A program made the position numbers and the translations under genes. Positions 1-64,000 of a stretch of DNA of 64,000 bases are shown here, piece after piece. Source of the DNA: Crocinitomicaceae bacterium. Its GTDB lineage: Bacteria > Bacteroidota > Bacteroidia > Flavobacteriales_D > Crocinitomicaceae. Location of the stretch: assembly GCA_021325675.1 (NCBI GenBank), contig JAJTCM010000002.1, positions 310,001 to 374,000 on the forward strand, in the 5' to 3' direction. Under the pieces are notes generated by a model that saw only the letters and a list, made by a program, of their open reading frames with translations, was not told the origin of the DNA and ran no database searches. Within the stretch, counting starts at the first letter, position 1. Each line of letters begins with the position of its first letter.

Positions 1-1
1 T

Positions 2-493
2 CTGATGCAGAAATACGCCGAGCCGCTTTATTATCAAATCCGGAAAATCACGCGCAACCACGAGGAGACGAACGATATTATGCAAAACGTGTGGATCAAA
101 GTGTGGAAAAACCTCGAAGATTTTAAGCAGGAATCTTCGCTTTTCACCTGGCTTTTCCGGATTGCGCGCAACGAAAGCCTGAATTTTCTGCAGAAAGAAA
201 AACGTCACCGCTCCGTGGAAGCAGACGACAGTTTGATTGAAATCCTGGCCGGACATCACGTGCTCGATAATTTTTCCGAAGATGAAGTGCTGGATTCTTT
301 GATGCAAGCTATTGCTTCCCTGCCGGAAAAGCAGGCTTTGGTGTTTAACCTCAAATTTTTCGACGACCTGAAATATTCCGAAATGTCGCAGCAGCTCAAC
401 ACTTCCGAAGGGGCTTTGAAAGCAAGCTATCACATTGCCGTTCAAAAAATCCAGGAAATTTTGCTGCGTAAATTAAACCTGCAAGCTTATTAA
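2..493 (+). CDS. ECF-type RNA polymerase sigma factor (5' end outside window)
   Basis: RNA polymerase sigma-70 family protein of the ECF group, directing transcription of a stress or envelope regulon. Region 2 is visible near the start: QKYAEPLYYQIRKI, then EETNDIMQNVWIKVWKNL, then FTWLFRIARNESLNFLQ, which form the core-binding and -10 recognition helices. Region 4 follows at about 95-160 (SLPEKQALVFNLKFFDDLKY, then the helix-turn-helix EMSQQLNTSEGALKASYH). The first ATG in the window is at 5, but the frame is open to the window edge and the family normally has 15-25 more N-terminal residues, so this is probably a truncated copy. The next gene, 17 bp downstream, encodes a one-pass membrane protein that fits an anti-sigma partner. 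Target genes cannot be told from the sequence. Confidence 0.9.
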   Translation: MMQKYAEPLYYQIRKITRNHEETNDIMQNVWIKVWKNLEDFKQESSLFTWLFRIARNESLNFLQKEKRHRSVEADDSLIEILAGHHVLDNFSEDEVLDSLMQAIASLPEKQALVFNLKFFDDLKYSEMSQQLNTSEGALKASYHIAVQKIQEILLRKLNLQAY

Positions 494-510
494 TTGTCAA
501 AACAACGTAT

Positions 511-1023
511 ATGGAACCGAATAAAGACATATTAAAACACATTAAAGCGAAACAAAAACCCGCCGTTGACCCGGCTTATTTTGAGCAATTCCAGGCAAAA
601 ATGATGGAAGAGATCAAAAAGCAGCCCAAAGCCAAAGTGATTTATATGAAACCGCTTTTCTGGCTTTCAGGCGCCGCGGCAGTTGCATTGATCATTTTTG
701 GGATCAGCATGTTCAGCAATGGGCCTGAAACGAATTTTGCTTCTGTTTCGCAAGAGGAAATTGAGCATTACCTGGATGAAACGCAAGATGAAAAGGCCTG
801 GGAAGTGATCGAAGACGAACCGGAAGAAAAAACGGAGCTTGTTTCCCCGGGCAAAAATGAAAATCCAAAAGTGGAAGCGGAAGACAAAAACATCGAAATT
901 GCCTCAACCGAAGATTTTGTAAGCTCAGCCCAACTGCTGGAAGAGATCACCACGGATGACATTTATCAATACATCGAAAGCGAGGAATTCGACCTCGAAG
1001 AACTGGAATATTCACAATTTTAA
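511..1023 (+). CDS. putative anti-sigma factor, single-pass membrane protein
   Basis: This 170-residue protein has a soluble N-terminus (about 1-48, with DPAYFEQFQAKMMEEIKKQP), one membrane segment at about 50-68 (FWLSGAAAVALIIFGISMF) and a very acidic C-terminal half rich in Glu and Asp. The order 'sigma factor, then small protein with one central membrane helix' is the usual arrangement of ECF sigma/anti-sigma pairs in Bacteroidota, so I infer that it holds the upstream sigma factor at the inner membrane and has an extracytoplasmic tail. No zinc-binding anti-sigma motif (HxxxCxxC) is present, so it is not of the classical ZAS type. The role rests on context and topology, not on a recognised domain. 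Confidence 0.6.
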   Translation: MEPNKDILKHIKAKQKPAVDPAYFEQFQAKMMEEIKKQPKAKVIYMKPLFWLSGAAAVALIIFGISMFSNGPETNFASVSQEEIEHYLDETQDEKAWEVIEDEPEEKTELVSPGKNENPKVEAEDKNIEIASTEDFVSSAQLLEEITTDDIYQYIESEEFDLEELEYSQF

Positions 1024-1034
1024 ATTTTACAGAC

Positions 1035-1484
1035 ATGAAACGTATTTTGTATCTCCTCATTATCCTTTCTGCTTCTCATTCTGTCTTCAGCCAGGACGGC
1101 GAAATGAAGCGCGGCGAAAAGGTAAAGCAGCTGAAAATTGCTTACATCACCGAAGAATTGAACCTCACCGTTGCTGAGAGCGAAAAATTCTGGCCGCTCT
1201 ACAACGAAATGGAGGAAAAAATCAAGGTCAAGCGCAGGGAAAACCGCCGTACCGCCGAAGAAATGACGAAAAACAGTGAAACTTACAGCGACGACGATTT
1301 CAAAAAAAGTGTCAACAAGCTATTTGACAACGAAATTGCTGAAACAAACCTCAAAAAGGAATATTACGGTAAAATCGCCGGGGTGATCGGCTACAAAAAA
1401 GCCACGCGCCTGCTGAAAATCGAAAAGGAATTCAAGAAAAAACTGGTCAAAGAGCTCAAACAGCGCAAAGGCGGCAGACATTGA
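1035..1484 (+). CDS. exported Spy/CpxP-like helical sensor protein
   Basis: A 149-residue protein with a clear signal peptide (MKRILYLLIILSASHSVFSQ, cleavage near residue 20) followed by a charged all-helical domain. The segment 'TEELNLTVAESEKFWPLYNEMEEKIKV' resembles the LTxxQ-type repeats of periplasmic Spy/CpxP family proteins: a helix with a conserved 'L(T/S)..E..KFWP.Y' pattern that is common in Bacteroidota exported proteins encoded beside ECF sigma factors. It lies 11 bp after the putative anti-sigma gene, so the three genes probably form one operon. A periplasmic chaperone or stress-sensing role is an inference from these relatives. Confidence 0.6.
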   Translation: MKRILYLLIILSASHSVFSQDGEMKRGEKVKQLKIAYITEELNLTVAESEKFWPLYNEMEEKIKVKRRENRRTAEEMTKNSETYSDDDFKKSVNKLFDNEIAETNLKKEYYGKIAGVIGYKKATRLLKIEKEFKKKLVKELKQRKGGRH

Positions 1485-1485
1485 A

Positions 1486-1574
1486 AATGGAGAGTTAAAA
1501 ATGGAGAATATAGAATTAAACCACGTAGAATAAAATAATTCTCAATTCTACATTTTCCGTTCTTCATTTTTATA
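1486..1574. repeat. intergenic self-complementary repeat, GAATTGAGAA/TTTACATTTTC family, copy 1
   Basis: The gap after the Spy-like gene holds words such as AAAAATGGAGAATATAGAATT on the left and their approximate reverse complements (ATTCTCAATTCTACATTTTCC, then TTCTTCATTTTTAT) on the right, so the strand can fold into a long imperfect hairpin. The same words recur at 35766-35870. It may act as a weak terminator for the sigma-factor operon. Confidence 0.6.
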
Positions 1575-1582
1575 TACCTTTA
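1575..1582 (+). promoter_or_regulatory. possible -7 promoter element before the 1599 gene
   Basis: TACCTTTA matches 7 of 8 positions of the Bacteroidota -7 consensus TAnnTTTG and ends 17 bp before the ATG at 1599. The expected -33 TTG is not seen at the right distance, so support is partial. Confidence 0.35.
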
Positions 1583-1598
1583 GCTGAAATATTGGTAT

Positions 1599-2264
1599 AT
1601 GAAAATGAAATTAACCCTTTTGTCATTTGTTCTTTCGGCAGTTTCACTCGCACAGGGTGATATCAAAGTTTCGGAAGAAAACCACAGCTTCAGCACCGGC
1701 TCCAAAAATGCCCTCGTGGTCAATATTCCTTACGGGAACAAAGATCTCGTGGAAAAAGAGCTTCGCAAAGAGCTTAAAGACTGGAATGGCAAATACGATT
1801 CCAAAGGAGACGAGATGTTTACCCTCCAGGCGACAAGTAAATTCATGGGCGACAAGCCTTTCGATACCTATGCGAAGATCATTTCGAGTCAAAACAATGA
1901 GATAAAAGTCGCTTTTGCAACCGATCTCGGCGGGGCTTACCTGAGCAGCCGCGAACACAGCCAGCTATTTAAGTCCATGTCCGACGAGATCAAAGATTTT
2001 GCTAAACATGCGGCGGCGGCCTGCGTAGCTGAGGAGCTGGACCGTAACCGGGATGCGCTATCCGACCTCGAAAAAACCCAGCGTTCCCTCGAAAAAGACA
2101 AAAAAGGCCTGGAAGAAGATATCGCAGATTACAAAAAGAAAATCGCAGAGGCCGAAGAGAAAATCAAGCTCAATGCCCAGAACCAGGAAAAGCAAAAAGA
2201 AGCTATCAAAACACAGGGTGTGAAGGTAACTGATGTAGAAAACCGTTTAAAGTCAATCAAATAA
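1599..2264 (+). CDS. exported protein of unknown function with C-terminal coiled coil
   Basis: I do not recognise a family. The 221-residue product has a signal peptide (MKMKLTLLSFVLSAVSLAQG), a globular region at about 21-130 and a long heptad-patterned, Lys/Glu-rich segment from about 145 to the end (LEKTQRSLEKDKKGLEEDIADY onward) that should form a coiled coil. The globular part contains 'ALVVNIPYGNKDLVEKELRKELKDW', which looks like an ordinary alpha/beta fold. A second in-frame ATG two codons downstream is an equally possible start. It is transcribed apart from the sigma-factor group, to judge from the 114-bp gap with a hairpin repeat. A periplasmic location is inferred from the signal peptide. 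Confidence 0.7.
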   Translation: MKMKLTLLSFVLSAVSLAQGDIKVSEENHSFSTGSKNALVVNIPYGNKDLVEKELRKELKDWNGKYDSKGDEMFTLQATSKFMGDKPFDTYAKIISSQNNEIKVAFATDLGGAYLSSREHSQLFKSMSDEIKDFAKHAAAACVAEELDRNRDALSDLEKTQRSLEKDKKGLEEDIADYKKKIAEAEEKIKLNAQNQEKQKEAIKTQGVKVTDVENRLKSIK

Positions 2265-2379
2265 CGCTTTCCGGCTCATTTTCAAGGCGTTTTCGTATCC
2301 GGGAACCGGAGAACTATCGGCGTTTGATGCCCGTTAGTCACCCCGTGTCCCCGCATCGGCGATTTTTCCGGGTTTTTTA

Positions 2380-2409
2380 TTTGCTTTATTGGATTTTATA
2401 TTAAATTTG
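2380..2409 (+). promoter_or_regulatory. promoter of the nuo operon (TTTG-N18-TAAATTTG)
   Basis: TTTG at 2380-2383 is followed after 18 bp by TAAATTTG at 2402-2409, an exact match to the Bacteroidota -33/-7 consensus TTTG/TAnnTTTG. Transcription would start near 2416, leaving a leader of about 16 nt before the nuoA ATG at 2432. Confidence 0.8.
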
Positions 2410-2431
2410 TTCCCTATTTTAGCAGTAATAT

Positions 2432-2803
2432 ATGGCAAACAACAATTATGAGGATTACTTTCCTCTTGTAATTCAGGCAGCTGTAGCATTAGGTTTCGTG
2501 GTTACCACCCTGGCGGTGACCCATATTTTGGGACCTAGACTCCATTCAAAAAATAAAGACGCAAACTGGGAGTGTGGAATTGAATCCGACGGTGACGCCC
2601 GTTTTCCGGTTTCTGTCCGTTATTTCATGACCGCTATCCTCTTCGTGCTGTTCGACGTCGAAGTTATTTTCTTTTATCCTTATGCCGTGAATTTTAAAGC
2701 GCTGCAGCTTGAAGGCCTGATGGCCGTGATCCTGTTTGTGGCCTTTTTCCTCATCGGCTTTTTATACGTACTTAAGAAAGGAGCCTTAGAATGGGAAAAA
2801 TAG
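2432..2803 (+). CDS. nuoA: NADH-quinone oxidoreductase subunit A
   Basis: First gene of the complete complex I operon. The 123-residue protein is a small inner-membrane subunit with three membrane helices: about 10-32 ([19 protein letters not shown]), 63-83 ([20 protein letters not shown]) and 93-113. It carries the subunit-A signature 'YECG' variant '[20 protein letters not shown]' and the acidic 'FDVEVIF' segment of helix 2. It lies at the junction of the membrane and peripheral arms. Its end overlaps nuoB by 13 bp, which suggests translational coupling. A good TTTG/TAnnTTTG promoter sits just upstream, and no other start is needed. Confidence 0.96.
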
Positions 2804-3351
2804 AAGATCTGCAAGTAATCAACGGGGAAGGCTACCAGCTGACCCGGCTTGAAAAAGTATTGGGTACTGCCCGTGCCAATTCCGTTTGGCCGCTGCCCTT
2901 CGCTACTTCCTGCTGTGGAATTGAATACATGGCAACCATGGGAAGTAACTACGATTTGGCCCGCTTCGGTATGGAACGGATGTCCTTTTCCCCGCGCCAG
3001 GCTGATTTATTGATCGTTGCCGGCACCATTTCCAAGAAATTAGGACCTGTATTGAAGCAGGTATACGAACAAATGGCCGAGCCGAAATGGGTGCTCTCCG
3101 TTGGCGCGTGTGCTTGTTCAGGTGGTATTTTCGATACATATTCCGTATTGCAGGGGATTGACCGCATCATCCCGGTAGACGTTTACGTTCCGGGCTGTCC
3201 GCCAAGACCGGAGCAAATCATCGACGGTATTATACGTATCCACGAGCTGGTGAAAAACGAGCCCCTGAGAAGACGTTATTCCGATGAATACAAACATTTG
3301 TTGAAAGATTATAATATTGAAACCAATGACCCAGAACAGTCTGACAAATGA
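2791..3351 (+). CDS. nuoB: NADH-quinone oxidoreductase subunit B (cluster N2)
   Basis: Peripheral-arm subunit of complex I that carries the terminal [4Fe-4S] cluster N2, which passes electrons to quinone. The family's tandem cysteines are present in '[11 protein letters not shown]' (about 35-45), with the remaining ligands in '[10 protein letters not shown]' and '[14 protein letters not shown]'. The length of 186 residues is usual. The start overlaps the end of nuoA by 13 bp, and the 3' end overlaps nuoC by 26 bp if nuoC starts at its ATG. All cluster ligands are intact, so the subunit should be functional. Confidence 0.97.
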
Positions 3352-3838
3352 ATCCGTGTTTGAGCGCATCAAAGCTCAGTTCGGTGAAGGGATACTTGCT
3401 ATGGAAGAACCGTACGGCATGCTAACCCTCGAAGTTAAACCGGAAACCGTTCACGACTTGGTGAAATGGCTGAAGGAAGATGATAAATTCCAGGTTTCTT
3501 TCTTAACATTGCTTGGCGGGATCCATTACCCGGAAAATACAGGCAAAGAGCTTGGCGTGAATTATCACCTGCACAGCCTGGTACATAATTTCCGAATCCG
3601 TCTCCGCGCTTATTTCCCGATTGAAAACCCGGAAATCGATTCGATTACGGATATTCATACCTGCGCCAACTGGATGGAACGTGAAACATACGACTTTTAC
3701 GGGATCCAATTCAAGGGCCACCCGAACCTGGTTAGAATATTAAACGAAGACACGATGGATTACTTCCCGATGCGTAAAGAATACCACCTGGAAGACGCCA
3801 CCCGTGAAGATAAAGACGACCGCTTCTTCGGAAGATAA
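3326..3838 (+). CDS. nuoC: NADH-quinone oxidoreductase subunit C
   Basis: The 30-kDa-type subunit of the complex I peripheral arm, a scaffold that binds NuoD near the quinone site. The signature '[20 protein letters not shown]' (E-x-x-D-x-x-G-x-x-F-x-G-H-P) lies near residues 118-137. A longer frame begins with TTG at 3317, but I prefer the ATG at 3326, which gives 170 residues ([11 protein letters not shown]...). Either start overlaps the end of nuoB. nuoC and nuoD are separate genes here, unlike the fused nuoCD of enterobacteria. Confidence 0.93.
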
Positions 3839-3848
3839 ACTGAGGCTT

Positions 3849-5099
3849 ATGAACTGGACAGAAGAAGACGAAAAAGCACCCCTTTTTAAGCAAAATGAAT
3901 CCGCAAGGACCGAATTGTCGAAAGAAACGATTGACGGCGAGATCGCAACCCTAAACTTAGGGCCGACACACCCGGCTACGCACGGAATTTTCCAGAATAT
4001 CCTGCAGGTTGACGGTGAAAAAATCCTTTCCTCCGAACAAACGGTTGGCTATATCCACCGCGCATTTGAGAAGATTGCCGAAAGACGCCCGTACAACCAG
4101 ATTACCCCGCTCACAGACCGTTTGAATTACTGTTCCTCCCCGATTAACAATATGGGCTGGCACATGACGGTTGAGAAGCTGATCGGCGCAGATATTTCCA
4201 AGCGCGTTGATTATATGCGCGTGATTATCATGGAATTGGCGCGTATTGCCGACCACCTTGTCTGTAACTCCGTTATCGGGGTGGATACAGGTGCTTTGAC
4301 AGGCTTTACGTATGTTTTCCAGGAACGTGAAAAAATTTACGAATTATACGAAGAAGTTTGCGGGGCCCGTTTAACAACAAACGTAGGCCGCATCGGTGGT
4401 TTTGAGCGCGATTTTTCGCCGGAGTTCCACAAAAAGCTGAAAAATTTCCTCCAGACTTTCCCGAAAGTATTTAACGAGTTTGACTCTTTATTAGCGCGCA
4501 ACCGTATCTTTATGGACCGTACCCGCAATGCAGGGCCGATCAGCGGAGAGCGTGCACTTGAATATGGCTTCACAGGGCCAAACCTGCGTGCTGCCGGCAT
4601 TGATTACGATGTGCGTCACATGAACCCGTATTCTTCTTACCAGGATTTTGATTTCATCATCCCGGTTGGTGTAAACGGTGATACTTATGACCGTTTCATG
4701 GTTCGCCAGGAAGAAATCCGCCAGAGCTTAAAAATCATTGAGCAGGCTTACAATAACCTGCCTGAAGGTGATTATCACGCGGACATTCCTGAATTTTACC
4801 TGCCTCCGAAAGACATGGTATACAATAACATGGAAGCTTTGATCTACCATTTCAAAATCGTTATGGGCGAAACGCCTGTTCCGGTTGGTGAGGTTTACCA
4901 CAGTGTGGAAGGCGGAAACGGGGAAGTTGGCTTCCATTTGATCAGCGACGGCGGACGTTCGCCATACAGGCTGCAGTTCAGAAGACCTTGCTTTATTTAT
5001 TACCAGGCTTACCCGGAAATGATCACCGGTCAAACCATCAGTGATGCCGTATTGACCTTAAGTAGTTTGAACGTGATCGCGGGGGAACTTGACGGATAG
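3849..5099 (+). CDS. nuoD: NADH-quinone oxidoreductase subunit D
   Basis: The 49-kDa-type subunit that forms the quinone-binding pocket with NuoB. The hallmark 'LNLGPTHPATHG' near the N-terminus and the histidine-containing quinone-site region that follows are present, as is 'PVPVGEVYHSVEGGNGEVGFHLISDGG' near the C-terminus. The frame can be extended to a GTG at 3804 inside nuoC, but the ATG at 3849, 10 bp after the nuoC stop, gives a conventional 416-residue protein (MNWTEEDEKAP...). A 107-bp gap with a strong hairpin separates it from nuoE, the longest break in the first half of the operon. Confidence 0.95.
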   Translation: MNWTEEDEKAPLFKQNESARTELSKETIDGEIATLNLGPTHPATHGIFQNILQVDGEKILSSEQTVGYIHRAFEKIAERRPYNQITPLTDRLNYCSSPINNMGWHMTVEKLIGADISKRVDYMRVIIMELARIADHLVCNSVIGVDTGALTGFTYVFQEREKIYELYEEVCGARLTTNVGRIGGFERDFSPEFHKKLKNFLQTFPKVFNEFDSLLARNRIFMDRTRNAGPISGERALEYGFTGPNLRAAGIDYDVRHMNPYSSYQDFDFIIPVGVNGDTYDRFMVRQEEIRQSLKIIEQAYNNLPEGDYHADIPEFYLPPKDMVYNNMEALIYHFKIVMGETPVPVGEVYHSVEGGNGEVGFHLISDGGRSPYRLQFRRPCFIYYQAYPEMITGQTISDAVLTLSSLNVIAGELDG

Positions 5100-5138
5100 T
5101 TAAATCGAATGTTAAAAATATTAGCTAAAATAATTTTG

Positions 5139-5180
5139 AATTTAAAAGAAACACCCCGGGTGGCTGCCAACTTTTAAATT
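5139..5180. repeat. hairpin between nuoD and nuoE
   Basis: A perfect 10-bp inverted repeat, AATTTAAAAG (5139-5148) and CTTTTAAATT (5171-5180), encloses a 22-nt loop that itself holds a CCCGGG palindrome. More AT-rich copies of the same words continue to about 5200. No T-run follows directly, so it looks more like an mRNA processing or stability element inside the operon than a terminator. Confidence 0.65.
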
Positions 5181-5206
5181 TTAACTTTAGAATTTTTAAA
5201 TTAAAA

Positions 5207-5755
5207 ATGGGTTCACACGTACATACACCGATTAGTGAAAGACACTCCGAAAAGCCGGTTTTCAGCGCTGAAAAAATGGTCGAAGTGCAGCGCGTAATCA
5301 ACGAATACCCGGAAGGGAAATCCAAGAGCGCACTGATCCGCATCCTGCATATCGCTGAAGAAAGCTTTGGCGGCTGGCTGAGCATCGAAACCATGGATTA
5401 TGTTGCCGAAATCCTGAAAATTGAACCGATCGAGGTTTACGAGGTAGCGACTTTCTATACCATGTTTAACGTGCAGCCTGTCGGGAACTATGTTTTCGAA
5501 GTGTGCCGCACGGGGCCATGCATGTTGGTTGGCAGCGATCAGCTGATCGACTACATCGGGAACAAGCTGGACATCAAAGTAGGTGAAACCACAAAAGACG
5601 GAATGTTTACCCTGAAAACTGCCGAGTGCCTTGGCGCTTGCGGTTACGGGCCGATGCTGCAGTGCGGCAAAAAATACCACGAGCACCTGAACCCGGAGAA
5701 AGTGGATAAATTGATTGATGCTTACCGCTCTGGTAATACAAATATTGAAATCTAA
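5207..5755 (+). CDS. nuoE: NADH-quinone oxidoreductase subunit E ([2Fe-2S] N1a)
   Basis: The 24-kDa-type subunit of the NADH-dehydrogenase module, with a thioredoxin-like fold that binds [2Fe-2S] cluster N1a. The four ligands appear as 'CRTGPC' (C-x4-C) and 'CLGACGYGP' (C-x3-C) about 35 residues later. The N-terminal helical part (IRILHIAEESFGGWLSIETM) matches the family, and 182 residues is a normal length. The stop and the nuoF start share bases (TAATG), so the two genes are translationally coupled, as expected for partners in one module. Confidence 0.96.
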   Translation: MGSHVHTPISERHSEKPVFSAEKMVEVQRVINEYPEGKSKSALIRILHIAEESFGGWLSIETMDYVAEILKIEPIEVYEVATFYTMFNVQPVGNYVFEVCRTGPCMLVGSDQLIDYIGNKLDIKVGETTKDGMFTLKTAECLGACGYGPMLQCGKKYHEHLNPEKVDKLIDAYRSGNTNIEI

Positions 5756-7098
5756 TGGGAAGAAGATTATTGCTGGAACACGATAACGTTCCCGGAATTG
5801 AGACTATTGAAGTATATCGCAAACACGGTGGTTACCGTTCTGTTGAAAAAGCTTTAAAAACCATGTCACCTGAAAATGTGCTTGAAGAAGTGCAGAAATC
5901 AGGGTTACGCGGTCGTGGTGGCGCAGGGTTCCCGACAGGGATGAAATGGTCTTTCCTGGCAAAGCCGGAAGGCGTTCCGCGTTACTTGTTATGTAATGCC
6001 GACGAATCCGAGCCGGGAACGTTCAAGGACCGTTACCTGATGGAAAAAATCCCGCATTTGCTGATTGAGGGAATGATCACGTCCAGCTACGCGCTGGGTG
6101 CGAACCTTTCTTTCATCTACATCCGCGGTGAATACATGTGGGTTTTGGATATCCTTGAAAAAGCGATTGCCGAAGCTTATGCCAACGGTTTCCTCGGAAA
6201 AAACATTTTAGGCTCAGGCTTCGACCTGGATTTGCGTGTTGCACCGGGTGGAGGGGCTTACATTTGCGGCGAAGAAACCGCATTGATCGAATCCCTCGAA
6301 GGAAAACGCGGAAACCCGCGCATTAAACCGCCATTCCCGGCCGTTAAAGGTTTATGGGGCTGCCCGACGGTTGTAAACAACGTAGAAAGTATTGCTGCCG
6401 TAGTTCCGATCGTGAACGATGGCGGAGAAGAATATGCCAAAATTGGCTTGGGTAAAAGTACCGGTACGAAGCTGATTTCCGCTTGCGGAAACCTGGCCCG
6501 TCCGGGAGTGTACGAAATTGAAATGGGGATCACTGTAGAGGAATTCATCTACGGCGACGAATGGTGCCGCGGGATTGCCAACGGTAAAAAACTGAAAGCC
6601 TGCGTGCCGGGTGGTTCATCCGTTCCGATCTTACCGCATTATTTAGTAACAAAAACCGCTGCCGGCGAAGACCGCTTGATGACATACGAAAGCTTGTCTG
6701 ACGGAGGTTTCGCTACGGGATCGATGCTCGGTTCCGGTGGTTTCATCGTATTTGACGAAGACCAGTGTATTGTACGCAACACCTGGAACTTTGCGCGTTT
6801 TTACGCTCATGAATCCTGCGGACAATGCTCACCTTGCCGTGAAGGTACGGGATGGATGGAAAAAGTACTCCACCGCCTTGAGCACGGACAGGGAAATATG
6901 CGTGACATCGACCTGCTGGCCGAAATCAACAAAAAAATCGAAGGAAATACGATCTGCCCGCTGGGTGATGCTGCTGCCTGGCCGGTTGCCGCTGCGATCC
7001 GTCATTTCCGCGACGAGTTCGAATGGCACGTGAATGAGCGTACTGAATCACAAACAAGAAATTATGGCTTAGCGAAAGAAATTTCCTTTGCCAGGTAG
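5755..7098 (+). CDS. nuoF: NADH-quinone oxidoreductase subunit F (NADH/FMN, N3)
   Basis: The 51-kDa-type subunit, where NADH is oxidised by FMN and electrons enter [4Fe-4S] cluster N3. Visible motifs are the NADH-binding glycine-rich 'GLRGRGGAGFPTGMKWSF' (about 50-67), the FMN-site segment 'CNADESEPGTFKDR', and the cluster ligands 'SCGQCSPCREG' plus a distal Cys in 'TICPLGDAAAWP'. Its 447 residues are typical. A 131-bp gap with a large inverted repeat separates it from nuoG. Confidence 0.97.
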   Translation: MGRRLLLEHDNVPGIETIEVYRKHGGYRSVEKALKTMSPENVLEEVQKSGLRGRGGAGFPTGMKWSFLAKPEGVPRYLLCNADESEPGTFKDRYLMEKIPHLLIEGMITSSYALGANLSFIYIRGEYMWVLDILEKAIAEAYANGFLGKNILGSGFDLDLRVAPGGGAYICGEETALIESLEGKRGNPRIKPPFPAVKGLWGCPTVVNNVESIAAVVPIVNDGGEEYAKIGLGKSTGTKLISACGNLARPGVYEIEMGITVEEFIYGDEWCRGIANGKKLKACVPGGSSVPILPHYLVTKTAAGEDRLMTYESLSDGGFATGSMLGSGGFIVFDEDQCIVRNTWNFARFYAHESCGQCSPCREGTGWMEKVLHRLEHGQGNMRDIDLLAEINKKIEGNTICPLGDAAAWPVAAAIRHFRDEFEWHVNERTESQTRNYGLAKEISFAR

Positions 7099-7118
7099 AT
7101 ATAAAAAGGGATAAAATT

Positions 7119-7210
7119 TCCCGTAGATAGCGCGGATAAATTTCGCAGATGAACGCAGAATTAATAATTATATTCAGCAAAATCAGCGATTAAATGTGAA
7201 ATCAGCGGGA
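7119..7210. repeat. inverted-repeat element of the GCAGAT/ATCAGCG family between nuoF and nuoG
   Basis: The left arm begins TCCCGTAGAT (7119) and holds CGCAGATGAACGCAGA. The right arm holds AATCAGCGATT and ends ATCAGCGGGA (7210). The outer ends pair at 8 of 10 positions and the inner words pair as well, giving a hairpin of about 92 nt. Short repeats of this wording are widespread between genes in Bacteroidota genomes. It lies inside the nuo operon and has no terminator-like T-run. Confidence 0.65.
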
Positions 7211-7229
7211 GACAAATAAACAAAAGACT

Positions 7230-8189
7230 ATGGTAAAAGTAACCATTGATGATAAAACCATTGAAGTAGAACTGGGAACAACGATCCTGAGCGCTGCCCG
7301 CCAGATTGGTGGCGAGGTTGTGCCGCCTGCGATGTGTTTTTACAGCAAGCTTCCGGGAACAGGCGGTAAGTGCCGTACCTGTCTCGTGGAAGTCAGCCAG
7401 GGTTCTGAAAAAGACCCGCGCCCGATGCCGAAACTGGTGGCTTCCTGCTCCACTCCTGTCATGGACGGAATGGTAGTGAAGAACAAAACCAGCGAACGCG
7501 TGCACGAGGGCCGTGGCGGGGTTGTTGAGTTTTTGCTCATTAACCACCCTTTGGATTGCCCGATCTGCGACCAGGCCGGCGAATGTCACCTGCAGGATTT
7601 AGGGTACGAGCACGGAGGACAGGGAACGCGTTACGAAGAAGAGCGCCGCACTTTTGACCCGATCGATATCGGCAACAAGATCAAGCTGCACATGAACCGC
7701 TGTATTTTATGTTACCGCTGCGTTGCTGTAGCCAACCAGCTGACTGACAAGCGTGTGCATGGTGTTTTGAACCGCGGTGAACATGCGGAGATCAGCACTT
7801 ACATTGAGAACGCGATTGAAAACGACTTCTCCGGGAACATGATCGATGTGTGCCCGGTTGGAGCTCTGACTGATAAAACTTTCCGCTTCAAGAGCCGTGT
7901 TTGGTTCCTCAAGCCAATGGAAGCTTCCTGCGAATGCACCAAATGTTCCGGTAAAGCGGTAGTGTGGATGTTCGGAAATGAAATTTTCCGCGTAACAGCA
8001 CGCAAGGACCAGTATGGTGAAGTGGAAGACCAGGACGGAAAAGCAGGATGGATCTGCAACGACTGCCGTTTTGATAAAAAAGACGTGTCGAAGTGGAACA
8101 TTGCCGGTCCGAGAATGATCAACAGGCATTCCGTTATTTCCCAGGGCCACTACCAGAGCCCACGCCAATCTATTAAAAAAATAAACTAA
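7230..8189 (+). CDS. nuoG: NADH-quinone oxidoreductase subunit G, short form
   Basis: The 75-kDa-type subunit that carries electrons from NuoEF towards NuoI/NuoB. Only 319 residues long, it has the [2Fe-2S] ferredoxin domain (CFYSKLPGTGGKCRTC), the His-Cys3 cluster N5 motif 'HPLDCPICDQAGEC' and the N4 motif 'CILCYRCV...CPVGAL'. It ends with a small Cys-containing segment (CECTKC ... CNDC, about 235-280). The large molybdopterin-oxidoreductase-like C-terminal domain (400-600 residues in E. coli and Thermus) is absent. The next gene starts 6 bp after its stop and no domain remnant lies nearby, so this looks like a natural short form, as seen in other Flavobacteriia, and not a recent truncation. 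Confidence 0.92.
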   Translation: MVKVTIDDKTIEVELGTTILSAARQIGGEVVPPAMCFYSKLPGTGGKCRTCLVEVSQGSEKDPRPMPKLVASCSTPVMDGMVVKNKTSERVHEGRGGVVEFLLINHPLDCPICDQAGECHLQDLGYEHGGQGTRYEEERRTFDPIDIGNKIKLHMNRCILCYRCVAVANQLTDKRVHGVLNRGEHAEISTYIENAIENDFSGNMIDVCPVGALTDKTFRFKSRVWFLKPMEASCECTKCSGKAVVWMFGNEIFRVTARKDQYGEVEDQDGKAGWICNDCRFDKKDVSKWNIAGPRMINRHSVISQGHYQSPRQSIKKIN

Positions 8190-8195
8190 GCGCAG

Positions 8196-9233
8196 ATGTT
8201 GTTAGAAAAACTGATTTTAGTTGTTATCATATTTGGTTTATCACTCGTGATTGCCATGTATTCCACTTATTTCGAGCGTAAAGTCGCTGCCTGGTTCCAG
8301 GACCGGATCGGACCGGACAGGGCGGGGCCATTTGGTCTATTACAGCCTTTGGCCGATGGTGTAAAAATGTTCCTCAAAGAGGATTTTATCCCGAAGCACG
8401 CCGACAAATGGCTTTTCATCATGGGGCCGGGTATCTCGATGTTTACCGCATTGATTACCAGCACAATTATTCCATGGGGACCGGATTTATACATGTTCGG
8501 AACAAACGTTGTTTTACAGGTCGCAGACTTTAACGTAGGAATCCTTTTTATTCTCGGCGTACTTTCCGTTGGGGTTTACGGGATCATGATCGGTGCCTGG
8601 GCTTCCAACAACAAATTCTCGCTTTTTGGCGCAATCCGGGCTTCTTCGCAAATGATTTCCTACGAGCTGGCCATGGGTGTTTCCGTGATCACAATCGTTA
8701 TGATGACCGGAAGCTTGAGCCTGCGCGACATTACGGAAAGCCAGCACGGTTTCTGGAACGACGGGTGGTTCACCTGGAACGTATTCAGCCAGCCGGTTTG
8801 CTTCCTCGTATTCTTTATCTGCTCGCTTGCTGAGCTGAACCGTGCACCTTTCGACCTCTCCGAATGTGAAAGTGAGCTGATCGGTGGTTACCACACGGAA
8901 TACGGTTCGATGAAATTAGGTTTCTACCTCTTCGCCGAATACGTAAGCATGTTTATTTCATCCGCAATCATCTCCATCCTCTTCTTCGGGGGCTACAGCT
9001 TCCCTGGAATGGATAGCTTCTCCGGCAATACACTGGCGATTTTGGGAGTGGTAGCGCTTTTTGCCAAGATTTTCTTCTTCATCTTTGTTATCATGTGGAT
9101 CAGGTGGACGCTTCCGCGTTTCCGTTTCGATCAGCTGATGCACCTCGGATGGAAAAGTTTAATTCCGATCGCTTTGATCAATTTGCTGGTTACCGGTTTG
9201 GTGATCGCTTTCAAAAACGGTTGGTTTAATTAA
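8196..9233 (+). CDS. nuoH: NADH-quinone oxidoreductase subunit H
   Basis: The membrane subunit that links the quinone site to the proton-pumping arm, 345 residues and about eight membrane helices. Family signatures are visible: 'YFERKVAAWFQDRIGPDRAG' near residues 27-46, the cytoplasmic acidic loop 'AELNRAPFDLSECESELIGG' (about 213-232, with the E/D residues of the E-channel) and 'MWIRWTLPRFRFDQLM'. It starts 6 bp after nuoG. Confidence 0.97.
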   Translation: MLLEKLILVVIIFGLSLVIAMYSTYFERKVAAWFQDRIGPDRAGPFGLLQPLADGVKMFLKEDFIPKHADKWLFIMGPGISMFTALITSTIIPWGPDLYMFGTNVVLQVADFNVGILFILGVLSVGVYGIMIGAWASNNKFSLFGAIRASSQMISYELAMGVSVITIVMMTGSLSLRDITESQHGFWNDGWFTWNVFSQPVCFLVFFICSLAELNRAPFDLSECESELIGGYHTEYGSMKLGFYLFAEYVSMFISSAIISILFFGGYSFPGMDSFSGNTLAILGVVALFAKIFFFIFVIMWIRWTLPRFRFDQLMHLGWKSLIPIALINLLVTGLVIAFKNGWFN

Positions 9234-9247
9234 GAAAAAAACGAATT

Positions 9248-9790
9248 ATGCAAAGTTTATCAAATAAACGTAAGGTTGTTTCCGATAAGCCGATGACTTT
9301 CATGGAAAAGTTATATTTACCGGCAATTATAGGAGGAATGTGGATCACGTTCAAGCACTTGTTCCGCAAAAACAACACCATTAAATACCCGGAAGAGCAG
9401 CGTGTTTTTGCCCCGGTTTACCGCGGGATGCACGTCCTGAAACGCGATGAAGAAGGACGCGAAAACTGTACGGCTTGCGGTCTTTGTGCCGTGGCCTGTC
9501 CTGCTGAAGCCATTACGATGGTTGCCGGTGAGCGCAAAAAAGGCGAAGAGCACCTTTACCGCGAGGAAAAATACGCTGAAACGTACGAGATCAATATGCT
9601 GCGCTGCATTTTCTGCGGCTTGTGTGAAGAAGCTTGTCCGAAAGAAGCCGTTTTCCTGACAGACCGTATCGTACCGACCGAATTCGAGCGCGGCACATTC
9701 ATTTACGGAAAAGATAAGCTTGTTGAGCCTGTCGACAGCCGCATTGACATTACGAAAAGACAACACACCGGTAAAAGAACTGAAAAATGA
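9248..9790 (+). CDS. nuoI: NADH-quinone oxidoreductase subunit I (clusters N6a/N6b)
   Basis: The 23-kDa-type ferredoxin subunit that carries two [4Fe-4S] clusters. Both C-x2-C-x2-C-x3-C-P motifs are intact: 'CTACGLCAVACPAEA' and 'CIFCGLCEEACPKEA', separated by about 45 residues. The protein has 180 residues; its N-terminal stretch (LPAIIGGMWITFKHLF) is the amphipathic helix that anchors the family on the membrane. Its stop overlaps the nuoJ start by 4 bp. Confidence 0.96.
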   Translation: MQSLSNKRKVVSDKPMTFMEKLYLPAIIGGMWITFKHLFRKNNTIKYPEEQRVFAPVYRGMHVLKRDEEGRENCTACGLCAVACPAEAITMVAGERKKGEEHLYREEKYAETYEINMLRCIFCGLCEEACPKEAVFLTDRIVPTEFERGTFIYGKDKLVEPVDSRIDITKRQHTGKRTEK

Positions 9791-10299
9791 ATACCATCCA
9801 ATTAATTGTATACCTGCTTGGAGGATTGACAGTCGGCTCAGCGCTGATGGTAATCCTGAGCAAGCATCCCGTGAGAAGCGTTTTGTATCTGGTACTGACT
9901 TTCTTCCTGATCTCTGCGAATTACATCATGATGAACGCCCAGTTCGTTGCCGTTGTAAACATCATTGTTTATGCCGGTGCGATCATGGTTTTGTTCCTCT
10001 TCGTCCTGATGCTCCTCAACCTCAGCAAGGAAAACGAACCGCGTTCCTCCCTCCTTGTTAAGCTCGCTGCCAGTCTTGCCGGAGGCTCGCTCCTGGTGGT
10101 GCTCGTTGCTGCCGTAAAAGACAGCCTCGTTCTGCCTGTTACGGGCGTTGTTCAAAACGACGGAGGGCTCGTTGAGAACCTGGGACAATTGTTATTCACC
10201 AAATACGTTTTGCCGTTTGAAGTTTCTTCCATCCTGTTTATCTCAGCGATGGTAGGTGCGATTTTGCTGGCTAAGCGTGAAAAACAAATAATTGACTAA
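9787..10299 (+). CDS. nuoJ: NADH-quinone oxidoreductase subunit J
   Basis: A 170-residue membrane subunit with five predicted helices. The conserved third helix with its pi-bulge region is visible as '[22 protein letters not shown]' (about 55-76), including the Y-x-G-A-I-M motif. It overlaps nuoI by 4 bp (ATGA) and ends one base before the nuoK ATG, so the three are tightly coupled. Confidence 0.95.
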
Positions 10300-10300
10300 G

Positions 10301-10630
10301 ATGATTTTAGCAACCGTTTTTGAATCCGGGATCAGTATCCAGTACTACATTGTCCTGGCGACCGTCTTGTTTGCCATCGGGGCAATCGGTGTACTCACAC
10401 GCCGCAATTCCATCATCCTGCTGATGTGCATCGAATTGATGCTGAACGCCGCCAACCTGCTGCTGGTAGCTTTTTCCACTTATTTCGGGAAAGCCGACGG
10501 ACAGATCTTTGTGTTTTTCATCATGGTGGTGGCTGCCGCAGAAGCAACTGTGGGCCTTTCCATCCTCGTGATGGCATACCGCAACTCTCGTTCAATCGAT
10601 GTAGGTATTTTCAATAAATTAAAAGGATAA
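10301..10630 (+). CDS. nuoK: NADH-quinone oxidoreductase subunit K
   Basis: Small antiporter-like (MrpC-type) subunit with three membrane helices. The two conserved glutamates of the proton path are in '[16 protein letters not shown]' and '[19 protein letters not shown]'. The frame can be extended to a TTG at 10292 inside nuoJ, but the ATG at 10301 gives the standard length of 109 residues ([10 protein letters not shown]...) and starts one base after the nuoJ stop. Confidence 0.95.
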
Positions 10631-10633
10631 AAA

Positions 10634-12559
10634 ATGACAATAGAAACCATTATTTTAACCATTTTAGCCTTACCGCTTGCCGGGGCGCTGATTAACGGCG
10701 TTTTCGGTAAAATGCTCCCGAAATCCATCGTTGGCTCGCTCGCCACATTGGTCATGTTCGGTGCATTTGCCCTTGCGGTGACCGGTTTTTTCCATTTGCA
10801 CGAAGCGAAAACCGTGCATTTGTACTCCTTTTTGAACTTTGAAGATTTCAAACTGAATTTCAGCCTGCAAATTGACGCCCTGTCTATCTGGATGACGCTC
10901 ATCATTACGGGTGTTGGCTCCCTGATCCACCTGTTCTCAATGGGTTACATGCATGATGATAAAGGATATTACAAATTTTTCACTTACCTGAACATGTTCG
11001 TGTTCGCGATGCTGATCCTCGTGCTGGGAAGCAACTATTTCATGCTGTTCTTCGGCTGGGAAGGTGTTGGGATCTGCTCTTATTTGCTGATCGGCTTCCA
11101 TTACAGCGACGAGCAGAAAGGTTTGCTGAACAGCGTTGCCGCCCGGAAGGCTTTCATCATGAACCGCGTCGGTGACCTTGGTTTACTGATCGGTTTGTTC
11201 CTTTTGCTGGCACAATTCGGTACGCTGGAATACAGCGAGCTTGCTGATAAAATTTTAGTGCAGAAAATCAACCCGTCAACCTGGATGATGTTCGGGATCA
11301 CGCTTTGCCTTTTCATCGGTGCCATGGGTAAAAGTGCTCAAATTCCGCTCTTTACCTGGCTTCCGGATGCGATGGCGGGACCAACACCGGTTTCTGCCCT
11401 GATCCATGCCGCAACGATGGTAACAGCCGGTATTTTCCTTGTAGTACGTTCCAACTTCCTGTTTGAGCTTGCTCCAATGACGCAGGATATCATGCTGTAT
11501 GTCGGCCTGGCAACCTCGCTCGTTTCGGCCTTCATTGCGATGCGCCAGAATGACATCAAAAAAGTATTGGCTTACTCCACTGTTTCTCAGCTCGGGTTTA
11601 TCTTCGTTTCCCTGGGAATGGGCGGTTATGTGGCAGCTATGTTCCACGTAACGACACACGCATTCTTCAAAGCCTTGCTGTTCCTCGGTTCCGGTAGTGT
11701 AATCCACGCGATGCACCACGAGCAGGACATTCGCCAGATGGGAGGTTTACGAAAGTATATTCCAATCACACACATTACTTTCCTGATCGGAACGCTGGCG
11801 ATTGCCGGTTTCCCTTTCCTTTCAGGCTTTTTCTCTAAAGATGAAATTTTAGCGCACGCTTTGCACCACAACCCTGTGATTTATGCTTTGCTGGCTTTCT
11901 CTGCGCTTTTAACCGCGATTTACATGTTCCGTCTTTATTTCGTGGTTTTCTTCGGATCTTTCCGCGGAACGGAAGAACAAAGACATCATTTGCATGAAAG
12001 CCCGCTGAACATGACCCTGCCGCTGATCGTTCTCGCTGTATTGTCCGTAATTGGCGGTGCATTGAATATCCCGGCTTTATTCGGTGAAAAGATTGCGCAC
12101 TGGATGGGACATTTCCTCGAGCATACAACTGCAGGCCTTGCAAACGTTGAAGCAATCCATTTACCGGACAGCCAGACGATGATGCTGATGATCACCGCTT
12201 CCGTAGTGACACTCGCCGCACTGGTTATTTCTTACATTTTCTATGTGAAAAAATCCAGCATCCCGGTATCCGATTCACAGCAAAGCGGTCTCGCCAAGCT
12301 TTCGGCCAACAAACTGTATTTCGACGAGATTTACAACGTACTTTTTGTGAAACCGACTGAATGGCTCTCCAGGTTTGCGTACAACTTCGTTGAAATTACC
12401 CTGCTGAACCGCATCGTTTACGGTTTTGCTTCCCTTGTCGGAAAATCCGGGGAAATTGTCCGCAAATGGCAATCCGGTGTCGTTTCGAGCTACATCCTCT
12501 GGATGGTGTTCGGTATTGTCGGCTTAATCGTGTATTATTTCATTTACCAATTAAAATAG
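10634..12559 (+). CDS. nuoL: NADH-quinone oxidoreductase subunit L (proton pump)
   Basis: The distal antiporter-like proton-pumping subunit, 641 residues. The key glutamate is in 'FFGWEGVGICSYLLIGFHY' (about 137-155) and the pumping-channel lysine in 'AMGKSAQIPLFTWLPDAMAGPTPVSALIHAATMV'. The C-terminal part after about 560 is long and ends in a membrane helix, consistent with the lateral helix HL that clamps the membrane arm. It starts three bases after nuoK and is followed by nuoM after 6 bp. Confidence 0.97.
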   Translation: MTIETIILTILALPLAGALINGVFGKMLPKSIVGSLATLVMFGAFALAVTGFFHLHEAKTVHLYSFLNFEDFKLNFSLQIDALSIWMTLIITGVGSLIHLFSMGYMHDDKGYYKFFTYLNMFVFAMLILVLGSNYFMLFFGWEGVGICSYLLIGFHYSDEQKGLLNSVAARKAFIMNRVGDLGLLIGLFLLLAQFGTLEYSELADKILVQKINPSTWMMFGITLCLFIGAMGKSAQIPLFTWLPDAMAGPTPVSALIHAATMVTAGIFLVVRSNFLFELAPMTQDIMLYVGLATSLVSAFIAMRQNDIKKVLAYSTVSQLGFIFVSLGMGGYVAAMFHVTTHAFFKALLFLGSGSVIHAMHHEQDIRQMGGLRKYIPITHITFLIGTLAIAGFPFLSGFFSKDEILAHALHHNPVIYALLAFSALLTAIYMFRLYFVVFFGSFRGTEEQRHHLHESPLNMTLPLIVLAVLSVIGGALNIPALFGEKIAHWMGHFLEHTTAGLANVEAIHLPDSQTMMLMITASVVTLAALVISYIFYVKKSSIPVSDSQQSGLAKLSANKLYFDEIYNVLFVKPTEWLSRFAYNFVEITLLNRIVYGFASLVGKSGEIVRKWQSGVVSSYILWMVFGIVGLIVYYFIYQLK

Positions 12560-12565
12560 TAGATT

Positions 12566-14008
12566 TTGGAACTGTTACTTATTCCCTTAGCATTCACTTT
12601 AATTAGTTTGTTTGTTCCCAAGCAGACGCTGAAATACCTGGCGTTGACGGGTGCTGCGGCTTCGCTGGTGGCTGGCATCATCCACCTCGTTTCTTACTGC
12701 TCCTGCACCAATTTCGTTACTATTTTTAACCCCGGCATTGCTACTATGTTCGGCCTGACCCTGAAAATGGGCTACGACGGTATGGCGCTGGTGATGATCC
12801 TGCTGACAAATGCAATTATTCCGCTGATCGTCCTGAGCAATTTTGACAAGGAAATCGGTTCGAACCGCAAATTTGTAGCGATGGTTTTCCTGATGCAGTT
12901 TGCGCTTTTAGGCGTCTTTACTGCTTTGGACGGCTTATTGTTCTACGTATTCTGGGAAATTACCCTGATCCCGGTTTTCCTCATCGCTTTGTGGTTCGGG
13001 GCAGCTGAGCGTAAAAAAGCACTGATGAAATTCTTCATCTATACGTTTGTCGGTTCCCTCGGTATGCTTGCAGCGCTGATGACGATTAAAGTATACTCGG
13101 CGTCTTTCGCTTACGAAGACCTCGTTGCAGCACAGTTTTCAGCTAAAACAGCGTACTGGATCATGGGCGGTTTCTTCCTTGCTTTTGCGATCAAAATCCC
13201 ATTGTTCCCATTCCATACCTGGCAGCCTGAAACGTATACAATTTCGCCGATGGGCGGAACGATGCTGCTTTCGGCTTTGATGCTGAAAATGGCTTTCTTC
13301 GGAATGATCCGCTGGATGATCCCGCTGGCGCCTGAAGCCCTGGACGGCTGGCTGTGTATCGGCATTACGATGGCCTTGATTGGAATTGTATATGCAGCCA
13401 TCATGGCGATCAAACAGGAAGATATCAAGCGTATTTTTGCCCTGGCTTCGATTTCCCACGTGGGACTGATCGCTGCCGGCGTACTGCTTTGGAACAAAGA
13501 CTCTTTATCCGCAGTTTTCCTGCAGATGATCAACCACAGTTTAGTTGCTGTAGGCTTGTTCCTCGCTGCCGGGATCCTCGAAGACCGAACGAATACACGC
13601 AATTTATATGAATTGGGCGGGGTAGCTAAGCTAGCACCGAAATTCGGTTTCTGGTTTGCTGTAATCGGCTTTGCTTCTGTATCGGTTCCGTTCTCCAGCG
13701 GTTTCATCGGGGAGTTCCTGTTATTGAAAGAGCTTTACTCCTACCAATGGATCATCGGCCTGGTAGCCGGAACAACGCTTGTTTTCGGAGCGGTTTACAC
13801 ACTCCGTGCTTACCAGCTGAGCATGTTCGGGGCACCTAAGCTGACTGAATTCCGCGATCTTTCCTGGAACGAATGGGCGGTGTTCTTTATCATCGGCATA
13901 CTCGTTCTCGCTCTTGGTCTCTTTCCACAGTATATTTTCAACCTCGTTGGACCAAGCATCGACCACTTAATGGAAACTGTTAACTCATCTCAAATTATTC
14001 TGAATTAA
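12566..14008 (+). CDS. nuoM: NADH-quinone oxidoreductase subunit M (proton pump)
   Basis: Antiporter-like proton-pumping subunit, 480 residues and about 14 membrane helices. The essential glutamate is in 'FYVFWEITLIPVFLIALWFG' and the channel lysines lie in the 'FFLAFAIKIPLFPFHTWQPETY' and 'IKQEDIKRIFALASISHVG' segments. The start is a TTG (12566): the only ATG codons in frame lie far inside the conserved domain, and the TTG sits 6 bp after the nuoL stop. The stop is immediately followed by the ATG of nuoN. Confidence 0.95.
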   Translation: MELLLIPLAFTLISLFVPKQTLKYLALTGAAASLVAGIIHLVSYCSCTNFVTIFNPGIATMFGLTLKMGYDGMALVMILLTNAIIPLIVLSNFDKEIGSNRKFVAMVFLMQFALLGVFTALDGLLFYVFWEITLIPVFLIALWFGAAERKKALMKFFIYTFVGSLGMLAALMTIKVYSASFAYEDLVAAQFSAKTAYWIMGGFFLAFAIKIPLFPFHTWQPETYTISPMGGTMLLSALMLKMAFFGMIRWMIPLAPEALDGWLCIGITMALIGIVYAAIMAIKQEDIKRIFALASISHVGLIAAGVLLWNKDSLSAVFLQMINHSLVAVGLFLAAGILEDRTNTRNLYELGGVAKLAPKFGFWFAVIGFASVSVPFSSGFIGEFLLLKELYSYQWIIGLVAGTTLVFGAVYTLRAYQLSMFGAPKLTEFRDLSWNEWAVFFIIGILVLALGLFPQYIFNLVGPSIDHLMETVNSSQIILN

Positions 14009-15367
14009 ATGGAAGCACTGATTGTAATATTTGCCACCGGGCTGATTTCCATGTTTATCGCCTTAGCGAAAAAACCGGTTTTAGTACTCAGTGTTGCTGT
14101 TGTCGGAATTTTAACCGCTATCAGCTCCCTGGTTTACCAAATGAATTATCCATATACCTGGCTGAAATACGAAGGGCTTGAGTTTAGTGGCTTTGCGAAC
14201 CTATACGGTTTGGTTGCCCTTTCCTTCGGATTGATGATTATTCTTGTCGGCTACGCCAAATTCAAGGAAGAAGTGGAACATACGGGTGAATATATTTCCC
14301 TGCTGCTCTTTTCGCTTTCCGGCGCTTTGTGCATGCTTGCCTTTACGGATTTGTTCATGTTCTTCATCGGCCTTGAAATCCTTTCCATTCCTATCTACGT
14401 GATGGCCGGTTCCAAAAAGAAAGACCTGCGCTCTACGGAAGCATCCCTGAAATATTTCTTCACCGGGGCTTTTGCAACAGGTGTTTTATTATTTGGCGTT
14501 GCCTGGCTTTACGGAGCTGTAGGAACGTTTAAACTGGATGAAATTGCGGCTGCGGTACAAGATCCGTCAACGCATTCGCCTTTGCTTTATGTCGGTGTGC
14601 TGATGATCCTGGCTTCCTTTTTATTTAAAATCGGTGCCGCACCGTTCCATTTCTGGAGCCCGGACGTATATGAGGGCAGCCCGAACGTGGTAACTTCCTT
14701 CATGGCTGCGATTGTTAAGCTGGCAGCTTTTGCCGCATTTATTAAATTGTTTACACTCGCTTTCGGTTCGATCCGCGATTTTTGGGTCCCGATCCTCGTT
14801 GGTCTTTCCATACTGACAATGTTCGTCGGAAACCTCACGGCTTTGCGCCAGATTACTTTCAAGAGACTGATCGCTTATTCAAGTATTACACACGTAGGCT
14901 ACGCGCTGATGGCTGTGATTGACAAAAACACATTGTTCTCACCGATGAACCTGTGGGTTTACCTGCTTGCTTACGGTTTCTCGATTATCGCCCTGATCAT
15001 TGTTTCTTTGATCCTGGATGATGAAGAAGACCTGCTGGTATCCTACAAAGGCTTTGCGCGCCGGAACCCGTTTGCCGGCTTTGTGATGATTATCGCTTTG
15101 CTTTCACTTGCCGGTGTTCCGCCATTATCCGGATTTTTCGGTAAATACCTGATTTTCTCAAGTGTGATCACAGAACAGCCTGTGTTGGTGATCATTGCCC
15201 TGGTAAACTCCGGGATAGCTATTTATTATTACCTTAAGCTCATTCGCATTTCATTGGAGCCTGTTGAAGAAGGCGCTCCCGCTTTAAAAGTGAATCCTTT
15301 ACATTTGCTTGTTTTAGGCATTTGTACTTTAGGTATTCTTGCCGGTGGAATTGTGACCTGGTTATAA
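14009..15367 (+). CDS. nuoN: NADH-quinone oxidoreductase subunit N (proton pump)
   Basis: Third antiporter-like subunit, 452 residues. The conserved channel residues lie in 'FMFFIGLEILSIPIYVMAGSKKKD', 'FKIGAAPFHFWSPDVYEGSP' and 'RQITFKRLIAYSSITHVGYAL'. It begins directly after the nuoM stop with no spacer. It is the last gene of the operon and is followed after 17 bp by a strong intrinsic terminator. Confidence 0.96.
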   Translation: MEALIVIFATGLISMFIALAKKPVLVLSVAVVGILTAISSLVYQMNYPYTWLKYEGLEFSGFANLYGLVALSFGLMIILVGYAKFKEEVEHTGEYISLLLFSLSGALCMLAFTDLFMFFIGLEILSIPIYVMAGSKKKDLRSTEASLKYFFTGAFATGVLLFGVAWLYGAVGTFKLDEIAAAVQDPSTHSPLLYVGVLMILASFLFKIGAAPFHFWSPDVYEGSPNVVTSFMAAIVKLAAFAAFIKLFTLAFGSIRDFWVPILVGLSILTMFVGNLTALRQITFKRLIAYSSITHVGYALMAVIDKNTLFSPMNLWVYLLAYGFSIIALIIVSLILDDEEDLLVSYKGFARRNPFAGFVMIIALLSLAGVPPLSGFFGKYLIFSSVITEQPVLVIIALVNSGIAIYYYLKLIRISLEPVEEGAPALKVNPLHLLVLGICTLGILAGGIVTWL

Positions 15368-15384
15368 TCAAACTTATTCTTTTT

Positions 15385-15419
15385 AAAGCCCCGTTTAATG
15401 AGTTAGACGGGGCTTTTTT
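15385..15419 (+). terminator. intrinsic terminator of the nuo operon
   Basis: The inverted repeat AAAGCCCCGT (15385-15394) and ACGGGGCTTT (15407-15416) is closed by a 12-nt loop and followed by a run of T, a textbook Rho-independent terminator 17 bp after nuoN. Confidence 0.9.
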
Positions 15420-15700
15420 CTGCCTTTAAAATAAGTAAACTGCATCACTGGTAAATGACTGAAATCCGTGTAATTCCGGCTAATTTTCTGTGTCAATGAT
15501 TTACTCCACGTAGCAATATATTTATTTGTCTACAATAAAAATAACTTTATCGATTTAGTGTGATTTAAAAGCGTGTTTTTCAGTTTAAAACATAAAAAAT
15601 TCACAAAATATCAATATTTTTTCAAATTATAACCAACTGACTATCAGGAAAATAGAAAACAAAACACGTATTAATACGCTATACAACAGGTATTTACCCT
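15420..15700. other. AT-rich non-coding region with a perfect 12-bp palindrome
   Basis: I see no gene in this stretch on either strand. It becomes more AT-rich towards its right end. A perfect palindrome, CGTATTAATACG, lies at 15667-15678, 22 bp before the -33 element of the next promoter, a plausible position for a regulator site. Confidence 0.5.
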
Positions 15701-15730
15701 TTTGAAAATTCAAATTTATAGCTAGATTTG
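15701..15730 (+). promoter_or_regulatory. promoter TTTG-N18-TAGATTTG for the 15794 operon
   Basis: TTTG at 15701-15704 and TAGATTTG at 15723-15730 are exact consensus matches with an 18-bp spacer, the same spacing as the nuo promoter. The predicted transcript start near 15737 shows that the frame-opening TTG at 15728 cannot be the start codon and supports the ATG at 15794. Confidence 0.78.
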
Positions 15731-15793
15731 CTCCCGAAAACTAAAACTAAAAAGCTTGCTCGGCTTTTGCTCACTCATTTAGGTAGATATAAA

Positions 15794-17521
15794 ATGTTAA
15801 AACTCTTATCATGCATGGCATTATTGGTGCCAATTGCAACCAGCTATTCTGTGCTCGCTGCCGGATGTGTAACACCGGCTACGCCAACTGCGGTTACCGC
15901 TACAGATATCAATCCCTGGGATGCCCAGGTCAATTACTCCAGCGGCGGCGGTACTACAACCGCGATCTACACGGAAGTTTGTACAAATAATACGTTTACG
16001 GCGGGTTGTCAGACAACACTTTTGAGTCCAACGACCAGCAAAACTTCGCGTTTTGAAAATTTAGCATGCAATACCACGTATGCTTACAGGGTAAGGGCTT
16101 ACAACGATGCCGGGGCAGGATGTTTCAGCCCGGCTGTAACCGGAACCTTTACCACACCCGCTTGTCCGGCATCAGTTTCTAACAGCTGTTCCGGGGCAAC
16201 AACCTTAACAAACGGCGGGGCAACACGCTGCTTCACAACCAGCGGCGCTACGACGGAGACCGGTGAAGGAGTTTGCGGCTCGCTGACATCCGGTATCTGC
16301 AGCTGGGAAACAGTTTGGTTTAAATTCCAGGCAACGACCACAGAGTCTACCATTACACTCAACCGTTCCAATAACTCATATTTCCAGACCGACCTTGTGG
16401 CCTTCGGGCCTTACGCATCATCAGCGGCGGCTTCATCGGCCTGTATGCCAAGCGGTGGAAGCATCGTAACAAACAGTGGGTCTTGCGTGACTGATTTTGA
16501 TGATTACGATCCTTTGTACAGCATCAGTTTTGCTACGGTTGCCAATCAATGGTACCTGATCCAGGTGATTAATGAAGACTGTGGCGTTTATTCAGATGAA
16601 GATTACCAGGGCTGTATCCAGGTTGACCCAACCCCAAGCAACAATAAGCCTTCTGGATCGAGCTTGATTGACGAATGCGGAACAACCTTCAACGGAACAA
16701 ACAAAGGATATTCGCCATCCAACATTATGCCGGGCAACGAAAACCTCGACGGCAACGCCGGAACAACCTGCGCAGGCTGTACTGCGGGCGACAATGTTCC
16801 TTATGTGGTGAACAATGATTCCTGGTTTAATTTCTGCGCCACGTCCACCGGGAACTGGAGCGTTGATTTTGAAGGGATTTCTAATTGTATTAACGGGAGC
16901 GGCCTCCAAATGACGATTTTTCGCGGCACTCCGACCAACCTGACAACAATATGGAATGCAGGCTCACCATCCATTGAAGGAAGCTCGCAAACATCCTCCG
17001 CCTTTACCGTAAACACAGGCGAATGCATCTACATGGTTGTGGATGGATTTGCAGGTGATCAGTGCGATTATCAGTACCAGCTCAATAACCTGACAACGCC
17101 GTGCAACCTGCTCCCGGTAGATTTAGGTGATTTCTTTGTCGTAAACATTGAAAATAAAAACAAGCTGGTCTGGACGACTTACGGCGAAAGCAATTCAGAT
17201 TATTTCCTTGTTGAAAGATCGGTTGACGGCATCAGCTGGAGAAGCATCGGCCAGGTGGAAGCAGCGCATGAAAGCACTGGATACCTGACTTACAGCATGC
17301 TGGATGCGAATTATGTCAAAGGAATGAATTATTACCGCTTGTCGCAATTTGACATAGACGGCCAGAAACAGCTGGAAAAAATTACCCAGGTCGACAATAG
17401 TGCAGGCAACGACGAAATACTGGAAGAATATAATTTGCTGGGCCAGAAAATAGACGCCGGCTACAGAGGCATTGTGATCCGCATTTTCAAAAGCGGACGT
17501 ATGGATAAAATCGTAAAATAG
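15794..17521 (+). CDS. secreted Cys-rich FN3-containing protein, probable T9SS cargo
   Basis: A 575-residue secreted protein. The signal peptide is at 1-24 (MLKLLSCMALLVPIATSYSVLAA). A fibronectin type III-like domain follows at about 27-122 ('PTAVTATDINPWDAQVNY ... TTYAYRVRAYNDAG'), then two related Cys-rich beta domains (about 125-280 and 285-440), each containing a 'W.KF.A' or 'WFNFCAT' core resembling carbohydrate- or protein-binding modules. The C-terminal 100 residues hold 'LVWTTYGESNSDYFLVERSVDG', which precedes sorting domains in many T9SS cargos, and a short tail ending 'KSGRMDKIVK'. The ATG at 15794 is chosen because an exact promoter lies between the frame's earlier TTG and this codon. 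The gene after it starts 3 bp downstream. Ligand unknown. Confidence 0.75.
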   Translation: MLKLLSCMALLVPIATSYSVLAAGCVTPATPTAVTATDINPWDAQVNYSSGGGTTTAIYTEVCTNNTFTAGCQTTLLSPTTSKTSRFENLACNTTYAYRVRAYNDAGAGCFSPAVTGTFTTPACPASVSNSCSGATTLTNGGATRCFTTSGATTETGEGVCGSLTSGICSWETVWFKFQATTTESTITLNRSNNSYFQTDLVAFGPYASSAAASSACMPSGGSIVTNSGSCVTDFDDYDPLYSISFATVANQWYLIQVINEDCGVYSDEDYQGCIQVDPTPSNNKPSGSSLIDECGTTFNGTNKGYSPSNIMPGNENLDGNAGTTCAGCTAGDNVPYVVNNDSWFNFCATSTGNWSVDFEGISNCINGSGLQMTIFRGTPTNLTTIWNAGSPSIEGSSQTSSAFTVNTGECIYMVVDGFAGDQCDYQYQLNNLTTPCNLLPVDLGDFFVVNIENKNKLVWTTYGESNSDYFLVERSVDGISWRSIGQVEAAHESTGYLTYSMLDANYVKGMNYYRLSQFDIDGQKQLEKITQVDNSAGNDEILEEYNLLGQKIDAGYRGIVIRIFKSGRMDKIVK

Positions 17522-17523
17522 TT

Positions 17524-17856
17524 ATGAAAAAGTTTTTTTTAAGCCTTGTAAGCAGCTTGTTTGTTATCACTGTTTACGCCCAAAACCCGGTTTATAACAA
17601 TCACCAGGAAAGACCACGTGTTTTTGAGCTGGAGAATGGGATTTCCGTTGTCAAACTTAATGAAAACCAGCTTTTGCCTGCTTCAGGCAGCGAACAAGCA
17701 GCCGGGGAAAAAGATTTTATCATCCTGACAGAAGATGTTTCCTATACGGATTTCACCGTCCGGGAATTACAACAGATAACGGCTAACCGCCAGAAAAAAT
17801 ATTCCGTAAAAACCGCTTTGGGAAGAAAAATTATCCTGATCTCACCTGCCAACTAA
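17524..17856 (+). CDS. small exported protein, unknown function
   Basis: I do not recognise a family. The 110-residue product has a signal peptide (MKKFFLSLVSSLFVITVYAQ) and a short charged mature part with no cysteine. It starts 3 bp after the large secreted protein gene and shares its transcript, which ends at a terminator 35 bp downstream, so the two products probably work together at the cell surface or in the periplasm. That partnership is inferred from gene order only. Confidence 0.7.
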   Translation: MKKFFLSLVSSLFVITVYAQNPVYNNHQERPRVFELENGISVVKLNENQLLPASGSEQAAGEKDFIILTEDVSYTDFTVRELQQITANRQKKYSVKTALGRKIILISPAN

Positions 17857-17890
17857 ACCGGGATAATACACCCATTTAAGTTACAAAACT

Positions 17891-17921
17891 AACCCGTTGG
17901 ATTACTTCGACGGGTTTTTTT
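17891..17921 (+). terminator. intrinsic terminator after the 17524 gene
   Basis: AACCCGT (17891-17897) pairs with ACGGGTT (17910-17916), followed by seven T. Confidence 0.8.
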
Positions 17922-17941
17922 ATGGCTTGGGCTGAAATCGG

Positions 17942-17971
17942 TTGGAGAAGCGGAAATAATTTTTATTTTTG
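17942..17971 (+). promoter_or_regulatory. promoter TTG-N19-TATTTTTG of the spermidine-synthase-like operon
   Basis: TTG at 17942-17944 and TATTTTTG at 17964-17971 match the consensus with a 19-bp spacer. The frame-opening TTG at 17969 lies inside the -7 box, so the first usable start is the TTG at 17990. Confidence 0.7.
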
Positions 17972-17989
17972 AGCCAAATCAACAACAAC

Positions 17990-18580
17990 TTGAAAACGAA
18001 AAGCCCGCTCTATATCATTTCCTTTATTGAGGGATCCGCATTGATGGCCGCCGAGATCATCAGCGCCAAAGTGATGGCCCCTTACTACGGAAGCTCACTT
18101 TACGTGTGGACCAGTGTATTTGTCTGCACCTTATCAGGGCTAGCGGCCGGGTATTTCCTGGGGGCAAAAATTTCCCTGAAACCAAATCCGATGCGCTACC
18201 TGCCTTACATACTTGCTTTTTCAACCTTGTATTTTTTGGTAATGTCGCCCCTGGCCGGGTTTATTATGGAAAGTACCCTCGGAATGCCGATCCGCTTCGG
18301 TTCTCTCGTTTCTGTGCTCGTATTTCTCTTTCCCCTGCTCTTGGCTTTCGGGATGGTTTCTCCGTTAATCATTAAAATCCTGACAGATAATCCGCAGTTT
18401 TCAGGTGAAAATGCCGGGAAAATATATACCGTTTCAACCTTCGGGGGTATCCTGACAACACTGCTTTTCGGCTTTTATTTTATCCCGGGCATCGGAATTA
18501 CAGCAAGTATTTACATCCCGGTTGTTTTTCTCGCAATAGCAAGTATGATGGCTTACCGGCTGTCTAAAGCAATGAACTGA
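17990..18580 (+). CDS. short membrane protein related to the membrane domain of fused spermidine synthases (copy 1)
   Basis: A 196-residue integral membrane protein with about six helices and no soluble domain. It matches the membrane half of the two long proteins in this operon: 'FIEGSALMAAEIISAKVMAPYYGSSLYVW' corresponds to 'FLEGALVIFAEMLGAKLLASYFGNSLVVW' of the next gene, and 'SPLIIKIL', 'STFGGILTTLLFGFYFIPGIGI' also correspond. Such membrane domains are known as the N-terminal part of 'fused MFS/spermidine synthase' proteins. The start is the TTG at 17990, chosen because the earlier frame opening lies inside the promoter. The next gene begins one base after its stop. I infer that it pairs with the following long protein; what it binds or moves is unknown. 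Confidence 0.78.
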   Translation: MKTKSPLYIISFIEGSALMAAEIISAKVMAPYYGSSLYVWTSVFVCTLSGLAAGYFLGAKISLKPNPMRYLPYILAFSTLYFLVMSPLAGFIMESTLGMPIRFGSLVSVLVFLFPLLLAFGMVSPLIIKILTDNPQFSGENAGKIYTVSTFGGILTTLLFGFYFIPGIGITASIYIPVVFLAIASMMAYRLSKAMN

Positions 18581-18581
18581 T

Positions 18582-20159
18582 ATGGCAAAAGTACCAAGCA
18601 ATAACGATACATCCGCGCAGGCAAAAACCATTTCCGCAACTGCGCTCTACAGCCTGGCCTTCCTGGAAGGGGCGCTGGTAATTTTTGCAGAAATGCTGGG
18701 CGCTAAATTACTGGCGTCTTATTTCGGTAATTCACTTGTCGTATGGACGTCCGTGATCAGCATTACGATTGCAGCCCTGACTTTAGGGTATTACCTCGGC
18801 GGCAAGCTGTCTGTAAAAGAAAATAAAATCAAAATCCTGGCAACGATCTTCAGCCTGGCAGCGCTCTTTCTCGCTATCATGCCGTCCTGGTCGATGTTCC
18901 TGTTTGAAAAATGCCAGTCCATGTCGGTCATCAAAGGCTCCGTAGTAAGCGTGATTTTTCTCGTTGCCCCGGCCGTTTTGTGCCTGGGGATCAGCTCTCC
19001 GATCATCATTCAGCTGCTGACCGAGCAAAACAAGGAAGCCGGTAAATCTTCCGGGCAGGCCTACGCTATTTCGACCTTGGCCGGGATCCTGGCAACTTTG
19101 CTGATCGGCTTTTATCTCCTTCCGAATTTTGGGATTTCCATTCCCGTTTTCTGTGCTGCACTCGCCCTGGCAGGGATTTCGTTTTTTGTACGTTACACCC
19201 ACCTGAATGCGCTGATAACACTGGTCGTGATTATCGTTGGCTTCCAGCTTTTCCAGGAAGGCGAAGAAGAGAAATTTTTCAAAAATATCCGTCACAGTGA
19301 AGGACTGATGGGACAAATCCGGGTGGTTGACCAATCGTATATCGGCACAGAAACCGTTTACAGGCTGCTGGTTATCAATGGGATTCCGCAAACGATTATT
19401 TTCAAAATTCCGCAGGCTGTTTCTTTCTGGCAATATGTGCACCGGATTTCCATGACAGCTTCTCTCAAAAAAGGCAAAAAAGCGCTCCTGCTCGGTATGG
19501 GCGGCGGAAGCATTGCCAATGAGCTGCAAAAACTCGATTATAAGCTGGATATTGTCGATATCGATGAGCGCATGTACGGATTTTCACAGGAATATTTTTA
19601 CTTCAAGCCAAAAGCAACAACCAGCTTTACCTGCGACGATGCCCGCCATCACATTAAAACAAGCAGCAAAAAATACGATCTTTTGGTTTTTGACGTCTGC
19701 AGCGGCGAAGTCCAGCCATCCAACCTGTTTACGCTGGAAGGAATTGACGATATGGGCAAAAACCTGGCTGATGACGGCCTGATCCTGATCCAGTACCAGG
19801 AAGCGCTCGGTTTGAACGAAGTTTCCGGTTCACAATCAATTATCAACACTTTCCTGGAGCGAGGCTATAAAGTGTACAAAAATGTGGAGGCAGGCGATAT
19901 CGCCAGCATTGTTATCGCTGTTTCCCGTAAAGAGGTTGATTTCAGCAAGCTCAAAAAAGAAGACCTGACGCCAAACACCAAAATCCAGCCTTTTGCGGAC
20001 CCTTTCCTGGAAAAACCTTTCGAAGCCTGCAAAAAGAACCTGAAAACAGGGATTATCCTCACGGATGACAAACCGAACCTGGAGCTTCTAAATGCGAAGA
20101 CCATTGAGCTCTGGCGTACCAAGATGAATGAGAATTACGGCTTAAAGCTGATGAAATAA
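18582..20159 (+). CDS. membrane protein fused to spermidine-synthase-like domain (copy 1)
   Basis: A 525-residue protein with a membrane half (about 20-220, six to seven helices) and a cytoplasmic SAM-binding Rossmann half (about 240-500) of the spermidine synthase family. In the soluble half, 'LLLGMGGGSIANEL' (302-315) takes the place of the GGGDG motif, 'DIVDIDER' holds the acidic SAM contact, and 'FDVCSGEVQP' (370-379) takes the place of the DxxDP motif. The two aspartates that are catalytic in true aminopropyltransferases are therefore Gly and Ser here, so polyamine synthesis is doubtful and another SAM-dependent reaction is possible. Genes on both sides abut it. Confidence 0.82.
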   Translation: MAKVPSNNDTSAQAKTISATALYSLAFLEGALVIFAEMLGAKLLASYFGNSLVVWTSVISITIAALTLGYYLGGKLSVKENKIKILATIFSLAALFLAIMPSWSMFLFEKCQSMSVIKGSVVSVIFLVAPAVLCLGISSPIIIQLLTEQNKEAGKSSGQAYAISTLAGILATLLIGFYLLPNFGISIPVFCAALALAGISFFVRYTHLNALITLVVIIVGFQLFQEGEEEKFFKNIRHSEGLMGQIRVVDQSYIGTETVYRLLVINGIPQTIIFKIPQAVSFWQYVHRISMTASLKKGKKALLLGMGGGSIANELQKLDYKLDIVDIDERMYGFSQEYFYFKPKATTSFTCDDARHHIKTSSKKYDLLVFDVCSGEVQPSNLFTLEGIDDMGKNLADDGLILIQYQEALGLNEVSGSQSIINTFLERGYKVYKNVEAGDIASIVIAVSRKEVDFSKLKKEDLTPNTKIQPFADPFLEKPFEACKKNLKTGIILTDDKPNLELLNAKTIELWRTKMNENYGLKLMK

Positions 20160-20165
20160 AAAACT

Positions 20166-20762
20166 ATGAAAACCCTGCTCTACCCTGTCTCATTTTTGTG
20201 CGGGATGAACTTGCTTGCCTTTGAGCTGATCGGTTCGAAGCTGCTGGCACCTCATTTCGGAACAAGTTTCCACGTGTGGAGCGCGACCCTTTTTGTCACG
20301 TTGCTGGGAATTGCCCTGGGTTATTATTTTTCAGGAAAACAAATTAAAAAACAGGGCCGGCCGCTCAAAAGCCTGGCAATTGCGCTCCTGGTGAACGTCT
20401 TCATCCTGGCCCTCGTGCCGCTGCTCAGTCCTTTTGTGCTGGGAGAAATGGTCGCTTTGCCCTTTATTGCCGGCATCCTGCTCACCGTTATCCTGTTCTT
20501 TTTCCCGGTTTTTTTCCTCTTGGGAAGCACGTCTCCCCTGTTAATCGCCGGCCTTGAAAACAGCAGTCCGGAACCGGCCAAAATCCCGGGTGTCGTCTTT
20601 TCCATCTCAACTATTGGCGGCGTTTTCGGGATTTATCTCTTTGGTTTCAAGCTGATTCCTGAAAGAGGGTTGGAATATGCCTTTTATACGGTAGATGCTT
20701 TCAACCTGCTGGCGCTGATTTTATGCCTTGCTTCATCCAGGCTAACCCCTAAAACAACATGA
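20166..20762 (+). CDS. short membrane protein related to the membrane domain of fused spermidine synthases (copy 2)
   Basis: A 198-residue protein with about six membrane helices and no catalytic domain, paralogous to the 17990 gene. The shared hallmark is 'LLAFELIGSKLLAPHFGTSFHVW' near the N-terminus; later 'STSPLLIAGL' and 'SISTIGGVFGIYLFGFKLIP' align with the other three members. Its stop overlaps the start of the next long gene by 4 bp (ATGA), so both should be made in fixed proportion. Function unknown; partner with the 20759 product inferred from coupling. Confidence 0.78.
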   Translation: MKTLLYPVSFLCGMNLLAFELIGSKLLAPHFGTSFHVWSATLFVTLLGIALGYYFSGKQIKKQGRPLKSLAIALLVNVFILALVPLLSPFVLGEMVALPFIAGILLTVILFFFPVFFLLGSTSPLLIAGLENSSPEPAKIPGVVFSISTIGGVFGIYLFGFKLIPERGLEYAFYTVDAFNLLALILCLASSRLTPKTT

Positions 20763-22285
20763 AAAACCCGCGGATCATTTTTGGCATTGCCTTCCTGGAA
20801 GGATTTTCGGTTTTGTTACTGGAAATGCTCAGCAAAAACGTTCTGGCGCCATATTTCGGTAATTCCCTCACGATCTGGTCCATTGTTATAGGCAACACTT
20901 TTCTCTTCCTGAGCCTTGGCTATCTTTTAGGGACACGCTACCTGCGCAAGGACAAAACCCGCGTTCTTGCGTTGATTTTCAGCTTACTGGCCGTTTTATG
21001 CATCAGTATCCCGCTTTTGTCTTCCTGGCTCATCCCTTATTTTGTTTCAGAATCGCTTCATTCGGGTGCTTTGAAATCCCACCTGATCCTTTTCGGGCCG
21101 GTATTTACACTTTTCGGGATCATCAACCCGCTGCTGATTGAATCCTGGGCGGAAACACGGAAAGAACAGGGCTACGGGATTCACTCCGGGGTAATTTTCT
21201 TCATCTCAACGCTTGGCGGCTTGCTTTCAAGCCTGATTATCACCCTGCTCTTTTTGTCGAATATTGAAATAAATTACACAATTATTGGCCTCGGCCTGGT
21301 GCTTTTTGTGCTTTCTTTCCTGCTCTTCGGTAAAAAAGTGAACTTTACGCTGAGCGGTATTTTCGCCTTGCTGCTTATTATTTATTTTTGGCAAAATCCG
21401 GAAACACCCTCCAACAGCAAGCTTATTTACCATTCCAATGACCTTTTTGGCGACCTGAAAGTTTACGATCAGCCTGATTCCAAAAACAACCGGACTTTGC
21501 GCTACCTGAGCGTAAACAATATTCCGCAAACCATTATGGAGAACAATCGCTCGGTCAATTCGATCTGGGATTACGTGCACCGCATTTCGATTATTTCCTC
21601 CATCAAACAAAACGGTAAGGCCTTACTGGTTGGAATGGGCGGCGGGACAATTGCTTCCGAGCTTCAAAAGCTTCATTTCGGGCTAGATATCGTGGATATT
21701 GACAAACGCATGCCGGAGCTAGCCCGCAAGTATTTTTATTTTCAACCGGGATCAAGCGTTTTTCACAACGAAGATGCGCGCTATTACCTCAATAAATCAA
21801 ACAAAAAATATGACCTCATCGTTTTTGATGTGCTCAACGGCGAAAGTCAGCCTGTTAACCTGTTCACACGCGAAGGCTGCCGTGAAATAAAAAAAGACCT
21901 GGAAGATCAGGGCATGGTAATTATCGAATTCCAGGAATCGCTGACGCATGACGGGGTTGCCTACAAATCCATTTGCAATACACTGTTGAAGGAAGGCTTT
22001 TCCGTTTACAACAGCATTTCTTACGGCCAGATCTCCGATGTGCTGATAATTGCTGCTAAAAACCCCATCGATTTTTCACAGCTCGACCGTTCCCGTTTCA
22101 CACCCAATTGCAGCCGTCTTCCCTGGCTGAACGATTTTATCTCCAAACCGTTTACTAAACTAAATATTCCTTTTGAAAACGGTATTTTGCTAACCGATAA
22201 CATGCCCATCCTCGAGAAGTTATGTGAGGAAACCCGTAAAAAATGGCGGGAAAACAGTATGAACCAAATACTTCCCAAAAAATGA
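20759..22285 (+). CDS. membrane protein fused to spermidine-synthase-like domain (copy 2)
   Basis: A 508-residue paralogue of the 18582 product: membrane half at about 5-210 (with 'LLLEMLSKNVLAPYFGNSLTIW') and a SAM-binding half at about 225-490. Motifs are 'LLVGMGGGTIASEL' (289-302), 'DIVDIDKR' and 'FDVLNGESQP' (356-365). Both catalytic aspartates of aminopropyltransferases are replaced, exactly as in copy 1. 'VNNIPQTI' and 'YVHRISI' are shared with 'INGIPQTI' and 'YVHRISM' of copy 1 and may mark the substrate pocket. It overlaps its neighbours by 4 bp on both sides. Confidence 0.82.
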   Translation: MKNPRIIFGIAFLEGFSVLLLEMLSKNVLAPYFGNSLTIWSIVIGNTFLFLSLGYLLGTRYLRKDKTRVLALIFSLLAVLCISIPLLSSWLIPYFVSESLHSGALKSHLILFGPVFTLFGIINPLLIESWAETRKEQGYGIHSGVIFFISTLGGLLSSLIITLLFLSNIEINYTIIGLGLVLFVLSFLLFGKKVNFTLSGIFALLLIIYFWQNPETPSNSKLIYHSNDLFGDLKVYDQPDSKNNRTLRYLSVNNIPQTIMENNRSVNSIWDYVHRISIISSIKQNGKALLVGMGGGTIASELQKLHFGLDIVDIDKRMPELARKYFYFQPGSSVFHNEDARYYLNKSNKKYDLIVFDVLNGESQPVNLFTREGCREIKKDLEDQGMVIIEFQESLTHDGVAYKSICNTLLKEGFSVYNSISYGQISDVLIIAAKNPIDFSQLDRSRFTPNCSRLPWLNDFISKPFTKLNIPFENGILLTDNMPILEKLCEETRKKWRENSMNQILPKK

Positions 22286-22917
22286 AAGCATTAACCCTGA
22301 AATCAATTGTTTTAGCTGTGGTATACCTTGCCCTGGCCTCCTGTAAACCCGAGCCTGAAAACCAGGAAGAAGTTAAACAAAAAGAAGAAAGCAAAAGCTA
22401 CAATATCATTAAGGAAGAACCCAAAAAATTTACGGAGAACAAAGCGTCAGAATATAACGAAAAAGCCTTATCACTGGTCAAAATCGGTGATTATAAAGCT
22501 GCCCGCGATTACTTTTTAAAGTCACTGGAAATCGAACCCGGAAACTCAATCGTATACAACAACCTCGGCCTGATTGCCGTAAATCAAAACCAGGTCCAGG
22601 CCGCAAGTGATTATTTCCAGCAGTCCATCCGCCTGGATTCTTCCTATTTCAATCCCTATGTGAATTACAGTTCCCTGCTTCTTGAAAATGATTATTTTGA
22701 CAAGGCGATCCTATACAACTCTTTCGTTATCAAGCGCTGTCAAGATCCGCAGCTTAAAGCCCTGGCACATTTCATCAATGCTTATGCCTATTTAATGAAA
22801 CAAAATTGCAGCCAGGCTTTTTCCGATTATGAGAAAGCGAAAGTGCTCGAAAACGACCCCAATTACAAAACCCAGCTTAAAGATCTCCAGCTAAAACTGG
22901 AGCAGTGTAAACGCTAA
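22282..22917 (+). CDS. TPR-repeat lipoprotein
   Basis: A 211-residue lipoprotein with a lipobox at 'YLALASC' (Cys about 17-18), then a Glu/Lys-rich linker and three or four tetratricopeptide repeats (for example 'AARDYFLKSLEIEPGNSIVYNNLGLIAVNQNQVQAASDY', in two parts). A longer frame begins at 22243, but the ATG at 22282 overlaps the preceding stop as ATGA and places the signal peptide correctly. It is the last gene of the spermidine-synthase-like operon and may be a periplasmic-side scaffold for the membrane proteins encoded upstream; that role is inferred from position. Confidence 0.8.
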   Translation: MKALTLKSIVLAVVYLALASCKPEPENQEEVKQKEESKSYNIIKEEPKKFTENKASEYNEKALSLVKIGDYKAARDYFLKSLEIEPGNSIVYNNLGLIAVNQNQVQAASDYFQQSIRLDSSYFNPYVNYSSLLLENDYFDKAILYNSFVIKRCQDPQLKALAHFINAYAYLMKQNCSQAFSDYEKAKVLENDPNYKTQLKDLQLKLEQCKR

Positions 22918-23030
22918 AACCACCTCACTACTAAGCAAATATTCGACAAATTACTATAAATAAATATTTAAAATCGATTTAGCTAACATTAACCGAAGCA
23001 ATCCTTCCAACTTTTTGTACCTTCATGTGT

Positions 23031-23073
23031 GCGGATATATTGTATATGTGCCTGACTCTCATGTCGTATCCGC
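23031..23073 (+). other. leader hairpin upstream of the 23106 gene
   Basis: GCGGATA (23031-23037) and TATCCGC (23067-23073) form a 7-bp stem with a 29-nt loop, 33 bp before the ATG at 23106. A possible -7 element TACCTTCA (6 of 8 positions) ends at 23025, so the hairpin would sit at the very 5' end of the transcript. Confidence 0.4.
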
Positions 23074-23105
23074 TATAAATTAACTGAAAAACTTACATTA
23101 CAAAA

Positions 23106-23423
23106 ATGAAGAAACTTGTTTCACTTGCTTTTTTTCTGGCTCTATATGCTTCATCCTTCGCTCAGATAGCTAAGGTAGCGACCCCGAAAAAGCAGCCCAC
23201 TTCGATGGAGCTTTACAAAATATTTTATGAGTTTAAAAACTACAGCCCTTCACCCGAGGAGCAGCAAGCTATTTATTCTCAATTTAATTCCTATAACTTT
23301 GAACAATTCCGCAAACAGGACGAGGATGTTGAGATTTACCTCAGCGGATTGGATAAAACGCTCATACTTTACTCTGTGAAGAAAGTACAGCAAATCAAGA
23401 TTGAAAAAAATGTTCAATTTTAA
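23106..23423 (+). CDS. small exported protein, unknown function
   Basis: I do not recognise a family. A 105-residue product with a signal peptide (MKKLVSLAFFLALYASSFAQ) and a compact charged mature part with no cysteine ('SMELYKIFYEFKNYSPSPEEQ'). It lies 12 bp before the large glycine-rich T9SS cargo gene and probably shares its transcript. A secretion or assembly accessory role is possible but not shown by the sequence. Confidence 0.68.
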   Translation: MKKLVSLAFFLALYASSFAQIAKVATPKKQPTSMELYKIFYEFKNYSPSPEEQQAIYSQFNSYNFEQFRKQDEDVEIYLSGLDKTLILYSVKKVQQIKIEKNVQF

Positions 23424-23435
23424 TCTACCACTACT

Positions 23436-26357
23436 ATGAAAATAACTTTTACACATACTTATTTATCCCGGTTTTTCTTACTTGCACTTGCATTGTTTGC
23501 CGGAAGGGAATTATTTTCCCAGGCTTTGCCATTTACCCAAACAACCCCCGGAACTTATACCGCAGCAGCTACCGGCTGGTTATGCCCGGCTGGCGTTACC
23601 TGTGTTAAAATTCAGGTTTGGGGTGCTGGCGGTGGCGGCGGCGGAAACAATGACACCAGCAACGGCGGCGGCGGCGGCGGTGGCGGCGGCTACTCTGAAG
23701 GATTTATGACCGTAGTTCCGGGAACGCGTTATGCTTATACAGTTGGCGCCGGAGGAGCCGGAGGTGATGGAGCTATTGGTGGTGCCGGAGGACAAACTTT
23801 CTTTAATACCGCGGCAACATTGTTCGCAAACGGTGGCGGTGCCGGACAGGAAGCATCAACCCGTACAGGTGGTGCCGGTGGTACAGGTGGCGGAACAATT
23901 TCCACTCTCAACTTTTCAGGTGGTGCCGGTGGTGACGGCCGGAACAATAACAAAGGTACCGGTGGTGGTGGCGGCTCGTCTGCTTCACCTATATTCCAGG
24001 GCTCCGACGGTAGCGACGGCGCAGCAACCGGAGGTTTGGGCGCAACTGCAGCTGCAGGTGGCGGCGACGGTGGCGACGGTGGTAACCAGAGCACAAATGG
24101 TAGTGCCGGTTCCTTTCCCGGTGGCGGCGGCGGCGGCTCCGGTGATGAAGGTGTAGCTAACATGGACGGTGGTGCCGGTGGCAACGGTCAGATTATTATC
24201 ACGGCGGCAACGCCAAACTGTCCCGGCTCAACAGCAGTAACCCCTTCCATTGACCAATCGATCTGCCAGGCAACTGCAACCAACCAGCTCACAGCTGTGA
24301 GTACAATTTCGGGTGGATGCGGGACCCCAACCGTACTATATCAATGGTATTCCAATACAACAAACAGCAATACCGTGGCCGGTGCAACACTTATTGCCGG
24401 GCAAACGGCGGCAACTTTTACACCGCCAAACGGAACGATCGGAACACTTTATTATTTCTGTGTGGCATATGCCACCAATAATGGCTGCGGGCAAACCAAC
24501 GCTACCCAATCACTGGCTTCCAACCCGGTGAGGGTAAGCATTGTTGCTTCTACCGTACCAACTGTCTCCAACGCAGGAGGTAACTTAACTATATGTATCA
24601 ATAGCTCTACCGCACTGGCTGCCAATACGCCTGTAGCGGGAACGGGTACCTGGAGCGTTGTTTCAGGGCCAAGTACATCAGCTGCCCAGTTTAGCAATGT
24701 CAACAGCCCGACAGCTACTTTTACACCTTCCGGTGTAGCGGTTAATGGTGCAGTATTTACACTTCGCTGGACGATTGCAACAGGTTCCTGTAACGCACCT
24801 TCTACTGATGATATGACCGTAACAGTAAACTGCGGAGGGGGATGTCCGGCCTGTCCGGCGCCTTACACCCAGCCTACTGTTGGGATCGCAGGTGAATACG
24901 TAGGCTCCTGCCTGGTAACCACCTGTTCGGGGATTTACACCGATGATGGCGGTACCGGGGCAAACTACTCCAATAGCATCAACGCTATATACCGGGTATT
25001 CTGCCCTACAAACGCAGGTCAGTGTATGCGGGCAACATTTACTTCCTTTGATGTTCAGCCGGCAGGTGTTTTCTACACCGATTACCTTACTGTTGGTAAC
25101 GGGCCAACACAAAACAGTACTGTATTCACAACCGCTCCTGCTAACGCAGTTGGACGGATTTACGGTACACCTGCTGTACCGTTCAGTTATACTTCAACAC
25201 ACCAAAGTGGTTGCTTAACCATGCGCTTTGTATCGGATGCAGCAACAACACGACCGGGATGGCAGGCTACGCTTGAGTGTATCCCATGTGCGGGTGGCCC
25301 GTCAGGGACTGATAACAGTGACTGTGTTAATGCAACGCCAACATGCGCGGACGTGGCCAACCCTGTCAATGCCAAAGGCCCCGGAATTGATTCGGAAGGC
25401 TGTACAGGGGCAACATGTCCTGCCGGTGGTGAAAACCACGCCAACTGGTACCGTGTAACAATGGCAACCGCAGGAACCCTCAATTTTACAGTTGCTCCGA
25501 CTACAACAACAGATGACTACGACTTTGCTGTATTTAAAAACGCTACCTGTGCCCAGATTGCTACCGGTGTAGGAGCAGGTGCCCCATTCAGATGCTCGGA
25601 TTCAGGTGATACAGGAAATACAGGTACGAGCGCTGCGTCAGCCGATGTGTCAGAAGATGTGCTTGGTGACAAGTTCACGGATGATATCACAGTTGCGGCA
25701 GGTGATGTTTACTATATTATGGTGGATGAGTGGACCCCAACAGGATCAGGCTTCAACCTCGATTTTACTTTAACAGGTGGCGCCACTTTTGATTGCACCC
25801 TGCCTATTGACCTGACTGAGTTCTCGGCAACATACAGCCCTGCTGAAAAAGGAACGAACCTGTACTGGAAAACAATGTCCGAGCGTGACAACGATTTCTT
25901 TACCCTTGAAAAATCAATGAACGGCGAATCTTATTATGAAATCGCCAAAATCAAAGGAGGGGGAACAACAACCAATCAGAGAGAATATTACGGTTTTGAT
26001 CCGGACGTTCCTTTTGGTGTGAACTACTACCGCCTGAAACAAACGGATTTTAACGGTAACTCAAGTTATTCCGAAGTAAGGGCTGTAAATGTATTGCCGG
26101 GTGAAAATGATGTATTAACTTTAGTACCGAATCCAACAACAGGGAAAACGGAGCTGATTTTCAATTCTTATAAAAAAGAAATTGTTTACCTCAAGTTAAT
26201 GGATTCAAAAGGAAGTGTTATCATGGACCGCGAAGTGGATTGTATGTCAGGAGGAAATTTTTATGATCTTGACCTGACGGACTACAACGACGGAATTTAC
26301 TTTATAACTGTTACCACTTCAAACAGAGTATATACAGAAAAGATTGTTAAACAATAA
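23436..26357 (+). CDS. T9SS cargo: glycine-rich, CUB and pre-peptidase-like domains, type A sorting signal
   Basis: A 973-residue cell-surface or secreted protein. The signal peptide is at 1-29 (ending GRELFSQA). A glycine-rich domain at about 62-255, with runs of up to nine Gly, is preceded by 'VTCVKIQVWGAGGGGGG', as in the glycine-rich family of adhesin-like proteins. Two Ig-like segments follow (about 260-465), then a CUB domain (about 490-615, 'YTDDGGTGANYSN') and a PPC-like domain (about 620-790). The C-terminus has 'NLYWKTMSERDNDFFTLEKS' and a type A T9SS sorting domain (about 885-973, 'LVPNPTTGKTELIF ... TEKIVKQ'). It probably crosses the outer membrane through T9SS. Ligand unknown. 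Confidence 0.85.
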   Translation: MKITFTHTYLSRFFLLALALFAGRELFSQALPFTQTTPGTYTAAATGWLCPAGVTCVKIQVWGAGGGGGGNNDTSNGGGGGGGGGYSEGFMTVVPGTRYAYTVGAGGAGGDGAIGGAGGQTFFNTAATLFANGGGAGQEASTRTGGAGGTGGGTISTLNFSGGAGGDGRNNNKGTGGGGGSSASPIFQGSDGSDGAATGGLGATAAAGGGDGGDGGNQSTNGSAGSFPGGGGGGSGDEGVANMDGGAGGNGQIIITAATPNCPGSTAVTPSIDQSICQATATNQLTAVSTISGGCGTPTVLYQWYSNTTNSNTVAGATLIAGQTAATFTPPNGTIGTLYYFCVAYATNNGCGQTNATQSLASNPVRVSIVASTVPTVSNAGGNLTICINSSTALAANTPVAGTGTWSVVSGPSTSAAQFSNVNSPTATFTPSGVAVNGAVFTLRWTIATGSCNAPSTDDMTVTVNCGGGCPACPAPYTQPTVGIAGEYVGSCLVTTCSGIYTDDGGTGANYSNSINAIYRVFCPTNAGQCMRATFTSFDVQPAGVFYTDYLTVGNGPTQNSTVFTTAPANAVGRIYGTPAVPFSYTSTHQSGCLTMRFVSDAATTRPGWQATLECIPCAGGPSGTDNSDCVNATPTCADVANPVNAKGPGIDSEGCTGATCPAGGENHANWYRVTMATAGTLNFTVAPTTTTDDYDFAVFKNATCAQIATGVGAGAPFRCSDSGDTGNTGTSAASADVSEDVLGDKFTDDITVAAGDVYYIMVDEWTPTGSGFNLDFTLTGGATFDCTLPIDLTEFSATYSPAEKGTNLYWKTMSERDNDFFTLEKSMNGESYYEIAKIKGGGTTTNQREYYGFDPDVPFGVNYYRLKQTDFNGNSSYSEVRAVNVLPGENDVLTLVPNPTTGKTELIFNSYKKEIVYLKLMDSKGSVIMDREVDCMSGGNFYDLDLTDYNDGIYFITVTTSNRVYTEKIVKQ

Positions 26358-26379
26358 ATTAAACATAAATCCAATAGAG

Positions 26380-26416
26380 GCCATCCTTCAAATAATTGAG
26401 GGGTGGCTTTATCTTT
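26380..26416 (+). terminator. probable terminator after the glycine-rich cargo gene
   Basis: GCCATCC (26380-26386) pairs with GGGTGGC (26401-26407, one G-T pair) and is followed by TTTATCTTT. The tail also contains TATCTTTA (26410-26417), a 7-of-8 match to the -7 promoter element, 14 bp before the next ATG, so the end of one unit and the start of the next nearly overlap. Confidence 0.55.
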
Positions 26417-26431
26417 AAATTAAAATCCTCT

Positions 26432-27988
26432 ATGAAAAAAAAGTTACTTCTTAGCTCATTTGCACTCTTCACTGCTGCATTCACTTTTTCGCAGATCAAC
26501 CTTACTTGCGGAAACAATTTTTATGACTCCGGGGGGAGTGCCGGTGATTACTCAAGCGGCGAAAACACCACTTACCTGCTGAGCCCCGGGCTGCCAACTG
26601 AAGCCGTTGAGCTCGTTTTCAGCTCGTTTTCCACGGAAATAGATTATGACGTTTTAACGATTTACGATAATAACAGCGCAACAGGAACACCAATCGGCGT
26701 TTATTCCGGTGATGTCACTATCGGGCCAGTGATCGCTGAAAACCCTACAGGCTGCCTTTTCCTTGTTTTTACAACGGATGGCTCAACTGTCGGTGAAGGA
26801 TGGAGCGGGATCGTGAACTGTGTCACCAAGCCAACATGTTTCAAGCCTACTGACCTGGCTATTACGGGTAAAACCCACCGTACAGCAACTTTTGCCTGGA
26901 CTGCCAACACCGGCGAAACACAATGGCAAATCGAATATGGACCGGTGGGCTTCGCCATGGGGACAGGCACAAGCGTTATCGTTGCTGACAATCCTTTCCT
27001 GATCGAAGGCCTGGATGACAATGTTGCTTACGATGTTTATATCCGTGCGCGCTGCGGGGGATCCAACCTCAGCTATCCGGCAGGACCGTTGAGCTTTACG
27101 ACCAACGCTTCTCCAAATCCACCGTTTATCTGCGGAAACCTCTTTACAGATGAAGGTGGAACAGGCGGGGATTATTTCAATTATGCCAACGATACAGTTG
27201 TGATCTGCCCATCTGCCGGTCAGCACGTTTCTTTGGTATTTACATCTTTCAGCACGGAAGAAGATTATGATTCCCTCGTTATTTTCAACGGGAACTCAAC
27301 TTCCGGCTCAATCCTCGGCTCGTATGACGGTGATGTAACTGTCGGAACGGTAACTTCTACCGCCCCTAACGGTTGTTTGACTGCTGTTTTCCATAGTGAT
27401 GAATCTGCCCCGTCTTCGGGCTGGTCTGCTTCTATTGTATGTACTTCCGGAGGAAACATTCCACCGGCTGCAGTAAACGATGTGGCCAACACAGCATTTA
27501 ATACCCCTGTGGTTGTAAATGTACTCAGCAATGACTCAGATTCAGACGGCTCTCTCGTTCCATCCAGCGTTACAGTTACTGTACAATCACCAAACGGAAC
27601 AACGAGCGTTAACACAACGACCGGCGCCATTACCTTTACCCCAAACAGCGGATTTTCCGGGGCTGCAACCTTTACTTACCGGATCTGCGACAATGGAACG
27701 CCGCAAATGTGTTCCACAGCTACCGTTACCGTAAATGTCGGTGTCAACGGTGTTAGCGAGCTTGTTAACCAGGCAGTTGTTTACCCTAACCCGGTAAAAG
27801 ACATCCTCCATGTTGAAAGCACACAAAACATCCGCAGTCTCGCTGTTTATAGCCTGGAAGGGAAAGAAATCAACCGTTTTAACTCAAACGCGCCGCTGAA
27901 TGTTTCTGCACTCAGCAAAGGGGTTTATATCCTCGAAAGCACGTTCGAAAGCGGCCAGGTTTCCAGGACACAGTTTATTAAAGACTAA
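26432..27988 (+). CDS. T9SS cargo with two CUB domains, FN3 and Ig-like domain
   Basis: A 518-residue secreted protein: signal peptide 1-20 (LFTAAFTFSQ), CUB domain 26-130 ('NFYDSGGSAGDYSSGENTTY'), fibronectin type III 136-226, second CUB 234-337 ('LFTDEGGTGGDYFNYANDT'), a cadherin/VCBS-like domain 344-437 ('NDVANTAFNTPVVVNVLSND ... FTPNSGFSGAATFTY') and a type A T9SS sorting domain 448-518 ('VVYPNPVKDILHV ... RTQFIKD'). The frame can be extended to a TTG at 26396, but that lies inside the upstream terminator; the ATG at 26432 begins a proper signal peptide. A strong terminator follows. The CUB/FN3 make-up suggests binding of proteins or polysaccharides. Confidence 0.87.
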   Translation: MKKKLLLSSFALFTAAFTFSQINLTCGNNFYDSGGSAGDYSSGENTTYLLSPGLPTEAVELVFSSFSTEIDYDVLTIYDNNSATGTPIGVYSGDVTIGPVIAENPTGCLFLVFTTDGSTVGEGWSGIVNCVTKPTCFKPTDLAITGKTHRTATFAWTANTGETQWQIEYGPVGFAMGTGTSVIVADNPFLIEGLDDNVAYDVYIRARCGGSNLSYPAGPLSFTTNASPNPPFICGNLFTDEGGTGGDYFNYANDTVVICPSAGQHVSLVFTSFSTEEDYDSLVIFNGNSTSGSILGSYDGDVTVGTVTSTAPNGCLTAVFHSDESAPSSGWSASIVCTSGGNIPPAAVNDVANTAFNTPVVVNVLSNDSDSDGSLVPSSVTVTVQSPNGTTSVNTTTGAITFTPNSGFSGAATFTYRICDNGTPQMCSTATVTVNVGVNGVSELVNQAVVYPNPVKDILHVESTQNIRSLAVYSLEGKEINRFNSNAPLNVSALSKGVYILESTFESGQVSRTQFIKD

Positions 27989-28008
27989 CATCTCAATTTA
28001 ATATAAGC

Positions 28009-28042
28009 AACCGGCTTTACCCAGTGTAGAGCCGGTTTTTTT
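28009..28042 (+). terminator. intrinsic terminator after the CUB cargo gene
   Basis: AACCGGCTTTAC (28009-28020) and GTAGAGCCGGTT (28026-28037) form a long stem followed by seven T. Confidence 0.88.
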
Positions 28043-28127
28043 GTGCGATTTTGAAGCTCCCGCAACTATAGTAATCAAAAATTAACCATCGAAAACCTTA
28101 AGATTAACCCGGGAAAATTATGCAAGC

Positions 28128-28154
28128 AAAAAAGCCAGCTCTTTTGAGGCCGGC
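28128..28154 (-). terminator. probable terminator of the 28186 gene
   Basis: Read on the minus strand, GCCGGC pairs with GCTGGC (one G-T pair) around a 9-nt loop and is followed by six T, 32 bp after the stop of the minus-strand gene. Confidence 0.6.
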
Positions 28155-28185
28155 CTTCTGTTTTTGTATATGAAATGGTATAATT

Positions 28186-29055
28186 CTATCTGAACCTGCG
28201 TTCCACTTTACGCACAAATTCTGCTGTAATTTCGCTGTCGAGGTCCCAATTGTTGAGACGGACATAAAATTGCAATTGCTGGCGGGCTTCATCCATCGTT
28301 TGCATGTTGTCGAGCACGTCGATCGCCTGGTTGAAATCTTCCGTTGAACCTTTGAACAGTTCCTGGATACATTGGAATTTCTCGTTGAAGCCAAAAGCAC
28401 CGACAAGCGTATGCAATTTACTGCCCAGCATCCGGGAAGGATCGTCTTTGCTCAGGATATGCTTAAAAATATCGTCTCCGCTCGGTACAGGCTCAGGAAT
28501 TGTTTCGCTCGCTTCTGACGTATGGATTTCCGCCGCAACTTCCGAGTCGTACGGCAAATCTGTGTCCATCGTTACAAACTGCGTTTTTTCCTCCTCTTCT
28601 TCCTGCTTATTCTCTGGGTCTTCCTCATTTTCAGGTGCAGACCAGGAATTGACAGCCGGTTCATTTTCCGTCTTCACTTCGCTTTGCCCGCTTGGGCTTT
28701 CAGCAGCCGGCTCGTCAAAAAGGGAAAAGTCAAATACAGGCTCAGAAGCTTGTTCTTCCTGTGGCGCCGGTTCCTGAACCGTTTCAGCCCTGGTTTCTTC
28801 TTCCACATCCTGGTGAAACCAGTGCGTTTCCTGTTGGGCGGCTTTGCTTTCGTGCTGGTCCAACACTTCTTTTGCCTCACCGAAAACTTTTTCTTCGTAA
28901 GCTTTATAACGCAAAACCAGCATTCGCTCGTACAATTCGCGGGCTTGCTCCACCAATTCTTCCAGGGCGTCCATACTCAGTTTTCCGCTTTGCATCCGCT
29001 GGAAATGGGATTCAATGGACTTAACAATATCTTCTTTTGAGCCGAATTTTGACAT
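28186..29055 (-). CDS. acidic protein of unknown function with disordered middle
   Basis: I do not recognise a named family. The 289-residue cytoplasmic protein has a helical N-terminal domain (about 1-70, 'IESHFQRMQSGKLSMDALEELVEQARELYERM'), a Glu/Pro/Ser-rich low-complexity middle (about 75-200) and a helical C-terminal domain (about 205-289, 'DDIFKHILSKDDPSRMLGSKLH ... FVRKVERRF'). No signal peptide or membrane helix is seen. The two ordered ends joined by an acidic tether suggest an adaptor. It is transcribed divergently from tdk, with a 185-bp gap and a near-consensus -7 box, CAACTTTG, about 29 bp upstream of its ATG. Confidence 0.7.
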   Translation of the reverse strand: MSKFGSKEDIVKSIESHFQRMQSGKLSMDALEELVEQARELYERMLVLRYKAYEEKVFGEAKEVLDQHESKAAQQETHWFHQDVEEETRAETVQEPAPQEEQASEPVFDFSLFDEPAAESPSGQSEVKTENEPAVNSWSAPENEEDPENKQEEEEEKTQFVTMDTDLPYDSEVAAEIHTSEASETIPEPVPSGDDIFKHILSKDDPSRMLGSKLHTLVGAFGFNEKFQCIQELFKGSTEDFNQAIDVLDNMQTMDEARQQLQFYVRLNNWDLDSEITAEFVRKVERRFR

Positions 29056-29240
29056 ATTCTTTTTTTAATTTTCAACAAAAACCCAAAGTTGCTAACCAGT
29101 TACAGGCGGGAAGCATTCTTTTTATGAATTTAGCGCTAAGTTAATTTAAAGAAAAGCCGGATTTCGGACAGCCGCGATTAGTTTTTCCCCGCGCGATGTT
29201 GATAACCGGGCGGTCACTTAAAAAATAGCAAACAGACACG

Positions 29241-29849
29241 ATGTTTTTAGAATATTTCCCAACGGAAGGGCGCCAGCACGGCTGGATTGAAGTAATTTGC
29301 GGATCCATGTTTTCGGGCAAAACCGAAGAATTGATCCGGCGTTTGAAGCGCGCTGAATTTGCCAATCAAAAGATCCTGCTGTTCAAGCCGAAAATCGATA
29401 ACCGGTACGCTGAGAAATCTGTCGTGAGCCACAAAGGTTCAGCGCTGGAAGCCCATGTAATCGAAAAAGCAGCGGAAGCCCTCGAAAACTGGAAAAATGA
29501 ACGCATCGTTGCCTTTGATGAAGCCCAGTTTTTTGACCGTGACATTGTACGCGTCAGCACCGAGCTTGCCCGTAAAGGTGTTCGCGTGATCCTCGCCGGC
29601 CTGGATATGGATTACCTCGGACAGCCTTTCGGACCGATGCCCGAGCTGTTATGCATCGCGGAATACGTCACCAAGGTGCATGCAATCTGTGTTTCCTGCG
29701 GCAACCTCGCTTATGTTTCCAACAGGACGGTTGACGAAGAAGGACAGGTTTTGGTAGGTGCCGTTGAGAAATATCAGCCGCTATGCAGAACCTGCTACAA
29801 TAAAGTGGCAAAAAGCCAGGAGACGAAAAAAGAAGACAGCAGACATTAA
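29241..29849 (+). CDS. tdk: thymidine kinase
   Basis: Type II thymidine kinase, which phosphorylates thymidine to dTMP in the salvage pathway. The P-loop is 'GSMFSGKTEELIRR' (about 20-33), the lasso/thymidine site includes 'FDEAQFFD' with the catalytic Glu, and the structural zinc is held by 'CVSCGN' and 'CRTCYNK'. The 202 residues are usual. The N-terminal stretch before the P-loop is about 15 residues longer than the minimal domain, as is common in Bacteroidota. It stands alone, divergent from the acidic protein gene. Confidence 0.94.
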   Translation: MFLEYFPTEGRQHGWIEVICGSMFSGKTEELIRRLKRAEFANQKILLFKPKIDNRYAEKSVVSHKGSALEAHVIEKAAEALENWKNERIVAFDEAQFFDRDIVRVSTELARKGVRVILAGLDMDYLGQPFGPMPELLCIAEYVTKVHAICVSCGNLAYVSNRTVDEEGQVLVGAVEKYQPLCRTCYNKVAKSQETKKEDSRH

Positions 29850-29906
29850 TCCGGATTTTAGATGATTGGAGCGTTCAACTGTTGAAGCAGCTAAACCTAA
29901 TCATTC

Positions 29907-30923
29907 TTACTCTTTCGTCCACAGCAGGAAAGTGTTCATAACTTCCTTCCACTTTCCGTTGTCGTAATCCACTTTGCCATCACGCTCTACCGGGAAAAAA
30001 TTGTGCTCCAGGTACAGGTAGCGCTTCATTGTCAGGTTATTTTTCCCTTCACGGATAAAAAACAAAGGAACGAGGTCACATAAATCCGAACACCGGTCTT
30101 CTGTTCCGTAAGCTATGAAAACAGGAATTTTTAGCGCAAGCCAGTCGTCAATAAAAGGTTCCGAAAAAGTTTGCCAGGCTAGCAAACCCGGATCTTTGGC
30201 AATTGATTCCGGGTCGAACGCCGTTTTGTAGAACGCGTATTCATCCTCCATAATGCGGTCTGCCTCTTCCCAGCTGATTCTTCCTTTTTGTGCATTCAGC
30301 CTGGCCTTACGCAAAAATTCGTCGATCCGGCCAAAAGGATTGGGTGAAAACAATCCCAATTTTTTTACATGCTTGTCAGCAAGGGCAATTTTACAAGCCA
30401 CTTTTGTCCCCTGGGAATGACCGGCCACAATTAAATCTGAATTATCCACCCAGCTTTGCTTCCGGAGAAATTTCAGGACAGCCAGGCCACGGTCAACATA
30501 ATTTTGCAGGTAATCTGCTTTCACAAACTCCATTGAAAATTGTTTTGTAATGGTATCCGGTACATAACAATAAGATTCGTTCAGGTGTCTGAAATCCGAC
30601 GCTACCGGTGTTTTGGGCATAGAAATTACAACAAGGTGGTATTTTTCCCGGATTTTATCCAGGTCAAAATTAGAAGCCCCACCGCAGATAGGGTATGTTA
30701 TTCCGTCAAATTCTGTAAATAAAGGAATAGGCAGCGATCCCTGGCAAAATAAAAATACCGGTTTCCGGACGTGCAAACTGGTGTCGAGCACAACAAAATC
30801 GATGGTATCCTTCTTGGATTTCAGTTCAAAGTGGAGGGCCTGGCCATCAATAAACTCCCGGCTTTGTGCCAGCGAAAATACCAGTGATAAGCAGAACAAG
30901 ACGAGTGAAAATATGGTTTTCAT
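29907..30923 (-). CDS. exported alpha/beta hydrolase
   Basis: A 338-residue alpha/beta-hydrolase-fold protein with a signal peptide (MKTIFSLVLFCLSLVFSLAQS). The nucleophile elbow is 'VAGHSQGTKVA', the acidic residue is probably in 'IAYGTEDRCSDL' and the catalytic His in 'YLEHNFFPV'. This is consistent with an esterase or peptidase acting in the periplasm or outside the cell; the substrate cannot be told. The frame opens at 30947, but the ATG at 30923 gives a clean signal peptide. It converges with tdk across a 57-bp gap. Confidence 0.82.
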   Translation of the reverse strand: MKTIFSLVLFCLSLVFSLAQSREFIDGQALHFELKSKKDTIDFVVLDTSLHVRKPVFLFCQGSLPIPLFTEFDGITYPICGGASNFDLDKIREKYHLVVISMPKTPVASDFRHLNESYCYVPDTITKQFSMEFVKADYLQNYVDRGLAVLKFLRKQSWVDNSDLIVAGHSQGTKVACKIALADKHVKKLGLFSPNPFGRIDEFLRKARLNAQKGRISWEEADRIMEDEYAFYKTAFDPESIAKDPGLLAWQTFSEPFIDDWLALKIPVFIAYGTEDRCSDLCDLVPLFFIREGKNNLTMKRYLYLEHNFFPVERDGKVDYDNGKWKEVMNTFLLWTKE

Positions 30924-31097
30924 GGCGCTAAAATAATAAGCTCTCAAAACCCGCTAACGAATTTTAATAATTTTAACAATCTTTTTCCGGGCAGCTTTTT
31001 GTAAATTACTTCTGATTTATTCTATGCGCCAGTCGTTAATTTTATACCCAGGATCAGTATCAACCATTTTAGAGTACTGCGTTTAATAAATATTGCT

Positions 31098-31105
31098 TAG
31101 TTTTG
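31098..31105 (+). promoter_or_regulatory. -7 element TAGTTTTG before murF-alr
   Basis: TAGTTTTG matches TAnnTTTG exactly; ACTG at 31076-31079 is a partial -33. The frame-opening TTG at 31093 lies upstream of and across this box, so the GTG at 31123 is the likely start. Confidence 0.55.
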
Positions 31106-31122
31106 TTTTACACAAAGCAGCA

Positions 31123-33420
31123 GTGAAATTAAATCTCAGTTCAACAGAATTTGCCAAGCGCACCGAAGCCCGAATTTCGGGTGTAACGGGAGATTTTACC
31201 ATTGATTCCGTGGCTTACGATACCCGGAAAATCCTGAACCCGAAAAACACAGTATTTTTTGCCCTCAACGGTGAATTCCGCGATGGCCATCAATACCTTG
31301 GCGATGCTTATAAACTTGGAATCCGGCTTTTTGTCGTTTCTCAACCAATAGACAAAAGCTCTTTTCCTGAAGCGCAGTTTTTTACTGTTAATTCCGGTTT
31401 AAAAGCCCTGCAGCACCTGGCTCAAAAACACCGTGAACAGTTCACGTACCCGGTAGTTGGAATTACAGGAAGTGTGGGAAAAACGATCGTAAAAGAATGG
31501 TTGTATCACCTGCTTTCCGATAGTTTCCGGATCGTTCGCAGCCCAAAAAGCTACAATTCCAAGCTGGGCGTTGCGCTTTCTTTATTGGAAATGAGCGCCG
31601 AACATAACCTCGCGCTGATCGAAGCCGGGATTTCCCAGGCAAATGAAATGCACGTGCTGGAACGCATGATTGCGCCCACTGTCGGGATTTTCACCGCTTT
31701 TGCATCTGCCCATTCCCAGCATTTCAGCTCCAAAGAAGAACATTTCCAGGAAAAGGCAAAATTATTTGTTCGCAGCCGGAAAGTGTACGCAGGAAACACA
31801 ATTGCGGTAAAATCAATTAAAAACTGCGAAAAAGCAGATCCGGAAGCTTTCCGCAGCTTAACGGACCTTTCTCCTTTCCGCGACGAGGCAAGCCTGCAAA
31901 ACCTGAGCCTGGCGATTGCCGTTGCAAAACATTTCGGCCTGAGCGATTCGGAATTGGTCCCGAAAATCAAAAGCCTGCCCCGCCTCGCCCTGCGGATGGA
32001 AACCTTTGACGGGATCAACAATAACCTCGTAATCAACGATGCGTACAACGCTGACCTCGATGCCCTGACGCAATCACTTGAATACCAGCTCAGCCTGGCC
32101 GGAACGAAGCTCCGCACAGCTATTATTGGCGTGGATGGCCTGACTGAACAGCAAATTCAAAAAATAAAGCACAAGCTCAAGCCTTATAATTTATATCAAT
32201 GCTTTTTTGTAAGCGACAGTGAAATTCCGCCAATCGACCAGATTAACCACCAGGTTGTGCTGATTAAAGGAACGCGGGCATCTCAAATTCAGCGGATAGC
32301 GCGCCTGTTCCAGCTCAAAAAGCACAAAACACGGATTGAAATCAACCTGAGCGCCGTTAAAAATAACCTGTCTTATTTTCGCAGCCTGCTCCGGCCGGAA
32401 TGTAAAGTCCTGGTGATGGTCAAAGCTTCGTCTTATGGCTCGGGGGCAGAAAAAATGGCCGAATACCTGGAAAAAAACGGGGTGCATTATTTGGGTGTTG
32501 CCTACGCCGACGAAGGTATTGAATTGCGCAAACATGGCGTTCAGCTTCCGATTTTGGTGATGAACGCTGAAGAAGACAGTTTCGAGGACCTCATCCTGCA
32601 CAAGCTTGAGCCGGCGATTTATTCCTTTTCGATGCTTGAGGAATTCACCAAAGCGCTGATTAACATCGGCCTGGAGCAATATCCCGTCCACCTGAAGTTT
32701 GATACCGGGATGCGCCGCCTGGGCTTTGAGCCGGAAGAAGCCGGAAAAGTGATGGATTTGGTGCTCGCCCAGCCGGAAATACTTGTTAAAAGCGTCTATT
32801 CCCACCTGGCGGATTCGGACAATATGCGCGAAAAAGCTTTTACAGAAGAACAAATCAGGATTTTCAGGGAGGTATGCGCCACAATTGAGCAGCGGATTCC
32901 CTACCCTTTCATGAAACACATATTGAACTCCGAGGGCATCCAGCGCTTCCCGGACGCACAATTCGATATGGTACGCATCGGGATCGGCCTGTACGGGATC
33001 AGTATCAACAAGGAAGTTGAAAAGCAGGTACGGAAAGCCATCGCCTGGAAATCGGTTATTTCACAGGTCAAAACCATTGAAGCGGGCGAAAGCGTTGGCT
33101 ACAGCCGGACTTTTGTTGCCAAAAAACAAATGCAGATTGCCATAGTTCCCGTGGGTTACGCTGACGGTTTCAGGCGTTCGCTGAGCCGCGGAAAAGGCGG
33201 AATGTTCGTGAACGGGGAATACTGCCGGATTGTCGGCAACGTGTGCATGGATATGTGCATGCTTGATATTTCAGCTGTTTCCTGCAGTGAAGGCGACGAC
33301 GTGGAAATCATTGGCCCTCAGCTCAGTATTGAAAAACTGGCGGAGCAAATGGAAACAATCCCTTACGAAATCCTGACATCTTTATCCAAGCGCCTGCAAC
33401 GGGTTTACCTGGAGGAGTGA
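31123..33420 (+). CDS. murF-alr: MurF-Alr fusion: UDP-MurNAc-tripeptide--D-Ala-D-Ala ligase / alanine racemase
   Basis: A two-enzyme fusion for cell-wall precursor synthesis. The N-terminal half (1-400) is a Mur ligase that adds D-Ala-D-Ala to UDP-MurNAc-tripeptide, with P-loop 'GITGSVGKTIVKEW', 'FASAHSQHF' and 'INDAYNADLDAL'. The C-terminal half (402-765) is a PLP-dependent alanine racemase with the PLP lysine in 'VMVKASSYGSG', 'SVGYSRTF' carrying the catalytic Tyr and 'NVCMDMCMLDIS'. One protein would thus make D-Ala and help use its dipeptide. The start is GTG (MKLNLSSTEF), since the earlier TTG overlaps the promoter. The Mur half is about 50 residues shorter than usual, between 'EKAKLF' and 'PFRDEASLQN'. 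Confidence 0.9.
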   Translation: MKLNLSSTEFAKRTEARISGVTGDFTIDSVAYDTRKILNPKNTVFFALNGEFRDGHQYLGDAYKLGIRLFVVSQPIDKSSFPEAQFFTVNSGLKALQHLAQKHREQFTYPVVGITGSVGKTIVKEWLYHLLSDSFRIVRSPKSYNSKLGVALSLLEMSAEHNLALIEAGISQANEMHVLERMIAPTVGIFTAFASAHSQHFSSKEEHFQEKAKLFVRSRKVYAGNTIAVKSIKNCEKADPEAFRSLTDLSPFRDEASLQNLSLAIAVAKHFGLSDSELVPKIKSLPRLALRMETFDGINNNLVINDAYNADLDALTQSLEYQLSLAGTKLRTAIIGVDGLTEQQIQKIKHKLKPYNLYQCFFVSDSEIPPIDQINHQVVLIKGTRASQIQRIARLFQLKKHKTRIEINLSAVKNNLSYFRSLLRPECKVLVMVKASSYGSGAEKMAEYLEKNGVHYLGVAYADEGIELRKHGVQLPILVMNAEEDSFEDLILHKLEPAIYSFSMLEEFTKALINIGLEQYPVHLKFDTGMRRLGFEPEEAGKVMDLVLAQPEILVKSVYSHLADSDNMREKAFTEEQIRIFREVCATIEQRIPYPFMKHILNSEGIQRFPDAQFDMVRIGIGLYGISINKEVEKQVRKAIAWKSVISQVKTIEAGESVGYSRTFVAKKQMQIAIVPVGYADGFRRSLSRGKGGMFVNGEYCRIVGNVCMDMCMLDISAVSCSEGDDVEIIGPQLSIEKLAEQMETIPYEILTSLSKRLQRVYLEE

Positions 33421-33562
33421 TTGAATGAGGAATAATAAATGCTGAGGGATGAATTTATTTCCCTCCTTGAGGAGCTGTTTTCCACTCATAACTCACCACA
33501 AACATTTCATCGCCTTAAGAAGAAGCCACAGCGATTTTTGTCCCCAATTTTTTACAAAAAAC

Positions 33563-33592
33563 TTGCTAATTTAAAAATGCGTTGTACCTTTG
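33563..33592 (+). promoter_or_regulatory. promoter TTG-N19-TACCTTTG for the 33613 small gene
   Basis: TTG at 33563-33565 and TACCTTTG at 33585-33592 are exact matches to the Flavobacteriia consensus with the ideal 19-bp spacer. Confidence 0.78.
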
Positions 33593-33609
33593 TTTAGAAT
33601 TAGTCTAAA
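33593..33609 (+). promoter_or_regulatory. palindromic operator TTTAGA-N5-TCTAAA over the transcript start
   Basis: TTTAGA (33593-33598) and TCTAAA (33604-33609) are perfect inverted half-sites around ATTAG. The site begins directly after the -7 box and so covers the expected transcription start, the classic position for a repressor. The TTAG/CTAA half-sites resemble operators of DtxR/MntR-family metal-dependent repressors; that assignment is an inference. Confidence 0.65.
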
Positions 33610-33612
33610 TAA

Positions 33613-33750
33613 ATGAAAGCGTTCCCACTTCAAGAGCCCAGGCCTTCCTTTTTCAAAAGTTGTGAAAATTGTTCTTGTGACAAGAAAAAAGAGTGCTGCA
33701 AAAAGTACAAAAAGAAGGGCGTTCATTGTAAAAAATGCCCTAAGCTATAG
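33613..33750 (+). CDS. 45-residue cysteine- and lysine-rich protein, possibly metal-binding
   Basis: A short gene below usual length cut-offs. The product starts MKAFPLQEPRPSFFKSCEN and contains seven Cys in its last 29 residues, patterned C-x2-C-x-C-x5-CC-x9-C-x2-C, with many lysines between. It has no signal peptide or membrane helix, so it should be cytoplasmic. It is supported by an exact promoter (TTG-N19-TACCTTTG), a palindromic operator over the transcript start and an ATG four bases after the operator. The Cys spacing suggests metal or iron-sulfur binding, and the operator suggests metal control. I know of no established family; function is unknown. A DUF1573 gene converges on it 15 bp downstream. 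Confidence 0.7.
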   Translation: MKAFPLQEPRPSFFKSCENCSCDKKKECCKKYKKKGVHCKKCPKL

Positions 33751-33765
33751 TTTGTATTCTTTTGC

Positions 33766-34263
33766 TTACTTCACGTAGGCGCGAATGGAAATCTCGGAGC
33801 TTTTCGGGATAGTATTCGCAACCACAGTAACCGTTTTAATTATTTCATTCAGCTGTCCCGGTTTGGGATGAAAACCTACTTCGATGTAATCAAATTCACC
33901 CGGAGGAATTGGTTTTTCTGGTTTATGCGGTGTTGTACAGCCACAGCTAGCCGTAACCGACTCAATAATTAAAGGGTTTTTACCGGTGTTTTTTACTTTG
34001 AATTTACAAAGGTTTTCCGAATCCGGTTTTACATTGCCAAAATCGTGGCGCAGCTTATCAAATTCCAGGCTGGTGCTGCTTTCCTTCTCCATGCGGATCC
34101 GTTCTTTTTCCTGCTTTTCAAATTCGGCCAGCTCCTGCTTCATTTCTGCTTCGGTTTGTCCGCCCGCGGCTACCGATGAAACCACTTCTTCTGAATTTTT
34201 TTCTTCACCTGAACAAGCCGCCAAAGCCAGCAGGGATGCAAACAAAAAGGTCGATTTATTCAT
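33766..34263 (-). CDS. DUF1573 lipoprotein
   Basis: A 165-residue lipoprotein: lipobox 'LLALAACSG' (Cys about 17), an acidic charged linker (about 20-65) and a DUF1573 domain (about 66-165) with the family hallmark 'FDKLRHDFGNVK ... FKVKNTGKNPLIIESVTASCGCTTP'. This Ig-like domain with a conserved CGC motif is abundant in Bacteroidota envelope proteins and of unknown function. The promoter on the minus strand (TATTTTTG at 34287-34294, TTTG 17 bp further upstream) gives it its own transcript, separate from cca. Confidence 0.88.
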   Translation of the reverse strand: MNKSTFLFASLLALAACSGEEKNSEEVVSSVAAGGQTEAEMKQELAEFEKQEKERIRMEKESSTSLEFDKLRHDFGNVKPDSENLCKFKVKNTGKNPLIIESVTASCGCTTPHKPEKPIPPGEFDYIEVGFHPKPGQLNEIIKTVTVVANTIPKSSEISIRAYVK

Positions 34264-34286
34264 CTTTCAAAGTTTATTTAATACTA

Positions 34287-34315
34287 CAAAAATATCAATT
34301 TTTACAAGAAACAAA
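34287..34315 (-). promoter_or_regulatory. promoter TTTG-N17-TATTTTTG for the DUF1573 gene
   Basis: On the minus strand TTTG (34312-34315) is followed after 17 bp by TATTTTTG (34287-34294), exact matches at the short end of the spacing range, 23 bp before the ATG. Confidence 0.65.
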
Positions 34316-34326
34316 AACGATGCGGC

Positions 34327-35748
34327 TTATTTTTCGCTGCTTACCCGCTTGAGCTTTAATTCATCCGCCATTGCCAGCATATAGTTGAATGCTTCTTCAT
34401 ATTCGTTCGGGATTTCCCCTTCCAGGATGGCGTCTTTGATGCGTGTTTTTATAATCCCGATCTCGGCGCATGGCCCCAAACCAAAAGTCTGCATGATTAC
34501 TTCCCCCGAAACCGGCGGCTGGAAATTACGCACGCGGTCTTTCTCCTCCACATCTTTCAGCTTTTGGGAAACCATTTCGAAGTTTTTGCGGTATTTCACT
34601 ACCTTAAACTCGTTTTTAGAAGTAATATCAGCATTGCAAAGGAGCATCAGGTCTTCGATGTCATCACCGGCTTCGAATAGCAGCCTGCGCACAGCAGAAT
34701 CCGTTACATTGCCTTTCACAAGCGAAATCGGGCGTAAATGTAGACGGACAAGCTTTTGTACGTATTTCATTTTGTGGTCCAGCGGCAGTTTCAGGTGTTT
34801 GAAAATCCGTGGGGTCATGCGTGCTCCCAGGTCTTCGTGCCCGTGAAAAGTCCAGCCCACGCGCTCATCGAAACGTTTGGTGGGCGGCTTGGCAATATCG
34901 TGCAAAATGGCAGCCCACCGGAGCCACAGGTTATCGGAGTGCATGCAAACGTTGTCAAGCACCTCGAGCGTATGGTAAAAATTGTCCTTGTGTGACTTCC
35001 CGCTGATCGTTTCAATGCCTTGCAAAGCTACCATTTCCGGGAAAAAGCGGTGAAGCAGCCTTGTCGAAAACAGCAGCTTGAACCCGCGCGAAGGCTCTTT
35101 CGCCAGGATGATCTTGTTCAACTCGTCAACAATTCTTTCTTTGGAAATAATATCCAGGCGCTCCGAATTTTCGAGAATGGCCTGCAGGCTTTTGGACTCA
35201 ATCTTAAAATCAAGCTGGGTCGCAAAACGAATCGCGCGCATCATTCGCAGCGGATCGTCGGAATAGGTCTGTGCCGGGTCAAGCGGCGTACGGATAATCC
35301 CTTTTTCAAGGTCTTCAAGCCCGTTGAACGGATCAATCACTTCACCGAAATTGTCTTTGCTCAGGCTGATCGCCAGGGCATTGATCGTAAAATCACGGCG
35401 AAACTGGTCGTCCTGCAGTGTGCCATTTTCTACGACCGGTTTACGTGAGTCGCGGGAATAGGATTCTTTTCTTGCACCCACAAATTCCACATCAATGTCT
35501 TTGTACCGGAAATGGGCCGTTCCGAAGTTTTTAAACAGGGAAACCTTTTTCACCCGGAGCTTTTCGCCGGTTTTTTCAGCAAGCTCCATCCCGCTCCCAA
35601 CTACCACGATATCAATGTCTTTCGAAGGCCGTTCGAGGATCAGGTCGCGTACATACCCGCCAACAACATAGGCTTCCCATCCATTTTCATGGCAAATTTG
35701 TGCACAAACTTTAAAAACAGGATGCTTGAGATGCTGACTCAGGTTCAT
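34327..35748 (-). CDS. cca: CCA tRNA nucleotidyltransferase
   Basis: Adds or repairs the 3' CCA end of tRNAs. The class II nucleotidyltransferase head is at about 20-150 with 'VVGGYVRDLILERPSKDIDIVVVG' (metal-binding DID) and 'RDFTINALAISL'; the template-arginine region 'DDPLRMMRAIRFATQL' follows. A C-terminal HD domain is present ('HNLWLRWAAILHDIAKPPT'-like segment at about 255-280), as is usual for the Bacteroidota form. The 473 residues are normal. A -7 box lies only 5 bp before the ATG, so the mRNA may have almost no leader. Confidence 0.93.
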   Translation of the reverse strand: MNLSQHLKHPVFKVCAQICHENGWEAYVVGGYVRDLILERPSKDIDIVVVGSGMELAEKTGEKLRVKKVSLFKNFGTAHFRYKDIDVEFVGARKESYSRDSRKPVVENGTLQDDQFRRDFTINALAISLSKDNFGEVIDPFNGLEDLEKGIIRTPLDPAQTYSDDPLRMMRAIRFATQLDFKIESKSLQAILENSERLDIISKERIVDELNKIILAKEPSRGFKLLFSTRLLHRFFPEMVALQGIETISGKSHKDNFYHTLEVLDNVCMHSDNLWLRWAAILHDIAKPPTKRFDERVGWTFHGHEDLGARMTPRIFKHLKLPLDHKMKYVQKLVRLHLRPISLVKGNVTDSAVRRLLFEAGDDIEDLMLLCNADITSKNEFKVVKYRKNFEMVSQKLKDVEEKDRVRNFQPPVSGEVIMQTFGLGPCAEIGIIKTRIKDAILEGEIPNEYEEAFNYMLAMADELKLKRVSSEK

Positions 35749-35752
35749 GGCG

Positions 35753-35760
35753 CAAAGATA
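35753..35760 (-). promoter_or_regulatory. -7 element TATCTTTG immediately upstream of cca
   Basis: TATCTTTG on the minus strand ends 4 bp before the cca ATG. No clear -33 TTG is seen. With the usual distance of 5-8 bp to the transcript start, the mRNA would begin at or next to the start codon. Confidence 0.5.
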
Positions 35761-35765
35761 CCATT

Positions 35766-35870
35766 TTGAATTTTAGAATTGAAAATTGAGAATTGAAAAT
35801 TTGGTCAGAGTGAAAAGTGTGCAACGGATTAATTCTACATTTTACATTTTCCATTCTCAATTCTTTTTAT
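35766..35870. repeat. intergenic self-complementary repeat, GAATTGAGAA/TTTACATTTTC family, copy 2
   Basis: Left arm: TAGAATTGAAAATTGAGAA followed by TTGAAAAT. Right arm: ATTCTACATTTTACATTTTC followed by CATTCTCAATTC. The arms are approximate reverse complements and share their wording with the element at 1486-1574. It separates the divergent cca and porP/sprF genes. Confidence 0.65.
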
Positions 35871-35879
35871 CTTTATCCC

Positions 35880-36806
35880 ATGTTAAAACGCATCCAGGTC
35901 CTGTTTTTTGTGTTGTTGGGTTTCTGCTCACAGGCGCAGCAAACACCGCAGTATTCGCAGTGGTTCTGGCACCTGCAGGCTTTAAACCCGGCATTTACAG
36001 GCCTCAAGCCCTGCCTGGAGATCAAAACGCTTTACCGCAGCCAGTGGGCCGGGTTGCCGGGGTCACCGAACAGCGGTTTTATGACTTTCAGTCTCCCCAT
36101 CTATACGAAGCAAAAAAAACTGCTCAGCCCGCGCCAGGGTATCGGCTTTAAATTCGAAGCCGACAAAGCCGGGGCTTTCACGCTCAACCGCTTTTTGGTG
36201 AGCTATGCCGGGCATTTTAACTTTACACCCGAAACGCGCCTTTCCATCGGGATTTCCGCCGGGGCCAAACAATGGGTTTTCGACCGCGATAAAATGACAA
36301 CCCTGGATGTTGACCCCATCCTGCAGGAAAGCGGATCGTTTATTGCACCCGATGCCGCGATGGGTTTTTGGTGGAACGGTAAAAACTATTTCCTCAGCCT
36401 TTCCTTTTCTGAGCTGGTTAAAAATAAGTGGACGAATATTTCCGACAACTCCGCTTTCGGGATCCATACTGCATTTTCTGCCGGAACGCGTTTTATTGCC
36501 AACAACCAGTTTACCATTCTGCCTTATGCGCTTTTCCGCTTCCCGCCGAAAGGACCGGTTTCAGTTGACCTCAACCTGCTGTTTTCTTTCATGAATAAGT
36601 TCGATTTTGGATTGGGCTGGCGGAATACAGACGCCGTAAACGCTCTTTTCCAGTACAAATTCGATCAGAAATTCTCTATCGGCTATTCCGTGGATTTCGT
36701 CACTTCCAACCTGGGAACGAACAATCATTTCAGCCATGAATTTTCGATTGGCTTTGGGACGTGCAAGAACATCAACACAAATAAAACGGTTTGTCCGCTG
36801 TTTTAA
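35880..36806 (+). CDS. PorP/SprF family T9SS outer-membrane protein
   Basis: A 308-residue outer-membrane beta-barrel of the PorP/SprF family, which helps secretion or attachment of T9SS cargo, often gliding-related adhesins. It has a signal peptide (MLKRIQVLFFVLLGFCSQAQ), then the family start 'QYSQWFWHLQALNPAFTGLKPCLEIKTLYRSQWAGLPG', and alternating beta-strand patterns to the C-terminus, which ends 'FGTCKNINTNKTVCPLF'. The frame opens at 35817 inside the repeat; the ATG at 35880 starts a proper signal peptide. No large cargo partner is adjacent, although such genes are commonly paired. Confidence 0.9.
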   Translation: MLKRIQVLFFVLLGFCSQAQQTPQYSQWFWHLQALNPAFTGLKPCLEIKTLYRSQWAGLPGSPNSGFMTFSLPIYTKQKKLLSPRQGIGFKFEADKAGAFTLNRFLVSYAGHFNFTPETRLSIGISAGAKQWVFDRDKMTTLDVDPILQESGSFIAPDAAMGFWWNGKNYFLSLSFSELVKNKWTNISDNSAFGIHTAFSAGTRFIANNQFTILPYALFRFPPKGPVSVDLNLLFSFMNKFDFGLGWRNTDAVNALFQYKFDQKFSIGYSVDFVTSNLGTNNHFSHEFSIGFGTCKNINTNKTVCPLF

Positions 36807-36830
36807 ACGTGCTTTTTACCAACTTTTTGC

Positions 36831-36838
36831 TATCTTTG
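36831..36838 (+). promoter_or_regulatory. -7 element TATCTTTG for the FkbM gene
   Basis: TATCTTTG is an exact match and ends 17 bp before the GTG at 36856. It supports a start at the GTG and not at the frame opening inside the porP/sprF gene. No clear -33. Confidence 0.5.
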
Positions 36839-36855
36839 CGCGTTTTATCATCAAG

Positions 36856-37584
36856 GTGAAAGACAAGGTAAAATACATATTACAAAAATCATTGGGCTTC
36901 AATACGTATTTGTATGTGTTCGCTTTGTTTAAAATCAGAACTTTACGCGCTGATGCCAAAGAAAAAGACTTTTTCCATTTCATCAATTACATCAGGGACA
37001 AAAACGGGATTATTCTCGATATCGGCGCTAACATTGGCGTAATGTCCTATCACCTGGCGAAATCATTCCCGAATACGCTTGTACATGCTTTTGAGCCTAT
37101 CCCGCAGAATATTTCGATCCTGAAGCGCATTGCATCTAAATTTCGCCTCAAAAATATCCGTATTCACCCGATCGCCCTCGGCCAGGAAAAAGATTCAGTC
37201 AAGATGATCCTGCCGCAGCGGAACGATGTTTTGTTCCAGGGCCTGAGCCACGTAAAACATGAAAGTATTACGGAAATGAACGAAGGCATTGAAATGGAAG
37301 TGGAAATGGACTACCTGGACAATGTATTCAACGGTGAAGCGATCCAGGCCATCAAAATTGACGTGGAAAATTTCGAATACTTCGTTTTAAAAGGCGGTCA
37401 GCGCATCATCAGTAACAACAAGCCTGTTATATATGCTGAGCTTTGGGACAATGAAAACCGCAGCAACTGTTTTTCCTTTCTCCAGGGAATGAACTACGAA
37501 GCTTTCGTGGTTGAAAACAATGATCTCGTGCTTTTCGACCCGGCGCTGCACAACAAGCAAAATTTTATTTTTATCGCAAACTGA
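36856..37584 (+). CDS. FkbM family methyltransferase
   Basis: A 242-residue SAM-dependent methyltransferase of the FkbM family, which typically O-methylates sugars or other small molecules. Motif I is 'ILDIGANIGVMSYHLAKSFP' with the acidic SAM ligand in 'VHAFEPIPQNISIL', and the family's second hallmark is 'IKIDVENFEYFVLKGG'. The frame can be extended back to 36736 inside the preceding gene, but a TATCTTTG box at 36831 points to the GTG at 36856. The substrate may be a surface glycan; nothing adjacent settles it. Confidence 0.83.
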   Translation: MKDKVKYILQKSLGFNTYLYVFALFKIRTLRADAKEKDFFHFINYIRDKNGIILDIGANIGVMSYHLAKSFPNTLVHAFEPIPQNISILKRIASKFRLKNIRIHPIALGQEKDSVKMILPQRNDVLFQGLSHVKHESITEMNEGIEMEVEMDYLDNVFNGEAIQAIKIDVENFEYFVLKGGQRIISNNKPVIYAELWDNENRSNCFSFLQGMNYEAFVVENNDLVLFDPALHNKQNFIFIAN

Positions 37585-37599
37585 CGTTGCTCCTAATGT

Positions 37600-37690
37600 G
37601 GTACTGAGTTAATATGCCAATGTGCTAATTAATTCATCACTATATTAGCACACCGATCAGCATATTATCACATTAAACTATTAGCACATT
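37600..37690. repeat. intergenic repeat with AATGTGCTAA / TTAGCACATT words upstream of prfB
   Basis: The gap holds several imperfect copies of AATGTGCTAAT on the left and of ATTAGCACA, TATCACATTA and ATTAGCACATTA on the right, so the two halves are approximate reverse complements. The last word runs to within two bases of the prfB ATG. Confidence 0.65.
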
Positions 37691-37693
37691 AAC

Positions 37694-38779
37694 ATGGTTA
37701 ACCAGGAACAAATCAAAGACATCAACAGCCGCATCGAAGCGATTGCCAGCTACCTGAAAATCCCGCAAAAACGCATTGAAATGCAGGAAGGTGAGCTGAA
37801 AACGCAGGATCCGGGCTTCTGGGACGACCCGAAAAAGGCCGAAGCGCACATGAAGGTGCTCCGGGGCATCAAATTCTGGATCGAAGCCTACGAGAAGCTT
37901 AAAACCGGCGTGGAAGACCTTGAAGTGCTGGCTGACTTCGTGAAAGAAGGCGTTTCTGAAGAAAGCGAGCTGGAAGAAGCCTACCAAACCCTGGCAAAGG
38001 AAGTGGAAGCAATTGAGCTGAAAAACATGCTTTCCGGTGAGGAAGACCAGCTGAGCGCTGTACTCCAGATCACTGCCGGCGCCGGTGGAACGGAAAGCTG
38101 CGACTGGGCATCCATCCTCATGCGCATGTACATGATGTGGGGCCAGAAAAACGGTTACAAGCTGAAAGAGCTGAATTACCAGGACGGCGATGTAGCAGGA
38201 ATTAAAACGGTTACCATCGAATTTGAAGGCGAGTTTGCTTTCGGATACCTGAAAGGGGAAAACGGCGTTCACAGGCTTGTGCGGATCTCACCTTTCGACT
38301 CTAATGCGAAGCGGCACACATCTTTTGCTTCGGTTTACGTTTACCCGCTCGTGGACGATTCCATTGAGATTAACATCAACCCGGCAGACATCAGCTGGGA
38401 AACTTTCCGCTCGGGCGGTGCGGGAGGCCAGAACGTAAACAAGGTTGAAACGGCGGTACGTTTGCGCCACGCTCCTTCGGGGATTATCATTGAAAACTCG
38501 GAATCACGCTCCCAGTTAGGAAACAAGGAAAAAGCGATGCAATTGCTCCGTTCACAGCTTTATGAGCTGGAATACCGTGCACGTATGGAAAAACGCAACG
38601 AGATCGAAGCTAACAAAAAGAAAATCGAGTGGGGATCGCAAATCCGGAACTACGTCCTTCATCCTTACAAACTGATCAAAGACGTCCGTACAGGCCACGA
38701 AACGGGAAATACCGAAGCGGTGCTCGACGGTGACCTGAACGAGTTCCTGAAGTCTTATCTGATGACTTACGGGAATTGA
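37694..38779 (+). CDS. prfB: peptide chain release factor 2
   Basis: Releases finished proteins at UGA and UAA stops. The stop-recognition motif SPF is in '[12 protein letters not shown]', and the catalytic GGQ is in '[18 protein letters not shown]'. The 361 residues form one continuous frame: the position where most bacterial prfB genes have the CTTTGA programmed frameshift reads 'SYLKIPQ' (TAC CTG AAA), so there is no frameshift and no autoregulation of that kind. An ATG directly follows an intergenic repeat. Confidence 0.95.
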
Positions 38780-38806
38780 TACAGCTCTAAAGCTTAATTG
38801 ATATTT

Positions 38807-38860
38807 AACCACATAGTAAACATAGAAACTATATGCCCTATGCGATCTATGTGGTTTTTA
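38807..38860. terminator. bidirectional hairpin AACCACATAG/CTATGTGGTT between prfB and the 38876 gene
   Basis: A perfect 10-bp inverted repeat (38807-38816 and 38847-38856) is followed on the plus strand by a short T-run, and the inner sequence contains further CATAG words. It sits between two convergent genes and could end both transcripts. The wording belongs to another intergenic repeat family. Confidence 0.65.
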
Positions 38861-38875
38861 TAAATCCTCTATAAT

Positions 38876-39355
38876 TTACTCCTTAATCGCGCGGCTCATC
38901 AACGTGATCTGCGCAATAGTAACGATAAACAGCTGTGTTGCCGTTTCGTCGTCGAGACTTGTTCCGTCTTCGTCCTCCACGCTGATTTCCATCGCCATGA
39001 ATTTCGCCAGCTCCGGCTGATCACAGAAATCATCCAGGATTTCGTCTTCGTTGCTGTCGAAATAAGCATCCAGCATATCGAAATACGGCTCTTCGAAAGT
39101 ATCGATATCGTCGTCGGTGATCGTATTGACCGTGATACCTTCCTGTGCGAATGCTTCGGAAAGAAGACAGAAATAATAGATCAGCAAGCCTTCCAGCTGT
39201 TCGTTTTTATACTCTACGGCAGCCGACATGATATACCCGAGCAAAGTCGGTTGTGACAGCGAATAAGTTTCCGCTACTTTTTCCAGTCCGTCGTCGTCGA
39301 GGTTATCAATTTTTGCAATGGCTTTCTCAATGCTTTTATAGGTGACTTGCTTCAT
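38876..39355 (-). CDS. acidic cytoplasmic protein of unknown function
   Basis: I do not recognise a family. A 159-residue, mainly helical and very acidic protein with no signal peptide ('AKIDNLDDDGLEKVAETY', 'EEPYFDMLDAYFDSNEDE'). It starts 9 bp after the stop of the dehydrogenase E1 gene on the same strand, so it is the second gene of that transcript and may serve the enzyme, but the sequence gives no direct clue. It ends near a bidirectional hairpin. Confidence 0.7.
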   Translation of the reverse strand: MKQVTYKSIEKAIAKIDNLDDDGLEKVAETYSLSQPTLLGYIMSAAVEYKNEQLEGLLIYYFCLLSEAFAQEGITVNTITDDDIDTFEEPYFDMLDAYFDSNEDEILDDFCDQPELAKFMAMEISVEDEDGTSLDDETATQLFIVTIAQITLMSRAIKE

Positions 39356-39364
39356 CTTTTTGTT

Positions 39365-41458
39365 TTAATACGTTAATAATTGTTCAATTGCTGTCCTTAC
39401 TTTATCCGCATTTGTTAGCAAAGCCGCCTCAAGCGTTGAGTTTAAAGGAATGGCCGGCGTGTCTACCGAGCCAACGATGGCCACAGGCGCATCTAAATAT
39501 TGGAAATTGTCGCGCTGGATCCTTCCTGCCAAACCAAGTGTAAAGCTGGCTTCCACCGATTCTTCTGTTACCAGCAGGATTTTGGAATGCGCACGCGCTG
39601 TTTCGTTAATTTTATCGTGATCAATCGGGTTGAGGGTGCGTAAATCGAGGATTTCTACCCGGCCTTCAAAATTCCTGGCTGCTTCGAGCGCCCAGTAAAC
39701 GCCACGCCCATAAGTAATAATTACGCAGGATTCGCCGTTTTTAACCGCTGAGCTATCTGCCTCCTGGACTACACGGGCTTTTCCAAAAGGAATGATGTAA
39801 TCTTCATCCGGCTCAATCGACATCGCGCCTTCCGTGCCCGGGATTTTAGACCAGTACAAACCTTTGTGCTCCAGGATCACCACCGGGTTCGGATCGTAAT
39901 AAGCCGCTTTCAGCAAGCCTTTCAGGTCGGCGCCCGTTGACGGGTATGCTACCTTGATCCCGCGGATATTCGTCAGAATGGATTCAACGCTGGATGAATG
40001 GTAAGGCCCGCCGGAGCCATAAGCGCCAATTGGCACGCGGATCACACAGCTCACCGGCCATTTTCCGTTGGATAAATAATAAGAACGGCTCACCTCCGTG
40101 AAAAGCTGGTTGAGCCCCGGCCAGATGTAATCCGCAAATTGCACTTCTACAAACGGTTTCAGGCCAACAGCCGACATCCCGACAGTAGAGCCGATAATGA
40201 ACGCTTCCTGGATTGGTGTATTGAATACACGGTTATCCCCGAAAGTCTGCGCAAGCGTTGCAGCTTCGCGGAACACGCCGCCTAAACGCCCACCGACATC
40301 CTGGCCGTATAGCAAGGCTTCCGGGTGTTTTTGCATGATCTCGCGTACAGCAAACAAGGCGCTGTCGACCATCACGGTTTTCTTTTTGCCTTTCGGCTCG
40401 CGTTCACCTTTTTCCTCCGTTACCGGGGTTGGCGCGAAAATAAAGTCGGTAATGCTTTCCGGCGAAGGGTCTTCAGCGTTCAGCGCTTTATCGTATTCGG
40501 CATCTACCAGCGCCTTGATCTCACTTTCGATGTTGATCAGGTCTGCCAGGTCGAAGCCGTTATTCAGCAAAGTATCTTTTAATTTCGGGTACGGGTCCTG
40601 CTTCGCCGCTTCCTCGAGGTCATCGCGGTACCATTCTTTGCGCACTCCGGAAGTATGGTGACCCAACAAAGGAACTTTGGCATGGATAATGAACGGACGG
40701 CGCTCTTTCCGTACGATTTCAAATACCTCGCGCACCGTTTCGTAAGACGCTGCGAAGTCGCTTCCGTCAATTGTGCGTACTTCGAGGCCGTTGAAGCCCT
40801 GAGCGTATTGTGTAATGTCCTGGGCGCGGGTCTCAGCTGCATTGGCCGAAATATCCCAGCCGTTGTCCTGGACTAAATAAACGATCGGGAATTGCTTCAA
40901 AGCCGCCATTTGGAAAGCTTCGGAAACTTCTCCTTCTGTACAGGAAGCATCTCCAAGGGAACAAACCACAACCGGGTCCAAACCGTCAAAATCTTCCGCC
41001 AGGCCTTGTTTTTCTTTATACTGGATTCCCATCGCCAATCCTGTCGTAGGAATTGCCTGCATACCCGTAGCCGAAGATTGGTGCGGGATTTTGGGCATAT
41101 TATCGCGCTTCAGCGAAGGGTGCGAATAATACGTTCGCCCTCCGGAAAAAGGATCGTCTTTTTTGGCAAAAACCTGAAGCATCAATTCGTAGGGCGTCAT
41201 TCCGATACCGAGCAAAATACTATCGTCCCGGTAATATGGTGAAACCCAGTCCTGCGGCAGCAACTGAAGCCCAACAGCCAGCTGGATTGCTTCATGTCCG
41301 CGCGAAGTAGCGTGAACGTATTTGGCAGTCACTTCTTTGTTTGCTTCGTATTTTTCCGCCAGTGTTTTAGCGGTACACATCAAACGGAAGGCTTCCGATA
41401 AGATCTTTTTGTTCAACACGGTTTTTGGTTCTTTTACCTTGGAAAGGGTTTTTTCCAT
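39365..41458 (-). CDS. 2-oxoacid dehydrogenase E1, fused alpha and beta subunits
   Basis: Thiamine-diphosphate-dependent E1 of a branched-chain or related 2-oxoacid dehydrogenase complex, with alpha (about 1-340) and beta (about 360-697) subunits in one 697-residue chain. The TPP/Mg site is 'CSLGDASCTEGEVSEAFQMA ... VQDNGW' (GD-x~26-N); the alpha part also has 'PYYRDDSILLGIGMTP'. The beta part carries 'LYGQDVGGRLGGVF' and 'FVEVQFADYIWPGLNQL'. A Lys/Glu-rich linker joins them at about 340-362. Fusion is common in Bacteroidota. The substrate, probably 2-oxoisovalerate-like, is inferred. A minus-strand promoter lies just upstream; no E2 or E3 gene is near. Confidence 0.88.
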   Translation of the reverse strand: MEKTLSKVKEPKTVLNKKILSEAFRLMCTAKTLAEKYEANKEVTAKYVHATSRGHEAIQLAVGLQLLPQDWVSPYYRDDSILLGIGMTPYELMLQVFAKKDDPFSGGRTYYSHPSLKRDNMPKIPHQSSATGMQAIPTTGLAMGIQYKEKQGLAEDFDGLDPVVVCSLGDASCTEGEVSEAFQMAALKQFPIVYLVQDNGWDISANAAETRAQDITQYAQGFNGLEVRTIDGSDFAASYETVREVFEIVRKERRPFIIHAKVPLLGHHTSGVRKEWYRDDLEEAAKQDPYPKLKDTLLNNGFDLADLINIESEIKALVDAEYDKALNAEDPSPESITDFIFAPTPVTEEKGEREPKGKKKTVMVDSALFAVREIMQKHPEALLYGQDVGGRLGGVFREAATLAQTFGDNRVFNTPIQEAFIIGSTVGMSAVGLKPFVEVQFADYIWPGLNQLFTEVSRSYYLSNGKWPVSCVIRVPIGAYGSGGPYHSSSVESILTNIRGIKVAYPSTGADLKGLLKAAYYDPNPVVILEHKGLYWSKIPGTEGAMSIEPDEDYIIPFGKARVVQEADSSAVKNGESCVIITYGRGVYWALEAARNFEGRVEILDLRTLNPIDHDKINETARAHSKILLVTEESVEASFTLGLAGRIQRDNFQYLDAPVAIVGSVDTPAIPLNSTLEAALLTNADKVRTAIEQLLTY

Positions 41459-41474
41459 GTGTCCTAGTTTTCTA

Positions 41475-41505
41475 CAAAAATAAGGATTGATTTAGGAATA
41501 TACAA
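41475..41505 (-). promoter_or_regulatory. promoter TTG-N20-TATTTTTG for the fused E1 gene
   Basis: On the minus strand TTG (41503-41505) is followed after 20 bp by TATTTTTG (41475-41482), which ends 16 bp before the ATG at 41458. Confidence 0.65.
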
Positions 41506-41581
41506 GAAAAAGCGCAGCTTTTGAAGACCAAGCGTTAGCGCAGGGACGGAATCGATCCACACGCTTTGGAGGGGAAAAGTA

Positions 41582-42049
41582 TTACTCAAAGCTGATCAGT
41601 ACCGCGCCTTTATCAACAACGTCACCCGCCTGGGCTTCAATACTTTTTACCGTACCAACGCCTTCGGATTTGAGCACGTTTTCCATTTTCATGGCTTCGA
41701 GCGTGAGCAATTCGGAACCAACTTCAACTTCATCGCCTACCTGGATTGCCAGCGATACAATGCGGCCCGGCATCGGGGATTTGAGCTGTTTCAGCTTGCG
41801 GACCTTCACTTTGTTCAAACCGAGCTCCTCGATCAGCTTGTCGAGCGGGCCATCCTTGGAAACAACGAATTCACGGTGATTGACCTTTAAACGGATCATG
41901 CGGTTTTCAAGCTGCTCGTCCATCAGCTCACCGTGAAAAATCTGGTTTTTATGCTTGATCGTGAAAAAACGGTCGTCTTCCCAAACTACAGTTGCCTGCT
42001 GGCTTGAAATTACTTTTTCTCCGTCTAATTTCCAGGAATGATTTGACAT
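41582..42049 (-). CDS. biotin carboxyl carrier protein of an acyl-CoA carboxylase
   Basis: A 155-residue biotin-carrier subunit. The C-terminal biotinyl domain (about 85-155) has the canonical 'LEAMKMEN' biotinylation site preceded by 'SPMPGRIV'; the N-terminal part ('QATVVWEDDRFFTIKHKNQ') resembles the linking beta domain seen in propionyl- or methylcrotonyl-CoA carboxylases. EAMKMEN differs from EAMKLFN of AccB encoded 1.7 kb upstream, so it probably serves a second carboxylase that shares AccC. The frame opens at 42118, but the ATG at 42049 follows a TACATTTG -7 box and begins the conserved part. Confidence 0.85.
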   Translation of the reverse strand: MSNHSWKLDGEKVISSQQATVVWEDDRFFTIKHKNQIFHGELMDEQLENRMIRLKVNHREFVVSKDGPLDKLIEELGLNKVKVRKLKQLKSPMPGRIVSLAIQVGDEVEVGSELLTLEAMKMENVLKSEGVGTVKSIEAQAGDVVDKGAVLISFE

Positions 42050-42063
42050 ATTGAAAGTTTTTA

Positions 42064-42071
42064 CAAATGTA
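42064..42071 (-). promoter_or_regulatory. -7 element TACATTTG for the biotin carrier gene
   Basis: TACATTTG on the minus strand matches the consensus exactly and ends 14 bp before the ATG at 42049. No clear -33. Confidence 0.5.
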
Positions 42072-42112
42072 AAGTTTTTATTAATCTTTAAATATAAATG
42101 ATAAAATTTAAA

Positions 42113-42210
42113 TGCCACAAATGCACGAATTTCATGTGCACAAAGTGAATTATATCCGTGCGATTTTTACCTTATCAGTTTTACTTAATTAAATGCGTGC
42201 ATTCGTGACA
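42113..42210. repeat. inverted repeat of the CCACAAATGCACGAAT family
   Basis: Arms TGCCACAAATGCACGAAT (42113-42130) and ATGCGTGCATTCGTGACA (42193-42210) pair at 15 of 18 positions, with further GTGCA/TGCAC words between them. It lies between accC and the second biotin-carrier gene. Confidence 0.7.
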
Positions 42211-42230
42211 AAAGCATCCAGATAATTAAA

Positions 42231-42267
42231 CAAAAAAACCACAAGCTCTTTCGAAGTTGTGGTTTCC
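42231..42267 (-). terminator. intrinsic terminator of the accC operon
   Basis: On the minus strand AAACCACAA pairs with TTGTGGTTT (42236-42244 and 42257-42265), followed by seven T, about 20 bp after the accC stop. Confidence 0.8.
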
Positions 42268-42286
42268 TGGTTTTATTAAAATTTTA

Positions 42287-43621
42287 TCAGAATTCAAATG
42301 TTTCCATGAACTTGGTGGTGAAGTTTCCTTTGCAGAAATCTTCGTTTTCCATCAGTTTCTGGTGGAAAGGGATCGTTGTTTTCACCCCTTCGATGATGTA
42401 CTCGTCCAAAGCACGCTTCATTTTCAGGATAGCTTCTTCGCGGGTTTGCGCCACAACGATGAGCTTGGAGATCATGGAATCGTAATTTGGCGGGATCGTG
42501 TACCCGGCGTAAGCGTGGGTATCGATGCGCACACCGTGACCGCCCGGCGAATGGTAGCTCGTGATTTTCCCCGGTGACGGACGGAAATCATTATAAGGAT
42601 CTTCGGCGTTGATACGGCACTGAATAGCGTGTAGGTGCGGGAAATAATTCTTACCGGAAATTTTTTCACCGGCAGCAATTTTGATTTGTTCCTTAATCAG
42701 GTCATAATCAATCACTTCTTCTGTAATTGTATGCTCAACCTGGATACGCGTGTTCATTTCCATGAAGTAGAAATCACGGTTTTTATCCACGAGGAACTCA
42801 ACTGTTCCAACACCTTCGTAATTCACGGCTTTGGCAGCTTTGATGGCAGCATCCCCCATGCGGTTACGCAGCTCGTCGGTCATAAACGGGGAAGGTGTTT
42901 CTTCGACCAGTTTTTGGTGACGGCGCTGGATAGAGCAGTCGCGTTCGGACAAATGGCAGGCATTTCCGTATTGGTCGCCGGCAATCTGAATTTCAATGTG
43001 ACGTGGCTCTTCGATGTATTTCTCCATGTAGATCCCGTCGTTACCGAAGGCCGCAGAAGCTTCCTGGCGGGCAGAATCCCACGCAGCTTCGAGGTCCTCT
43101 TCCTTCCAGACGATACGCATCCCTTTTCCACCACCTCCGGCTGTAGCCTTCATGATAACGGGATAAACGATTTTTTTGGCTTGTTTTTTGGCGTCATCCA
43201 CATCTTTCAGCAAACCTACCGATCCGGGAATACATGGTACCCCGGCAGCAAGCATTGTTGCTTTCGCTGTAGCTTTATCACCCATTCCATCGATTTGTTC
43301 CGGAAGGGCGCCAATAAATTTGATTCCATGCTTCTGGCAAATTTCAGAGAAACGTGCATTTTCAGACAAGAAACCATAACCCGGGTGAATTGCATCTGCA
43401 TTGGTAATCTCTGCGGCTGCAATGATATTCGGGATGGATAAATAAGATTTGGAGCTCACAGCCGGACCGATACATACGGCTTCATCTGCAAAGCGCACCG
43501 GCAAACTATCTTTATCAGCAGTGGAATAAACGGCTACTGTTTTGATTCCCATTTCCTTACAGGTACGGATCACACGTAAAGCGATTTCCCCGCGGTTGGC
43601 AATTAATATCTTTTTAAACAT
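42287..43621 (-). CDS. accC: biotin carboxylase (acetyl-CoA carboxylase subunit)
   Basis: ATP-dependent carboxylation of the biotin on the carrier protein, the first half-reaction of acetyl-CoA carboxylase. The 444-residue ATP-grasp enzyme shows '[22 protein letters not shown]' at the N-terminus, the glycine-rich loop '[14 protein letters not shown]', '[19 protein letters not shown]' and the metal/active-site segment '[18 protein letters not shown]'. It lies 104 bp after accB, a gap that holds an imperfect hairpin repeat, and is followed by a terminator, so it is the last gene of the fatty-acid initiation cluster. Confidence 0.96.
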
Positions 43622-43640
43622 AGAATTTAATTTGATAAAT

Positions 43641-43720
43641 TATTCGAAGGTTCAAAATTCGAAGATTAAATACAATCTCCGGATTTTCAAATTCCGCAAC
43701 AGCGGAGGAGCCTTCAAATT
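43641..43720. repeat. imperfect hairpin repeat between accB and accC
   Basis: GAAGGTTC (43646-43653) and GAGCCTTC (43708-43715) form the outer stem; inner words such as CAAAATTCGAAG and TTTTCAAATTCC pair imperfectly. It resembles the TTCGAAGATT-type intergenic words and has no T-run. Confidence 0.45.
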
Positions 43721-43725
43721 AAAAA

Positions 43726-44196
43726 TTAGCTAGGGTCAACCAGGAATAAAGGCTGGTCATATTCTACCGGGGTAGCGTCGTCAACCAATACTTTTACGAT
43801 TTTACCGGAAACTTCGGATTCGATTTCGTTGAATAATTTCATCGCTTCAATGATACATACCGGCGAGCCTTTTTGTACGTTGTCGCCAACTTGTACGAAA
43901 GCATCTTTGTCCGGTGAGGAAGAGCGGTAGAAAGTACCAATCATCGGTGACTTGATAGTAATCAGTTTTGAATCTTCGGACGCAGCAGGTGCTGGTGCAG
44001 CCGGAGCAGCAGGTGCCGCGGCAACAGGTGCAGGTGCAGCCTGAACTTGCGGTGCACTGGCCTGAACAATGATTTGCTCAGCTTTCGCTTTTTCCGCTTT
44101 TATAATAATTTTAAAATCTTTTCTTTCGATTTCAACTTCGCTTACTCCAGACTTGGAAACGAATTTGATCAGGTCCTGTATTTCGTTCAGATTCAT
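43726..44196 (-). CDS. accB: acetyl-CoA carboxylase biotin carboxyl carrier protein
   Basis: The biotinylated carrier of acetyl-CoA carboxylase, 156 residues. The biotin lysine is in '[18 protein letters not shown]', with '[19 protein letters not shown]' forming the preceding strands; the middle is the usual Ala/Pro-rich flexible linker (about 52-78). The N-terminal '[22 protein letters not shown]' is typical of AccB. It lies 36 bp after fabH in the cluster. Confidence 0.96.
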
Positions 44197-44232
44197 AATT
44201 TTTAGTTTTCGTGAGTAAATTTATAAATATTT

Positions 44233-45222
44233 TTAAGAATTATAAGCCCATTTTAAATAAACCGCACCCCAGGTGAAGCCACCTCCGAATGCTGATAAAA
44301 TGATATTATCTCCTTTTTTCAATTGTTTTTCCCAATCCCAAAGACACAAAGGTAACGTTCCTGCCGTGGTATTGCCATATTTCTGGATATTGATCATGAC
44401 TTTTTCTTTCGGTAAGCCCATACGCTCAGCTGTAGCGTCGATGATGCGCAGGTTTGCCTGGTGTGGAACGAGCCAGTCTACATCCTCGCTTTTGAGGTTG
44501 TTTTTTTCCATGATTTCCGCTGAAACCTCCGCCATGTTGGTTACGGCGAATTTGAAAACGGTTTTTCCTTCCTGCTTAACGAAGTGCAAACGCTCTTCAA
44601 CAGTCTGGATTGATGGTGGCATTGCCGAACCTCCTGCAGGCTGGATCAGGTATTTTCTTCCTGAACCGTCACTGCGCAGGATAGCGTCCTGGACACCCAT
44701 TCCTTCTTCATTTGGCTCAAGCAAAACAACCCCTGCCCCGTCACCGAAGATCACGCACGTGGTACGGTCTTCGTAGTCGATAATAGAGCTCATTTTGTCA
44801 ACGCCGATTACCAATACTTTTTTATGTGTGCCGGACTCGATGAATTTAGCACCGGTTTGTAAAGCGTAAATAAATCCTGAGCAGGCCGAATTGAGGTCGA
44901 ATCCCCAGGCGTTGCTCATCCCTGTTTTGTCGCAAACAACGTTCGCCGTGCTTGGGAAAGGATAATCGGGTGTTACGGTAGCCAGGACCACGAGCTCAAT
45001 TTCCAGGGGGTCGATCCCTTTTTTCGCCAGCAATTCTTTCACCGCTTCAGCAGCCATATCGGAGGAAGCCCCGTCTTTCATGATCCTTCTTTCGGAAATC
45101 CCGGTGCGCGTTGTGATCCACTCATCTGTGGTATCAACAATTTTCGCCAGGTCATGATTCGTAACGATATTTTTTGGTAAATATCCCTGTACCCCGGTAA
45201 TTGCTGCTGTAATTTTGCCCAT
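44233..45222 (-). CDS. fabH: 3-oxoacyl-ACP synthase III (KAS III)
   Basis: Starts fatty-acid synthesis by condensing acetyl- (or branched acyl-) CoA with malonyl-ACP. The catalytic triad is visible: Cys in '[12 protein letters not shown]', His in '[11 protein letters not shown]' and Asn in '[12 protein letters not shown]'. The 329 residues are typical. It starts 8 bp after plsX. Confidence 0.96.
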
Positions 45223-45230
45223 TGTATATC

Positions 45231-46169
45231 TTAATTAAATGCTTCGTTCACTTTCGTAGCCAGCCCGGATTTTGCCACTTCATAGCTGTGCAGGATCATG
45301 CTTTTCACTGCTTTGTCGTTGGAAATCCCATGGCCGATAATTACGTTGCCCTTTACACCCAGAATTGGTGTCCCTCCATAATTTTCATAGTTGAAACGGT
45401 CAAAGTACTCATCTTTGATCCCGCGCTTTTTCATCAGGGAATAAATGCCTTCCGCTTCTTTCAGGACTACGTTTCCGGTGAACCCGTCGCACACGATCAC
45501 ATCGGCGTAACCGGTGAATATGTCGCGGCCTTCCACGTTCCCAATGAAGTTGATGTCGTCTGATTCCTTGAGCAATTTGTAAGTCGCCAATGTCAGCAGG
45601 TTACCTTTCGTTTCTTCCTCGCCGATGTTCAGCAGGCCGACTTTCGGGTTTTCGATACCGTACACGTTTTTGGCATACAAAGCACCCAGGACCCCGAACT
45701 GGTAAAGCACATCGGCTTTGCAGTCCGCGTTGGAACCTACATCCAGCAAAATAGAATTGCCGCCTCCAATCGTAGGCAGCACGGAAGTAATGCAAGGGCG
45801 GATAATTCCCGGGATGGTATTGATCTTATAGATTGCACCAACGAGCATCGCACCGGTGTTCCCGGTGGACGCGAAGACATTGATTTCCTGTTTGGCAAGA
45901 TATTCAAAACCTACGGCAATAGAGCTGTTCGGCTTATTCGGAATAGCCCGCGTAGGATGGTCGTGCATCGTGATGATGTCCGGCGCATGTACAATCTCGA
46001 AATCGGACGGGTTGCCCCCAAACTTCGAAAGGCAAGCCAGGGTTTGTTCCCGGTCGCCAAATAAGACAAGCGTTACTTCGCCAGGAAGTAAGCTTTTAGC
46101 TAAAATTGCCCCGGCAACATTCGCGTCCGGAGCAAAATCGCCTCCTAAAATATCAATCCCTATCTTCAT
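45231..46169 (-). CDS. plsX: phosphate acyltransferase PlsX
   Basis: Makes acyl-phosphate from acyl-ACP for membrane phospholipid synthesis. The 312-residue protein begins '[18 protein letters not shown]' and contains '[12 protein letters not shown]' and '[19 protein letters not shown]', both conserved in the family. The order rpmF-plsX-fabH is conserved across bacteria and couples lipid synthesis with growth. Gap to rpmF is 22 bp. Confidence 0.96.
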
Positions 46170-46191
46170 GTGAAAGAAGGAAATGAATGCA

Positions 46192-46383
46192 TTATACTGC
46201 TAATTCTTTCTCAGCAACTACTTTACCTTTGTAATAAAGTTTTCCTTCATGCCAGTGTGCATGGTGGAACAGGTGAGGCTGGCCTGTTGTAGGGCAGATT
46301 GCGATGTTGTCTGCAACAGCTTTCACATGGGTTCTTCTCTTGTCACGTCTGGTTTTGGACGTTTTTCTTTTAGGATGTGCCAT
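46192..46383 (-). CDS. rpmF: 50S ribosomal protein L32
   Basis: Ribosomal protein of 63 residues, starting '[19 protein letters not shown]'. Only one Cys is left in the second half ('[20 protein letters not shown]'), so it is the zinc-free form of L32 seen in Flavobacteriia. It sits between the DUF177 gene and plsX as usual. Confidence 0.96.
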
Positions 46384-46409
46384 TTTACTTTATTTATTTT
46401 CTTTTATTC

Positions 46410-47012
46410 TTAATTTAAATTCTTCAATATTGACCAGGCCGATTCGTCATCTTCATCGTCGTCTTCATCATCACCGGGATCATCTCCCTCATCATCCCAC
46501 TCTTCGTCATCATCGTCCCACTCTTCGTTGGGGTCAAAATCTTCTTCTTCGTCTTCCGGGTTAACGGTATATGCTTTTACCAGTTTCCACATTTCCTCGT
46601 CACACTGGCCTTCCGGATGGATTTTCCGGTTTGGTACCGAAAGCGTGATGAGCTCATAAATCGGGTCTTTGACATTGATCTGGTATTCGTCCGGATCAAT
46701 CATCATCAGGGTTTCATCTTCCGATTCCCCGTGACCAAATGCATATATCAACCTGTAATCTCCCTTTATCTTCAGCTCCAGCGGGCCTGTACAACGGTCG
46801 CATTCTGTTTCAACCGTGCCTTCCGCCCAAAAAGTAGCGATCATCATCGTTTCCTTTTTTTCGAGCTCCAGGCGGACATGTACTTTACCTTTTTGGATCA
46901 GGGAATATTCCAGATCATCAAAGAACGAGTCGTTTACCTCATATTCAAACAGGTGCTTTCCGACTTTTAGCCCGATAAACGGGATGTTGTAAATTAGATC
47001 AGAGCGCGACAC
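46410..47012 (-). CDS. DUF177 (YceD-like) protein with long acidic tail
   Basis: A 200-residue protein of the DUF177/YceD family, which is encoded next to rpmF in most bacteria and is linked to 23S rRNA or ribosome assembly. The conserved core is 'AEGTVETECDRCTGPLELKIKGDYRLIY', followed by 'IDPDEYQINVKDPIYELITLS'. The C-terminal 50 residues are almost entirely Asp/Glu with Trp ('EEWDDDDEEWDDEGDDPG'), much more acidic than in most relatives. It is the first gene of the minus-strand lipid cluster and has a TATCTTTG box 19 bp upstream. Confidence 0.88.
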   Translation of the reverse strand: MSRSDLIYNIPFIGLKVGKHLFEYEVNDSFFDDLEYSLIQKGKVHVRLELEKKETMMIATFWAEGTVETECDRCTGPLELKIKGDYRLIYAFGHGESEDETLMMIDPDEYQINVKDPIYELITLSVPNRKIHPEGQCDEEMWKLVKAYTVNPEDEEEDFDPNEEWDDDDEEWDDEGDDPGDDEDDDEDDESAWSILKNLN

Positions 47013-47031
47013 TGTAAAAAAATTTGGAGTG

Positions 47032-47039
47032 CAAAGATA
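47032..47039 (-). promoter_or_regulatory. -7 element TATCTTTG of the DUF177-rpmF-plsX-fabH-accBC operon
   Basis: TATCTTTG on the minus strand is an exact match ending 19 bp before the ATG at 47012. A TTG lies 16 bp further upstream, slightly closer than usual. Confidence 0.55.
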
Positions 47040-47181
47040 CTTAAAATTAAATAAACAATGTTAAAAACTTTTATTTTTTTTGGAAATCCGGCTAAAACAC
47101 TCAAATCCGGGGACGACTTCGTTTTTTCCGGCGATGCTTATGAAAGCAGGCTCCCCGGGCTTTCCCCGAATTAAAGCAGGA

Positions 47182-48096
47182 TTATTTCCCTGGCTCAAAC
47201 CTGACCTCGTAAATCCTGCTCGAACCGTTTGAATACCCGTTGACTATTTTCAACAGGTCTTCATAACTTTTTATTTGCAGCTCCGGCAGCTCGTTCCGTT
47301 TGCTTGTAAAATACAAGGTGTTTGTTTGCGGGTCGAAAAAAGGGCAGTAATCCATTTGATTGGAGTTGATTTCCCCGCCCAGGTTTTTAGCCTGGCCCCA
47401 AACACCGTCTTTTTTATAGGAAATATACAAATCACCACTTCCTTTACCCTCCTTTCGCGTGTAGGCCGTATAGATTAAAAAGGATTCATCGGGCGAAATA
47501 AAAGCATTGAATTCGTAGCCGGAAGAATTGATGGAATCACTCAATACAACAGCTTTCCCATAGGCTGATTTTTTCCACTCGCAAAACCAGATATCATCCT
47601 TTGTGCCGGCTTTTTTTGATTCACGGGTAAAATACAGGTTTTTATTCCGGGCCTGAGAGGGGTAAAATTCATCGTCGGGCGTGTTGACACTCTCCAGGTT
47701 CACCGGTTTTGACCAGGCCGAAGCGCTGTTTTCCCGCTCCACATACCAGATGTCAAAATCTTTCTTGCTGCTTTCATTTTCCTTCAAAGGACGGTTGGAA
47801 ACGAAATACAAACGCAAGCCATCCGGTGAAAACATCGGTTCCAAATCAAAAAAGCTGCCTGTAAAATCTACCAGCTCCGGTTTGAGCCACACGCCGTTTT
47901 CTTTTTTCAGTTTCCCGATCACCGAAATTTCTTCCATCGGGCTTTGGATACTGATGTAGGCTTCGGTACCGTCCGGGCCCAGGGTAAAATCACGTACTTT
48001 CGGCAAATCCGCGATTATTTCCAAAGCAGGGTTTACCTGTGCGAGCATTTGATCCGCCAGGATGAAAAACAGGAAGATAACAAGGTGTTTTTTCAT
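47182..48096 (-). CDS. exported WD40-like (PD40) beta-propeller protein
   Basis: A 304-residue protein with a signal peptide (MKKHLVIFLFFILADQMLAQ) and TolB/PD40-type propeller blades: 'EPMFSPDGLRLYFVSNRPLK', 'DFDIWYVER', 'NAFISPDESFLIYTAYTRKE', 'DYCPFFDPQTNTLYFTSKRNE'. Four to five blades are visible, so it may form a small propeller. Such proteins in Bacteroidota often sit in the periplasm with OmpA-like partners. A conserved catalytic site is not seen, so a binding or sensing role is more likely than an enzymatic one. Confidence 0.82.
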   Translation of the reverse strand: MKKHLVIFLFFILADQMLAQVNPALEIIADLPKVRDFTLGPDGTEAYISIQSPMEEISVIGKLKKENGVWLKPELVDFTGSFFDLEPMFSPDGLRLYFVSNRPLKENESSKKDFDIWYVERENSASAWSKPVNLESVNTPDDEFYPSQARNKNLYFTRESKKAGTKDDIWFCEWKKSAYGKAVVLSDSINSSGYEFNAFISPDESFLIYTAYTRKEGKGSGDLYISYKKDGVWGQAKNLGGEINSNQMDYCPFFDPQTNTLYFTSKRNELPELQIKSYEDLLKIVNGYSNGSSRIYEVRFEPGK

Positions 48097-48261
48097 ATTG
48101 TGAAATTGAAACCAAGGCTAAAAATAACCCTTTTTGCAAAACAGAAATGCGGATAAGTGATGAGTGGATTATTTCTCCCGAGACTGCGCAGATCCTGTTT
48201 CGCGGGTACAGATTTGATTTATTGTATTGTCAATTATTCTTCAGCACAATCTGCGGGAAAC

Positions 48262-48293
48262 AAAAAAACCACCTGCCTTGCGACAGATGGTTC
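48262..48293 (-). terminator. intrinsic terminator of the 1899-residue protein gene
   Basis: On the minus strand AACCATCTG pairs with CAGGTGGTT (one mismatch) around an 8-nt loop and is followed by seven T, about 26 bp after the stop. Confidence 0.75.
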
Positions 48294-48318
48294 TTTTATT
48301 CTTGTTTTCTGGTTTTTA

Positions 48319-51300
48319 TTATTTTCCTCCGCGGGTTGGGATCGTTTTTGTCGGGCCTGTTGCCGGTGTTGTCGCAGGAGTTGTGGCCGGCGTTCTTACC
48401 GGTTTATTGTCACCGCCTGTCGGTTTTGGCTTGCCTGGGTCTGTCCCACCTGTTTTAATGCTTTTTTGCGGTTCACACGGACTGGCCGGACGGTTGTTTC
48501 CTGTTCCGAAGGCCGGCATCGTGTTAGACTGCAGGCAGATCGTCCAGTGGCCGTTTCCTCCGCCGTTCGGGTTTTTAACTTCTACAGTCAATGAGCCTGT
48601 AAACAGGTAGTAATTCCCATTTTCGAGCATCATCGGCGTTCCGTTTACCGTTACCGGCCCTCCGCCTGCGATCGGCTTGAAATAAACGCTCGTTGCCGGG
48701 CCTGAATACGTAAAGTTCGGGTTGCTCGCCAGGTTATCACGGGTAAACGTTCCGTTCGGTGTAACGAGACAGAACTCATACATCGAGTTGCCCGGGTTGA
48801 AGCGCGGGCCGCAAGGCTCGTTGCTCACGCTGCACTGGTTGCTGTAGCCTGTATTGGAAACATACTCACCGTAGTTTGCACCGTCGCTGCTTGTGTTGCA
48901 GCCGGATTTGATCCATACGCCGGTGATACATTTGCCCGCATTGGCGCCCGTACCACTCAGGGTTACGCTCATCCCGCTCAGGTTCTGGAACATTTGCTCC
49001 TGGCCGTCATAGTATTTCAGGACCACATTCGTCAGCGCCATCGTGCTGGTAGCAGTTACCGATTTCGCATTGGAAGTAAAGCTTGCGCCTACTGTCGGCT
49101 TGCAATTTGTCGGGATCGTTTGCGTTGAAGCACAATCAGTTGTGTTTCTTGGATTGCCTACCCATTCGCCGTAGTTGCGTCCGGCATTCGTTTCGTTACA
49201 GCCGGAGCGGATCCATGCACCAACGATGCATTTTCCTGCGTTTGCTCCTGTACCGGACAAAGTAGCCGACATTCCGGATAAGCCTTCAAAGATCTGGATT
49301 GCACCATCGTAGAATTTCACTGCTACATTGATCAGCGCCATGTTGCTTGTTGCTGTCATGCTTTTTGAATCCGCGCTGAAAGTTGCGCCCACCTGCGGCT
49401 TGCAGTTTGTTTCAACCGGTTTTTCCAGCATTTTCAGCAAGCACGACTTGGAATCGCTTCCTGCCTGGTTCGTTGCAGTGATTGACAGATCCAGGTTATT
49501 ATTGCTGCTTGCCATGTTCACTGTAAACTGGAAGGTCAGCCTGCCATCCTGGAGTACCGGATTGAAGTTAGAAACCGGCTGTCCGTTGATGCGGATAGAT
49601 ACCTGGTTCAGGTCTGTGATATTTAAAATATAACCTGTGATCAGGTTTGTACCTTCAGGCAAAATAGCAGGACAAGAACCTGGCTGCGTCAGCACGATTA
49701 CGGGCTTGGCAATAGTTACCGGCTTGCTGTAAACAACTGTTTTCGTGTCTGAAGCCGAACCGTATTGGTTAACAGCAGTCACAACGATTACGTTATTGCC
49801 TTCCACCAAAGTCAGGTTATACGTCAGCGAGTAGTTGCCCACGTTAAAGTTTGCATTCACCGGGCTGCCGTTGATCGTCATGGAAACCTGGCTGGCTGAA
49901 GTCACATATTGTGTTGTCGCCTGCACGTTGAAAGCTCCGTTCGTAGTCGGGAACGGCGTTGTTGCCGGGTTGGTGATCAGGATTTTAGGAGGGAAAGCAT
50001 TCGGGTCGATGGTACGGATCACCTTGAACAAGCGTGTTTCCTCACCACAGGAGTTGGACACTTTCAATTCGAAGGTATTCACTTTCATCCCCAACGGGGT
50101 TGTGAAGCTGAATGTTTTTGTACCCGCGTTGAACACAAAGTTAATCGGCATACCGTTCAGCCTGATACTCATCTGGCTTGCGTCAGTGATATCGCTCACA
50201 TTTCCTTCCATGGTGAACGTTTCCATGATCGTGGAAGTGTTCTCAGCTACGGAAGTCGAAGTAATGTTGATGTGCGGCTTTTTACATGCCTTACGTGTAA
50301 TTTTGATCGGGAAGCCACCGGAACCGCAGTCGTTGGAAGCTTGCACCAAGATCGTGTTCAGGCCTTCTACCAGGTCAACATTCGCCACCAGGATGTGGTT
50401 GCCGTTGTTGTACTGGAAAGCTTTGTCAACACCGTTCACTTTAAAGATAATCTCCGACTGGTTGGCAATGTTCAGGATATTAACGCGTACTTCATACGTG
50501 CTCACATCCATCGTTGATTCCATATTGATCGGCTGGATCAGCTGAAGGATCGGCGCTGAACAAGGCTGGTTGGCTGCTTTATACAACACGACCGTGCTTG
50601 CTTTCGTTTCACCGCATTCGTTTCTTGCGATCACTTCCACAATGTTCTGACCAAGCGTATAGTTTACGTTCAGGTCGTAGATCTTCGTGCTTGGGTTGAA
50701 AGAGCCCGGGTTTTGCAGCACGCCGTTTACCAGCACCTGGATTTGTGTGCCAAGCGTAACGTTCAGGATTTTCACTTTCACCGCGTTGTTGCTTTGCGCA
50801 ATTTCCAAACCGGATGCATTCGGGTTCAGGAAAGTAATTACCGGTTTTTCGCACGGTTTCTCTTCCTGCTTGTAGATCACATTTGTAGTTGCACTGTGTG
50901 TTCCGGCAGTATTCGTTGCCTGGATCATGAAAATGTTGTTCCCCAGGTTCAGGCCGGTATTGAAAATCAATTCTTTCGTTGCCGGGTTGAAGTTGTACAT
51001 TGCTGCGTTGATCGCCATGCCATTCTGGTAAACGACAATCTGGGAAGCATTCTCTACGTTCAGGATATTTGCCTTTACCGTATAGTTAGAAGTGTTAACC
51101 GTTGTTCCGGGCTGGGACGGGTTCACAAAAGTTACCTGCGGAGGATAAACCTTCACTTCTTTTTTGTAAATAATTGTCCTGCTGTCCTGGGCTTCACCCG
51201 CCATGTTTGTTCCTTTGATCACAACCGTGTTGCTTCCTTCATTGAGGGACATCGTAAAGTTTACGCGTTTCAGGGTGGCGTTGTAGGAGAAGCCGGTGAA

Positions 51301-54018
51301 TGATGAATTGTTGATCAGCACCTGGATATTTTGTGCGCTTTCAACATTCAGTACCGTAGCTTCAATCGCCGTGGACGGTAACCCGGTTGTGTACGGGTTC
51401 AAAAGCGGCGTTGTGATCGTAACAACAGGCTTAAGCAACGGCTCCGGCTCTTTGTAGATAATTGTCGTAGATTTCGAATCCTGGCCCGCAGTATTTGTCG
51501 CCGTAATTTCAAAGATGTTCGCACCTGCAATCAAACCGGAGCTGAAATCCATCATCTGGGTTGCTGCATTATAGGTGAAAGCATTCGAGCTTACGCCGTT
51601 GATACGCAGCGTGATATTTTGATAAGATGCAACATTCTGTACACGCGCTTTCAGGGCATAACTCGGTGAGAAAACAGTCAGCGGGTTGATGATCGGATCA
51701 ACAAAGGTCACCACCGGCGGAACAATCACATCCGGCTTTTTGTAGATCAGTGCCGTTGATTTGGAATCCACACCAACTGCGTTCGTACCTGTAACCACAA
51801 CTACATTCACCCCTTCAATCAGGCTGAGGTTGAAAGTAAGCGATTTCGTTACCGGGTTAAAGCTGAATGCCGTAAAGTTCGAGCCATTCACAGTCACATT
51901 GATCCCGCCTGCATCGTCAACATTCAATACCGTTGCATAAACCGTGTAAGCAGGTGTGTTCACTGTATACGGGGATGTTGAAGGAGAAGAATAAGTCACC
52001 AGCGGCGGCTGAACTGTTACCGGTCTGCGGTAAATAATCACTACCTGCTTGGCGTCTGTTCCGTCGTTGTTTGTTCCGCGCACAACTACTGTGTTTGTTC
52101 CTTCAACGAGGTTGAGCGTTGCCGCTACGTTGTTATTTCCTGCTGTGAACACAAAGTTCGTGAGGTTTTGACCGTTCAGGGTAACCTGCACCTGGCTTTG
52201 CATTGTAACGTTCAGTACTGTTGCGTTCAGGGCGAAGATGTTGTTTTCGGTCGTATACGGAGTTGTTCCCGGGTTGGTAATCGTTACTACCGGTGGCTTC
52301 GGAGCTGCCTGGGCATAGATAATAATCGTTGTTGCCTGGGCTGTTCCCGCTGTATTGGAAGCTATAATTTCAAATACGTTCTGGCCCGGAACGAGGATCA
52401 CACTGCTCTGGAAATCATCGCTGTTCGCGTTGTAAACGAAGTTCTGGTTGACAGAGCCGTTTTGCTTGAAGGTAATGTTCTCGCGGCCGTCCACGTTCAT
52501 CACTTCCGCGCTGAGCGTATAGTTCGGGATGCTTACCGTGATCGGCGTCGTATTCGGGTCGGTGAAATAAACAACCGGCGGCTGAACATTCATTACCGGG
52601 TTATAAATAATCGTTGTCGTCTCGGAATCAGACCCGGCAGAGTTGGTACCCGTAATTGTCACTACATTGGAACCGATGTTCAGGGTCAGCGCTGTAGTCA
52701 GGTTTCCGTTTGCCGGGTTAAAATTAAAGTTGGTGTATGTCTGTCCGTTTACAGTCATGTTCACCTGCCCGGCAGACTGTACGTTCAGTACGCTTGCAGT
52801 AAGGTTGAACACCTGGTTGGAAGTTGTGTGCGGGTTGGATTTCGGGTTAATGAAATCAACCACCGGCAAGGCTTCCTGCTGAGCCTGGCGATAAATAATG
52901 ATAGTCGTTTCCTGGTCGGTTCCGTAAGCGTTGGACGCGATGATCTCGAACACGTTTTGTCCCGGAACGAGCATTACATTGCTTTCCAGCCTGTCGGAGT
53001 TGGAATCGTAGCTGAAGTTGCCCACATAGTTCCCGTTCTGGCGGAAATTGATATTGTCGCGGCCGTTCACGAATTTCACGAGGGCACGGATCGTATAGTT
53101 TGGCTGTGAAACCGTTGTTCCGGAAACATTCGGATTGGTGAACACAACTTCCGGAGCCTGCGTTAAATCGTTGGTTACCGGGTTGTTGTTGATTGGAGTC
53201 GTATAATTGCGTTTTTTCAGGTGGAAACGGGTGTAAGCGCTGGTGTAATGGTACCAGTCATTTTCATATTTCCCGGTCGGGTCGTTGTAGCCGTCAAAAT
53301 AATCCAGCTGCGTGAAGGTTGTTTTGTGCTCAAGTCCGATAGACCAGCGTGCCGCCAGTTGGTAGCCGATCCCGAAACCAACGCTTGGCATCAGGGCAAA
53401 AACAGCTTTGCCCGGCGTGCTGCCGTCGAGGGTGCTTTCGTATTTCCCGTCCATAACGCTGTTCAGGGTGCTTTGCTTGAAGTCAGGCAATTCATCGTAA
53501 GCGTAAAGAGAATCTGAATTATTGCTGTTGAGCAAATCGCCGTTCGCTTTGAAACCGGTTATCCCGATGCCACCGAAAGCGTAAATGTCCCAGCCGGTAT
53601 TTTCACGGAGCTTGTTCAGGTGCATCACCAGTTCCAGGGAAGCTTCATTGGCTCGCGTCCAGTGGTTCAGCACCGTAAAGCCAAGGCTGTCCTTGTAGTT
53701 CGTTTTACCGCCGCTCAGGGCAAGGTTCGGACGTGCAAAACCGGTTGTATCCGTGTCCTGACCGTACCATTTACCGTTCAGGTAACGCCCGCGGATGTCA
53801 AAAGACACGAGCTTCCCGTAATTGTAATTGAATGATTTACCGAGGGTTAGTCCCCACCCCCAGTTGTTTTTGCTTTGTACATCGCTGGAATTCCAGGTGG
53901 CCCCGGCGTTGAAGGTCCAGAACCAGCGGGAATCATTTTCGTATCCCTGTTTCCGTTGACCAAAAAGCGTCAAGCATGTTAAGAAAAATGCTAAAGCGAG
54001 AGTAATATTTTTTTTCAT
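48319..54018 (-). CDS. giant surface protein: barrel-like N-terminus, 13 Ig-like repeats, two Cys-rich repeats
   Basis: A 1899-residue envelope protein. It has a signal peptide at 1-20 (LTLFG/Q). About 25-285 looks like an outer-membrane beta-barrel: alternating aromatic strands such as 'FWTFNAGATW', 'GWGLTLGKSFNYNYGKLVSF', 'PSVGFGIGYQLAARWSIGLEHK', ending before a Pro/Asn linker. About 288-1533 is an array of 13 Ig-like repeats of about 95 residues with the pattern 'PPVVTF.NP ... TV.NV ... NG ... F.YN ... L..G.N...I..TN.AG.DS.TT.IIYK'. Two Cys-containing repeats follow (about 1537-1636 and 1637-1730, each starting CKP.VGA.F), then a unique domain and a Pro/Thr-rich tail. No T9SS sorting domain is seen. 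The architecture recalls intimin-type adhesins; function is inferred. Confidence 0.8.
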   Translation of the reverse strand: MKKNITLALAFFLTCLTLFGQRKQGYENDSRWFWTFNAGATWNSSDVQSKNNWGWGLTLGKSFNYNYGKLVSFDIRGRYLNGKWYGQDTDTTGFARPNLALSGGKTNYKDSLGFTVLNHWTRANEASLELVMHLNKLRENTGWDIYAFGGIGITGFKANGDLLNSNNSDSLYAYDELPDFKQSTLNSVMDGKYESTLDGSTPGKAVFALMPSVGFGIGYQLAARWSIGLEHKTTFTQLDYFDGYNDPTGKYENDWYHYTSAYTRFHLKKRNYTTPINNNPVTNDLTQAPEVVFTNPNVSGTTVSQPNYTIRALVKFVNGRDNINFRQNGNYVGNFSYDSNSDRLESNVMLVPGQNVFEIIASNAYGTDQETTIIIYRQAQQEALPVVDFINPKSNPHTTSNQVFNLTASVLNVQSAGQVNMTVNGQTYTNFNFNPANGNLTTALTLNIGSNVVTITGTNSAGSDSETTTIIYNPVMNVQPPVVYFTDPNTTPITVSIPNYTLSAEVMNVDGRENITFKQNGSVNQNFVYNANSDDFQSSVILVPGQNVFEIIASNTAGTAQATTIIIYAQAAPKPPVVTITNPGTTPYTTENNIFALNATVLNVTMQSQVQVTLNGQNLTNFVFTAGNNNVAATLNLVEGTNTVVVRGTNNDGTDAKQVVIIYRRPVTVQPPLVTYSSPSTSPYTVNTPAYTVYATVLNVDDAGGINVTVNGSNFTAFSFNPVTKSLTFNLSLIEGVNVVVVTGTNAVGVDSKSTALIYKKPDVIVPPVVTFVDPIINPLTVFSPSYALKARVQNVASYQNITLRINGVSSNAFTYNAATQMMDFSSGLIAGANIFEITATNTAGQDSKSTTIIYKEPEPLLKPVVTITTPLLNPYTTGLPSTAIEATVLNVESAQNIQVLINNSSFTGFSYNATLKRVNFTMSLNEGSNTVVIKGTNMAGEAQDSRTIIYKKEVKVYPPQVTFVNPSQPGTTVNTSNYTVKANILNVENASQIVVYQNGMAINAAMYNFNPATKELIFNTGLNLGNNIFMIQATNTAGTHSATTNVIYKQEEKPCEKPVITFLNPNASGLEIAQSNNAVKVKILNVTLGTQIQVLVNGVLQNPGSFNPSTKIYDLNVNYTLGQNIVEVIARNECGETKASTVVLYKAANQPCSAPILQLIQPINMESTMDVSTYEVRVNILNIANQSEIIFKVNGVDKAFQYNNGNHILVANVDLVEGLNTILVQASNDCGSGGFPIKITRKACKKPHINITSTSVAENTSTIMETFTMEGNVSDITDASQMSIRLNGMPINFVFNAGTKTFSFTTPLGMKVNTFELKVSNSCGEETRLFKVIRTIDPNAFPPKILITNPATTPFPTTNGAFNVQATTQYVTSASQVSMTINGSPVNANFNVGNYSLTYNLTLVEGNNVIVVTAVNQYGSASDTKTVVYSKPVTIAKPVIVLTQPGSCPAILPEGTNLITGYILNITDLNQVSIRINGQPVSNFNPVLQDGRLTFQFTVNMASSNNNLDLSITATNQAGSDSKSCLLKMLEKPVETNCKPQVGATFSADSKSMTATSNMALINVAVKFYDGAIQIFEGLSGMSATLSGTGANAGKCIVGAWIRSGCNETNAGRNYGEWVGNPRNTTDCASTQTIPTNCKPTVGASFTSNAKSVTATSTMALTNVVLKYYDGQEQMFQNLSGMSVTLSGTGANAGKCITGVWIKSGCNTSSDGANYGEYVSNTGYSNQCSVSNEPCGPRFNPGNSMYEFCLVTPNGTFTRDNLASNPNFTYSGPATSVYFKPIAGGGPVTVNGTPMMLENGNYYLFTGSLTVEVKNPNGGGNGHWTICLQSNTMPAFGTGNNRPASPCEPQKSIKTGGTDPGKPKPTGGDNKPVRTPATTPATTPATGPTKTIPTRGGK
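49414..53157 (-). repeat. array of 13 tandem Ig-like repeat units within the giant gene
   Basis: Thirteen units of about 285 bp encode related Ig-like domains. The protein pattern is conserved, but neighbouring units share only moderate identity, so the array is old and diversified. Units 9-11 have extra Cys residues (for example 'NECGET', 'NDCGSG', 'NSCGEE') at the position of 'NTAGxD' in the others. Confidence 0.8.
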
Positions 54019-54130
54019 AGCCCGTTAATTATTGTTGAAAAGCCAAAAACGAATAATTGTGCCAAAAGTGGTAATAATTCTTTAAATTCGGGGTAATTTG
54101 TTAATTTTATACAAAAAATCGAGCTAAAAA

Positions 54131-55447
54131 TTGGAGAAAACTATCAGAAATACAGGCATTTCGAATTCCAAAAAGCATTTTGTTAATGTTTCGTTAATTC
54201 TGTTTTTGGCCTTTTTCGGCCGTTCCCAGGAAGCATATAACAACTGTGCCCAGGCCCTCGAAATTTGCCCCGGCGTTCCTGTACAGGTAAACAATATTGA
54301 TGCAAATGCCACCGTTTGTGTTCCCTGTGAAGACAATTTCAGCTCCTGTATCCCGCCCAACAACAGCATCTGGATGAAATTCAGGACAAACGCCGCAGGA
54401 GGGGCCGTCCAGGTAGATTTCACCAACCCGGTTTTCCAGATCAACCCCGGCCAGGACGTGCGGATGCAGGCAACCATACTCTTTGCCGGCGCCCCGTGTG
54501 ACGGTACAACGTATGTTATTCAAGACTGCTTCTTAAACGCTCCCGGCAATTTTAGCCTCAGTGCAAACCTGCTTCCGCTCACAACCTATTATGTTGCGAT
54601 GGATGGCTCGATGAACGGAACCGGAATAACAATCCCCGCAGAGTTTACCGTTGATGTCTCATTGAGCGGCCCGGGCGTGGAACATCCGGCCACTCCTTCT
54701 ATTAACATGGATTTCAGCGGAAATTACTGTAAAAACCAGATGGCCACTTTTGTTGCCCACCTCGATAACTGTCCCGATAGCGCAGCGTACGAGTGGTTTA
54801 TTAATGATGTGCTGGTTGCAGTCACACAGGACAGTATTTTCCAGACTGCCGTACTCAACAACAATGACGTTGTTTCCGTCTCCAATTCCTGTTATGGGCT
54901 TTGTACTGTACACCCGGTTTACGCAACACCTCCGCTTTTCGTGTTTGATTTCGTGGTAGATGCCGGCCCGGATTTTAAGATCAATTACGGAACGAATGTC
55001 GGGCTGGTGGGAACGACGGATGCTGAAGATTTCTATTGGTCACCGCCGCATTCACTTTCCAACCCGACCATCCTCGATCCGGTTGCTTTTCCAACTGAAA
55101 CAACAACGTATTACCTCACCGGCGAGCTGAACGGATGCTCCAAAACGGATGCCATGACGGTTACCGTGGGAGTTACGCTGGAAATAACGAATACTTTCAC
55201 ACCCAACGAAGATGGCAGCAATGATACCTGGGAAATTCCCGGCCTGCTGAATTATCCGAACTGCTTCGTGCAGATTTTCGACCGCTGGGGCCAGCAGGTT
55301 TACAATGCAACGGGCTACAACGAGAAAAAAGCCTGGGACGGCACCAAAAGCGGCAAAAAGCTAAACGAAGGCGTTTATTACTACACTATTGAGCTCCGCG
55401 ACGGAAGCGATGACGTTTTGACGGGATACCTGAATTTGATCCGCTGA
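54131..55447 (+). CDS. T9SS cargo with type B (gliding-associated) C-terminal domain
   Basis: A 438-residue secreted protein. The start is a TTG at 54131 (MEKTIRNTGISNSKKHF...), since no ATG precedes the signal segment 'FVNVSLILFLAFFGRSQ'. Middle domains at about 35-180 and 185-270 are beta-rich with paired Cys ('CVPCEDNFSSCIPPNNSIW'). The last 90 residues are the type B T9SS sorting domain: 'ITNTFTPNEDGSNDTWEIPG', 'CFVQIFDRWGQQVYNATGY', 'GVYYYTIELRDGSDDVLTGY'. Cargos of this type are often exported together with PorP/SprF proteins, such as the one encoded at 35880. It is divergent from the giant gene. Confidence 0.87.
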   Translation: MEKTIRNTGISNSKKHFVNVSLILFLAFFGRSQEAYNNCAQALEICPGVPVQVNNIDANATVCVPCEDNFSSCIPPNNSIWMKFRTNAAGGAVQVDFTNPVFQINPGQDVRMQATILFAGAPCDGTTYVIQDCFLNAPGNFSLSANLLPLTTYYVAMDGSMNGTGITIPAEFTVDVSLSGPGVEHPATPSINMDFSGNYCKNQMATFVAHLDNCPDSAAYEWFINDVLVAVTQDSIFQTAVLNNNDVVSVSNSCYGLCTVHPVYATPPLFVFDFVVDAGPDFKINYGTNVGLVGTTDAEDFYWSPPHSLSNPTILDPVAFPTETTTYYLTGELNGCSKTDAMTVTVGVTLEITNTFTPNEDGSNDTWEIPGLLNYPNCFVQIFDRWGQQVYNATGYNEKKAWDGTKSGKKLNEGVYYYTIELRDGSDDVLTGYLNLIR

Positions 55448-55450
55448 TTT

Positions 55451-55513
55451 GGATTTTAAGATCCGCAACTTAAGATGTTAAGGCCCTCCTAAATCCTAAT
55501 GTCTTAAAATCCT
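55451..55513. repeat. inverted repeat GGATTTTAAGAT/GTCTTAAAATCC upstream of ychF
   Basis: Arms at 55451-55462 and 55501-55512 pair at 11 of 12 positions; further TTAAGATGTTAAGG and CCTAAATCCTAATG words lie between them. It separates the T9SS cargo gene from ychF and may end the former's transcript. Confidence 0.6.
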
Positions 55514-55549
55514 AACGCCCCTATCCCCAAAAGTCTTAGAATCTTTTAG

Positions 55550-55557
55550 TATCTTTG
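55550..55557 (+). promoter_or_regulatory. -7 element TATCTTTG of ychF
   Basis: An exact -7 match ending 15 bp before the ATG at 55573. The frame-opening TTG at 55555 lies inside it. No clear -33. Confidence 0.55.
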
Positions 55558-55572
55558 CGGAAAATTTTTAGA

Positions 55573-56670
55573 ATGGCCTTAAAATGTGGAATCGTTGGCT
55601 TGCCGAATGTGGGTAAATCAACTTTATTTAACTGTTTATCCAACGCGAAAGCGCAATCCGCTAATTTCCCGTTCTGTACGATCGAGCCGAATGTAGGTAC
55701 GATCTCTGTTCCGGACCCGCGCCTGGAGAAGCTGGAAACGCTTGTAAACCCGGAGCGCGTTGTACCGACTACAATGGAAATCGTAGATATCGCCGGTTTG
55801 GTGAAAGGTGCGTCCAAAGGAGAAGGCCTCGGCAACCAGTTTTTGGCGAATATCCGCGAAACAGACGCAATTATCCATGTTTTACGCTGCTTTGATGACG
55901 GCAATATCATCCACGTTGACGGTTCCGTAAACCCGGTGCGCGACAAGGAAGTAATCGACATCGAATTGCAGCTGAAGGACCTTGAAACCATTGAAAAACG
56001 TATCGCTACCATTTCCCGTATGCTGAAATCCGGTGATAAGGAGCTTGTGCGTGAAAATGAGCTTGCTCTCCGCATCAAAGCCCACCTCGAGCAGGGGAAA
56101 TCCGTTCGTTCGCTTGAAACAGATGAGAAGGAAGCGGAACTGGTACCTAAATTTCAGCTGATCACTTCCAAGCCGGTCTTGTATTTATGCAATGTCGACG
56201 AAGCTTCCGCGAAAAACGGCAACAAATATGTTGACCAGGTGAAAGAAGCCGTGAAAGACGAACAGGCAGAAGTACTGGTGATCGGGGCGAAAATCGAAGC
56301 CGATATCACTGAGCTGGAAACATACGAAGAGCGCCAGATGTTCCTCGAAGAGCTCGGCCTGGAAGAGCCGGGAGTTAACCGCCTTATCCGTTCGGCTTAC
56401 GCTTTGTTAAAATTACAGACTTATTTCACTGCCGGGGTAAAAGAAGTACGCGCCTGGACTATCACCCGGGGAATGACTGCACCACAGGCTGCCGGCGTGA
56501 TCCACACTGATTTTGAAAAAGGCTTTATCCGCGCGGAGGTCATGAAATATGATGATTATACAACGCTTGGTTCTGAATCAGCGGTAAAAGATGCCGGTAA
56601 ATTCAAAGTCGAAGGAAAAGAATATGTTGTCCAGGACGGGGATATCATGCATTTCCGTTTCAATGTTTAA
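55573..56670 (+). CDS. ychF: ribosome-binding ATPase YchF
   Basis: Obg-family P-loop NTPase that prefers ATP and binds ribosomes. G1 is 'GIVGLPNVGKSTLFN' at the very N-terminus, the switch region 'FPFCTIEPNVG' and G3 'DIAGLVKGASKGEGLGN' follow, and the non-canonical G4 'LYLCNVDE' is typical of YchF. A C-terminal TGS domain ('VRAWTITRGMTAPQAAGVIH' to the end) is intact. The ATG at 55573 gives 365 residues (MALKCGIVG); the longer frame begins inside the promoter box. Confidence 0.95.
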   Translation: MALKCGIVGLPNVGKSTLFNCLSNAKAQSANFPFCTIEPNVGTISVPDPRLEKLETLVNPERVVPTTMEIVDIAGLVKGASKGEGLGNQFLANIRETDAIIHVLRCFDDGNIIHVDGSVNPVRDKEVIDIELQLKDLETIEKRIATISRMLKSGDKELVRENELALRIKAHLEQGKSVRSLETDEKEAELVPKFQLITSKPVLYLCNVDEASAKNGNKYVDQVKEAVKDEQAEVLVIGAKIEADITELETYEERQMFLEELGLEEPGVNRLIRSAYALLKLQTYFTAGVKEVRAWTITRGMTAPQAAGVIHTDFEKGFIRAEVMKYDDYTTLGSESAVKDAGKFKVEGKEYVVQDGDIMHFRFNV

Positions 56671-56792
56671 TTTTTAGGCCCAGGGTTTCCGGATCGCAAG
56701 TGGACAAAGTGCCCGCTAAGTTCGCCAATTATAAGTTATAGGAGGACACAGGGCGTACCGGCACATTAACTAATTATTATCACATTCGTTAA

Positions 56793-57470
56793 TTAATCCA
56801 ATTGCTGTTTTAACTCAATCAGCCAGTCGCGGGTTTTGAGCGTTGTGCCGTCTTCGAGCCTCACGAGGTAATATTCCCCCGAAAAGGTCGATTTGCTTGC
56901 TATTTCGCTGATAAAGGAATCAACTGTTTTGATCCGGTTTTTCGCCCGCTCCCATTTTCCTTTTAAGTGCGTGTAAGCCTGTTCACCGGTGTAGCTGACA
57001 CCATTCCTGATAAATTCAATGTGTGCATGTTTGATCAGCTCAAGCATTTCCCCGATACGTGCCAGCTCCCGGCGGCGTTCCTTGCGGATTTCGTCACCGC
57101 CTTCAGGTATTTCGAGCGTAAAATGCCCGATATCGTAGCCTACCAGGAAATTTTCAAGCTTGTTGCAGGTCAGCCGGTAGTATTTGCCGCGAATGGAGAA
57201 TTCGTATTCATCCCCTGCGAAGGCCGCTTCGCTGATCAAATCGATTTTTCCTCTCCGGACTGTCAGCTTTGTTTGCCCGCCAGTGATGTCATCTATATGT
57301 AAATAAATTTTTTCTCCCCAGAAAGAAATGAGGGTATCGGCACGCTGCTCCAGCTGGAAACTAACTTCGCGGGCCGGCCCCGATCTTTCTTTGTAATCCA
57401 TGCCAACCCCTTCGCTGCAGGACGCCATAAGGAAAGAAAGTATGAGTAAAAGAGAGCAGCTTTTATCCAT
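56793..57470 (-). CDS. lipoprotein of unknown function
   Basis: I do not recognise a family. The 225-residue product has a lipobox in 'LSFLMASCSEG' (Cys about 18) and a soluble alpha/beta part with a helical middle ('RRELARIGEMLELIKHAHIEF'). A minus-strand promoter with exact TTG spacing lies just upstream, so it is transcribed on its own. It is between ychF and an OmpA-like gene. No catalytic motif is visible. Confidence 0.72.
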   Translation of the reverse strand: MDKSCSLLLILSFLMASCSEGVGMDYKERSGPAREVSFQLEQRADTLISFWGEKIYLHIDDITGGQTKLTVRRGKIDLISEAAFAGDEYEFSIRGKYYRLTCNKLENFLVGYDIGHFTLEIPEGGDEIRKERRRELARIGEMLELIKHAHIEFIRNGVSYTGEQAYTHLKGKWERAKNRIKTVDSFISEIASKSTFSGEYYLVRLEDGTTLKTRDWLIELKQQLD

Positions 57471-57501
57471 TGTAGTTTTATAATCAGTTGATCACCAATA
57501 A

Positions 57502-57531
57502 CAAGAATACGAAAAAAAAACTTTCCTTCAA
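57502..57531 (-). promoter_or_regulatory. promoter TTG-N19-TATTCTTG for the 56793 lipoprotein gene
   Basis: On the minus strand TTG (57529-57531) and TATTCTTG (57502-57509; 7 of 8 positions) are spaced by 19 bp, 31 bp before the ATG. The promoter abuts the terminator of the upstream OmpA gene. Confidence 0.6.
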
Positions 57532-57532
57532 C

Positions 57533-57573
57533 AAAAAAAGCCATCGACTTGGTTTTCCGATGGCTTCTTTTTT
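57533..57573 (-). terminator. terminator of the OmpA-like gene
   Basis: AAGCCATCG and CGATGGCTT (57538-57546 and 57558-57566) form a perfect 9-bp stem with T-runs on both strands, 17 bp after the stop of the OmpA-like gene. Confidence 0.85.
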
Positions 57574-57590
57574 TCTGTATTTAAGGTAAA

Positions 57591-58718
57591 TCAGGGGTTC
57601 TTTTTGCTAACCGCGTAGAGATAAATTTCTACCCGTCGGTTGCGGCGGCTTTTGATCTTATTTTCAATCGGGTTGCTGCTGCCGAAACCTTCAGTCACCA
57701 GGTTGTTTTCACGCACACCTTTACTGATCAGGTATTTTTTCACAGCCTTGGCACGGTTCATAGAAAGCGGGTCGTTGACGTCAGCGTTCCCGGTTTTATC
57801 CGTATAACCCGCAATGAAAAACGACATATCCGGGTGCTCAACCATCCATTTGGCGATTTCATCCAGCTCGGTATGGAACTGCGGCTCGATCAGCGCACTT
57901 TCGTGGGCGAACTGCAAATCCATCAGCTCCACGAAATCCACACCGAAAACGATCGCTTCCAGGTCAGGATTGGCTTTGTACGGGCCTACGGCAACATTGG
58001 AAATGTAGTAATATGCCTTGCGGGAATCATTTTCCATCGGGGAAACCACAGTTTCAGCCCGGAAAAACTCATCCTTGAAGCAGCCGATCGTCAGGAATTT
58101 TTCACCCCCTTCTGCAATATAAGCGCCGGAAAGCGTTACCCAGCCAACGGAATCACTGATCACGCGGTGGGAAATAAACTGCGGCTCTTTCTCCAAAAAG
58201 GAGTTGGTTTTCTGTTCAACCTTTTCCTTCGTCAGTAGGGCACCCAGGTTTGAAACTGCACGTCCGCTGTTTTCTGCGAGACTCACTTTAAACGTAATGC
58301 GGTAAATTTTTCCCGCAACCATCGGCTCAGTAAGCTCAGCCTGCAAATATTCGGAAAACTCTTTATAGCCTTCTTTCAGCCCGAGCATCTCATAGGTGTG
58401 CTTTTCTTGCGCGGTGTTTGGCCCATCGTCATAAAAAGCGATGATCCCGGCGTAGTTCTGGTCACTCAGCGGCTGCTGGTAACCCATGTAATTTTTAGGA
58501 ATACCGTTAATGCGCTCGCATTTTTTATCGGCGTTGTTACGGTCAAAAAGATCGACCGTTCCGTCGTTGGCATTCGTGTAGGTTTCGGTTTTAGTAATCT
58601 CACCGTAACCTGAGCTGCGTTTCACGTCCATCGCAGGATTTATCACCATATTCTGAGAAAATGCTGAAAAACCAAGCAGGATGAAAAGCAGGACAGTAAT
58701 TTTTCCTGAATTCTTCAT
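57591..58718 (-). CDS. OmpA-family outer-membrane/peptidoglycan-binding protein
   Basis: A 375-residue exported protein: signal peptide 1-21 (LLGFSAFSQ), an N-terminal jelly-roll-like domain (about 22-250, 'LSLAENSGRAVSNLGALLT' region) and a C-terminal OmpA domain (about 265-370) with 'AKWMVEHPDMSFFIAGYTDKTG', 'LSMNRAKAVKKYLISKG' and 'SRRNRRVEI', the residues that bind diaminopimelate in peptidoglycan. The N-terminal part is not a classical 8-strand barrel, so it may be periplasmic or surface-exposed and held to the wall by the OmpA domain. Confidence 0.87.
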   Translation of the reverse strand: MKNSGKITVLLFILLGFSAFSQNMVINPAMDVKRSSGYGEITKTETYTNANDGTVDLFDRNNADKKCERINGIPKNYMGYQQPLSDQNYAGIIAFYDDGPNTAQEKHTYEMLGLKEGYKEFSEYLQAELTEPMVAGKIYRITFKVSLAENSGRAVSNLGALLTKEKVEQKTNSFLEKEPQFISHRVISDSVGWVTLSGAYIAEGGEKFLTIGCFKDEFFRAETVVSPMENDSRKAYYYISNVAVGPYKANPDLEAIVFGVDFVELMDLQFAHESALIEPQFHTELDEIAKWMVEHPDMSFFIAGYTDKTGNADVNDPLSMNRAKAVKKYLISKGVRENNLVTEGFGSSNPIENKIKSRRNRRVEIYLYAVSKKNP

Positions 58719-58829
58719 TGTTGATGTGTTTAGTTGTACATGTAAATTTTACATTATCGAATATAGGCAGTTTGTCATAGAAAGTTGTTATACTTTCCCG
58801 GGGAATGTTTGTAAGTTATAGGAGCGTGG

Positions 58830-58865
58830 ACATGTGTTAAATTTCATGCCCGATTTAACACGTGT
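58830..58865. repeat. inverted repeat ACATGTGTTAAAT/ATTTAACACGTGT
   Basis: Arms at 58830-58842 and 58853-58865 pair at 12 of 13 positions. Just left of it, TAAGTTATAGGAG (58812-58824) is an exact copy of 56732-56744. It lies between the OmpA-like and glycosyltransferase genes, with no T-run. Confidence 0.55.
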
Positions 58866-58917
58866 TAACATGAAAGTATAATATATTCAATTGGTTGATC
58901 AATCAAAAGTAATGAAC

Positions 58918-60438
58918 TTAATCAACCTTCGCCACCCGCAATAATATTGGAAAACTCACCTTCTTTCGGTCATCATTACCCCAGGCTTGCAGTTCATCTG
59001 TGATTTCCTTAAACCCGACAAACTCATTTTTTATCTTGGAATCAGTCAGCAGGATATAGGAAGCTTGGGGTTCAACTGCCCGCAGCTCGTCCATCGTTTT
59101 TACTCCCCATCCCTGCCGGTTAGCCAGGTATAATCCCCCGTTTGGTGTGTAGTCCGGGTAAACTATGATTTTTGCATGTTTAGGAACATGGAGCGAATCC
59201 AGTATTCTTTCAGCGTTGATCAGTTGATTGACAATGGACGAATACTTATCCGCTGGTTTTTGTTCCCGCTCTTTCAATTTCTTATGGGCATAATTTAAGC
59301 TAAGTATACAGATAAGCAGGAATATCCCTTTAACCGGTAGGGAACTAAGCACGGAGGAAATCCTTTTTTGAAGCGTACTGAAAGAAATGGCAAACAGGAG
59401 GGCGAATGCCGGGAGCAGCGTTATGAAATAATAATCGTGGTCCTTAAACTGCGGAAAAAATAAAACCACGAAAGAAGCGCAGCCGAGGATCAGCAAGCCA
59501 AACAGGATCAGCAGGCTTTTTTCCGCCCAGCGGACGAAAACAAAGCCAAGCAGCGTAATTACGAAAAACAGGTGCTGGCTCGTCTGGTAATAATATTCAG
59601 AATACCAGAAATTCAATACATGGTCCGTAACAGCATGAATTTCCCCGGCCCGCATATGCCATAGCGGAACGGCATGCAAGAGAAACGAAGAAGCGTGATG
59701 TGCGGCATTATAATGCAACACATATAAATTCCAGAGAAGCACTAGGGCAAACGAAACAAAAAACCACAGCCCGGCTTTTCTCCTGGCTGCTGACGCGCTT
59801 GTTCCCCGGTTCACAAAACACAGGTACAAAACGGCTGCTGCGGGATACAGGAAAAAGGTCACTTTCAGCAGCGAAGCCAAAGTAAACATGCCAAATCCCC
59901 AGGCGTATGCAAAGCGCTTTTCCCTGAAGTTGAAAACGTGGTACCAGGCTATCAGGGTAAACCCCAATGCCGCCGGATCAGGCAGCACATTCACGCTGTA
60001 ATGCAGTAAAATCGTGGATGAGATAAACAGCAGGCTAAAAACCCAGGCGTAAAAAAAGCTGTACAGCAACTGGCGCAGCAATTTAAACAAATAGAGAAAC
60101 CCCGCCGATACAATAATGAGGGTAAGCAATTTCAGGATCAGTACCGGTTTATAAACTACCAGCGAGATCAGGGCGGTGATGTAATATAAAACCGGGAATT
60201 CGCAGGCCGCCCCGCCATCTTCATTGTACAGCGTGAACAGTTGCGGCGAAAAGAAATCGAAGCCGTTATTGTAATAATTCGAAACAAACGAAAGACAATC
60301 CGTTTGCCTGATAAAATGCATTCCGTGTGGAGGTGTGAATATTTTCAGCTGAAAATCAAGCAAATAATAGATAAAGATCAGCGAAAGCAGGAACAAAGTT
60401 TGCCCATGCCTTCCGGGGAAGGTGAATAGCGTTTTCAT
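58918..60438 (-). CDS. multi-pass membrane glycosyltransferase (GT39/ArnT-like)
   Basis: A 506-residue integral membrane protein with about 11-12 helices and a soluble C-terminal part (about 400-506). The first extracytoplasmic loop has 'HFIRQTDCLSFVSNYYNNG', with the acidic residue typical of lipid-phosphate-sugar transferases (PMT/ArnT clan), and 'LLHYSVNVLPDPAALGFTLIAWY' later also matches. It would transfer a sugar from a lipid carrier to a surface glycan or lipid; donor and acceptor are unknown. The next gene upstream is AT-rich and of different base composition. Confidence 0.78.
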   Translation of the reverse strand: MKTLFTFPGRHGQTLFLLSLIFIYYLLDFQLKIFTPPHGMHFIRQTDCLSFVSNYYNNGFDFFSPQLFTLYNEDGGAACEFPVLYYITALISLVVYKPVLILKLLTLIIVSAGFLYLFKLLRQLLYSFFYAWVFSLLFISSTILLHYSVNVLPDPAALGFTLIAWYHVFNFREKRFAYAWGFGMFTLASLLKVTFFLYPAAAVLYLCFVNRGTSASAARRKAGLWFFVSFALVLLWNLYVLHYNAAHHASSFLLHAVPLWHMRAGEIHAVTDHVLNFWYSEYYYQTSQHLFFVITLLGFVFVRWAEKSLLILFGLLILGCASFVVLFFPQFKDHDYYFITLLPAFALLFAISFSTLQKRISSVLSSLPVKGIFLLICILSLNYAHKKLKEREQKPADKYSSIVNQLINAERILDSLHVPKHAKIIVYPDYTPNGGLYLANRQGWGVKTMDELRAVEPQASYILLTDSKIKNEFVGFKEITDELQAWGNDDRKKVSFPILLRVAKVD

Positions 60439-60466
60439 GAATAAAGTTTAAGTGAACTGTTCTTGC

Positions 60467-61267
60467 TTAATCCGTGGGTTGAGACTCAGATTTCCTATTT
60501 TTCTTAGCCAAAAAACCCATTTCCAGCCCAACGCTCAGCCAGCCGTATTTTTTGAATTTATCCCAGGAAGAATAGAGGTTAGCGCCAGCTGATATCCTTG
60601 CCCCCAATGAGAAAGCATCGTGCGGGAACCAGCGGATTTGGTAAAAGGCGCTGAGGTTGGTGTTGGAGATATTAATCAGTTTATTCCCATACAGGGAATT
60701 AGGGTAAGGTTCATTTATTTTATTAGCAAAAGCTCCGTTATCACTATATTTGGTGTTGTCCGTAGTTTCAAATCTATGATTAAATCGTTCCAAAAAATAA
60801 AATTCATTTCTTAATCCGATAGCTTGATTAATTAGTTGTTTTTTGTCCGATAATCTCAAATGATACACCAGTTCATTGTTTATTCCTAAATTAATTGATG
60901 TTGCAATATAATCTGCCGGATCGTTGTAGTTTTGGTAAATTGTGTCGTAAGGATATTTGTTCATAAAATCATCATAGATATAAACAACATAATTGTAATG
61001 GGTAATCCGGTCGGGAACCTCGTAATTAATTTTCATAAAACTCAATCCGGAAAACCATGAAATTTTTTGATTTATGATACAGTAATTTACATGATAATTT
61101 TTCACTTTATAGTTGATATTATAAAGATAGGTTCGTCTCAAGTTATTAATTTCCGGATTTATATTCAAAAATTTTTGCTCATAATTAAAATTGAGTATAT
61201 TACTTTTTTGTGAAAATGCATTACATAACAGCAAAACATGGAAAATGCATAATAAAATTATTTTCAT
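60467..61267 (-). CDS. AT-rich orphan, probable outer-membrane beta-barrel
   Basis: I do not recognise a family. A 266-residue product with a signal peptide (MKIILLCIFHVLLLCNAFSQ) and alternating polar/aromatic strands ('YLYNINYKVKNYHVNYCIIN', 'LSAFYQIRWFPHDAFSLGARIS') that suggest a beta-barrel. Its base composition is clearly more AT-rich than the rest of the window, with many Asn, Ile, Tyr and Lys codons, which points to recent gain. It starts 1 bp after the stop of the next gene upstream, so they are co-transcribed. Confidence 0.65.
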   Translation of the reverse strand: MKIILLCIFHVLLLCNAFSQKSNILNFNYEQKFLNINPEINNLRRTYLYNINYKVKNYHVNYCIINQKISWFSGLSFMKINYEVPDRITHYNYVVYIYDDFMNKYPYDTIYQNYNDPADYIATSINLGINNELVYHLRLSDKKQLINQAIGLRNEFYFLERFNHRFETTDNTKYSDNGAFANKINEPYPNSLYGNKLINISNTNLSAFYQIRWFPHDAFSLGARISAGANLYSSWDKFKKYGWLSVGLEMGFLAKKNRKSESQPTD

Positions 61268-61268
61268 C

Positions 61269-61646
61269 TTAATCTTTTATAAAATCAATTGCTATACTCA
61301 AACTGCTGTCTGGCTGATTAAAACTGACCTGGAAAATTCTTAGCGTATCAAAAGCCTGAGTTGTATACACATGATAATTAACACCGTAAACATCTGATTC
61401 GAAATAAAATATCCGGTTTTCGTGGTCGTAACTACAACCTTTGGCCTTTAATTTTGTACTTCGAAGTATATCATGCTTTTCTTCGATTTTACCATTTTTA
61501 TGAAAAATCAATTTTACATTTTCATCGCCAGTGATATTATGCCATTTTCCAATAATATTTTGATATTCGGGAGTAGAATTGGAATCAAACTTATTACAGG
61601 AATTAAGCATAATCGAAATCAAACAGATAAAATAAAACCCTTTCAT
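61269..61646 (-). CDS. AT-rich small lipoprotein, lipocalin-like
   Basis: A 125-residue lipoprotein with lipobox 'SIMLNSCNK' (Cys about 17). The mature part has the short pattern 'IIGKWHNITGDENVKLIFHKNGKIEE', which resembles the start of lipocalin-like domains in Bacteroidota. It is AT-rich like its neighbour. Its ATG overlaps the stop of the T9SS glycosidase gene by 4 bp, so it is coupled to it despite the different base composition. Confidence 0.65.
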   Translation of the reverse strand: MKGFYFICLISIMLNSCNKFDSNSTPEYQNIIGKWHNITGDENVKLIFHKNGKIEEKHDILRSTKLKAKGCSYDHENRIFYFESDVYGVNYHVYTTQAFDTLRIFQVSFNQPDSSLSIAIDFIKD

Positions 61647-62866
61647 AATTTCATGAATTTATGGAGCTGTTTCCCTTGTTCCGGAATATCAAATTGCAGC
61701 AGGTACATGCCTTTTTCCAGCCCGGAAATATCTATTTGAAGAGCAGCTGTATTTAATTCAAACTGCCTGATCTGTTTTCCATCGGATGTTTGTAATTCAA
61801 CCTGTATGGGTTGATCAAAGGGACCGCACTGAATTTCAAGCACATTTTGAGCCGGTACGGGATAGAGCCTGATTTGCAAATTGTTTGCTGATCGTTCTGT
61901 TTCAACTGCCGGTATTCTTTGCAGGTTGTTAAAATATTCTGCTTCGAGGTCTTTGCCGCTAATGCTATCCTCAGCCTGGGCCAGGTTGAAGCTTGGGTCG
62001 AACACGGCGTGAAAAAGGATGATGTAATTTTCATGATTGTCGTCGAGATTGTATTCCAGCTCTACTTTCGGGCCGTTGTTGTAGCTTTCATCTTCCCATT
62101 GCCACAAGCGGTCAGGACGGTAATATTTGATGCGGTAACGCCCGTTCTTCATACCGTTCAGGGCGAGGTTGACCTCGCTCGGGAATTTGTTGATGTTTAC
62201 CGGTTCGCGCTCAAACGGAGGATTTATATAGACGTCTCCCGAAGGCGGAAATTTAGAAGGGTCTGACAAAGAATCCCAAAGCACTCTTATACACGACAAA
62301 TCGTAAGTGCTGTAAATGTTATACGTCTTATTCGTGATGACACCAATCGCCTGGGTTTTGTCTTTTGAGCGCAGGTACATCAGGTCAGCCTTGTTCGTTT
62401 GATTGTTATTCCCTTTCCGGTATTTATCCATATCATCCGCCCAATCCTGGCGGAAAGTCCAGTTGTTACTGCCGGTTACTTCCATCGCGCCGGGATGCCA
62501 GCCGCCCTGGTCGAGGTTAAACTGCGATGAAAAATTGCGCACCCACTGGTATTCCGGGTAGGTGATCCCGTTTTGGGAAGTATGCCAGGAAAGCGCTCCG
62601 GCCGCACCCGAAAACAGGCTTTGCCACATAGCACGGCGCACCTCAACATGGTAGGGATCACACACTTCGAGGACCGGATCGAATTCAGACATCAGGAAGG
62701 GCTTCCGGATCGAGTATTGGGCATTGCTTCCCGGGTTCGTCCACACGGTATACGTTGTAGGAGCGTCGGAAGCATCCAGCGATTGGTTGAGATATTCTTT
62801 CTGGATTTGATCGATCCAGTTTTTGGCGTAGGTTTTCAGCCCAGGATACACATTGGTTGTCATCAC
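61643..62866 (-). CDS. C-terminal half of an interrupted glycosidase-like T9SS cargo
   Basis: The reading frame is the continuation of the 62882-64000 frame past one TAG codon (62884-62882): five more in-frame codons lie between the stop and the GTG at 62866, where an independent start is possible but weak. The 407 residues hold the second half of a TIM-barrel glycoside-hydrolase domain with the likely nucleophile in 'KPFLMSEFDPVLEV', then a beta domain and a type A T9SS sorting domain at the end ('LYPVPAQNVLEIQ ... LHKFMKL'). Without the upstream half it would lack a signal peptide and the acid/base residue, so as a separate protein it is probably not active. Confidence 0.7.
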   Translation of the reverse strand: MMTTNVYPGLKTYAKNWIDQIQKEYLNQSLDASDAPTTYTVWTNPGSNAQYSIRKPFLMSEFDPVLEVCDPYHVEVRRAMWQSLFSGAAGALSWHTSQNGITYPEYQWVRNFSSQFNLDQGGWHPGAMEVTGSNNWTFRQDWADDMDKYRKGNNNQTNKADLMYLRSKDKTQAIGVITNKTYNIYSTYDLSCIRVLWDSLSDPSKFPPSGDVYINPPFEREPVNINKFPSEVNLALNGMKNGRYRIKYYRPDRLWQWEDESYNNGPKVELEYNLDDNHENYIILFHAVFDPSFNLAQAEDSISGKDLEAEYFNNLQRIPAVETERSANNLQIRLYPVPAQNVLEIQCGPFDQPIQVELQTSDGKQIRQFELNTAALQIDISGLEKGMYLLQFDIPEQGKQLHKFMKL

Positions 62867-62881
62867 CTCAATTCGCGGGTC

Positions 62882-64000
62882 CTAGAACGTATCGTCGTTT
62901 TTCATCTTCAGGCCGGCGTAACTCGGTGCAAGCATGTGAGTAGCCCCGTTATAGCGCTGCTTGATGTAAGTAGTCATTTCTTCCTGCCAGTCTTCTATAA
63001 CTTCATAATGGGCCGCCGAAGTTGGTGTGTGGGTGTTGTTGTTGAAAATTTCGCTGGTATTGATCTCGCTCAGCAATTCGAACAGGGCAATGTTGGTGGA
63101 ATAGCCCCAGCGCGATAAAACATAGCGCAAACGCTGCTTGTAATAGCCTTTTGCCAGGGGATTGGTGAAAAAGTCAATCGGGTGTTGTACTCCTTCCAAG
63201 TGTTTATAGCAGTAGTCGTATTGCTGCCATTCGTCTTTTTTGTTCCAGGCTTTCGTCAGTCCGCTGGGATTGACCGGCATCAGCACGTAATGCGCAAGCA
63301 GGTTCCAGTCGATGTACACATTCCGGTCTTCGCAGTATTCCAGTACTTCATCCAGTTCCTGGGCAATATAAAGCCGTTCGGTATAGTCGCCGATATGCTC
63401 ATATTCGATATCCAGCGAAACGGGGTTCATGATCAGGCGCACAAAATTGCCGCCGCCTTTTGAAATGTTGCCTATCATTTCGCGGTAATTGTCGAAAACC
63501 CTCGGGATTGGACGCAGCTGGCGGTATTCTTCTGCGAGTACGATTTCCTTTTCCTCATTGGTTTGCGGATCGGTATAGCTATATTTCAGCAGCTCCTGCA
63601 ATTCGGGGTCGGCATTATCGGGGTTATTTTTCACGTCCTGGGTCAATGGCCAGAGGATATTTCCGCCAATCGGGTAAAAACTGTGATTGCCGAGCTTAAA
63701 ATAGCGGTTTTCGTTGCCAACCCACACGTAGCCGGGATTGGAGCTTTCTACTACAGTAAAGCTGAAAGGATCGGATGAGTAGCTTTCATTCCCTAAGTAA
63801 ATATGCACACGGCAGTCCCATTTACCCGTTTTCGGAGGCGAGAAGCGCGCCAGGAAAGGATAGTCCGTGGGCAATTCATTGTATCCGCCCAACTCGTTCC
63901 AAAAGCCGTTGTAATTGTTTCCGGCAAAATTATCGAGGTATTTTCCTTCAGGAACTTCCGTGGGGATCTCATCCACCATCCAGGCTTCATACTCCTTGTT
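62882..64000 (-). CDS. N-terminal part of an interrupted glycosidase-like T9SS cargo (runs off window)
   Basis: The frame is open from the window edge (64000) to the TAG at 62884-62882. It encodes a DUF5060-like Ig domain ('FSPPKTGKWDCRVHIYLGNE') followed by the first half of a TIM-barrel cellulase-like domain ('GGNFVRLIMNPVSLDIEYEH', 'RNVYIDWNLLAHYV') with the probable acid/base Glu in 'IALFELLSEINTSEIF'. The stop falls between the two catalytic glutamates. The true N-terminus lies beyond the window. Sequencing error, a recent nonsense mutation, or readthrough are all possible. Confidence 0.75.
   Translation of the reverse strand, partial: NKEYEAWMVDEIPTEVPEGKYLDNFAGNNYNGFWNELGGYNELPTDYPFLARFSPPKTGKWDCRVHIYLGNESYSSDPFSFTVVESSNPGYVWVGNENRYFKLGNHSFYPIGGNILWPLTQDVKNNPDNADPELQELLKYSYTDPQTNEEKEIVLAEEYRQLRPIPRVFDNYREMIGNISKGGGNFVRLIMNPVSLDIEYEHIGDYTERLYIAQELDEVLEYCEDRNVYIDWNLLAHYVLMPVNPSGLTKAWNKKDEWQQYDYCYKHLEGVQHPIDFFTNPLAKGYYKQRLRYVLSRWGYSTNIALFELLSEINTSEIFNNNTHTPTSAAHYEVIEDWQEEMTTYIKQRYNGATHMLAPSYAGLKMKNDDTF

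Follow-up and report, generated by a model that had tools for sequence, protein, structure and literature searches.

The window, a stretch of 64,000 nucleotides from a Crocinitomicaceae bacterium (contig JAJTCM010000002.1, positions 310,001 to 374,000), contains a small gene preceded by a putative promoter and a palindrome, with the following features:

33563–33565, plus strand: -33 promoter element TTG, inferred from the Bacteroidota promoter consensus
33585–33592, plus strand: -7 promoter element TACCTTTG, an exact fit to the Bacteroidota consensus TAnnTTTG
33593–33609, no strand: predicted Fur box TTTAGAATTAGTCTAAA (TTTAGA-ATTAG-TCTAAA), over the expected transcription start
33613–33750, plus strand: 45-codon gene with the product MKAFPLQEPRPSFFKSCENCSCDKKKECCKKYKKKGVHCKKCPKL, conserved in relatives with mostly synonymous changes in the core
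Upstream, same strand as the 45-codon gene: murF/alr-like fusion gene, named by inspection
Downstream, convergent: DUF1573-like lipoprotein gene, named by inspection

The palindrome and the frame with seven Cys in 29 residues were found where the original prediction had placed them, and so was the promoter, which had been called exact; this is true of the -7 box but less so at -33, where the element, 19 nt upstream of the -7 box, consists of TTG only. Boxes of the TAnnTTTG type are found immediately 5' of the palindrome in many homologues as well (e.g. L006, L009, L014, L025 and L029). The start codon (ATG, 33613–33615) had been set four bases past the palindrome but the real gap is three bases, the TAA at 33610–33612 being the only spacer. 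The frame ends with TAG (33748–33750) and its 45-aa product contains 7 Cys and 13 Lys (pI 9.5), with the core CC-x9-C-x2-CP at residues 28–43. No other of the 122 ATG frames of 40–80 aa that the window contains reaches seven Cys within 29 residues.

A single-sequence search revealed homologues in 37 of 59 related genomes. With a profile, matches were obtained in 91 of the 395 Bacteroidia genomes sampled, representing 51 of 196 genera and with one copy per matching genome; an earlier, narrower profile had matched 26 of the 395, across the phylum. Every aligned relative is a small protein (33–60 aa, 4–8 Cys), and when 45 diverse homologues were aligned C28, C29, G36, C39, C42 and P43 were invariant, the residue three positions after the CC pair was aromatic in 44 and the pI was 9.0–10.1 in all 45. 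The two Cys pairs are separated by x9 in 34 of them, by x8 in 11 and by x10 in none. Hence, of the seven-Cys spacing that had been proposed as the signature, the conserved part is CC-x8/9-C-x2-CP; the N-terminal C-x2-C-x-C was ruled out as a defining motif, being a clade-specific feature (11/45). Comparing the core codons of two homologues (L005 and L009) showed eight synonymous and no non-synonymous differences, the median dN/dS was ~0.13 (45 unsaturated homologue pairs) and not near 1, and indels among the Bacteroidia homologues preserve the reading frame. The 45-codon frame is a real gene under purifying selection, hidden and widespread as predicted, and with homologues found and a low dN/dS the prediction stood on both counts, the N-terminal cysteines excepted.

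These data also bear on the possibility that the transcript is a Fur-regulated sRNA in which the frame is incidental. A short solitary unit would suit this explanation, and the search for an Rfam family at the gene, which gave none, leaves room for a novel sRNA, but the dominance of synonymous changes and the frame-keeping indels across Bacteroidia, together with a search for an intrinsic terminator of the gene that found none, make it scarcely credible. No conserved operon partner was found for the homologues; their neighbours are not conserved and therefore no partner is named. Clade-local neighbours are the DUF1573-like lipoprotein gene in this genus and flanking gcvP-like and DnaJ genes in a Chryseobacterium-like family.

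In searches of family libraries, no Pfam family matched the window protein and among its homologues only scattered single-member matches appeared, while PHROGs gave nothing beyond single weak matches. No match was found with the small protein in a PDB sequence search, with the small gene in the plasmid records searched or with the peptide string in the literature, and a literature search by descriptive terms gave nothing relevant to a Cys-rich mini-protein. The AlphaFold2 model of the 45-aa protein (pLDDT 64, pTM 0.30) contains a short low-confidence helix at residues 26–34 and nothing else, and a PDB fold search with this low-confidence model gave no match and is uninformative; such low confidence would be unsurprising in a peptide that needs a metal to fold. 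When reversed, the core of the protein encoded at 33613–33750 resembles the SEC-C type C-x-C...CC zinc motif and gives weak matches to such families, probably a coincidence of Lys/Cys composition.

Similarity was found to the C-terminal end of FhuF, represented by TIGR03950, TIGR03951 and PF11575. TIGR03950 (NCBIfam) was matched by 37 of the 45 homologues, which are mutually related so that these are not 37 independent tests, with a best E of 5.4e-4 and scores far below the cut-off of the full-length model; TIGR03951 was matched by three of the 45. No homologue matched TIGR03950 when the sequences were reversed (0/45) or when all residues except Cys were shuffled (0/45), and the similarity to the TIGR03950 C-terminus hence exceeds Cys spacing and composition. 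In the window protein the match spans the last 23 positions of the model. In E. coli FhuF, whose C-terminal end is VRRTCCQRYRLPDVQQCGDCTLK, the end RRTCCQRYRLPDVQQCGDCTLK aligns with the small-protein core KKKxCCKKYKKKGxHCGGCPKK, both having a vicinal CC with basic flanks, a Tyr three residues after it and a C-x2-C at the very C-terminus. FhuF binds a [2Fe-2S] cluster via C-C-x10-C-x2-C (PMC8068687). This spacing is found in none of the 45 homologues, where the gap is one to two residues shorter, and further differences from FhuF are the stand-alone size of 33–60 aa, the Pro after the last Cys in 45/45, the high Lys content and a cluster that is only predicted. Pfam FhuF_C (PF11575) gave no match to the ORF at E<=1 in this genome and, by hmmscan, none to the 45 homologues, and the FhuF domain PF06276 is absent from the 45-aa protein as well as from 36/36 relatives. 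Since neither FhuF_C nor a FhuF domain is found and the spacing is shorter, the protein is not filed as a member of FhuF. A split FhuF, considered as a candidate, was ruled out, as no PF06276 domain exists in the 36 relatives. The motif nevertheless suggests that the small protein may work like the C-terminal segment of FhuF, and it strengthens the earlier suggestion of a metal- or Fe-S-binding protein, which is plausible; metal binding as such is likely.

When the palindrome was analysed by pattern searches of the 3.57-Mb genome, TTTAGA-N5-TCTAAA was found four times, where ~0.37 occurrences are expected from the composition of the window, while the reversed pattern, used as control, gave no match. 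The palindrome TTTAGAATTAGTCTAAA is one mismatch from TTTAGAATNATTCTAAA, and a TTTAGAATNATTCTAAA box (<=3 mismatches) is located upstream of the gene in 42 of 53 homologue loci compared to 7 of 926 background windows from the same loci; in 14 further, more distant loci the numbers are 5 and 4 of 224 background windows. In this clade the box lies over the expected start and in others between -33 and -7, positions which suggest repression. For Riemerella anatipestifer the Fur box was established as ATTTAGAATTATTCTAAAT and four promoters were tested by EMSA; the genes that respond to iron in this species include those for TonB, imelysin, Suf, SDH and cytochromes (PMC5609570). By its sequence the palindrome is a predicted Flavobacteriales Fur box, the same as this EMSA-tested box, and a box of 17–19 bp at TonB receptor, imelysin, suf, SDH and cytochrome targets is common to both regulons, whereas a small Cys-rich gene was not found among the R. 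anatipestifer targets in the text available. A later R. anatipestifer paper gives the classical GATAATGATAATCATTATC box (PMC7976709), so that published accounts differ; the distribution of sites observed here fits the former box.

The original prediction had assigned the palindrome to a repressor of the DtxR/MntR type, with the gene induced when manganese (or iron) is scarce. The half-sites fit superficially and this genome harbours one DtxR-family gene, but the identical box is a Fur box in a related member of the order, R. anatipestifer, and the box is not confined to genomes with a DtxR-family regulator: G004, which belongs to the same genus and is 100% complete, has both the gene and boxes, and G020 has a box at a TonB gene, without a match to the DtxR C-domain (PF02742) in either. 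The genes adjoining the box are iron, Fe-S and haem genes and no Mn genes. A DtxR/MntR operator was ruled out as the assignment and this explanation is very improbable. One Fur-family gene is present in this genome (99.5 bits) and a Fur gene in every relative searched (36/36). Iron acting via Fur is thus the likely signal, because the box equals that of R. anatipestifer, G004 lacks a DtxR C-domain gene and Fur is present in every relative searched. The more general part of the prediction, a metal-responsive palindromic operator with derepression on metal scarcity, is supported as probable, and the sequence evidence makes it very likely that the small gene is regulated by Fur.

The letters of the alpha-proteobacterial Irr box (ICE), with the consensus TTTAGAANNNTTCTAAA, are nearly equal to those of the Fur box here, but unlike in Irr systems the regulator would be the single Bacteroidota Fur, a putative Irr relation aside. 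In one relative (L134, G012) the fur gene has a Fur box with two mismatches in its own upstream region; none within 2 mismatches was found at the other fur promoters scanned, a scan in which a few loci were misread.

The genes with the box form an iron, Fe-S and haem regulon. In this genome an exact or near-exact box is found beside a TonB receptor gene and upstream of genes for a DUF4856 lipoprotein, SufB and HemA (the latter three with near-exact sites), and in the relatives beside genes for imelysin, SufA, SufS, Nfu, NqrA and cytochromes. When this genome and the relatives are taken together, the exact box adjoins genes for TonB siderophore receptors, imelysin-type lipoproteins (PF09375), DUF6607, SufA-type, SufS-like and Nfu proteins, NqrA (four genomes), multihaem cytochromes and COX1/COX3-type oxidases and a radical-SAM gene. 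Exact or near-exact boxes also lie 5' of nqrA in four genomes (L090, L107, L110 and L112) and of multihaem cytochrome, 4Fe-4S/NrfD and oxidase genes (L004/L114, L108, L102, L091 and L104), suggesting that in this clade Fur may also control respiratory complexes that are costly in iron.

When analysing the upstream regions of 67 homologues a second palindrome appeared, AATACC-N8-GGTATT (<=1 mismatch), present in 15 of the 67 compared to none of 881 background windows; 58 of the 67 have either the Fur box (<=3 mismatches) or this palindrome (<=2 mismatches). It was seen at L015, L017, L021, L023, L024, L027, L030, L034 and L229, and is absent at the window copy of the gene. This genome (G000) has four exact sites (C1:382879, C4:144308, C4:264021 and C4:283404), three of which are beside Fur boxes, at genes for a TonB receptor, the DUF4856 protein and a LuxR/NarL-type response regulator, and one-mismatch sites in the suf region and 5' of feoB. 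The 16-bp core of the palindrome, TACC...GGTA, shows the layout of NarL-type 7-2-7 sites. The response regulator (L116:2068-3705, on C4), which carries the Cys cluster CEPGSNCDHC and lies directly 5' of a DUF6607-like gene, combines the Fur box with AATACC-N8-GGTATT in its promoter. It is a candidate for a second iron regulator, and that it binds AATACC-N8-GGTATT is a guess.

In the mechanism that we infer, a single-gene transcription unit would encode a 45-aa basic metalloprotein; under iron sufficiency Fur would sit on the transcription start and repress the gene, a predicted iron repression shared with FhuF-type reductases, and under iron scarcity the protein would be made. The four invariant, Lys-set Cys (CC-x8/9-C-x2-CP), with the aromatic residue three after CC, would hold a metal centre. 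This centre would most likely be a FhuF-like [2Fe-2S] cluster, with about an even chance of being right. The free-standing redox mini-domain could then help to reduce and release imported ferric iron, a role that is doubtful, or alternatively provide machinery starved of iron with electrons or a cluster. The proposal as a whole, a Fur-repressed stand-alone metalloprotein with a FhuF-like centre and a role in iron starvation, may as well hold as not.

Two other functions would fit Fur control. The protein could be a metallothionein-like mini-chaperone for Zn, Cu or Fe, or an accessory of cluster transfer, made together with Suf when iron is scarce and having no redox role; 4–8 Cys in 33–60 residues, the same box at suf and nfu genes and extra N-terminal Cys that differ by clade, as in metal-storage peptides, agree with this, but just four Cys are invariant and their FhuF-like layout with an aromatic residue in 44/45 exceeds plain thiol packing, which leaves it rather unlikely. 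Alternatively, a small basic metal-stabilised RNA binder could act as an iron-sparing adaptor, shutting down iron-using proteins under Fur control in the manner of the Fbp proteins. Small basic Fur-regulated proteins of B. subtilis have a role in iron sparing (Gaballa 2008, as cited in PMC5609570), and with this precedent, a solitary gene under predicted Fur control, a Lys-rich core and a pI of 9.0–10.1 in 45/45, the small protein is tiny (33–60 aa), basic and putatively Fur-repressed as the Fbp proteins are. It differs from them in its conserved Cys core and has no known sequence relation to them, and its conserved letters are Cys, Gly and Pro rather than an RNA-binding motif, making this explanation unlikely. 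Fbp proteins are not known for conserved Cys.

Returning to the metalloprotein with a FhuF-like centre, relatives in about a quarter of the sampled Bacteroidia genomes make the family probably an overlooked part of the iron-shortage response of Bacteroidia, a major group in gut, soil, marine and freshwater communities. The gene is a test case for small genes missed by gene callers and domain libraries. The removal of iron from imported chelates is poorly described in Bacteroidia and the 4-Cys mini-protein is a concrete candidate. Tentatively, this Bacteroidia-wide family without a name might consist of stand-alone mini-proteins with [2Fe-2S] (or labile iron), controlled via Fur and in many relatives also via the NarL-like box, which in bacteria lacking FhuF would reductively release iron or report iron status to RNA or enzymes.
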